This document shows positions 1 to 37,473 of a DNA stretch of 37,473 nt, piece after piece. The translations under genes and the position numbers were made by a program. The notes under the pieces were generated by a model that worked only from the letters and a program-made list of their open reading frames with translations, was not told the origin of the DNA and did not search any database. Location: the NCBI GenBank assembly GCA_021851875.1, contig JAJZQI010000020.1:1-37473 (forward strand), in the 5' to 3' direction. The DNA is from Pseudomonadota bacterium (lineage in GTDB: Bacteria > Pseudomonadota > Gammaproteobacteria > Burkholderiales > JAJZQI01). Each line of letters starts with the position of its first letter. The first letter of the stretch is position 1.

Positions 1-18
1 TTGTCCGGTCTGCGCCTG

Positions 19-24
19 TATAAT
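19..24 (+). promoter_or_regulatory. -10 box of the tRNA-Pro promoter
   Basis: A perfect TATAAT lies 13 bases before the tRNA, followed by a GC-rich discriminator (GCCGC), which is common at stable-RNA promoters under growth-rate or stringent control. The -35 box would fall at or before the window edge, so only half the promoter is visible. Confidence 0.7.
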
Positions 25-37
25 GCCGCAGGTGTTT

Positions 38-115
<78 letters not shown>

Positions 116-172
116 CAAATAATGAATTGATAAAACGGCACGGATAAACGCGTGCTGTTCGGGCATCCAATC

Positions 173-916
173 ATGCGCATCCTTCTCAGTAATGATGATG
201 GCTATTTTGCGCCCGGTCTGGCTGCTCTGGCCGAAGCGCTCGCAACAATTGCGGAAATCGTGGTGGTGGCGCCCGAGCGCGACCGCAGCGGCGCCAGCAA
301 TTCCCTGACTCTTGATCGACCTCTGACTCTGCGTCAAACATCCAACGGTTTCTATTACGTCAACGGTACGCCGACCGACTGCGTCCATCTGGCCGTTACG
401 GGCATGCTCGAAGGCTTGCCGGACATGGTGATCTCCGGCATCAATCAGGGGGCGAACATGGGCGACGATACCGTGTATTCCGGCACCGTGGCGGCGGCAA
501 CCGAAGGCTACCTGCTGGGTGTGCCTGCCATTGCCGTATCGCTGGCCAGTCATGACTGCGCGGATTTCGGTTACGCGGCAGCAGCGGCCGTGGATCTGGT
601 GCAGCGCATCATGCAACGGCCTTTGCCAGCGCCGGTACTGCTCAACGTGAACGTGCCCGCCGTCCCCAGCGGGCCGATCGGCAGCTACGAGATTACCCGC
701 CTGGGCAAGCGGCACAAGGCGGAACCGGTGATCAAGTCAACCAACCCGCGCGGACAAGCGATATACTGGGTGGGACCGGCCGGTAAGGCACAGGACGCAG
801 GTGAGGGAACGGATTTTTATGCTGTCGCCAATGGACGTGTCTCGATCACGCCGCTACAGCTTGACTTGACGCACTATCAACAAATGAAATCACTGCAGGA
901 GTGGATGCGTTCATGA
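173..916 (+). CDS. surE: 5'/3'-nucleotidase SurE
   Basis: SurE is a metal-dependent nucleotidase and exopolyphosphatase that dephosphorylates nucleoside monophosphates; it is cytoplasmic and linked to stationary-phase survival. The protein (247 aa; E. coli 253) opens with [10 protein letters not shown], whose paired Asp residues bind the metal, and carries NSLTLDRPL and the [19 protein letters not shown] motif with the other metal ligands. An in-frame GTG at 152 would add seven residues not seen in the family, so ATG 173 is preferred. The stop overlaps the pcm start as ATGA, and gene order continues pcm-nlpD-rpoS, the classic survival cluster. Confidence 0.96.
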
Positions 917-1569
917 GTACGCATCATGTTGGCATAGGAATGACTTCCCAGCGTACGCGCGCTCGCATGATTGCACGCTTGCGCGAACAGGGCATCACGG
1001 ACGAGGTTGTGCTGGCCGCGATGGATGCCGTGCCGAGGCATGTATTCGTTGACGAGGCGCTGGCATCGCGTGCTTATGAAGACATTTCGCTGCCCATCGG
1101 CTTCGGTCAAACCATCTCGCAGCCTTATATCGTGGCCCGCATGCTGCAGCTGTTGCGGGGCGGACAGCCGTTAGGCCGCGTTCTGGAAATCGGCACCGGT
1201 TGCGGTTACCAGACCGCCGTCTTGGCAAAACTGGCCAAGGAAGTCTATTCCGTTGAGCGGATCGCTCCGCTGCTTAACAAGGCGAAACAAACTTTACGGG
1301 AACTCCGTCTTTATGGTCCGCGTCTCAGACATGCGGACGGCACCATGGGGTTGGCTGAAGTCGGCCCGTTCGACGGCATCGTCATGGCGGCGGCTGCGAC
1401 TCATGTGCCGCAAGAGCTGCTGCAGCAGTTGGCGCCGGGCGGTCGGCTGGTGTTGCCGCTGGGCGTGAATGAGCAGTTTCTTACCCTGTTTGAGAATACT
1501 CCGGAAGGAATGACCGAAACCGTGCTGGAGCCCGTCAAATTTGTCCCGCTCAAACCTGGAGTATCCTGA
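913..1569 (+). CDS. pcm: protein-L-isoaspartate O-methyltransferase
   Basis: This enzyme uses S-adenosylmethionine to methylate isoaspartyl residues in aged proteins and so starts their repair. The sequence carries the family block [13 protein letters not shown], which contacts the isoaspartyl peptide, and the Rossmann SAM motif [11 protein letters not shown], followed by VYSVERI and [10 protein letters not shown]. Starting at ATG 913 the product is 218 aa (E. coli 208) and overlaps the surE stop by four bases, with AGGAG 12 bases upstream. GTG 901 and ATG 940 are alternatives. The stop shares one base with the nlpD start, so the genes are translationally coupled. Confidence 0.95.
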
Positions 1570-2510
1570 TGCGAAACTGGCTGGTTCTTGTTTTGCTGCT
1601 CCTTATTGCCGGTTGTGCAACTCATCCAGCCGCTCCCGTCATCGAACGTGCAACTCCTGCACAAAAAACTGTCAAACATAAAAAAGGCGCCCCCGATTGG
1701 CGTCCGGCAACCTATACCGTGAAGCGCGGGGATACGCTTTACAGCATTGCGCTGGAATACGGTCTCGACTACCGGGAATTGGCCAGCTGGAACCAAATTG
1801 ATAATTCTTTTGTCATCAAGGTTGGTCAAGTGCTGCGCCTGAAGCCCGAGGAGGCGGGTGTCGTTGTCATACCCTTGGCGAAGGCTGCGCCAGTCGCCGC
1901 TGTAAGCCCGGCTGATCAGGTGGTGAAAGAGCCCAAGGCGGTCAAGCTTGCCTATAGCGATCAGGCCTTGGCAAGCCTGCAGACACCGGCGAAGCCCGAA
2001 CCTGCACCATCACCTGTCGTACAGGCTGCAGCGGCTCAGACCAAGATGCCGGAGAAGAGTGTCGAGAAGAGTGTCGAGTCCGCCCAGCCCACCGCTGCGG
2101 CAAGTGATGAGGCGACAGATGATGCGGCGGATGAAGATCATGTTGACTGGATTTGGCCGACAAAAGGCAAGCTCATTTCCAGTTTCAATGATAAAAATGG
2201 CACCAAGGGTATTGATATTGGAGGCCAATCAGGTCAAGCTGTTATTGCTGCCGGAGCGGGCAAAGTCGTATACAGTGGTAGTGGATTGCGTGGCTATGGT
2301 AAGTTGATTATTATCAAGCATAATAAAACATATCTTAGTGCCTACGCCCACAATCAGACCTTGCTGGTGAAGGAGGGCGATATGGTGGCTCAGGGGCAGA
2401 AAATTGCCGAGATGGGGGATTCCGATGCGGATAAGGTCGCGCTGCATTTCGAGATCCGCCGGTTTGGCAAGCCGGTTGACCCGGCGAAGTACTTGCCCGG
2501 GGGTAAATAA
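1569..2510 (+). CDS. nlpD: murein amidase activator NlpD, lipoprotein
   Basis: NlpD is an outer-membrane lipoprotein that activates the amidase AmiC during septal peptidoglycan splitting. The 313-aa product has a lipoprotein signal ending in the lipobox LIAGC (Cys16), a LysM peptidoglycan-binding domain at about residues 49-92 (YTVKRGDTL ... GQVLRL), an Ala/Pro/Glu-rich linker and a C-terminal LytM/M23 domain at about 205-305. The LytM domain is degenerate: the first zinc-ligand His is absent (TKGIDIGG), although LHFEIR remains. This is the usual state in NlpD/EnvC activators, which do not cut peptidoglycan themselves. In enterobacteria a major rpoS promoter lies within nlpD; none was identified here. 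Confidence 0.95.
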   Translation: MRNWLVLVLLLLIAGCATHPAAPVIERATPAQKTVKHKKGAPDWRPATYTVKRGDTLYSIALEYGLDYRELASWNQIDNSFVIKVGQVLRLKPEEAGVVVIPLAKAAPVAAVSPADQVVKEPKAVKLAYSDQALASLQTPAKPEPAPSPVVQAAAAQTKMPEKSVEKSVESAQPTAAASDEATDDAADEDHVDWIWPTKGKLISSFNDKNGTKGIDIGGQSGQAVIAAGAGKVVYSGSGLRGYGKLIIIKHNKTYLSAYAHNQTLLVKEGDMVAQGQKIAEMGDSDADKVALHFEIRRFGKPVDPAKYLPGGK

Positions 2511-2534
2511 TATATAACCATAAGGCAATGGTAC

Positions 2535-2556
2535 TGTCATATTTTGTGTGGCAGGA
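2535..2556 (+). repeat. short motif shared with the pgm upstream region
   Basis: Two adjacent blocks, TGTCATATTTT and GTGTGGCAGGA, recur in the same order and orientation at 15177-15206, where about eight extra bases separate them. This copy lies in the 103-base nlpD-rpoS gap, in the probable rpoS leader. Its function is unknown. Confidence 0.4.
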
Positions 2557-2613
2557 TCTTCATCAGTGAAAGTTTCGTTCCGACAACAAAACTAATGTGG
2601 AGGGGGAGCTGCA

Positions 2614-3537
2614 ATGCATGAAGAAAATGAAGAACTCGAATCGGGTATGTTGGCTGAAGCGCCTGATCTGGCGTCCGAAGAGGAGCAGCCTTCCTACCTG
2701 CTGGATTTCCAGGGTGATGTCACCCAGATGTATCTGAGCGAAATCGGCCAGAATGCACTTCTGAGCGCCGAAGAAGAGCAGCGGCTGACGCGCAGCATGA
2801 AGGCCGGCGATTTTTCCGCCCGGCAGAAAATGATCGAGCACAATCTGCGCTTGGTCGTGAATATCGCCAAACATTATATCAACCGCGGGATGCCTTTGCT
2901 TGATCTGGTCGAGGAGGGAAATCTCGGCCTGATCCATGCCTTGGAAAAATTCGATCCGGATCGCGGATTCCGTTTTTCCACCTATGCCACCTGGTGGATT
3001 CGCCAGAACATCGAGCGCGCGATCATGAATCAGTCGCGCACGATCCGCCTGCCGGTTCATGTGATCAAGGAGTTGAACTGCTGCCTGCGGGCACTCAATC
3101 ACCTGGAAGGCCACGGGGAAAAAGATCCCAGCCTGGAAGATATCGCCCATCTGGTGGATAAGCCGGTGGATGAGGTGAGGCGCATTCTGAGTCTCAATGA
3201 GCGCATGGCATCACTGGATGCGCCGCTGGATATCGATCCGATGCTGTCCATCGGTGAGGCGATTCCGGATGAGCAAAGCCGGCTGCCGGAAGATATCCTG
3301 CAATGCAACGAGGTGGAAGGGTATGTGCACGACTGGCTGCAGCAGCTTTCCGACAAACAGCGCTGGGTGATCGAGCGTCGCTATGGCCTCAATGGCAATG
3401 AAATTGCGACGCTGGAGGACTTGGCGGATGATCTGGAGCTGACACGCGAACGCGTGCGGCAGATCCAGATGGAGGCCTTGCAGATGCTGCGCAAGATCTT
3501 GCGCCGTAAGGGTGTGTCCAAGGACGTGCTGCTGTGA
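2614..3537 (+). CDS. rpoS: RNA polymerase sigma factor RpoS (sigma-38)
   Basis: This is the general stress and stationary-phase sigma factor. The 307-aa product (E. coli 330) has region 1.2/2.1 ([12 protein letters not shown] ... LLSAEEEQ), the region 2 core-binding and -10 recognition helix ([20 protein letters not shown]), the HVIKELN segment of region 2.5-3.0, region 3, and a region 4 helix-turn-helix ([20 protein letters not shown]) that reads the -35 element. The start is well placed behind the very strong ribosome-binding site GGAGGGGGAG. The N-terminal 35 residues are acidic. Position after nlpD matches the standard locus. The 103-base leader shows no convincing ribosome-site-sequestering helix by eye. 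Confidence 0.97.
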
Positions 3538-3541
3538 TGCT

Positions 3542-3576
3542 GCTGAACACGGCCCTCACGCTGGGCCGTGTTCAGC
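3542..3576. terminator. 14-bp hairpin between rpoS and the convergent Mth938-like gene
   Basis: The arms GCTGAACACGGCCC (3542-3555) and GGGCCGTGTTCAGC (3563-3576) are perfect complements around a 7-base loop. It starts five bases after the rpoS stop, and its right arm contains the stop codon of the convergent gene. Neither side has a T tract, so it may act as a pause or an RNA 3'-end stabiliser as well as a terminator. Confidence 0.7.
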
Positions 3577-3943
3577 CAAACATCAGTGCGGCCGCGACGG
3601 ACCGGCCTTCCGACATGAGGATGTTGTAGGTTCGGCAGGCGGCAAAAGTATCCATGACTTCCAGGCCCACGCCGGCCTGAGCAGCGCAACCCATGATTGG
3701 CCCGGCTGGAAACTTGAGCTGCTTTCCCGTGCCCAGCAGAATCACTTCCGGTTTATATGCCAGAATCCGTTCCAACTGTGCCGCGGTCAGTTCATCCACG
3801 TTCCGCACCGGCCAATCGGTGATCAGCGCGTTGGGTAAAACGACCAGTGGCGCTTCATGGCGTTGACCGTTGATCGTTACATGGTCTGTGCCATACGCCG
3901 TTACAATATTCTTGCCGTCGCCTTTGCTTAAATGCAGTTTCAT
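3572..3943 (-). CDS. Mth938-like domain protein (DUF498 family)
   Basis: This 123-aa cytoplasmic protein matches the Mth938/NDUFAF3-like family by the run [14 protein letters not shown], the segment [13 protein letters not shown], and the C-terminal [23 protein letters not shown]. The biochemical role of the bacterial family is not established; the eukaryotic relative NDUFAF3 helps assemble respiratory complex I. It is transcribed away from alaC across a 92-base gap and converges on rpoS, ending inside the shared hairpin. No membrane segment or signal peptide is visible. Confidence 0.85.
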
Positions 3944-3960
3944 TCTTGCGTGTTGCCGCG

Positions 3961-3989
3961 TTGCCTGTAGGGGTGGAGTTCGGTAAGAT
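3961..3989 (+). promoter_or_regulatory. candidate sigma-70 promoter of alaC
   Basis: TTGCCT (3961-3966) and TAAGAT (3984-3989) are separated by 17 bases, each matching 4 of 6 consensus positions. It lies in the divergent gap and would start transcription near 3996, about 40 bases before the alaC start. Confidence 0.45.
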
Positions 3990-4035
3990 TATGGATTTTA
4001 TACCACCGTCGAACCCGCGAGCTAGCAAAGAATTC

Positions 4036-5223
4036 ATGATGGACGAGTTTCCACGTATCAAGCGCCTACCACCCTATGTTTTCAATATTACCGGTGAGCT
4101 GAAACAGTCCGCTCGACGGCGTGGTGAAGATATTATCGATTTTGGCATGGGTAACCCCGATCAGCCCACGCCGCCTCATATCGTCGAGAAAATGATCGAG
4201 ACGGCGCGCCGCGGCGACACGCACCGCTATTCCGTTTCCAAGGGCATTCCGCGTTTGCGCAAAGCGATATGCAACTGGTACAAGACGCGTTACGACGTGG
4301 ACCTGGACCCGGATAAGGAAGCCATTGTCACCATCGGCTCCAAGGAAGGCATCGCCCACCTGGCACTGGCGACTCTGGATCAGGGAGACATTGTGCTGGT
4401 GCCAAACCCCAGCTATCCGATCCATATTTACGGACCCGTGATCGCCGGTGCGGATATCCGCCATATTCCCATGACGCCGGGCGTGGATTTTTTCCAGGAA
4501 ATGGAAACCGCCATCCGCAATCATTGGCCGAAGCCGAAGATGCTGATTCTGAATTTTCCGAGCAACCCGACCACGCAATGCGTGGAACTGGGGTTTTTCG
4601 AGAAAATCGTGGCAATTGCCAAGGAGCACAACATCCTGGTGGTACATGATATCGCTTACGCCGATATCGTTTTCGACGGTTACAAAGCACCGTCGATTAT
4701 GCAGGTGCCGGGTGCCAAGGATGTGGCGGTGGAGTTTTTCACCTTGTCCAAGAGTTACAATATGCCGGGCTGGCGTGTCGGTTTCATGGTCGGGAACGAA
4801 AGGCTGGTTGCCGCGCTGGCCCGTATCAAGAGCTATCACGACTACGGCACCTTCACGCCGATTCAGGTGGCTTCCATTCTTGCGCTGGAAGGGCCGCAGG
4901 ACTGCGTGGAAGAGATCCGCCAGATGTACCAAAAACGGCGTGACGTGTTGTGCAAGGGACTGCACAGCATTGGCTGGAATGTGGAAGTACCCAAGGCGAC
5001 CATGTTCGTTTGGGCGGCGATCCCGGAACAGTACAAGCACATGAAGTCGCTGGAGTTTTCCAAGAAAGTGCTGGCAGATGCCAAAGTGGCCGTGTCGCCC
5101 GGTATCGGTTTCGGCGAGTACGGCGACGATTTTGTCCGCTTTTCGCTGATTGAAAACGAAGAACGCACCCGCCAGGCCATCCGTGGCCTGAAGGAGATGT
5201 TCAAGAAAGATGGGGTGCTGTAA
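4036..5223 (+). CDS. alaC: alanine/valine-type aminotransferase AlaC
   Basis: This fold-type I PLP aminotransferase converts pyruvate and glutamate to alanine and 2-oxoglutarate. From its start ([16 protein letters not shown]) to its end it follows E. coli AlaC closely: [53 protein letters not shown] and the PLP-lysine motif [14 protein letters not shown] (Lys239). ATG 4036 or 4039 gives about 395 aa; an upstream extension to 3946 is open but has no family support and would run through the promoter. Bases 5154-5166 of the tail reappear as an exact reverse complement just after the stop, and a decayed second copy of the tail follows at 5292-5369. Confidence 0.93.
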
Positions 5224-5229
5224 CAGCAG

Positions 5230-5291
5230 GCGTTCTTCGTTTCGGTGCAGGCTAACTTTGCGCAGCAAAGTTAAGCGCAGCGGCCGGAGCC
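5230..5291. repeat. palindromic intergenic repeat, copy A
   Basis: The core is TAACTTTGC (5253-5261), GCA, then GCAAAGTTA (5265-5273), a perfect 9-bp hairpin. It is preceded by GCAGGC and followed by AGC-GCAGCGGC-type sequence. Read on the opposite strand, copy B near 15.35 kb has the same blocks in the same order: GCAGGCTAACTT, then GCAA-GTTAAGC, then AGCGGC. The left flank 5230-5242 is an exact reverse complement of 5154-5166 inside alaC. The right flank runs directly into the decayed alaC tail. The hairpin could also serve as the alaC 3' end. Confidence 0.7.
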
Positions 5292-5369
5292 AAAACGCTT
5301 TTGAACATACTCGTCAGGCTATTCGTGATCTGAAAGATGATGTTCAAAAAGGACGGTTTGTTGAAATGA
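5292..5369 (+). pseudogene. decayed second copy of the alaC 3' end
   Basis: Bases 5303-5369 align with the last 63 bases of alaC at roughly three quarters identity. The first frame reads EHTRQAIRDLK, against [11 protein letters not shown] in AlaC. A one-base insertion (T near 5336) then shifts frame; without it the copy continues [11 protein letters not shown] and stops at 5367-5369. Differences fall largely at third codon positions and the copy is AT-richer than the intact gene, so it looks like an old homologous coding end rather than a recent duplication. It has no start of its own and lies about 50 bases before hom. Confidence 0.75.
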
Positions 5370-5422
5370 TATTCGCCTCAAAAGGGTGTGTATCTGTGTG
5401 TTGAAGTATTAGAGGACGTTGG

Positions 5423-6739
5423 ATGAAACCAATCAAGGTAGGTTTGCTGGGGCTGGGCACGGTAGGGGGCGGTACATTGACGGTGTTGCGCCGTAATCGT
5501 GAAGAGATTGCGCGTCGCGCTGGGCGTGAGATCGTGGTGACCATGGCTGCCGTACGCGATCTGGAAAAGGCGCAAAAATACGCCGACGGTTCCATCAAGC
5601 TGACCAACAATCCCTTTGATGTGGTCGACAATCCGGAAATCGACATCGTGGTCGAGATGATCGGCGGCCTGAAGCCGGCCAAGGATCTGGTCATGATGGC
5701 GATCGAAAACGGCAAGCACGTGGTGACCGCCAACAAGGCATTGCTGGCCATTCACGGCAGTGAAATCTTTGCCGCCGCCCAGGCCAAAGGCGTCATGGTG
5801 GCGTTTGAAGCGGCTGTGGCCGGCGGCATTCCCATCATCAAGTCGATTCGCGAAGGCCTGGCGGCCAACCGCATCGAATGGATTGCCGGCATCATCAACG
5901 GCACCAGCAATTTCATTCTGACCGAAATGCGCGACAAGGGCGCCGACTTTGCCGATGTGCTGGCCGAGGCGCAGCGCCTGGGCTATGCCGAGGCAGACCC
6001 GACGTTCGACATCGAAGGCGTGGATGCGGCGCACAAACTGACCATCCTGTCGGCCATCGGTTTCGGTATCCCCATGCAGTTCGACAAGGCCTATGTCGAG
6101 GGCATCAGCAAGCTGACCCGCCAGGATATCCAGTATGCCGAAGAGCTGGGTTATCGCATCAAGTTGCTGGGTATCACCAGGCGTACCGAGAAAGGCATCG
6201 AACTGCGCGTGCATCCGACCCTGATTCCGGCGCGTCGTTTGATCGCCAATGTCGATGGAGTCATGAATGCCGTGCTGGTGAAGGGCGATGCCGTGGGCGC
6301 GACCATGTCCTACGGTGCGGGCGCCGGCGCCGAGCCGACAGCCTCCTCCGTGGTGGCCGACCTGGTGGACGTGACTCGCATGGCGACTTCCGACCCGAGC
6401 AACCGCGTGCCGCATCTGGCGTTTCAGCCGGACGCGCTGTCCGACGCGCCGGTATTGCCGATTGGCGAGGTGCGGACCGCTTACTACTTGCGCCTGAGTG
6501 CGCAGGACAAACCGGGCGTGCTGGCTGACATCACCCGCATTCTGGCCGATCTGGACATCTCCATCGATGCCATGATGCAGAAGGAAGTGGATGACGAGAA
6601 GGCTCAGGCGGAAGTGATTATTCTGACCCACGAGACCGTCGAGAAGCACATCAACGCAGCCATCGCGAAGATTGAAGCCCTGTCCAGCATTGTCGGCAAG
6701 GTGACCCGTATCCGTATGGAATCCCTCAACCGCAACTGA
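5423..6739 (+). CDS. hom: homoserine dehydrogenase
   Basis: The enzyme reduces aspartate semialdehyde to homoserine with NAD(P)H, at the branch to threonine and methionine. The 438-aa monofunctional form has an N-terminal Rossmann motif (GLLGLGTVGGGT), the VVTANKALLA segment, the catalytic domain signature (GIINGTSNFILTEM, then GYAEADPTFDIEG) and a C-terminal ACT regulatory domain at about 353-430 (YYLRLSAQDKPGVLADIT), which in the family mediates feedback by threonine. No aspartokinase is fused to it. AGAGG precedes the ATG. thrC follows 17 bases on, so the two are probably co-transcribed. Confidence 0.97.
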   Translation: MKPIKVGLLGLGTVGGGTLTVLRRNREEIARRAGREIVVTMAAVRDLEKAQKYADGSIKLTNNPFDVVDNPEIDIVVEMIGGLKPAKDLVMMAIENGKHVVTANKALLAIHGSEIFAAAQAKGVMVAFEAAVAGGIPIIKSIREGLAANRIEWIAGIINGTSNFILTEMRDKGADFADVLAEAQRLGYAEADPTFDIEGVDAAHKLTILSAIGFGIPMQFDKAYVEGISKLTRQDIQYAEELGYRIKLLGITRRTEKGIELRVHPTLIPARRLIANVDGVMNAVLVKGDAVGATMSYGAGAGAEPTASSVVADLVDVTRMATSDPSNRVPHLAFQPDALSDAPVLPIGEVRTAYYLRLSAQDKPGVLADITRILADLDISIDAMMQKEVDDEKAQAEVIILTHETVEKHINAAIAKIEALSSIVGKVTRIRMESLNRN

Positions 6740-6756
6740 GTGAGAGCCTGCCAGAA

Positions 6757-8190
6757 ATGAACTATGTCAGCACACGCGGGAACGCTCCTGCACAAACCTT
6801 TTCCCAAATCCTGCTGGGTGGTCTGGCGCCGGATGGCGGCTTGTACATGCCGGATGTTTACCCGCATTTCAGCGAGGCTGAACTGGCATCCATGCGCGGC
6901 ATGGGCTACGCAGATCTGGCGTTTACCGTGTTGTCCCGTTTTGCCGACGACATTCCGGCGGACGATCTGCGCGAGCTGGTGAACAAGACTTATATCGCTG
7001 ATGTTTACGGTCACGGCCGGACCGACTCCGATTACAGCCAGATCACCCCGATTCGCACACTGGAGCCGGGGCTGCATCTGCTGGAGCTATCCAACGGTCC
7101 GACGCTGGCGTTCAAGGACATGGCCATGCAGCTGCTGGGCAATCTGTTCGAGTATGCCCTGAACAAGGCTGGCCGGGATATCAACATTCTCGGCGCGACT
7201 TCGGGGGACACCGGCTCTGCCGCCGAATACGCCATGCGCGGCAAGAAAAATGTGCGCGTGTTCATGCTCTCGCCCAAGGAGGGTATGACCCGTTTCCAGC
7301 AGGCGCAGATGTACAGTCTGCAGGATGCCAATATCCACAATCTGGTCATCCGCGGCGTGTTCGATGACTGTCAGGATATCGTCAAGGCCGTGTCCAATGA
7401 CCTGGAGTTCAAAGAGAAATACCGCATCGGTGCGGTCAACTCCATTAACTGGGCGCGGGTGTCGGCGCAGGTGGTGTACTACTTCAAGGCGTATTTCGCC
7501 GTCACCAAGAGCAACAAGGATAAGGTGTCGTTCTCGGTGCCGTCCGGCAATTTCGGCAACGTGTGCGCCGGCCACATCGCCAAGCAGATGGGCTTGCCGA
7601 TCGACAAGCTGATCGTGGCCACCAATGAAAACGACGTGCTGGACGAATTCTTCCATACCGGCGTGTACCGCCCGCGCGGTTCTGCGCAGACCTATCATAC
7701 TTCCAGCCCATCAATGGATATCAGCAAGGCCTCCAACTTCGAGCGCTTCATCGCCGATGTGACCGGCCGCAATTATGCCCTGGTGGCCGAACTGTGGCGC
7801 GCGGTGGACAAGGGCCAGAGTTTCGATCTCAAGGCCGCCGGCCTGATGGACAAAGTGGCCGAATATGGCGTGGTGTCGGGCAAGAGCAGCCATGCGGACC
7901 GCATGGAAACGATTCGCGATACCTGGGAGCGCTACGGTGTGATGATTGACCCGCATACTGCCGACGGTCTGATGGTGGGGCTGGAATACCGCGCGCCGGG
8001 TACGCCGCTGGTGTGTCTGGAAACAGCCTTGCCGGCCAAGTTCGAAGACGCCATCCAGGAATCGTTGGGATGCAAGCCTGAGCGTCCGGCCGGTCTGGAT
8101 AATCTGGAGAGCCTGCCGCAGCGCGTGGAGGAATTGGCCGTGGATGTGACTGCAATCAAGGATCTGATTGTGCGCCACGCCAACGACTAA
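6757..8190 (+). CDS. thrC: threonine synthase
   Basis: This PLP enzyme converts O-phosphohomoserine to threonine and phosphate. The 477-aa product is the long (class 1) form, with an N-terminal domain starting MNYVSTRGN, the PLP-lysine motif LAFKDMAMQ (Lys120), the phosphate/PLP loop ATSGDTGSAAEYAM and SVPSGNFGNVCAG. Gene order hom-thrC gives a two-step route from aspartate semialdehyde to O-phosphohomoserine's product, with homoserine kinase encoded elsewhere. No terminator is obvious in the 49 bases before the next gene. Confidence 0.97.
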   Translation: MNYVSTRGNAPAQTFSQILLGGLAPDGGLYMPDVYPHFSEAELASMRGMGYADLAFTVLSRFADDIPADDLRELVNKTYIADVYGHGRTDSDYSQITPIRTLEPGLHLLELSNGPTLAFKDMAMQLLGNLFEYALNKAGRDINILGATSGDTGSAAEYAMRGKKNVRVFMLSPKEGMTRFQQAQMYSLQDANIHNLVIRGVFDDCQDIVKAVSNDLEFKEKYRIGAVNSINWARVSAQVVYYFKAYFAVTKSNKDKVSFSVPSGNFGNVCAGHIAKQMGLPIDKLIVATNENDVLDEFFHTGVYRPRGSAQTYHTSSPSMDISKASNFERFIADVTGRNYALVAELWRAVDKGQSFDLKAAGLMDKVAEYGVVSGKSSHADRMETIRDTWERYGVMIDPHTADGLMVGLEYRAPGTPLVCLETALPAKFEDAIQESLGCKPERPAGLDNLESLPQRVEELAVDVTAIKDLIVRHAND

Positions 8191-8239
8191 AGCCTGGACT
8201 GTACTAACACCTAATTTATTACAACAAAGGAGAGAGAAG

Positions 8240-8608
8240 ATGGAAGGATTGTTGCCAACACTGCACGAGCTGTTCGCGTTGCTGTCCGTGGCGGTTTATG
8301 CCGTGCGCGGTGGTCTGATGCTGAAAGGCAGTGATGCCGTTAACGGAAAGCCGCTGCTGGCAGGCGCAGGCTTGAGCATGCTGTTGTTGCTGGCTACCGG
8401 TATCGGCATGGTGTTTGCCACCGGTATGGGCTTCAATGGCTTTGTGATCACCAAGATCATCGGTCTGGTGGCCTATGTGGTGCTGGGTATCGTGGCGCTC
8501 AAACCTGGCATGGCCAAGGGTGCTGCTATCGGATTGTGGCTGGCCGGTCTGGCGGCTTTCGTGTACACCTTTATGGTGGCCGAGCACCAGATTGCGCCGC
8601 TGTTTTGA
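8240..8608 (+). CDS. SirB2-family inner-membrane protein
   Basis: This 122-aa hydrophobic protein has four predicted membrane helices, at about 8-25, 38-60, 66-85 and 91-113. The N-terminal LPTLHELFALLSVAVYAVRGGLMLKG matches the SirB2 family, whose members are small four-helix membrane proteins of unknown function; SirB was first named from Salmonella invasion regulation, but a regulatory role is not established. The start follows AAAGGAGA (8226-8233). It may be read through from thrC and ends at a clear terminator. Confidence 0.8.
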   Translation: MEGLLPTLHELFALLSVAVYAVRGGLMLKGSDAVNGKPLLAGAGLSMLLLLATGIGMVFATGMGFNGFVITKIIGLVAYVVLGIVALKPGMAKGAAIGLWLAGLAAFVYTFMVAEHQIAPLF

Positions 8609-8624
8609 GTCTGTTCAGGCAAGT

Positions 8625-8656
8625 ATAAAAAAGGCTGCTTTGGCAGCCTTTTTTAT
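8625..8656. terminator. bidirectional intrinsic terminator, SirB2-like gene and nadC
   Basis: The perfect 14-bp stem ATAAAAAAGGCTGC / GCAGCCTTTTTTAT has a TTTG loop, giving a GC core followed by a T run on either strand. The nadC stop codon (8653-8655) lies inside the right arm. Confidence 0.92.
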
Positions 8657-9492
8657 TTCAGCAGTTCCAGTCGCATGGACAAGTCGATGGCCTGAATGTG
8701 TTTGGTCAGGCCGCCAATTGATATGCGGTCCACGCCCGTTTCGGCTATCTGTCGGACAGTTTCCAGACTGACATTGCCCGATGCCTCGAGCCGAGCCTGG
8801 CTGGAGGCCAGGCTGACGGCTGCGCGCATCATGTCCAGCGTAAAGTTGTCCAGCAGAATCAGCTTGGCACCGGCCTGCAGGGCTTCTGCCAGCTCGGCCA
8901 GGCTTTCCACCTCGATCTGAATGGGCAAATTGGCCGGATTGTTTTCTTCTGCCAGCTTCAATACGGCCGTAATCCCGCCAGCGGCAGCAATGTGATTTTC
9001 CTTGATGAGAATGCCGTCAAACAGGCCTATACGCTGGTTTTCGCCGCCGCCTGTCTTGACTGCGTATTTTTCTGCCAGTCGCAGGCCCGGCAGGGTCTTG
9101 CGCGTATCCATGATGACGGCGCGGGTGCCTTTGATGGCTTCAACATAGCTGTGCGTTGCCGTGGCGACGGCGGAGAGCGTCTGCAGGAAATTGAGCGCCG
9201 TGCGTTCCGCCGTGAGCAAGCTGCGAGCGCTGCCGCTGATTTCGCATAGCAGCGTATTGGCGTCCACCTGTTGCCCCTCGGCCACATGCCAGATGACCTG
9301 GCAGGCAGGGTTCAGTTGTGTGAAACAGGCTTCAAACCAGGGCTGGCCGCAGATGATGGCCGGCTCACGGGTAATGACGCGCGCGCGGGCCCGCAGCTTG
9401 GCGGGCAGCAGGGCAGCGGTGGCATCGCCGGCGCCGATGTCTTCGGCCAGAGCTTGGCGTACGGAATGTTGGATTTCAGATGTCATGTCCAT
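8653..9492 (-). CDS. nadC: nicotinate-nucleotide pyrophosphorylase (carboxylating), quinolinate phosphoribosyltransferase
   Basis: NadC condenses quinolinate with PRPP to give nicotinate mononucleotide and CO2 in de novo NAD synthesis. The 279-aa protein carries MDTRKTLPGLR, EKYAVKTGGGENQRIGLFDGILIKENHI, IEVESLAELAEAL, LILLDNF and the C-terminal phosphate loop VDRISIGGLTKH. In the GGGxNxR motif the residue before Arg is Gln; many characterised homologs have His there. The gene is divergent from clpB. The start may be ATG 9492 or ATG 9486, both with weak ribosome sites. Confidence 0.95.
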   Translation of the reverse strand: MDMTSEIQHSVRQALAEDIGAGDATAALLPAKLRARARVITREPAIICGQPWFEACFTQLNPACQVIWHVAEGQQVDANTLLCEISGSARSLLTAERTALNFLQTLSAVATATHSYVEAIKGTRAVIMDTRKTLPGLRLAEKYAVKTGGGENQRIGLFDGILIKENHIAAAGGITAVLKLAEENNPANLPIQIEVESLAELAEALQAGAKLILLDNFTLDMMRAAVSLASSQARLEASGNVSLETVRQIAETGVDRISIGGLTKHIQAIDLSMRLELLK

Positions 9493-9532
9493 GAGCTACA
9501 TTTTACAGTAACTGGTTTAAGGATAATCAACT

Positions 9533-9560
9533 CTTGAAAAACCGGATTCTCCCCCCATTT
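9533..9560 (+). promoter_or_regulatory. sigma-32 (heat-shock) promoter of clpB
   Basis: CTTGAAA (9533-9539) and CCCCATTT (9553-9560) lie 13 bases apart, followed by A, which matches the sigma-32 consensus CTTGAAA-N13-17-CCCCATNTA. Transcription would start near 9567, 24 bases before the clpB ATG. It implies RpoH control of the chaperone. Confidence 0.88.
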
Positions 9561-9590
9561 ACCAGTCAACCAGATCAGATGAGGTGAAAC

Positions 9591-12170
<2,580 letters not shown>

Positions 12171-12217
12171 CAACGCTTTCGTGTTATCCTGAAAAAAAGC
12201 GGGCACGGAGGCGTTGA

Positions 12218-13480
12218 ATGGTTATCGAGTTGCAGGGCGGCGGGCTGGAATACGCCTACCGTTTTGCCACCAGTTTGGCGCTCGGGCTGTTGCTCGGGCT
12301 GGATCGGGAGCGCAATCCGGCTGCATTGGCCGGATTGCGCACTTTTGCCATTGTGGCTGTGCTGGGCACCGTATCCGCCTTTCTCAGCCAGCAAGTAGGT
12401 TCGCCCTGGCTGCTGGTGGCAGGCTTCATCTCTGTGGCGGCCATGATCGTGTCGATGTATGTCAGTCGGGGTTCCGGTACTGACGACCCCGGCACCACAA
12501 CAATCGCAGCGCTGCTCTTCTGTTACACTCTTGGGGCCATGGTGTGGTTCGACTACACCACATTGGCCATCATGTTGGCCATCGCCGTCACCGTTCTACT
12601 GCACTTCAAGGCTGAGTTGCGCGGCTTCGCCGAGCGGCTGACACGGCATGATGTGCTGTCCATTCTGCAGTTTGCCGTCCTGTCTTTTATGGTGCTGCCG
12701 GTTTTGCCCAACCAGGGTTTCGGTCCGTATAACGCGCTCAACCCGCATCATATCTGGCTCATGGTAGTGCTTATCTCGGGCGTCAGCCTGTCGGGTTATC
12801 TGGCGCTGAAACTGTTTGGTCAGCGCTATGGCGCCCAGTTGCTGGGCTTCTTTGGCGGCCTCGTTTCCAGCACGGCAACTACCGTCATCTATTCCCGTCA
12901 CGCGAAAAATTATACCGAATTGTTGTCCCTATCGATCATGGTGATTCTGGCAGCCAATCTGGTGGTGATGGTCAAGCTCGGGGTACTGACCGCCGTTGTG
13001 GCGCCAGCCGTGCTACGCATGTTTCTGCCGGTCATGCTGACCGGACTGACAGTCGGTTGGCTGATTACCTGGTATATGCATCGTCATCTGCAAACCCCGG
13101 GTAACCTGCCGGTACCTGCAGTCGAGAACCCGACCGAGGTCAAGACTGCAATCAGTTTTAGCTTGATTTACGCCATAGTGCTGACGGTAAGCGCCTGGCT
13201 GGCCGATCATGTGGGGCCGATGGGCATGTACGCCGTGGCGCTGGTTTCGGGTTTGACCGATGTAGATGCAATCACATTGTCGAGTCTGCGTATGTTCCAT
13301 CAGGGGGCAATTGACGAGCATGTTGCCGTTATCGCAATCACTCTGGCTGTTATTGCCAACCTGTTTTTCAAGGCCGGCATCATGCTGGTCCTGGGGGGCT
13401 CGGTGTTGGCGCGCAAATGCCTGCCGGCTTTCCTTGCGGTGATGCTGGGGCTGCTGGCGGGGTTGTGGCTTTGGCTGTAA
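12218..13480 (+). CDS. MgtC/DUF4010-family membrane protein
   Basis: This 420-aa inner-membrane protein has about a dozen hydrophobic helices. Residues 15-140 resemble the MgtC/SapB N-terminal domain (ALGLLLGLDRERN ... AGLRTFAIVAVLGT ... DDPGTTTIAALLFCYTLGAMV) and residues 180-400 the DUF4010 domain (ALKLFGQRYGAQLLGFFGGLVSSTATT and YAVALVSGLTDVDAITLS). MgtC proteins aid survival at low magnesium, but the function of this long architecture is unknown. The start is set by GGAGG at 12207-12211. It follows clpB by 47 bases on the same strand and converges on pgm with only a weak 4-bp inverted repeat between. Confidence 0.82.
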   Translation: MVIELQGGGLEYAYRFATSLALGLLLGLDRERNPAALAGLRTFAIVAVLGTVSAFLSQQVGSPWLLVAGFISVAAMIVSMYVSRGSGTDDPGTTTIAALLFCYTLGAMVWFDYTTLAIMLAIAVTVLLHFKAELRGFAERLTRHDVLSILQFAVLSFMVLPVLPNQGFGPYNALNPHHIWLMVVLISGVSLSGYLALKLFGQRYGAQLLGFFGGLVSSTATTVIYSRHAKNYTELLSLSIMVILAANLVVMVKLGVLTAVVAPAVLRMFLPVMLTGLTVGWLITWYMHRHLQTPGNLPVPAVENPTEVKTAISFSLIYAIVLTVSAWLADHVGPMGMYAVALVSGLTDVDAITLSSLRMFHQGAIDEHVAVIAITLAVIANLFFKAGIMLVLGGSVLARKCLPAFLAVMLGLLAGLWLWL

Positions 13481-13497
13481 TCCGGCCCGTACGCGGG

Positions 13498-15168
<1,671 letters not shown>

Positions 15169-15176
15169 TTATTGTA

Positions 15177-15206
15177 TGTCATATTTTTTGCTGCTGTGTG
15201 GCAGGA
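15177..15206 (+). repeat. second copy of the motif found before rpoS
   Basis: TGTCATATTTT (15177-15187) and TGTGTGGCAGGA (15195-15206) match 2535-2556 with an insertion of about eight bases. It lies 45-74 bases upstream of pgm, which reads on the opposite strand. No role is known. Confidence 0.4.
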
Positions 15207-15262
15207 GTGGGCGGAGCAGGAGAGTGTAATGGGCAACCGGTTCCGCGAGGTACTTCGGCGCA

Positions 15263-15327
15263 GTTGGATTGGGTCGCTCGTTGAATTGTCCGGTTACGTT
15301 CACGTTCCTTCCCAGTTGCGCGCTTGT
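15263..15327 (-). pseudogene. decayed second copy of the smpB 3' end
   Basis: These 65 bases align without gaps to 15405-15469, the smpB C-terminal coding region, with 52 identities (80%). In the smpB frame the copy reads DKRATGKERERNRTIQRA, against [18 protein letters not shown] in SmpB, then loses the stop and runs on. It has no start codon and is separated from the intact smpB stop by palindromic repeat copy B. This is the same arrangement as the alaC tail near 5.3 kb. Confidence 0.78.
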
Positions 15328-15384
15328 GGCGTCGGCCGCCGCTACGCGGCTTAACTTGCTCCTCAAGTTAGCCTGCGCCACAAG
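15322..15384. repeat. palindromic intergenic repeat, copy B
   Basis: The outer arms GCTTGTGGCG (15322-15331) and CGCCACAAGC (15375-15384) are exact complements. Between them lie a small hairpin GCCGC-TAC-GCGGC and the main hairpin TAACTTG ... CAAGTTA. On the minus strand the order GCAGGCTAACTT, GCAAGTTAAGC, AGCGGC matches copy A (5230-5291). It starts 12 bases after the smpB stop in the direction of smpB transcription and abuts the decayed smpB tail; one outer arm overlaps the start of that tail. Confidence 0.72.
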
Positions 15385-15395
15385 CACTGAAGTTG

Positions 15396-15845
15396 CTAGC
15401 TTCGGTTGGACTTGATGGCACGTTGGATTTCGCGGTCGCTTTCACGTTCCTTCTCAGTTGCGCGCTTGTCATGCTGTTTTTTACCCTTGGCCAGGCCGAT
15501 CTGGGCCTTGATGCGGCCACGGGTATAGTGCAGGTCGAGCGGCACGAGGGTATAACCGGCCCGTTCCACCTTGCCGATCAGCTTGCGGATTTCTTCCGCG
15601 TGTAACAACAACTTGCGGGTGCGTACAGGATCAGGGTGAATGTGAGTCGAAGCGGTTGGCAGCGGACTGATGTGGCAACCGATCAAATAGAGCGCGGCAT
15701 TGCGAATGACGACGTAGGACTCTTTCAGATTGATGCGCCCGGCACGGATGGCCTTGACCTCCCAGCCCTCCAGCACAAGACCCGCCTCGTACTTTTCCTC
15801 GATAAAGTAGTCGTGCAGGGCTTTCTTGTTGTCAGTGATGCTCAT
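15396..15845 (-). CDS. smpB: SsrA-binding protein SmpB
   Basis: SmpB binds tmRNA and delivers it to stalled ribosomes for trans-translation. The 149-aa protein has the OB-fold body ([28 protein letters not shown], then [10 protein letters not shown] and TRKLLLH), [20 protein letters not shown], and a basic C-terminal tail ([11 protein letters not shown]) of the kind that folds into the mRNA channel. It is divergent from ratA-rnfH, a conserved arrangement in proteobacteria. The tmRNA gene is not in the window. The 3' end is followed by a palindromic repeat and a diverged duplicate of the tail. Confidence 0.97.
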
Positions 15846-15874
15846 TGGGGCTGCGGGATGTGCCTAAATAGCGT

Positions 15875-15883
15875 ATTCTATCA
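15875..15883 (-). promoter_or_regulatory. candidate extended -10 promoter of smpB
   Basis: On the minus strand TGA-TAGAAT forms an extended -10 element (TGn plus a 5/6 match to TATAAT), about 30 bases before the smpB start. No good -35 is visible, as is usual for extended -10 promoters. An ATCAG/CTGAT inverted repeat lies just upstream. Confidence 0.45.
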
Positions 15884-15907
15884 GCTTTTTCTGATTGCCC
15901 GGAGTGT

Positions 15908-16342
15908 ATGGCAAAGGTCGAAAAATCCGTTCTGGTTGGGTACCCGGCGGATAAAATGTTTGCGCTGGTTGATGAAGTCGAAAACTACCCTGTTTTTTTG
16001 CCCTGGTGCGGCGGCAGTGAAGTAAGGTGGCGTGATGACGCCACAACAGTCGGTACGGTGCATATCAGCTACATGGGGATCAAGCAGAGTTTTACCACTG
16101 AAAATTGCAAACAGTTTCCCTCGCGCATTGAAATGCGCTTGCAGGAAGGGCCGTTCAAACAGTTGGATGGAAACTGGTCGTTTGTCCCGCTAAACGATGA
16201 AGCCTGCAAGGTGAGTTTCTTTCTGCATTATGAATTTTCCAGCAAATTGCTTGAGTCGGTTCTGAGTCCGGTGTTTGATCATATTACCGGTACATTTGTG
16301 GATGCATTTGTAAAACGAGCGGAGCAGGTATACGGCATATGA
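15908..16342 (+). CDS. ratA: RatA/Coq10-like START-domain protein
   Basis: This 144-aa single-domain protein of the polyketide cyclase/START fold matches the RatA family: KSVLVGYPADKMFALVDEVENYPVFLPWC at the start, SFTTENCKQFPSRIEM in the middle and FVDAFVKRAEQVYG at the end. In E. coli RatA was reported as a toxin blocking 70S ribosome formation, while the mitochondrial homolog Coq10 binds ubiquinone; which role applies here is not decided by sequence. GGAG (15901-15904) supports ATG 15908. Its stop overlaps rnfH as ATGA. Confidence 0.93.
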   Translation: MAKVEKSVLVGYPADKMFALVDEVENYPVFLPWCGGSEVRWRDDATTVGTVHISYMGIKQSFTTENCKQFPSRIEMRLQEGPFKQLDGNWSFVPLNDEACKVSFFLHYEFSSKLLESVLSPVFDHITGTFVDAFVKRAEQVYGI

Positions 16343-16662
16343 GTGAGCAATTCATGGTTGAGGTGGCCTACGCCAAGCCGGAAGAGCAGTTGATCCTGAC
16401 CGTGTCGGTCAAGGAAGGGACGACGGCGCAGCAAGCGGTGGAAAAATCGGGAGTGCTCGAACGCTTCCCGGAGATCGAGCTGGCCAAAACCAAAATGGGC
16501 ATTTTTGGCAAACTGATCAAGATGGATACGGTCGTACGCGAACATGATCGTATAGAACTTTATCGTCCTTTGATTGCCGACCCCAAGGAGGTGCGCCGCA
16601 AGCGCGCAGAAGACGGTAAGGTAATGAAGAAAGGCGGTGGAGATATTGAGTCCGCCGCCTGA
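16339..16662 (+). CDS. rnfH: RnfH-family ubiquitin-like protein
   Basis: This 107-aa protein with a beta-grasp (ubiquitin-like) fold is the usual partner gene of ratA. The family signature is clear: VEVAYAKPEEQ, then TTAQQAVEKSGVL, KTKMGIFGKLIK and DRIELYRPLIADPKEVRRKRA. Its molecular role is unknown; the name comes from linkage to Rnf electron-transport genes in some bacteria. Its ATG overlaps the ratA stop by four bases, so the pair is translationally coupled. It converges on the DUF4124 gene with 14 bases between and no obvious terminator. Confidence 0.93.
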   Translation: MSEQFMVEVAYAKPEEQLILTVSVKEGTTAQQAVEKSGVLERFPEIELAKTKMGIFGKLIKMDTVVREHDRIELYRPLIADPKEVRRKRAEDGKVMKKGGGDIESAA

Positions 16663-16676
16663 CAATTGATTTGATG

Positions 16677-17150
16677 TTACTTACACCACTGCGAGACTTC
16701 TTTTTGTGCGTCTTGTATTGCATTCTGGCGCATTGTGTCGTCCATGAACGTTCTTTCCCCTTGCGCGTTTATCGTCACCATGCGCATGCCGGACTGCAAG
16801 CTGTTTAAACGGTTGCGTGCATTGGTGCAGTTTTGCTGCGCGGCCTGTTTTTGTGCTGTTTCCTGTGCCGCTTTCTTTTCCGCGTCTTCCCGCGCCTGCT
16901 GACGCTTGCGGAACTCCATATCCTGTTCGGCCAATGATTTTCCTGCTGCCGGGGCTGAACCGGCCATAGTGCTAGCTGTCGGAGCCGGTTTTGCAACCGC
17001 TTGGGACTTCACGTTTTTGGCCGTGGCGGGAGGCGGGGTGTCGCTCAAATGCCATTTTCCATCTGCGCCTTGCCAACGGTAGAGGTCGGCCTGGGCCGAG
17101 CATGCAAAGGATAAAAGTGCAACAAAAGCGAGGGTGGAAATGCTTTTCAT
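16677..17150 (-). CDS. DUF4124-domain exported protein
   Basis: The 157-aa product has a Sec signal peptide (KSISTLAFVALLSFACSAQA, probable cleavage after residue 21), then the DUF4124 domain at about 22-45 (DLYRWQGADGKWHLSDTPP), an Ala/Pro-rich stretch, a charged Glu/Lys/Gln-rich coiled-coil-like segment (about 72-105) and a C-terminal block with two cysteines (NCTNARNRLNSLQSG ... SQWCK). Function is unknown; such proteins are periplasmic and common in beta- and gammaproteobacteria. It may be read together with the lipoprotein gene upstream, 39 bases away, across a stem-loop. Confidence 0.85.
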   Translation of the reverse strand: MKSISTLAFVALLSFACSAQADLYRWQGADGKWHLSDTPPPATAKNVKSQAVAKPAPTASTMAGSAPAAGKSLAEQDMEFRKRQQAREDAEKKAAQETAQKQAAQQNCTNARNRLNSLQSGMRMVTINAQGERTFMDDTMRQNAIQDAQKEVSQWCK

Positions 17151-17157
17151 GTGAGTA

Positions 17158-17180
17158 CAGGCAGGGTTAACCCCTGCCTG
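17158..17180 (-). terminator. stem-loop between the lipoprotein and DUF4124 genes
   Basis: A perfect 9-bp stem CAGGCAGGG / CCCTGCCTG with a five-base loop lies ten bases after the lipoprotein stop. It has no T tract on the minus strand, so partial termination or protection of the upstream mRNA is more likely than full termination. Confidence 0.5.
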
Positions 17181-17189
17181 CCCTGAAAT

Positions 17190-17519
17190 TTATTTCATTT
17201 CAGTGGTTGGGTAGTTCAGCTGGGCGATACCGAGGGCAGCCATGGCGCTGGCATTCTTGGCAGCCTTGATGGTAGCTTCGCTGTCACCCTTGCCGGCAGC
17301 CGCTTGCGCTTTCTTCAGGTTGTCGTCAGCCGTGGTCCACAGAGCACCTTTGGATTTGGCTGCCTTGATGTCGGTTTCTGCCTGAGTCAAAGCGGCAGTC
17401 GCTTCAGGGGTGATGCTGGGCTTGCTTTCGGCCTGTTTCTGGGTGGGAGCCGGCATGGATTGGCAACCAGCCAGGGAAATGAAAGCAACTGCAGCGAGGG
17501 TCAAGACGGATTTTTGCAT
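17190..17519 (-). CDS. small lipoprotein of unknown function
   Basis: The 109-aa precursor has a clear lipoprotein signal with lipobox LAGC (Cys19; Gln and Ser follow, which suggests outer-membrane sorting). The mature part is Ala/Lys-rich and helical, with a segment ALWTTADDNLKKAQAAAGKGD that resembles DUF4398-type and SoxXA-binding-type small helical proteins; the match is by feel and no function is assigned. AAAGGAG (17526-17532) supports the start. The 122-base upstream gap contains AGTCC-CTC-GGACT and GTATC-CTCGCA-GATAC inverted repeats but no convincing promoter. Confidence 0.78.
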   Translation of the reverse strand: MQKSVLTLAAVAFISLAGCQSMPAPTQKQAESKPSITPEATAALTQAETDIKAAKSKGALWTTADDNLKKAQAAAGKGDSEATIKAAKNASAMAALGIAQLNYPTTEMK

Positions 17520-17641
17520 TGTTTTGCTCCTTTGGTTAAATGTGATGCTGATTCAAGGCATCCGGGGGTGATTTTTAGTTAGTCCCTCGGACTTATACTT
17601 GTATCTGCGAGGATACCACCTAGCTTAAAACTTGTGCAATG

Positions 17642-18835
17642 CTAACTTAAGGCTTTCCCGATGCGTTCAATCGCTTGCTGCAGGTTTTGCATGGAGGTGG
17701 CGAAGGAGAGTCGCATATAGCCTTCGGCGCCGAAGGCTGAGCCCGGTACAACGGCAACGCCGCCCTGTTCCAGCAGGTATTCGCTCAGGGCGACATCGGT
17801 GGCGGCGACAATTTTGCCTGCGGCAGACAGTTTTGCGATGGCAGGGCGTACGTCGGCGAAAGCATAAAAGGCCCCGCCGGCCGGCAGGCATTTCACCCCG
17901 GAGATGGCATTGAGCGCATCGACCACAAATACATGCCGCTCACGGAAGGCCTGCAGCATCGGGGTGATGCAGCCCTGATCGCCGTTCAGCGCCGCTTCGG
18001 CCGCCACCTGGGAAATGGAGGTGGGGTTGGAGGTGCTTTGCGACTGCACGTTTTCCATGGCGGTGATGATGGCTTCGGGGCCTGCAGCATAGCCGATGCG
18101 CCAGCCGGTCATGGAATAGGCCTTGGACACGCCGTTGAGCACCATGGTGCGGCTGTACAGGTCCGGACAGGCATTGAGAATGTTGACGAAGGGCGCGTCG
18201 GTCAGCCGGATGTGCTCGTACATGTCGTCGGTAGCGATCAGCACCTGCGGGTAATCGCGCAGGACCGCGCCGAGGGCGGCCAGTTCTGCCTGACTGTAAA
18301 CTGCGCCGGTCGGGTTCGACGGGCTGTTGAGCACGACCATCTTGGTTCTGGCGGTGATGGCGGCCTTGAGTTGTTCCGGTGTAATTTTGAAGCCCTGTTC
18401 GATACCCGCTTCAATAATCACGGGCTTGCCATCAGCCAGAATGACGATATCAGGATAGGATACCCAGTAAGGCGCCGGAATGATGACTTCGTCGCCGGGA
18501 TTGATGACGGCCTGCACCAGATTGAAAAAGCTTTGCTTGCCGCCGCAGGAAACCAGAATTTGCTTGGCCGTATAGGCAAGACCGTTATCGCGTTGGAATT
18601 TGTCGATAATGGCTTTTTTCAGGCTGGGAGTGCCGGATACGGCGGTGTACTTGGTAAAGCCGCGGTTGATCGCATCAATGGCAGCGTCTTTGATATGCTG
18701 CGGGGTATCAAAATCAGGCTCACCGGCTCCCAGGCCGATGATATCGCGGCCTTCAGCCTTAAGTTTTGCGGCACGGGCGGTAACGACCAGGGTCGGGGAA
18801 GGTTTGATCGCCTGAACGCGGGAAGACAGTTCCAA
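17642..18835 (-). CDS. aspartate aminotransferase (class I PLP)
   Basis: This 397-aa subgroup-I-gamma aminotransferase moves the amino group between aspartate and 2-oxoglutarate. It begins LSSRVQAIKPSPTL and has GLGAGEPDFDTPQHI, VSCGGKQSFFNL, IIPAPYWVSYPD, LNSPSNPTGAVYS, the PLP lysine in NGVSKAYSMTGWRIGYAAGP (Lys238) and AYSMTGWR. The start is taken as TTG 18835 because AAGGA (18843-18847) is seven bases away and family proteins begin exactly there; the longer reading to 18919 would run through the palindromic control region. It is divergent from uvrB. Confidence 0.93.
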   Translation of the reverse strand: MELSSRVQAIKPSPTLVVTARAAKLKAEGRDIIGLGAGEPDFDTPQHIKDAAIDAINRGFTKYTAVSGTPSLKKAIIDKFQRDNGLAYTAKQILVSCGGKQSFFNLVQAVINPGDEVIIPAPYWVSYPDIVILADGKPVIIEAGIEQGFKITPEQLKAAITARTKMVVLNSPSNPTGAVYSQAELAALGAVLRDYPQVLIATDDMYEHIRLTDAPFVNILNACPDLYSRTMVLNGVSKAYSMTGWRIGYAAGPEAIITAMENVQSQSTSNPTSISQVAAEAALNGDQGCITPMLQAFRERHVFVVDALNAISGVKCLPAGGAFYAFADVRPAIAKLSAAGKIVAATDVALSEYLLEQGGVAVVPGSAFGAEGYMRLSFATSMQNLQQAIERIGKALS

Positions 18836-18872
18836 GATAAAGTCCTTAAACGAAAAGGGTCGGATATCAAAT

Positions 18873-18901
18873 GCATGGCGACACGGTCGCCATGCTAAAA
18901 T
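18873..18901 (+). promoter_or_regulatory. operator-like palindrome abutting an extended -10 promoter of uvrB
   Basis: The arms GCATGGCGAC (18873-18882) and GTCGCCATGC (18886-18895) are exact complements around ACG. The right arm supplies the TG of an extended -10, TGC-TAAAAT (18893-18901), so the palindrome fills the space where the -35 and spacer would be. It sits between the divergent uvrB and aspartate aminotransferase genes. No LexA-type CTGT-N8-ACAG box is seen nearby. Confidence 0.6.
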
Positions 18902-18931
18902 TCGCAAATTGCACAACACTTCATTTTACCC

Positions 18932-20962
18932 GTGATCGTTACTTTTCCCAATAGCCCTTTCAAACTGCATGAGCCGTTTCCGCCGGCCGGTGATCAGCCG
19001 ACTGCCATCGCCCGGTTGGTGGAGGGGATCGACGATGGGTTGGCTTTCCAGACTTTGCTGGGCGTGACGGGCTCGGGCAAGACCTATACCATGGCCAACG
19101 TGATTGCCCGCCTGGGCCGGCCAGCCATTATCATGGCGCACAACAAGACGTTGGCTGCCCAGCTGTACGCGGAGATGCGGGAGTTTTTCCCGGAAAATTC
19201 CGTCGAATATTTCGTCTCGTACTACGACTACTATCAGCCGGAAGCCTATGTGCCGGCACGCGATCTTTTTATTGAGAAAGATTCGAGCATCAACGAGCAT
19301 ATCGAGCAGATGCGACTGTCCGCGACCAAGGCCTTGCTGGAACGCAACGACAGTGTGATTGTGGCCACCGTGTCGGCCATTTACGGTATCGGCGATCCGA
19401 GCGACTACCACGGCATGATCCTGCACCTGAAAGAAGGCGAGAAATTGCCGCAGCGGGATATTCTGCGACGTCTGGCAGAGATGCAGTACGAGCGCAATGA
19501 GCTGGATTTCAGCCGCGGGGTCTTTCGTGTACGGGGTGACGTGATTGACGTGTTTCCCGCGGAAAATGCCGAGACCGCCGTGCGCATCAGCCTTTTTGAC
19601 GACGAGATCGAACGTATTTCACTGTTCGATCCGCTGACAGGCAAGATCCAGCAGCGCGTGTCGCGTTTTACCGTTTATCCGTCGAGCCACTATGTGACGC
19701 CGCGCAGCACTGTGCTGCGGGCCGTCGAGGGCATCAAGACCGAACTGCGCGACCGCATCGCCTTTTTCCAGCAGGAACACAAACTGGTGGAGGCGCAACG
19801 AATCGAGCAGCGTACGCGTTTTGATCTGGAAATGCTCAACGAAATGGGCTTTTGCAAGGGGATCGAGAACTACTCCCGCCATCTGTCCGGCCGCAAGGCG
19901 GGCGAACCGCCGCCGACGCTGATCGACTACCTGCCGCCCGATGCCATCATGTTCATCGATGAAAGCCATGTGACCATTCCGCAGATTGGCGCCATGTACA
20001 AGGGCGACCGGGCGCGTAAGGAGAATCTCGTCACCTACGGCTTCCGTCTGCCCAGTGCCATGGACAACAGGCCGTTGCGTTTTGACGAATTCGAGCGGGT
20101 GATGCGGCAGACCATTTTTGTCTCTGCTACTCCGGCAACGTATGAAGCCGAGCATGCCGGCCAGGTGGTCGAGCAGGTGGTGCGCCCGACCGGGCTGGTG
20201 GACCCGGTCATTATTGTACGGCCGGCCACGACCCAGGTGGACGACCTGTTGTCCGAGGTGAATGCGCGAGTGCAGCAGGAACAGCGCATTCTGGTCACCA
20301 CATTGACCAAGCGTATGGCGGAAGACCTGACCGACTACTTCTCCGAGCACGGCGTGAAAGTACGTTATCTGCATTCGGATATCGATACGGTGGAGCGGGT
20401 GGAGATCATCCGCGATCTGCGGCTGGGCGAATTCGATGTGCTGGTGGGGATCAACCTGCTGCGGGAAGGGCTGGATATTCCCGAAGTTTCGCTGGTGGCC
20501 ATTCTGGATGCCGACAAGGAGGGCTTCCTGCGTTCCGAGCGGTCGCTGATCCAGACCATCGGGCGGGCGGCGCGCAATCTGAATGGTACGGCCATTCTCT
20601 ACGCCGACAGGATCACCGATTCGATGAGACGGGCGATGGACGAGACTGAGCGACGCCGGGCGAAACAGCTGGAATTCAACCGCATGCACGGCATCACGCC
20701 ACGCGGCGTGTCCAAGCGGATTAAGGACATCATCGACGGCGTCTACAACGAGGAAAGCGCGAAGGCTGCACTCAAAGTCGCCGAACGCGAGGCCGCCTAC
20801 GGCCATCTGGATGAAAAGACGCTGACCAAGGAGGTCAAGCGGTTGGAGAAGGAAATGCTCGATTGCGCGCGTAATCTGGAATTCGAGAAGGCCGCCGAGT
20901 TGCGCGACAAGCTGAAGGTGCTGAAAGAGAAATTGTTTGGAGTCATTGAACATGACGATTAA
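18932..20962 (+). CDS. uvrB: excinuclease ABC subunit B
   Basis: UvrB verifies DNA damage within the UvrABC nucleotide excision repair system. The 676-aa product has Walker [15 protein letters not shown], the damage-probing beta-hairpin region ([16 protein letters not shown]), [24 protein letters not shown], helicase motifs V-VI ([23 protein letters not shown]) and a C-terminal UVR domain (about 637-670, [11 protein letters not shown]) that contacts UvrC. The start is GTG, with no good ribosome site, immediately before [10 protein letters not shown]. The end overlaps the phosphatase gene by 11 bases. Confidence 0.97.
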
Positions 20963-21419
20963 GGTGTTATTCGTCTGCATGGGGAATATCTGCCGCTCGC
21001 CGACAGCGGAAGGTGTGTTTCGCCAGCTGGTGCAAGCACGCGGTGTGGCAGACCGCTTTGTCATCGATTCGGCCGGCACGCACGACTACCACATCGGCGA
21101 AAGCCCCGATAAGCGGACCATGCAGGCAGCCAGACAGCGTGGCTACGATCTGTCGATGCTGCGTGGCCGGCAGGTGGGGGTGGATGATTTTGCCGCATTC
21201 GATCATGTGCTGGCGATGGATCAAGCCAATCTGGCCAATCTGCAACGCTTATGCCCGCCGGAGCAACGGCATAAAGTTGAGTTGTTCCTGCACTATGGCC
21301 GATCGGCTGAGCAGGAGGTGCCGGACCCCTATTACGGCGGTCCGCAGGGGTTCGAACATGTGCTCGACCTGGTGGAGGAGGCCGCTAACGGATTGCTCAA
21401 TTCATTGCTGAGAGATTGA
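20952..21419 (+). CDS. low-molecular-weight protein-tyrosine phosphatase
   Basis: The 155-aa enzyme has the N-terminal active-site loop [10 protein letters not shown] (CX5R, with Cys9 as nucleophile and Arg15) and the general-acid motif VPDPYYGG, whose Asp protonates the leaving group. It may dephosphorylate tyrosine kinases of polysaccharide export or other small phosphoproteins, but there is no polysaccharide locus here to indicate a target. ATG 20952 lies inside the last codons of uvrB. The gene ends before a perfect terminator shared with rne. Confidence 0.94.
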
Positions 21420-21460
21420 TGGGCAGCAGTAGAGCCTTGTCCTGATTCGCCGCTCGAGTC

Positions 21461-21502
21461 CCAATAAAAAAAGCCGAACATGAGTTCGGCTTTTTTTATT
21501 GG
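21461..21502. terminator. perfect bidirectional terminator between the phosphatase gene and rne
   Basis: Nineteen bases on each side are exact complements: CCAATAAAAAAAGCCGAAC, loop ATGA, then GTTCGGC with seven T and ATTGG. A GC stem flanked by seven A and seven T terminates both converging genes. Confidence 0.95.
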
Positions 21503-21542
21503 CTGGCAAAAGGTGATTTGTCAGCCGGGCTGCGGCACAGTC

Positions 21543-24257
21543 TTATTTTTGCGTTTCGATCTGCACCAGCTCTTCGGCCGGGGCAGCTTTTGCGGCCGGA
21601 CGACGGCGCGAACGACGCGGTTTCTCCGCTGGAGCTTCAACAAGCGCATCAGCGGTTTCTGCCGCAACGACGGGTTCACCGGTCACTTCGGCGCGGGTTT
21701 CAACCTGCTGCAGTTCGACCTTTACGGGGGCCTCAGTTTTGGCTTGAGTCCGGCGGCGCTGACGCGGCTTGCGTTCCGGTGCGGCTTCGGCCGGCGTTTG
21801 CTCCACCGCTGTTTCGGATGCTTCGGATGCCTCCGCCACAACCGGTTCTTCGACCGCTTCTACACCGGCGGCGACCGGTTCTTGCGCCGCGCGGGTTTCT
21901 ACCTGCTGCAGCTCGACGACGGTGTGCACCATCTGATCGGCCGGAATGGCCCGGCGGCGTTCACGCGGGGTATGCTGGGCCGGCCGGCTGACTGCCGCTT
22001 CCTCGGTGGTGACTTCAACCGCGACCGGCGCAGGGGCTTCCGTCGGCTCGATGGCTGCCGGCTCGCTTTGGCCGGGGGCAATGGCTACCGGTGCGAGAGC
22101 CGCTTCCTGCAGATCCGTTGCTACATTGGTTTGCATTTCGCTGTCGCGCGGTTCGCCGCGCTCGCGACGTCCGCCGCGGCGTCCGCGGCGGCTGCCGCCA
22201 CTGCGCTGCTCGCCTTGTTCTGCTGCTGGCATTTCAGCGGCCGGGGCAGTGACTTTGGCTGCCTGTTCCTGCGGGGCGCGCTCGCCACGCGGCTGACGGT
22301 CACGCTGTTGGCGATTTTCACCGCCGCCGCGTTGCGCATTACGCTGTTCACGGCCCTCACGGTTTTCGCGACCGGCTTCACGGTTGGCGCCGCCCTCACG
22401 GCGTTCGCTGCGCTCGCCATCGCGGCCGCGTTCACCCTCACGGCGCGGTTTGCGGTTGTCCTGGCGCCGTCCTTGTTGCTGCGGCTGGCGCGCCGGCTGA
22501 GCGGCCGGGGCCGGTGCGGCAACGGCTTCGGCGGCTGCCGATTCTTCACCCAAACGGTTCTTCAGCCAGCCGAACAGGCGGCCGAGGAAGGTCGGGCGCG
22601 CAGGCGTTGCTGCCGCGGTGGCGGCCGTCGGTGCAGGCGCCGGCTGAGGCGGAGTAATGCCTTTGACAACGGCTTCCTGGCGCTGCGGAGCGGGCTGCTC
22701 CGGCCGGTAGCCCGGTTTTTCGCCTTCGGCGGGCTGCTCAACCAGCATGTAGCTGGGCTGGCCGCTGTCGGCCTGGTTCAGGTCATCGTGCCGCAGACGG
22801 GTAACCGTATAGTTGGGTGTTTCGATGTGAATGTTGGGAATCAGAATGACATTAACCTTGAGGCGCGCTTCAAGGCGGTGGATTTCCGAACGCTTTTCAT
22901 TCAGCAGGTAAGTCGCAACATCAACCGGAACCTGGGCATGTACGGCAGCCGTATTCTCCTTCATGGCCTCTTCCTGGATGATGCGCAGGATGTGCAGGGC
23001 GGAGGAGTCGGTGCTGCGGATATGGCCGATGCCGTGGCAGCGCGGGCAGGCGATATGGCTGGTTTCACCCAGCGACGGTTGCAGGCGCTGGCGTGACAGT
23101 TCCAGCAGACCGAAGCGGGAAATCTTGCTGGTTTGCACGCGTGCGCGATCGAATTTGAGCGCGTCACGCAGACGGTTTTCCACTTCGCGCTGGTTTTTCT
23201 GGCTTTCCATGTCGATGAAATCGATCACGATCAGGCCGCCCAGGTCGCGCAGGCGCAGTTGGCGCGCCACTTCGTCGGCGGCTTCCAGGTTGGTGTTGAA
23301 GGCGGTCGCCTCGATGTCGCTGCCGCGGGTGGCGCGGGCCGAGTTGACGTCAATGGAAACCAGCGCTTCGGTATGGTCGATCACAATCGCACCGCCGGAA
23401 GGCAGGGGCACTTCGCGGGCGAAGGCGGTTTCGATCTGGTGCTCGATCTGGAAGCGCGAGAACAGCGGGATGTCATCCTTGTACAGCTTGATCTTGTTGA
23501 CGTTCTGCGGCATCACATGGCTCATGAACTGCATGGCCTGCTCGTAGATGTAGTCGGTGTCGATCAGGATTTCGCCGATGTCGGGCTGGAAGTAGTCGCG
23601 GATGGCGCGAATGACCAGACTGCCTTCCTGATAAATGAGGAAAGCGCCGCTCTGAGTGGTGGATGCGCCTTCGATGGCGTGCCACAGTTGCAGCAGGTAG
23701 TTCATGTCCCACTGCAGTTCTTCCAGGCCGCGGCCGATACCGGCGGTGCGGGCGATGATGCTCATGCCCTGCGGCACGTCCAGCTGGGCCATGATGTCGC
23801 GCAGCTCGTTGCGTTCTTCGCCCTCGATGCGGCGGGATACGCCGCCGCCACGCGGATTGTTGGGCATCAGCACCAGATAGCGGCCTGCCAGGCTGATGAA
23901 GGTGGTGAGCGCAGCGCCTTTGTTGCCGCGCTCGTCCTTGTCCACCTGCACGATGACTTCCATGCCTTCGCGGATGACGTCCTGAATGCGGGCGCGGCCC
24001 AGTTCGCCGGTGTAATCCGGGCTGAAATAGGCGCGGGCGATTTCTTTGAAGGGGAGGAAGCCGTGGCGGTCGGTGCCGTAATCGACAAACGCCGCTTCAA
24101 GGCTGGGCTCTACGCGAGTGATGACGCCCTTGTAGATGTTGCTTTTGCGTTGTTCCTTTGCGGCAGATTCAATATCGAGGTCAATCAGTTTTTGTCCGTC
24201 GACAATGGCCACCCGCAATTCTTCTGCCTGGGTGGCATTAAAAAGCATTCTTTTCAT
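21543..24257 (-). CDS. rne: ribonuclease E
   Basis: RNase E is the essential endonuclease that starts mRNA decay and matures rRNA and tRNA, and it scaffolds the degradosome. The 904-aa product has the catalytic half with an S1 domain (about 36-120), the 5'-sensor/RNase H part, metal-binding Asp303 ([13 protein letters not shown]) and a second Asp in IVIDFIDM, and the zinc link CPRC at Cys404/Cys407, numbers that coincide with E. coli. After about residue 520 the tail is low-complexity: an Arg/Glu/Gly-rich RNA-binding stretch and an Ala/Glu/Pro-rich region. [10 protein letters not shown] occurs at 781-790 and 847-856, with LVQIET at 897-902. Confidence 0.97.
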
Positions 24258-24554
24258 TCTTGCCCCAACGCGTGCAACGCGGGGCGACAGGTGCTAAACG
24301 ACCGTGACTGAAGGGTCAGACAGAAGGCCTGACAAGTCCACTGTAGTGTAATCCAGGTTTTTCAGAGTTATGTAATCCATCGGGTTGCAAACTCAAACCA
24401 TTATTCCTGTCGCTTTGACTGAGGGCGTGCTGGTCTGCCGTTCGGCGCAACGCGTGGTTGCTTTGGCAGAGGAGCAGGCGCAATCAATTCAATATGCGTC
24501 GCGCGCGTACAAGTTAGTTGGTTTAAAATGTAGCGCTTTGCCGTTCTGCGTCAG
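24258..24554 (-). promoter_or_regulatory. rne leader and candidate promoter
   Basis: On the minus strand CTGACG (24549-24554) and TACATT (24527-24532) are 16 bases apart, each 4/6 to consensus, giving a start near 24520 and a leader of about 260 nt. The leader holds a hairpin next to the start codon (CCCC..CGCG / CGCGGGG near 24266) and GTCAG/CTGAC near 24320. A long structured rne leader is how E. coli RNase E autoregulates; here this is inference. Confidence 0.4.
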
Positions 24555-24607
24555 GCGTTTTTCAAATTTTCAAAAAATGCGGCGCAGAAACGAAAATCGT
24601 AATCTTG

Positions 24608-24646
24608 TGTTTCGGTCGAGTTGGCTGGATAGCAAACTCCGAAACA
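24608..24646. promoter_or_regulatory. unassigned 12-bp stem-loop upstream of rluC
   Basis: TGTTTCG (24608-24614) and GAGTT (24618-24622) pair with AACTC (24635-24639) and CGAAACA (24640-24646), with a three-base bulge and a 12-base loop. It lies 48-86 bases before rluC in the divergent rne/rluC region, in sequence that codes for nothing recognisable. Confidence 0.5.
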
Positions 24647-24693
24647 GGGTCGGGCAACATATACACGCCGCCAAACTTCGCTAGTATAGCAAA

Positions 24694-25656
24694 ATGGATC
24701 AAATGAGCAAAAATTCAGTCAGCTGGCATACCATCGATGAGTCCCACGCTGGTCAGCGCATCGATAATTTTTTGCTCGGTTTGTTGAAAGGCGTACCCAA
24801 AAGCCATATATACAAGCTGTTGCGCAATGGCGAGGTACGGGTTGGCAGTAAACGGGCCAAAGCAGAGTACAAGCTGCAGCTGGGCGATGTCATTCGCGTG
24901 CCGCCGATTCGCATGGCCGAGCCGGCGGCAAAACCGATGACACCGGACTCGCGCTTGCCCGAGTTTCCCGTGTTGTTCGAGGACGAAGCCCTGCTGGTGA
25001 TCGATAAACCAGCCGGTGTGGCGGTACACGGCGGCAGCGGAGTCAGTTTCGGGGTGATCGAAGTACTGCGCCGGCAGCGTCCGCAGGCCCACTTCCTGGA
25101 ATTGGCCCACCGGCTCGACAAGGAGACCTCCGGCATTCTGGTGCTGGCCAAGAAACGCAGCGCCTTGCTGGCTGTACAAAGGGCCTTTCAGCAGAATCAG
25201 ACGGACAAACGCTACTTTGCCCTCGTACAAGGGCGCTGGCAGGGAAATCGGCGGGAAGCCCGCTTCCCGCTGCATAAAGTGGTCACGCCCGAAGGCGATC
25301 GGCGCGTATATGTGCGTGAAGAAGGGCAGGCCGCCTTGACGATTTTCCGCCCGCAACAGGTGTGGCCGGACTGCAGCCTGGTGGAGGCTGAATTGAAAAC
25401 CGGCCGGACACACCAGATTCGTGTGCATCTGGCCCATATGCAACATCCGATCGCCGGCGATGAGAAGTACGGCGACTTTGAATGGAACCGCGAGCTGTCC
25501 CGCAGCGGCTTGAAGCGGATGTTCCTGCATGCGGCGAAATTGACCTTGCCGCATCCTGTCAGTGGTGAACCATTGACCCTGCAGGCGCCCTTGCCGCCGA
25601 ATTTGCAGAATTACCTGAATAAACTGAAACAAAAAAGTGATGAAACAGAATTATGA
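24694..25656 (+). CDS. rluC: 23S rRNA pseudouridine synthase RluC
   Basis: RluC isomerises uridines 955, 2504 and 2580 of 23S rRNA (E. coli numbering). The 320-aa product has an N-terminal S4 RNA-binding domain (about 18-75, SHIYKLLRNGEVRVGSKRAK), the catalytic HRLDKETSGILVLAKK motif with its Asp, GRTHQIRVHLAHMQHPI and FLHAAKLTLPHP. ATG 24694 or the in-frame ATG 24703 may be used. The rne/rluC divergent order is conserved in proteobacteria. The last codons overlap the HAD gene by 17 bases. Confidence 0.94.
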   Translation: MDQMSKNSVSWHTIDESHAGQRIDNFLLGLLKGVPKSHIYKLLRNGEVRVGSKRAKAEYKLQLGDVIRVPPIRMAEPAAKPMTPDSRLPEFPVLFEDEALLVIDKPAGVAVHGGSGVSFGVIEVLRRQRPQAHFLELAHRLDKETSGILVLAKKRSALLAVQRAFQQNQTDKRYFALVQGRWQGNRREARFPLHKVVTPEGDRRVYVREEGQAALTIFRPQQVWPDCSLVEAELKTGRTHQIRVHLAHMQHPIAGDEKYGDFEWNRELSRSGLKRMFLHAAKLTLPHPVSGEPLTLQAPLPPNLQNYLNKLKQKSDETEL

Positions 25657-26296
25657 TCTGATCGTGTTCGACTGGGACGGCACCCTGATGGATTCGGCTG
25701 GCCTGATTGCCCAATCGATCCAGCGGGCCGCCGCCGATGTCGGGTTGCCGATACCAGACGATGCTGCCGCACGCCATATCATCGGTCTGGGCTTGAGCGA
25801 AGCCTTGCAGGCGCTTTTCCCCGCTGCTGATGCGGCAACGCTGGCGCGCCTGGTCGATCGGTACCGGGTGCATTTTCTCGGGCAGGATCACATGATCCCC
25901 TTGTTTGACGGGGCAGCCGAGCTGGTGCGTCAACTGCATGCGCAAGGGCGCTATCTGGCGGTGGCGACCGGGAAAAGCCGGCGCGGTTTGGAGCGGGCGC
26001 TGGAATACAGTCAGCTGGGCGAGCTTTTCCTGGCAACGCGCTGTGCCGATGAAAGTTTTTCCAAGCCGCACCCAGCCATGCTGCTGGAGCTGATGGATGA
26101 ACTGGCGGTGGACAAGGCGCGCACGCTGATGATCGGCGACACGTCGCATGACCTGCAAATGGCCATCAATGCGGGTGTTGCGGCTCTGGCCGTGACCTAC
26201 GGCGCACACGAGCATGCACATCTGCTCGATTTCTCCCCGCTTGCGTGCTGTCACAGTATCGACGAGCTGGCGCAATGGCTGCGGCAAAACGGTTGA
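25640..26296 (+). CDS. HAD-superfamily phosphatase, phosphoglycolate-phosphatase-like
   Basis: The 218-aa protein carries all four HAD motifs: DWDGTLMDS with nucleophile Asp11, the Thr of VATGKSRRG, the Lys of SKPHPAML and the metal-binding MIGDTSHDLQMA. The cap domain is of the helical C1 type placed after motif I, as in phosphoglycolate phosphatase Gph and pyrophosphatase PpaX; the substrate cannot be read from sequence. It starts within the end of rluC and is overlapped in turn by the Rieske gene, so rluC to sppA looks like one transcription unit. Confidence 0.88.
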   Translation: MKQNYDLIVFDWDGTLMDSAGLIAQSIQRAAADVGLPIPDDAAARHIIGLGLSEALQALFPAADAATLARLVDRYRVHFLGQDHMIPLFDGAAELVRQLHAQGRYLAVATGKSRRGLERALEYSQLGELFLATRCADESFSKPHPAMLLELMDELAVDKARTLMIGDTSHDLQMAINAGVAALAVTYGAHEHAHLLDFSPLACCHSIDELAQWLRQNG

Positions 26297-26631
26297 TCGG
26301 AATCAGCGGGGAACTTGAGGAGCGCGGTCGGGGCCTCAAGTTTACCGTCGTGACGGCACAAGGGGAAACGCAGCCCGCTTTTGCCGTTCGCGCCAATGGT
26401 CAGGTGTTTGCCTACCTGAACCGGTGCGCCCATGTGCCGATCGAAATGGACTGGGATAACGGGCAGTTTTTTGATTTTTCCCGGCAATACTTGCTATGCT
26501 CAACGCATGGCGCGCTGTATGACCCTGCAACAGGGCGTTGTCTCGGTGGTCGCTGCAATGGGCGGGGACTGCAGGCGCTGGCGGTGCAGGAAGAAAATAA
26601 CCATATCTATTTGCTGGAAGAAGACGCATGA
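26275..26631 (+). CDS. Rieske [2Fe-2S] domain protein
   Basis: This 118-aa soluble protein is a single Rieske domain with both cluster motifs: CAH (Cys51, His53) and CSTHG (Cys75, His78), followed by the ALYDPATGRCLGG loop. No membrane anchor or oxygenase domain is present, so it resembles ferredoxin-type or NirD-like stand-alone Rieske proteins; partner and role are unknown. Starts at GTG 26245, ATG 26275 and TTG 26293 are possible; ATG 26275 is chosen, overlapping the HAD gene by 22 bases. Its stop overlaps the sppA start as ATGA. Confidence 0.88.
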   Translation: MAAAKRLIGISGELEERGRGLKFTVVTAQGETQPAFAVRANGQVFAYLNRCAHVPIEMDWDNGQFFDFSRQYLLCSTHGALYDPATGRCLGGRCNGRGLQALAVQEENNHIYLLEEDA

Positions 26632-27575
26632 CACAAGAGCCGGAAAACTGGGAACGCAAGGTGCTGGAAAAAGTGGCTATGGCAGCCATACAGGAGCAGC
26701 GCCGGGCGCGGCAGTGGGGGATCTTTTTCAAATTACTGGGCTTCGGCTACCTGTTCCTGCTGCTGTTCCTGTTTGCCGCCAACTGGTCGGATTCCGAGGT
26801 TCCGGCGACAGGACGCCATACGGCAGTCGTGGATCTGAAAGGCGTGATCGCCGCGAATGAACGGGCCAGTGCCGAATTGATCAATGAAGGCTTGCGCAAC
26901 GCCTTTGCCGACAAGAATACCGCCGGCGTGATCCTGCGCATCAACAGCCCGGGGGGCAGCCCGGTGCAGGCCAGCTATATCAATGCCGAAATCCGCCGCT
27001 TGCGCGCCCTGCACCCGAATATTCCGCTTTATGCCGTGGTCGAGGATATCTGCGCTTCCGGCGGTTATTACGTGGCTGTCGCGGCTGATCGCATTTACGT
27101 CAATCCGGCCAGTCTGATCGGTTCCATCGGGGTGCTGATGGACGGCTTCGGTTTCACCGATACGATGAAAAAGCTGGGTGTCGAACGCCGCCTGCTGACG
27201 GCGGGCGACAACAAGGGTTTTCTGGATCCGTTCTCGCCGGAGAATCCGCAGCAAAAGGAGTACGCTCTGGGCATGCTGAAGGAAATCCACGGCCAGTTCA
27301 TCCAGGCGGTACGTGATGGACGCGGCAAGCGTCTGCATGAAACGCCCGATATGTTCAGCGGCCTGATCTGGACCGGCGAACGCGGCGTTCAGATGGGGCT
27401 GGCTGATGCCTACGGCAGCACCGACGAAGTGGCGCGCAATGTGATCAAGGCCGAGAAGCTGGTCGACTATACGCCGCACGAGCGCTGGTCCGATCGGCTG
27501 GCCAAACAGTTCGGCGTGGGCATGAGTAAGGCGCTGGACCCTCTGGAAGCGTGGGCACAACCGTTTTTGCGCTAG
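26628..27575 (+). CDS. sppA: signal peptide peptidase SppA (short form, S49 family)
   Basis: SppA degrades leftover signal peptides in the inner membrane. The 315-aa single-domain form has one membrane helix at about 31-51 after a charged N-terminus, the substrate-binding INSPGGSP, the nucleophile motif ICASGGYYVAVAADRIY (Ser144), SLIGSIGVLM and a catalytic Lys196 in AGDNKGFLDPFS. The 52-residue Ser-Lys spacing equals that of Bacillus SppA. The order rluC-HAD-Rieske-sppA is tight, with overlaps throughout. Confidence 0.93.
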   Translation: MTQEPENWERKVLEKVAMAAIQEQRRARQWGIFFKLLGFGYLFLLLFLFAANWSDSEVPATGRHTAVVDLKGVIAANERASAELINEGLRNAFADKNTAGVILRINSPGGSPVQASYINAEIRRLRALHPNIPLYAVVEDICASGGYYVAVAADRIYVNPASLIGSIGVLMDGFGFTDTMKKLGVERRLLTAGDNKGFLDPFSPENPQQKEYALGMLKEIHGQFIQAVRDGRGKRLHETPDMFSGLIWTGERGVQMGLADAYGSTDEVARNVIKAEKLVDYTPHERWSDRLAKQFGVGMSKALDPLEAWAQPFLR

Positions 27576-27583
27576 CGCACCCA

Positions 27584-27826
27584 ATGGATGAATATCGGCC
27601 GATTGCCTGCATTGAGCACGAAAAACTGGAGTTCGCCGTGCTTAAGCGGCAGGCGCTTGAACTGGTTTGTCTCGGGCCCGATAAACGCCTGATAACGGTT
27701 CGTGCCCTGCCGCAGGATGTTTACACCAGAGATGGCGCCGAGTGGCTAAGGTTTACGGCGGGGCCGGCTGGCGCCGCCGAAGTGATTCGGCTTGACGCGA
27801 TTCTCCGCTTTGCCGTGCTGACCTGA
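27584..27826 (+). CDS. rof: Rof-like Rho-binding antiterminator
   Basis: The 80-aa product matches the Rof family by its start DEYRPIACIEHEKLEFAVLKRQALELVC and the ending VIRLDAILRFAV, which make up the small Sm-like barrel. E. coli Rof binds Rho near its primary RNA site and inhibits termination. The start is ATG 27584, nine bases after sppA; a longer reading from 27551 would overlap sppA. The last 81 bases lie antisense to the end of the RsmI-like methylase gene. The call is from residue pattern and size. Confidence 0.8.
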   Translation: MDEYRPIACIEHEKLEFAVLKRQALELVCLGPDKRLITVRALPQDVYTRDGAEWLRFTAGPAGAAEVIRLDAILRFAVLT

Positions 27827-28552
27827 GCCGTTGCGCGCGGCAACGGCCAGCAGCAGGAATACGGTGGGCCGCTTGTCAAAATCGGGCAGGGGGACGGTGC
27901 GCCATTTTTCGACGGAGCGGGTGACAATGCTTTCGCTCGGCAGGCTTACGTCAGTGGCCACGGTAATGCGCGTGTCTGGCCGGCAAGCTTGCAGCAATGC
28001 GGCAAACAGCTGAGCGTTGCGGTAGGGCGTTTCGATCAGCAGCTGGGTTTCGTTGCCGCTGGCAGAGCGCTGTTCCAATTGACGGATTTTCTGTTCCCGG
28101 CTCGCCGCTTCTACCGGCAAATAGCCGGAAAAGGCAAAACTCTGGCCGTTCAGGCCGGATGCCATCAACGCCAGCAGCAGCGACGAGGGGCCGACCAGCG
28201 GTCTTACTGTAATACCGCGATCGTGCGCCAGCGCCACCAGTGCGGCACCGGGATCGGCCACGCCTGGACAGCCGGCTTCCGACATCAGGCCGATGTCCTC
28301 TCCTGCCAGCAGCGGCTGCAATAATGCCGCCACATCGTTTGCCGCCGTATGCTCGTTCAACGGCATGAGGCGGATCTGCTGTATGGGCAAAGGGTGGCTT
28401 GCTGCCTTGAGGAAATGCCGGGCGGTCTTTTCGTGCTCCACCACAAAGGTTTTCAGGCGCTGCAGCTGATTTAACGTATCCGGTGCAAGCACACCGGCCG
28501 GGGGGCTGTGCTCGCCCAGCGGCACCGGAATCAGGTAAAGCGTGCCCGGCAT
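27746..28552 (-). CDS. RsmI-like SAM-dependent methyltransferase (tetrapyrrole methylase fold)
   Basis: The 268-aa protein starts GTLYLIPVPLGEH and has the SAM-binding run AGCPGVADPGAALVALAHDRGI, then VRPLVGPSSLLLALMASGLNGQSFAFSGYLP and QLLIETPYRNAQLF, all typical of the RsmI/YraL group that 2'-O-methylates C1402 of 16S rRNA. It is shorter in its core than true RsmI and resembles the paralogous branch often next to maf, so the target is uncertain. The family-like part ends near RPTVFLLLA (about residue 237); the last 30 residues are basic and overlap rof on the other strand. Its start shares one base with the maf stop. Confidence 0.85.
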   Translation of the reverse strand: MPGTLYLIPVPLGEHSPPAGVLAPDTLNQLQRLKTFVVEHEKTARHFLKAASHPLPIQQIRLMPLNEHTAANDVAALLQPLLAGEDIGLMSEAGCPGVADPGAALVALAHDRGITVRPLVGPSSLLLALMASGLNGQSFAFSGYLPVEAASREQKIRQLEQRSASGNETQLLIETPYRNAQLFAALLQACRPDTRITVATDVSLPSESIVTRSVEKWRTVPLPDFDKRPTVFLLLAVAARNGSGQHGKAENRVKPNHFGGASRPRRKP

Positions 28553-29136
28553 CAGAGAATGCTCACGCCTTCATTGGCGAGCATGTCGATCAGTTCGATC
28601 AGCGGCAGGCCGATCAGGGCATTGGGATCGGTGCCCTCCATGCGGGCAATAAGAGCGATTCCCAGACCTTCGGTTTTAGCGCTGCCGGCGCAGTTATACG
28701 GCTGTTCCTTTTCCAGGTAGGCGCGAATCGTCGCATCGGAATAGTCGCGCATGGTGACGCTGTAGGGCACTACTTTGGCCTGGTTGTGACCGGTTGCGCC
28801 GTTGTGCAGGCACAAGGCGGTATGGAAGACAATTTGCTGGCCGCGCATCATTTGCAGCTGGCGCATGGCGTTGTCGAAATTGCCCGGCTTGCCCAGCTGT
28901 TGGCCATTGAGCAGAGCAACCTGGTCGGAGCCGATGGTCAGGGCAGCCGGATTGTTTTTGCTGACCGCCTCGGCCTTGGCGATCGCCAGGCGTAAGGAGG
29001 TCTGCTCGGCCGTTTCACCGGGCAGCGCTGTTTCGTCGACATCAGGGGCAACGGCTTCGAAAGGCAGCTGCAGGCGTGCCAGCAGCTCGCGCCGGTAGGG
29101 AGAGGTGCTGGCCAGTATCAGACGGGGAAAGCGCAT
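28552..29136 (-). CDS. Maf-family nucleotide pyrophosphatase, YceF type (7-methyl-GTP)
   Basis: Maf proteins hydrolyse non-canonical nucleotides; the YceF branch prefers 7-methyl-GTP. The 194-aa product has ILASTSPYRRELL, APDVDETALPGE, LTIGSDQVALLNGQQLGKP and CAGSAKTEGLGIALIARMEGTDPNALIGLPL, all close to E. coli YceF. In E. coli yceF lies beside yceD-rpmF; here two carboxylase genes separate it from yceD and it is read on the opposite strand. It follows the carboxyltransferase gene by 20 bases and overlaps the methylase gene by one. Confidence 0.92.
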   Translation of the reverse strand: MRFPRLILASTSPYRRELLARLQLPFEAVAPDVDETALPGETAEQTSLRLAIAKAEAVSKNNPAALTIGSDQVALLNGQQLGKPGNFDNAMRQLQMMRGQQIVFHTALCLHNGATGHNQAKVVPYSVTMRDYSDATIRAYLEKEQPYNCAGSAKTEGLGIALIARMEGTDPNALIGLPLIELIDMLANEGVSIL

Positions 29137-29156
29137 GGCGGATACCGGTTTACCGC

Positions 29157-31016
29157 TTATTCCGGCTGGATTTCGATCAGCGCTTCGTCCGGTGTCACGG
29201 CATCGCCTTTGACAACGAAAATGCCGATGACGGTACCGGAAACGGCTGCCTGCACTTCGTTTTCCATTTTCATGGCTTCGATCACCAGAACAGAGTCGCC
29301 GGCTTTCACTTTCTGGCCGATCTGCACCTGCACATCGACAACCGAGCCCGGCATGGCTGCGGTGACGTGGCCGGCATGGCTCGGGCGCGGGCGTTTGCCG
29401 CTGGGGGCGGCTTCCTTCACCGAGTGGGATTTACTCTGCGTTTTGCCGGTGGCCTGGCCGCTGGCCACTTCGATCTCGCTCAGCACTTCCACCACGACTT
29501 CTTCGGCGATACCGTCCACATCGACATAGAAGGGACGGTTCGGCTCGCCGTGGTGACCGGTGCCGGTCAGCTTGATATTGTAGGTTTCGCCGTGCAGCGT
29601 AATCTTGAACTCGTTCGGGGCCATGCGCGGACCACAGTTGCTTTCAGCCGCAGCTTTGTCCAGCAGGGCTTCCGGTTTGAGCGTGCCGGCGGCGCGTTCC
29701 TGCAGGAAGGTACGGCCCAGGTCGGGAAACATGGCGTAGGTGAGCACGTCTTCTTCGCCTTTGGCCAGGCCTTCGATTTCCACGCGCAGCTTGTCCAGTT
29801 CATCCTTCAGACCATCAGCCGGACGCGTAGTCAGCACGGCTGCATCACCGATGGCGAGTTTGCGAATCTGTTCGTTCACCTTGCCCGGTGCCTTGCCGTA
29901 CATGCCTTGCAGATACAGCTTGACCTCATTGGTGATGGACTTGTAACGCTCACCGGTGAGCACGTTCAGCACGGCCTGAGTGCCGACAATCTGTGAGGTC
30001 GGGGTCACCAGCGGGGGGAAGCCCATGTCTTCACGCACGCGCGGGATTTCCGCCAGCACTTCGTCCATGCGGTTAAGCGCACCCTGTTCCTTCAGTTGGT
30101 TGGACAGGTTGGAGATCATGCCGCCCGGAACCTGGTTGACCAGCACGCGGGTATCCACGCCGGTAAAGGCGCTTTCGAACTGCCAGTATTTCTTGCGCAC
30201 ATCTTTAAAATAGGCGGAAATTTCCTGCAACTTGACCAGATCAAGGCCGGTGTCAAACTCGGTGCCCTGCAGGGCTGCCACGATGCTCTCGGTGGTCGGA
30301 TGGCTGGCACCCTCGGAGAAGGCGGAAAGGGCCGTGTCGACCATGTAGGCACCGTTCTCGATGGCCTTGAGAAAGGCCATGCTGGCCAGGCCGGATGTGG
30401 CGTGGCTGTGCAGATGCAGGGGAATGGAAACGGCGCCCTTCAGTGCCTTGACCAGGTCGCCGGCGGTGCCGGGTGTCAGCAGGCCGGCCATGTCCTTGAT
30501 ACAGATGGTATCGCAGCCCATGGCTTCGAGTTCTTGCGCCAGGCCGACGAAGTGCGGAATGTCATGCACCGGGCTGGTGGTGTAGGAAATGGTGCCTTCG
30601 GCATGCTTGCCGGCCTTCTTGGTGGCTTCGATGGCGACGCGCAGATTGCGCATGTCGTTCATGGCATCGAAAATGCGGAACACATCCATGCCGTTGTCGG
30701 CCGCTTTTTGCACGAAAGCGCGCACCACGTCGTCGGAGTAATGGCGATAACCGAGCAGGTTCTGGCCGCGCAGCAGCATTTGCAGGCGCGTGTTGGGCAG
30801 CGCCTTGCGCAGTTTGCGCAGGCGTTCCCACGGGTCTTCCTTGAGAAAGCGCACGCAGGCATCGAAAGTGGCGCCGCCCCAGGATTCCAGCGACCAGAAT
30901 CCGATTTCGTCCAGCTTGCCGCAAATAGGCAGCATGTCGTCGGTGCGCATACGGGTCGCAACCAGCGACTGGTGGCCGTCACGCAGTGTCAGATCCGTAA
31001 TCAGTACTTTTGCCAT
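29157..31016 (-). CDS. pyruvate carboxylase subunit B (carboxyltransferase plus biotin carrier)
   Basis: The 619-aa protein has an N-terminal carboxyltransferase domain (about 1-270, DLTLRDGHQSLVATRMRTDDM, the metal site HLHSHATSGLA), a conserved PYC/OadA domain (about 290-490), a Pro/Ser/Lys linker and a biotinyl domain (about 545-617) with the biotin lysine in EAMKMEN (Lys583). The same chain serves oxaloacetate decarboxylase (OadA) when paired with membrane OadB/OadG; neither is present, and a biotin carboxylase gene lies just upstream, so a two-subunit pyruvate carboxylase feeding oxaloacetate is the better reading. Oxaloacetate would supply the aspartate family genes elsewhere in the window. 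Confidence 0.88.
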   Translation of the reverse strand: MAKVLITDLTLRDGHQSLVATRMRTDDMLPICGKLDEIGFWSLESWGGATFDACVRFLKEDPWERLRKLRKALPNTRLQMLLRGQNLLGYRHYSDDVVRAFVQKAADNGMDVFRIFDAMNDMRNLRVAIEATKKAGKHAEGTISYTTSPVHDIPHFVGLAQELEAMGCDTICIKDMAGLLTPGTAGDLVKALKGAVSIPLHLHSHATSGLASMAFLKAIENGAYMVDTALSAFSEGASHPTTESIVAALQGTEFDTGLDLVKLQEISAYFKDVRKKYWQFESAFTGVDTRVLVNQVPGGMISNLSNQLKEQGALNRMDEVLAEIPRVREDMGFPPLVTPTSQIVGTQAVLNVLTGERYKSITNEVKLYLQGMYGKAPGKVNEQIRKLAIGDAAVLTTRPADGLKDELDKLRVEIEGLAKGEEDVLTYAMFPDLGRTFLQERAAGTLKPEALLDKAAAESNCGPRMAPNEFKITLHGETYNIKLTGTGHHGEPNRPFYVDVDGIAEEVVVEVLSEIEVASGQATGKTQSKSHSVKEAAPSGKRPRPSHAGHVTAAMPGSVVDVQVQIGQKVKAGDSVLVIEAMKMENEVQAAVSGTVIGIFVVKGDAVTPDEALIEIQPE

Positions 31017-31050
31017 GCTCGTTATTCCGCTTTATCTATACGACGTGTGA

Positions 31051-32469
31051 TCACATGCCCTCGTGGGCGGCAAGCGCTGCCGCAATGGCGGCAGCAAGCA
31101 GTTCGGGAGGTTGCTGAACGGTGTATTTTATCAGCTCGGGGTGGGACTCAACAAAACTGGTGTTGAACTTCCCGCTACGGAAGTCCGCGTTGCGCAGAAT
31201 TTCCTGATAGTAGGGGATGGTAGTCTTGACGCCATAAGCCGTCATGTCCGACAGGGCGCGCAGGCCACGCTCGATGACGCCTTCCCAGGTCAGGTTCCAC
31301 ACTGTCAGTTTGGCGACCATCGAGTCGAAATAGGGCGGAATCACGTAACCGGTGTACATGGCCGCGTCGGTGCGCACGCCGGGGCCGCCCGGCGCGTAGT
31401 AGCGGGTCACCCGGCCGAAGCTGGGCAGGAAATCGTTCTTGGGGTCTTCCGCGTTGATGCGGAATTCCATGGCGAAGCCGCGGTAGTTGACCTCCGCTTG
31501 CTGATATTGCAGCGGCAGGCCGCTGGCGATGCGGATTTGTTCCTGCACGATATCGATACCGGTAATGCTTTCGGTGACGGTGTGCTCCACCTGCAGGCGG
31601 GTGTTCATTTCCATGAAGTAGAACTGATTGTCCGAGTCGAGCAGGAACTCCACGGTGCCGGCGTTGACGTAACCGACCGACTTGGCCGCCTGTACTGCCA
31701 GCTTGCCGATATAGTCGCGCTGGGCTTCGGTCAATTGCGGCGAGGGCGCAATTTCAATCAGTTTCTGGTTGCGCCGCTGAATGGAACAGTCGCGCTCGAA
31801 CAGGTGGATGACGTTGCCGAAATTATCGCCGATGACCTGAACTTCAATGTGGCGCGGGTTCACCACGCAGCGTTCCATGAAGACTTCCGGCTTGCCGAAG
31901 GCCTTGCCGGCTTCGGAGACGACGCGGTCATAGTTTTTCAGCAGTTCGTCTTCGCTGTTGCAGCGGCGAATACCGCGGCCGCCGCCGCCGTTGGTGGCCT
32001 TGAGCATGACAGGGTAGCCGATTTTCTGACCCAGTTCGCGTGCAATTTCGACGTTTTCAAGGTTGCCCTCGCTGCCGGGCACGACAGGGATGCCGGCCTT
32101 GATCATGGCCGTGCGGGCCTGAATTTTGTCGCCCATCTGGCGAATGACGTGGGCGGACGGGCCGATGAACTTGATGCCGCGGCGAGCGCAGATTTCCGCC
32201 AGGGTCGGGTTTTCCGACAGGAAGCCGTAGCCAGGATGCAGGGCATCGCAACCTGAAGCAACCGCCAGATTGACGATATTGTGGGCGTTAAGATAGCCGG
32301 CAACAGGGTCGGAGCCGATGTGATACGCTTCGTCCGCTTTCTTTACGTGTAGGGCATGGCGGTCTGCGTCGGTGTAGATGGCGACCGATTTGATGCCCAT
32401 TTCCTTGCAGGCGCGTACGATGCGCACGGCAATTTCACCGCGGTTGGCGATTAGGATTTTTTTGATCAC
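31051..32469 (-). CDS. biotin carboxylase subunit, probably pyruvate carboxylase subunit A
   Basis: The 472-aa ATP-grasp enzyme carboxylates biotin with bicarbonate and ATP. It shows KILIANRGEIAVRIVRACKEMG, HPGYGFLSEN, the glycine-rich lid MLKATNGGGGRGIR, FERDCSIQRRNQKLIEIAPSP and FYFMEMNTRLQVEHTVTE. AccC of acetyl-CoA carboxylase is very similar, but accC normally adjoins accB, whereas this gene is followed 34 bases on by the carboxyltransferase-biotin subunit. The start is GTG 32469 with AAGGA seven bases upstream (32477-32481). It heads a minus-strand unit continuing to maf and the methylase. Confidence 0.88.
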   Translation of the reverse strand: MIKKILIANRGEIAVRIVRACKEMGIKSVAIYTDADRHALHVKKADEAYHIGSDPVAGYLNAHNIVNLAVASGCDALHPGYGFLSENPTLAEICARRGIKFIGPSAHVIRQMGDKIQARTAMIKAGIPVVPGSEGNLENVEIARELGQKIGYPVMLKATNGGGGRGIRRCNSEDELLKNYDRVVSEAGKAFGKPEVFMERCVVNPRHIEVQVIGDNFGNVIHLFERDCSIQRRNQKLIEIAPSPQLTEAQRDYIGKLAVQAAKSVGYVNAGTVEFLLDSDNQFYFMEMNTRLQVEHTVTESITGIDIVQEQIRIASGLPLQYQQAEVNYRGFAMEFRINAEDPKNDFLPSFGRVTRYYAPGGPGVRTDAAMYTGYVIPPYFDSMVAKLTVWNLTWEGVIERGLRALSDMTAYGVKTTIPYYQEILRNADFRSGKFNTSFVESHPELIKYTVQQPPELLAAAIAAALAAHEGM

Positions 32470-32492
32470 GCAGCGATCCTTAAAATAGCTTG

Positions 32493-32519
32493 TTGAAGCG
32501 ATTTACCCTGCAGCTTCAA
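32493..32519 (-). promoter_or_regulatory. inverted repeat in the carboxylase leader
   Basis: TTGAAGC (32493-32499) and GCTTCAA (32513-32519) are exact complements 13 bases apart, 24-50 bases before the GTG start of the biotin carboxylase gene. It may be an operator or an RNA stem. The rest of the 310-base gap to yceD holds an extended -10 (TGC-TAAAAT, 32581-32589, plus strand) and the yceD promoter, and no gene was recognised in it. Confidence 0.4.
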
Positions 32520-32741
32520 TAACGCCTGTTATGCCTGGTCCGTAATGCCCTGATGTACAAGGCATGGATCCGGCAAAGCATGCTAAAATTCACGGCAAAT
32601 TATATGCCTTAAAACGCCTTGTAAGTCATGTGGCGGACGTACGTGTTTTGACCGTGCGCCGAACGCGCGCGACGCCGCGCCCCAATCCAGTCAGTTCTTG
32701 CCCCGACATCCTGCTGCAGCCAGGTGAATTTGCCGGGAATT

Positions 32742-32770
32742 TTGACAGCCAAAGCTAAAAATTATATCAT
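32742..32770 (+). promoter_or_regulatory. consensus sigma-70 promoter of yceD-rpmF-plsX-fab
   Basis: A perfect TTGACA (32742-32747), a 17-base spacer and TATCAT (32765-32770, 5/6) make the strongest vegetative promoter in the window. Initiation would be at about 32777, only some three bases before the yceD ATG at 32780. Confidence 0.85.
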
Positions 32771-32779
32771 GCGCGCCTT

Positions 32780-33283
32780 ATGTCTGAACAGGTCGTCATC
32801 GATAGCCTGGCTTTTGCGCAAGGCGGACAAGCGATGCAGGGCGAAGCCCCGCTCGCGCGACTGGCTCGTTTGCAGGAAAATTTGCTGCGGAACGACGGGG
32901 TCGTGCACTATGCTCTGCGCGGCGGAACCAATCAGATGGGCAAGCTGGCCTTGTGGCTGGACGTGTCCGCTGATCTGGTGTTGACCTGTCAGCGTTGTCT
33001 CGAGCCGATGGTTTTCCCGGTCCGATCAGCAGGTGTTGAATTCGTGCTGGTAGACAAGGAACCGGAGAGCGATTCGGGAGAGCTTGAGGAAGAGTCCGAA
33101 GGCGATTCCGAATGGCTGGTAGTCAATAAGGCTCAGGACGTGCTGACGCTAGTCGAAGACGAGATTTTGCTTTCTTTGCCGTATGCACCGCGCCATGAAA
33201 ATTGCGCGCCGAAAGCGGAGATGGCTGGAACCGGGGCTAAAAACCCTTTTGCAGCATTGGCTGCGCTGAAAAAGCCCCAATAA
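32780..33283 (+). CDS. yceD: YceD/DUF177-family protein (23S rRNA accumulation protein)
   Basis: The 167-aa protein belongs to the DUF177 family, linked to 23S rRNA accumulation, and almost always precedes rpmF. It has the start VIDSLAFA ... GEAPLARLARL, the cysteine pair LTCQRCLEPM, an acidic middle (about 92-110), LVEDEILLSLPYAPRH and the ending NPFAALAALKK. ATG 32780 has no ribosome site because the promoter is directly upstream; the in-frame ATG 32834 has AAGGCGG before it but would remove the conserved N-terminus. rpmF starts 15 bases after the stop. Confidence 0.9.
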   Translation: MSEQVVIDSLAFAQGGQAMQGEAPLARLARLQENLLRNDGVVHYALRGGTNQMGKLALWLDVSADLVLTCQRCLEPMVFPVRSAGVEFVLVDKEPESDSGELEEESEGDSEWLVVNKAQDVLTLVEDEILLSLPYAPRHENCAPKAEMAGTGAKNPFAALAALKKPQ

Positions 33284-33298
33284 CTGGAGTGAAGTAAA

Positions 33299-33481
33299 AT
33301 GGCTGTACAACAAAACAAGAAGTCCCCGTCCAAGCGTGGCATGCGCCGTGCGCACGACTTCCTGACCAACCCGGCAACCGCTGTTGAACCCACCACCGGT
33401 GAAGTTCACCTGCGTCACCACATCAGCCCGAACGGTTTCTACCGTGGCCGTAAAGTGGTGCAAACCAAGGGCGACGAGTAA
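33299..33481 (+). CDS. rpmF: 50S ribosomal protein L32
   Basis: L32 is a small basic protein of the large subunit near the peptide exit region. The 60-aa sequence starts [19 protein letters not shown] and ends [14 protein letters not shown], the standard proteobacterial form without the zinc-binding cysteines of some other bacteria. TGGAGTG precedes the ATG. Placement between yceD and plsX is conserved and couples ribosome and lipid synthesis genes. Confidence 0.98.
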
Positions 33482-33528
33482 GACTGGCTGCAGCGGGTCA
33501 TGACGTTCAGCGAAATTGGCGCTAACCA

Positions 33529-34560
33529 ATGGAACTGACTGTCGCAATTGACGCCATGGGCGGCGACCATGGCCCGCACGTCACCGTTCCGGCTGCGCTG
33601 AATTACCTGCGCAAGTCGGACAGCGTCGACATCGTTCTTGTCGGTCTGACCGATGTGATAGAGGCTGAGCTAAGCGCTCACAAGGCCTCCGTTTCGTCAC
33701 GTCTGCGTATCCACCACGCTAGCGAGGTGGTGACCATGGATGATCCGCCTGCGCTGGCTCTGCGCAGCAAGAAGGATTCGTCCATGCGCGTCGCCATCGA
33801 TCTGGTGAAAAGCGGCGAAGCCAATGCCTGCGTTTCGGCAGGTAATACCGGCGCGCTGATGGCGACAGCCCGCTTTGTGCTCAAGACGCTGCCCGGTATC
33901 GATCGTCCGGCGATTGCGACCATCCTGCCGACGGTAAAAGGCCATGTGCACGTGCTCGATCTGGGCGCCAACGTCGATTGCACCGCCGAGCACCTGCTGC
34001 AGTTTGCCATCATGGGTGCCATGCTGGTGGCGGCCGTTGAGCACAATCCCAGCCCGACCGTCGGTCTGCTCAATATCGGCGAGGAAGATATCAAGGGCAA
34101 CGAAGTGGTCAAGCAGGCCGCCGAGCTGTTGCGCGCAAGCAACTTGAACTTCTACGGCAACGTCGAGGGCGACGACATATACAAGGGCACCACCGATGTG
34201 GTGGTGTGCGACGGCTTTGTCGGCAATGTGGCGCTGAAAACCTCGGAAGGGCTGGCGCAGATGATCCGCACCTTCCTGCAACAGGAATTCGGCCGCAATG
34301 TCTTTACCAAGATGGCAGCGCTGGCAGCCATGCCGGTGCTGAAAGCATTCAAGCGCCGGGTCGATCACCGCGGCTATAACGGTGCCAGCTTGCTGGGTTT
34401 GCGCGGCGTGGTCGTAAAAAGCCACGGCTCGGCCGACGTGTATGCCTATGAAAATGCCATCGCCCGTTCAGTCGAGGCGGTGCGTAACGGTGTGTTGCAC
34501 CGAATAACAGAACAAATGAATCTGCTGCATTCCTCTACTTCCGCTGGAGCGAAGTCCTGA
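33529..34560 (+). CDS. plsX: phosphate acyltransferase PlsX
   Basis: PlsX makes acyl-phosphate from acyl-ACP, the donor for PlsY in phospholipid synthesis. The 343-aa peripheral membrane enzyme has the start [45 protein letters not shown] and the ending region [21 protein letters not shown]. It follows rpmF by 47 bases, and its stop shares one base with the fabH start, so the pair is coupled. Confidence 0.97.
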
Positions 34561-35516
34561 TGTATTCCCGCATTGCCGGTACGGGTAGTTACCTGCCTGA
34601 AAAAATTCTGACCAATAAAGACCTCGAAGCGATCATTGAAACCACCGATCAATGGATTGTGGAGCGTACCGGTATTCGCGAGCGCCGCATGGCTGGTGAT
34701 GGTGAGCTGACCAGCGATCTGGCAGCTGCTGCTGCCCGCAATGCGCTGGAAGCCGCTGGTGTGGATGCGCAGTCGATTGATCTGCTGATTGTGGCCACCA
34801 CCACACCGGATTTGGTTTTCCCCAGTACGGCCTGCATCGTGCAAGCCAAACTCGGCATCGGCAACCGCTCACCGGCATTCGATATCCAGGCGGTCTGCAG
34901 CGGTTTCGTCTATGCCCTGTCGGTGGCTGATCAGTTCATTCGCGGGGGCACGGTTAAACGAGCATTGGTGATCGGTGCCGAAACGCTGTCTCGCATTACC
35001 GACTGGAACGATCGCGGCAACTGCATTTTGTGGGGCGACGGCGCCGGGGCCGTGGTACTGGAAGCCAGTGAAGAGCGGGGCATCGTTTCGACCCATATCC
35101 ACGCTGACGGCAGCTACAAGGAGCTGCTGCGCGTCGATGGTGGCATTTCGGCCGGCATCGAGGGCAAGGCCTGCATGCGCATGGAAGGCAATGCCGTATT
35201 CAAGATGGCCGTCAACACGCTGGATGCGATCGTTGACGAGACGCTGGAAGCCAATGGCCTGCAGAAGTCGGATGTCAAATGGCTGGTGCCGCACCAGGCT
35301 AACATCCGCATTATCCAGGCGACTGCGAAGAAGCTGGGAATGAGCATGGACAACGTGGTTGTCACCGTGGATCGTCACGGCAACACGTCGGCCGCTTCAA
35401 TACCGCTTGCACTGGACACGGCTGTGCGCGATGGTCGCATCCAACGCGGCGACATGCTGCTGATGGAAGCCTTCGGCGGCGGCTTTACCTGGGGCTCCGT
35501 GCTGGCCCGCTTCTAA
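34560..35516 (+). CDS. fabH: beta-ketoacyl-ACP synthase III
   Basis: FabH condenses acetyl-CoA with malonyl-ACP to start fatty-acid synthesis. The 318-aa thiolase-fold enzyme has the catalytic triad in order: Cys113 in DIQAVCSGF, His in [11 protein letters not shown] and Asn in [22 protein letters not shown] closes the chain. Its order plsX-fabH-fabD-fabG-acpP is the conserved fab cluster. Two hairpins separate it from fabD. Confidence 0.97.
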
Positions 35517-35532
35517 TCGATACAATGAATTC

Positions 35533-35575
35533 AGCGCGCTGGCGCGCTACCAGGCCGCCCGGAGAAGGCGGTCTG
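35533..35575 (+). promoter_or_regulatory. tandem stem-loops between fabH and fabD
   Basis: AGCGCG-CTGG-CGCGCT (35533-35548) is followed by a 9-bp stem CAGGCCGCC / GGCGGTCTG (35551-35575, one G-T pair). They fill most of the 75-base gap. There is no T run, so attenuation, a processing site or mRNA stabilisation are all possible. Confidence 0.5.
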
Positions 35576-35591
35576 TTGTCTGGAGGATAGC

Positions 35592-36515
35592 ATGAGTTTT
35601 GCATTTGTATTTCCCGGTCAGGGCTCCCAGTCGGTCGGCATGATGCAGGCCTATGGCGATGCGCAAGTTGTGCGCGACACCTTTGCCGAAGCGTCGGATA
35701 TTCTCAAGCAGGATCTGTGGAAGCTGGTAACGGATGGTCCGGCAGAAGAAATCAACCAGACGGTGAATACCCAGCCGGTGATGCTGACAGCCGGTGTGGC
35801 CGTGTGGCGTCTGTGGAACAGTCTGGGCGGCCAGCAGCCGGCTGCCATGGCTGGTCACAGCTTGGGCGAGTACACCGCGCTGGTGGCCGCGGGCGCGATT
35901 TCCTTTGCCGATGCCATACCACTGGTGCGTTTTCGCGCCGAAGCGATGCAAAATGCCGTGCCGGAAGGTGTGGGCGCCATGGCGGCCGTGCTGGGGCTGG
36001 ATGACGAGACGGTGCGTGCCGTGTGTGCCGAGGCGGCACAGGGAGAAGTGCTGCAAGCGGTCAATTTCAATTCGCCCGGTCAGGTGGTGATTGCCGGTAA
36101 CAAAGCCGCCGTGGAGCGGGGTGCTGAAGTTGCCAAAGCCAAGGGCGCCAAACGTGCGTTGCTGCTGCCGGTGTCGGTGCCGTCCCATTGCGCATTGATG
36201 CAGCCGGCCGGTGAGGCGTTGGCCGATTATCTGAAGAATGTCAGCGTAAGTGTCCCGTCTATCCCGGTTTGGCACAATGCCGATGTGGCGGCTCACAACG
36301 ATGTGGCGGCCATCAAAGATGCGCTGGTGCGCCAGCTGTACAGCCCGGTGCGCTGGGTCGAAACCGTTCAGGCATTTGTTGCCAATGGTCTGGTGCAGGT
36401 GGTCGAATGTGGTCCGGGCAAGGTGCTGGCCGGTCTGAATAAGCGCATTGATGGCGCCGTTCAGGCTGTCGCTATGGCGGATATTACCTCTGTTGAACAG
36501 TTGGTTAAAGAATAA
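35592..36515 (+). CDS. fabD: malonyl-CoA-ACP transacylase
   Basis: FabD moves malonyl groups from CoA to ACP. The 307-aa product begins FAFVFPGQGSQSVGMM, has the nucleophile motif GHSLGEYTAL (Ser90), VNFNSPGQVVIAG, PVSVPSHCALM with the active-site His, and VVECGPGKVLAGLNKRI. GGAGGATAG precedes the ATG. fabG follows 35 bases on. Confidence 0.97.
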   Translation: MSFAFVFPGQGSQSVGMMQAYGDAQVVRDTFAEASDILKQDLWKLVTDGPAEEINQTVNTQPVMLTAGVAVWRLWNSLGGQQPAAMAGHSLGEYTALVAAGAISFADAIPLVRFRAEAMQNAVPEGVGAMAAVLGLDDETVRAVCAEAAQGEVLQAVNFNSPGQVVIAGNKAAVERGAEVAKAKGAKRALLLPVSVPSHCALMQPAGEALADYLKNVSVSVPSIPVWHNADVAAHNDVAAIKDALVRQLYSPVRWVETVQAFVANGLVQVVECGPGKVLAGLNKRIDGAVQAVAMADITSVEQLVKE

Positions 36516-36550
36516 ATTTAATATTTTAGTTTAGAATTTGAGGGGGGGCT

Positions 36551-37288
36551 ATGGAAGGCAAAATCGCTCTGGTGACCGGAGCTTCCCGCGGGATCGGTCA
36601 GGCTATTGCGCTGAATCTGGCTAAGCAGGGGGCCACCGTGATCGGTACGGCAACGTCCGAATCGGGGGCCAAGGCCATTTCCGATTACCTGGCTGCTGCC
36701 GGTGCCAAAGGTCAGGGCATGGCGCTTGACGTGTCGCAACCGGAACAGGTGGATGCAGTGATTGATGCCATCCAGAAGCAGTTTGGCGAGATTGCCATTC
36801 TGGTCAACAACGCCGGTATCACGCGCGACAACCTGCTGATGCGCATGAAGGATGAAGAGTGGGATGCCATCATGCAAACCAATCTGACTTCCGTGTTCCG
36901 CCTGTCCCGCGCCGTGCTGCGCGGCATGATGAAGGCCCGCGCCGGTCGCATTATTTCCATCGCCTCGGTTGTGGGCGCCATGGGCAATGCCGGGCAGACC
37001 AACTATTCCGCTGCCAAGGCCGGCATCATGGGCTTTACCAAGTCGCTGGCGCGCGAGGTGGGCAGCCGCAACATTACCGTCAACTGCGTGGCGCCGGGCT
37101 TTATCGATACCGACATGACCCGCGCTTTGCCGGAAGCGCAGCGTGAAGCCTTGCTGACGCACATTCCGCTGGGGCGTCTGGGTTCGGCTGATGACATTGC
37201 CAGCATGGTGGGCTTCCTGGCCTCCGATGCGGCTGCCTACATCACCGGCGAAACACTGCATGTAAATGGCGGTATGTACATGATTTGA
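36551..37288 (+). CDS. fabG: 3-oxoacyl-ACP reductase
   Basis: FabG reduces 3-oxoacyl-ACP with NADPH. The 245-aa short-chain dehydrogenase has the cofactor motif TGASRGIGQAIA, LVNNAGITRDNLLMRM, and the catalytic residues Ser139, Tyr152 and Lys156 (IASVVG ... YSAAKAG). The ending ITGETLHVNGGMYM is typical. A run of seven G (GAGGGGGGG) serves as a strong ribosome-binding site. Confidence 0.97.
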   Translation: MEGKIALVTGASRGIGQAIALNLAKQGATVIGTATSESGAKAISDYLAAAGAKGQGMALDVSQPEQVDAVIDAIQKQFGEIAILVNNAGITRDNLLMRMKDEEWDAIMQTNLTSVFRLSRAVLRGMMKARAGRIISIASVVGAMGNAGQTNYSAAKAGIMGFTKSLAREVGSRNITVNCVAPGFIDTDMTRALPEAQREALLTHIPLGRLGSADDIASMVGFLASDAAAYITGETLHVNGGMYMI

Positions 37289-37334
37289 GCGAATTATTCA
37301 TTCGCTTCTTATTGATTATTATCGATATTTAAGT

Positions 37335-37378
37335 AAATTCGGCCGAACGTTTTTATGTGCGGCCAAATTTGGTAGAAT
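37335..37378 (+). promoter_or_regulatory. acpP promoter with an overlapping stem-loop
   Basis: TGG-TAGAAT (37370-37378) is an extended -10 about 34 bases before acpP. Arms 37335-37345 and 37360-37370 pair in 10 of 11 positions around a 14-base loop and end at the -10. The fold may close the fabG message or serve as an operator. This suggests acpP has its own promoter in addition to read-through. Confidence 0.5.
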
Positions 37379-37411
37379 ACGAAAAGTTTTTTGACCACAA
37401 AGGAACGTTAG

Positions 37412-37473
37412 ATGGAAAACATTGAACAGCGCGTGATGAAGATCGTTGCTGAACAACTGGGTGTGAATGAGGC
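37412..37473 (+). CDS. acpP: acyl carrier protein, 5' part only
   Basis: The first 20 codons, MENIEQRVMKIVAEQLGVNE, match the first helix of acyl carrier protein, which carries growing acyl chains on a phosphopantetheine arm. The window ends before the DSL attachment motif. AAAGGA precedes the ATG, and the position after fabG confirms the call. Confidence 0.93.
   Translation, partial: MENIEQRVMKIVAEQLGVNE

Follow-up and report, generated by a model that had tools for sequence, protein, structure and literature searches.

Small hairpin insertions at a short motif in conserved genes, flanked by duplicated gene parts, in a genome of the Burkholderiales and its relatives

Described mobile elements and the two loci of the window

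MITEs and Rickettsia palindromic elements (RPEs) are small non-coding palindromic insertions, the latter also occurring within coding sequences, and the attC sites of integrons are folded sites with paired R and L boxes (consensus GTTRRRY and RYYYAAC) and a crossover at G|TT; attG is reportedly the subject of Loot et al. 2024. REPs are described as palindromes that follow a tetranucleotide, usually GTAG (PMC8266576). At tRNA genes, genomic islands split their target, which is restored by the incoming DNA, and the displaced fragment comes to lie at the far end of the island (PMC4383910).

The window analyzed here, a stretch of 37,473 nucleotides belonging to a 2.68 Mb genome (G000), carries beside smpB a repeat that is a member of a family of hairpin insertions of about 60 bases, which code for no protein and occupy one short motif. 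Among titles and opening lines of abstracts in the open-access literature, a scope outside which most subscription papers lie, no such element was found. Like the genomic islands, prophages and ICEs that rely on tyrosine integrases, these units use tRNA genes and gene ends, and they share with genomic islands the whole target accompanied by a displaced fragment, in protein genes and in tRNAs alike. In contrast to islands, however, the units measure about 0.1–0.2 kb, no integrase or cargo was found in them (at most loci the copies lie too close together for an integrase gene to fit within the element), and many target genes are used per core family through one short motif. By analogy, they would work much like the gene restoration of genomic islands, at a far smaller size and without an integrase. 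Integron cassettes are likewise hairpin-bearing units in tandem, but the units described here carry a part of a gene and no full gene. With REPs and REPINs they have in common a short imperfect palindrome, a GNAG foot, many copies and a mostly extragenic position, whereas the cores are single, flanked by duplicates of gene parts and, as far as detected, unassociated with RAYT. MITEs and RPEs resemble them as small non-coding palindromic insertions, but here a second copy of the affected part preserves an intact gene, and terminal inverted repeats with a short target duplication were not seen at the two loci of the window.

The features of these two loci are collected in Table 1. At smpB, the sequence-only reading had described an intact gene end, a palindromic repeat and a duplicate of the end, and most of this was borne out: the two copies are identical at 52 of 65 positions, as claimed, the local alignment of smpB with its own downstream spacer reaches 68, the highest of 300 mononucleotide shuffles being 27, the outer arms are exact inverses with the first of them overlapping the remnant, and sequence comparison confirmed the homology of the core to that on the alaC side. 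The remnant keeps a reading, as had been stated, but this was corrected by eye to HKRATGKERERNRTIQRA, since its first codon is CAC rather than GAC. Two matches to TAACTT-N2-12-AAGTTA lie in the window, against none in 100 shuffles. The ACAAG of the smpB site motif is present again at the 3' end of the core, and the smpB of the congener (G001) has an element-free site reading TGACAAG. At the 13 bases that discriminate between the smpB copies, this relative agrees with the intact copy at 7 and with the remnant at 4, as decay of the remnant would give. The same arrangement had been proposed for alaC, where core and duplicate are indeed found, although the duplicate scores lower (41, with shuffles reaching 30 at most); its remnant carries a frame shift of one base. 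The alaC insertion predates the split of the genus, with later homogenisation in G001, and nrdA in G036 and G042 presents a similar picture.

Table 1. Position of the features at the smpB and alaC loci of the window.
Feature	Position	Strand	Basis
smpB, intact CDS	15396..15845	-	NCBIfam smpB models above cut-off
smpB end, intact copy (U) of the duplicated part	15405..15469	-	Alignment
Insertion-site motif TGACAAG (KGAMAAN) inside smpB	15465..15471	-	Sequence and motif table
smpB hairpin core	15323..15386	-	R1 match 65.9 bits; founding copy of the model
smpB 5' outer arm, minus strand GCTTGTGGCG (plus strand CGCCACAAGC)	15376..15385	-	
smpB 3' outer arm, minus strand CGCCACAAGC (plus strand GCTTGTGGCG), overlapping the remnant	15322..15331	-	
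smpB remnant copy (D), abutting the 3' end of the core	15263..15327	-	Alignment
alaC, intact CDS	3946..5223	+	NCBIfam alanine transaminase above cut-off
alaC end, intact copy (U) of the duplicated part	5161..5209	+	Alignment
Insertion-site motif TGAAAAC inside alaC	5151..5157	+	Assigned by eye; motif from the 12-gene table
alaC outer arm, exact inverse of alaC 5154-5166	5230..5242	+	
alaC hairpin core	5237..5296	+	R1 match 69.9 bits; founding copy of the model
alaC end, remnant copy (D)	5303..5351	+	Alignment

Distribution, gene-part duplicates and target site

Nine copies retrieved by exact pattern were aligned (A1) and converted into a covariance model (R1), which describes a hairpin core of about 60 bp with a stem of about 11 bp and a short loop; the foot of the palindrome reads GNAG in all nine founding copies and GTAG in three of them. 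In G000 the model finds 23 copies at E<1e-6 and 27 at E<=0.5. Matches were obtained in 17 of the 41 genomes searched (own included), which were sampled as one genome per species and represent one family each except for G000 and G001; copy numbers reach 44 in G021, the highest value, and 19 in G001. Within 80 regions taken from the relatives R1 re-found 114 hits. Tandem units occur in several genomes, and several contigs end in arrays. An Rfam scan of seven loci at gathering scores returned tRNA as the sole match, and the alaC core (76 bases) had no match at E<=0.01 among plasmids and phages. On a contig filed as viral (L393:2081-2113) an exact-pattern core follows an apparent rpoD end, as judged by eye, and a flank duplicate was looked for there with none detected. 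Within the window, a weak R1 match (23.4 bits, E 0.006; 21778-21844, minus strand) lies inside a large ORF (21543-24257) and is probably due to chance.

Collecting the genomic copies and aligning their flanks had been proposed as a check by the sequence-only reading. For 137 elements, 200 bp on either side were aligned with the elements masked, and 134 of them could be scored (3 were unscorable): a flank duplicate with a score of at least 30 accompanies 66 elements, 14 of the 23 G000 copies being at or above this value, and 68 show no duplicate at that threshold. Among 396 swapped-flank pairs the 99th percentile was 25 and the maximum 53; random positions in the same loci (n = 189) gave a 95th percentile of 26.6 and a 99th percentile of 143, the latter, in our opinion, because the duplicates themselves were left unmasked. 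The downstream copy (D) begins exactly at the end of the core in half of the duplicates (33), 1–8 bp later in 14, 9–20 bp later in 3 and further away in 16, the 66 duplicates not being independent since tandem units were counted per element.

When read individually, 11 of the 17 distinct loci of G000 have a duplicated gene part, namely serS, alaC, smpB, nuoD, dnaJ, typA, xerC, dapD, a sarcosine-oxidase-like gene, an unnamed gene on contig C2 and one tRNA (tRNA-Phe). With the same pattern present in other families of the order, the claim that one mechanism acts at many unrelated genes is strongly supported. Its placement at gene 3' ends did not hold, as the same happens at the start of nuoD and in the 5' halves of tRNAs, and targets such as the nuoD start and tRNA anticodon loops argue against a 3'-end process. 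The protein-gene targets include the ends of conserved genes (serS, dnaJ, smpB, alaC, glmS, nrdA, dapD and xerC), gene names having been assigned with NCBIfam on 17 proteins, several of which are partial and some of these for that reason below the curated cut-off, and by eye for NuoD. Both genomes of the genus have a target at the 3' end of xerC (L035, L116), which codes for a site-specific recombinase, and the G000 xerC copies near contig ends are probably one tandem array.

Directly ahead of the duplicated stretch, the intact copy of 12 hand-picked target genes with clean junctions reads KGAMAAN|, with G in 11 genes, the first A in 12, M in 11 and each of the following two A's in 11. Adenine fills 41 of 48 positions against 9.9 expected, a count reached in none of 20000 random placements, and when the last five bases of the motif are compared between the gene and the end of the core, 54 of 60 positions agree; nuoD deviates, with CC at the two bases preceding the A's. 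The same site is occupied across families. At the nuoD start one position is taken at 8 loci. Five of these lie in G000, G001, G036, G015 and G040, and the other three come from a set of 80 NuoD loci of named genomes, namely those of Sideroxydans Simpson2, one Gallionellales MAG and one Rhodocyclaceae MAG, the core being found by R1 in the first two of these and by eye only in the third (L281), while glmS, nrdA and alaC are targeted in more than one family. Sites free of the element are seen in relatives for glmS and nrdA (both in G041 and G043), for nuoD (G042) and for metK (G042 and G041). The motif is missing from the element-free nrdA of G043 and from the element-free metK of G042 and G041, and in light of these metK relatives the motif adjacent to the upstream, intact copy (U) may belong to the unit. 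Two Thiobacillus nuoD loci have an apparent second start without a core. Between nuoC and nuoD (L029, L113, L150, L175), the displaced nuoD start and the element form a short ORF whose stop lies at or shortly ahead of the new start of nuoD, as though translational coupling had been preserved.

Origin of the two copies and competing explanations

At tRNA loci the order is a truncated 5' half, one or more cores and the intact tRNA, the targets being tRNA-Ser and tRNA-Leu of G021, tRNA-Phe of G037 and G000, and tRNA-Ser of G030. The break lies on the A-rich side of the anticodon loop in L139, L148 and L125, and in L139 and L148 the sequences preceding the two 5' halves look unrelated by eye. Given this layout and these leaders, the element side appears to supply the 5' half and perhaps the promoter, and the tRNA case appears to be the mirror image of the protein-gene case. 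The 5' arm before the core often repeats, in inverted orientation, the gene sequence spanning the insertion site, and the earlier suggestion that the palindrome was copied from the target gene fits as far as this outer arm is concerned. Across 36 loci the pairing of the arm favors the U junction in 22 and the D junction in 4, with 10 ties, and it exceeds the 95th percentile of shuffled junctions in 22 of 36 cases for U and 13 of 36 for D. In place, the arm faces D; the better fit to U would be expected if the core had once been contiguous with the start of U, be it in a circle or within tandem units, or alternatively if the arm had been copied from the gene.

Divergence between U and D is mostly synonymous. 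Over 27 loci, hand- or score-selected from the flank-alignment table like those of the arm-pairing and motif analyses, 76 codon differences are synonymous and 27 non-synonymous as counted, or 22 after the exclusion of five codons (a post-stop one in L047, three in L115 and the start codon in L029), and old remnants carry part of these differences (smpB 3 and 5, alaC of G030 0 and 5). In dapD, nrdB, glmS, nrdA and dnaJ of G001 only synonymous changes precede the stop, which argues that both copies were under protein constraint during divergence; L281 has 7 synonymous codon changes, Ser TCT/AGC included (counted by eye). The duplicates are short and comparisons with relatives therefore rest on few discriminating bases. 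For dapD, an element-bearing gene in G001 likewise, the relatives agree with D at 9, 8, 6 and 7 bases and with U at 1, 3, 4 and 1; for typA the values are 2 and 2 for D and 0 and 0 for U, and for metK, whose D has lost the stop codon, 5 and 4 for D and 3 and 2 for U. Such agreement clearly supports a foreign intact end at dapD and weakly supports one at metK and typA. Base comparisons at glmS (3:2 and 2:3) and nuoD of G036 (2:2) appear neutral as to which copy is native, and those at nrdB contrary (D to U 1 to 4 in the nearest relative, then 2 to 2 and 2 to 1). The view of the downstream copy as a decayed duplicate is compatible with the smpB base counts, but the downstream copy of dapD looks native and that of nuoD adjoins nuoC.

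We see about even chances that a small protein-free mobile unit inserts at KG|AMAAN in a conserved gene and brings along a substitute for the part it severs. In protein genes the unit would consist, in this order, of AMAAN, the substitute gene end (U), a short spacer, the arm and the hairpin core, and it would land just before the native AMAAN and the native end (D), leaving D stranded past the core; in tRNA genes it would bring the upstream region and the 5' half, which would join the native 3' half. The unit may move as a circle or a single strand and may pass between species, with a recombinase acting in trans, which may be of the tyrosine type (integron integrase or XerC, for example). U would have arrived with the core and D would be the native copy, a distinction that only dapD makes clear, together with nuoD on positional grounds. 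Counting against this explanation are nrdB, which is contrary, glmS and nuoD of G036, which do not discriminate, and metK with only 5:3 and 4:2, relatives that lack the motif and a D without its stop, together with the 68 of 134 elements devoid of a duplicate at the threshold used, several identical or nearly identical pairs, as a fresh duplication gives, the homogenisation within genomes in places, and an integron integrase seen only as fragments in G021 and not above cut-off in G001. A further possibility, which we regard as rather unlikely, is that the units form a distinct class of mobile DNA: protein-free cassettes of about 0.1–0.2 kb, each addressed to one conserved gene by the gene piece on board, which would be transferred horizontally from species to species as circles bearing the hairpin, with a tyrosine recombinase of the host or of an integron as the enzyme, and would do no harm since every insertion mends the gene that it splits. 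If insertion with a substitute is true, essential genes receive new ends time and again from minute selfish insertions, and codons, stops, start regions and tRNA promoters are altered without a protein-coding trace; the units would show, on a minimal scale, how genomic islands restore the genes they split and would offer a natural label by which the recombinase could be traced, and intergenic fragments of genes and tRNAs may be displaced originals and not copies.

The main rival is a serious one, even if we rate it as rather unlikely: a hairpin insertion accompanied by a very long target duplication (about 20–90 bp), produced within the same genome by replication template switching, in which the copies would be identical at first, the outer arm would be a snap-back copy of the target, and gene conversion and decay would follow. 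The arm inverse to the gene across the site would be accounted for, as would the fold-back sequences found behind the core at tRNA loci, the identical or near-identical pairs (80/80 in both L130 and L163, 73/75 in L129, 39/39 in L170, and also L240), the copies homogenised within genomes (serS and alaC of G001, nrdA in G036 and G042) and the neutral or contrary outcome of the native-versus-foreign tests at glmS, nuoD and nrdB. Such a duplication leaves unexplained, however, the synonymous excess of 76 to 22 and the Ser TCT/AGC change, the duplicates ending at the stop codon (L129, L039), the differing sequence before the two tRNA 5' halves (by eye) and the dapD pattern, and the same site would have to be struck repeatedly in nuoD, glmS, nrdA and alaC. 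A plain tandem duplication is contradicted by the site motif, by the core between the copies and by the synonymous pattern.

A single origin of the duplicated allele in each gene, followed by spread between species through ordinary homologous recombination in the conserved flanking gene, with an element that is now immobile, is improbable in our judgment. The occurrence of the same gene and site across families and, at dapD, a foreign-looking U next to a native-looking D would agree with such a spread, but the body of metK equals the congener for its last 16 bases and then changes at the motif, and a motif common to 12 unrelated genes would still require a site-specific origin. Homologous recombination in the flanking gene may nonetheless be how the units travel today. 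Even less credit, and very little of it, goes to a REP family mobilized by a RAYT (Y1) transposase, in spite of a small palindrome with a GNAG foot that recalls the tetranucleotide, mostly GTAG, noted for REPs (PMC8266576): Y1_Tnp was not found in 5 of the 13 element genomes, including G021 with its 44 copies, R1 gave no match around 30 Y1 loci, and GTAG forms the foot of only 3 of the 9 founding copies. Remnants of larger islands were also considered. Leftward of 14 elements, 11 of which have no local duplicate of score 30, no copy over 1.1–19 kb could be read as an island end; far matches above shuffles at 5 of the 14 (G000 C40, G030 C22, G021, G037; a further one for the G030 left flank) were read as other repeats.

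Candidate enzymes and related repeats

Reverse transcription with snap-back would suit the exact 3' junction, the A-rich end and the arm, and it was rejected with RVT_1 not found in 9 of 13 element genomes, G000, G001 and G021 among them. In a comparison of hand-picked genomes uncorrected for kinship (13 of the 17 R1-positive and 11 of the 24 R1-negative), from which G042 and G041, both with an integrase above cut-off, were omitted as R1 was not counted there, an integron integrase above cut-off is present in 10 of 13 element genomes and in 2 of 11 genomes lacking R1 hits (Fisher p 0.012), and in 12 of 13 element genomes when fragments in G021 and G031 are included (p 0.0005). This co-occurrence is a lead only; G001 has no integron integrase above cut-off, and G021, with 44 copies, has fragments only. 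R1 gave no convincing match near integrases (best E 0.1 and 0.23). As a tyrosine recombinase, XerC may be regarded as a further candidate; the end of its own gene is among the targets.

Some likeness of the core to attC was noted, as its GTTAAGC fits the consensus GTTRRRY, its GGCTAAC nearly fits RYYYAAC, and the smpB core has TTAAGCCGCG in common with an attC-like site of G026 (by eye). The core was nevertheless rejected as an attC site on account of its stem of about 11 bp and of a junction at AMAAN with a variable last base and not at G|TT. Pattern scans of integrase loci and regions yielded three attC-like sites, one each in G042, G015 and G026. G000 itself has an integron integrase (G000:C38:236852-237790; L351, L366) that scores 484 bits, well above the family cut-off, and the pattern scan found no attC site in its neighborhood. 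Elsewhere in this genome (C27, L024:301-375) an attC-like sequence with GTCTAAC and GTTAGAC ends (by eye) lies close to a gene for a Y1 transposase that has GGCCTTACATTT-type repeats of its own on either side.

Cores are also contained in larger repeats. On C40 of G000 (L381:17048-18274), a 317-aa ORF lies between two similar, larger repeats that carry a core, run in the same direction and are spaced 1.1 kb apart; no gene-part duplicate was detected there. In G021, dispersed composites (L131-L147) with inverted ends (GGAAACGCTGAA or CCGTTGAAAAA) hold one or two cores inside, their TIR-like ends setting them apart from the gene-end units.
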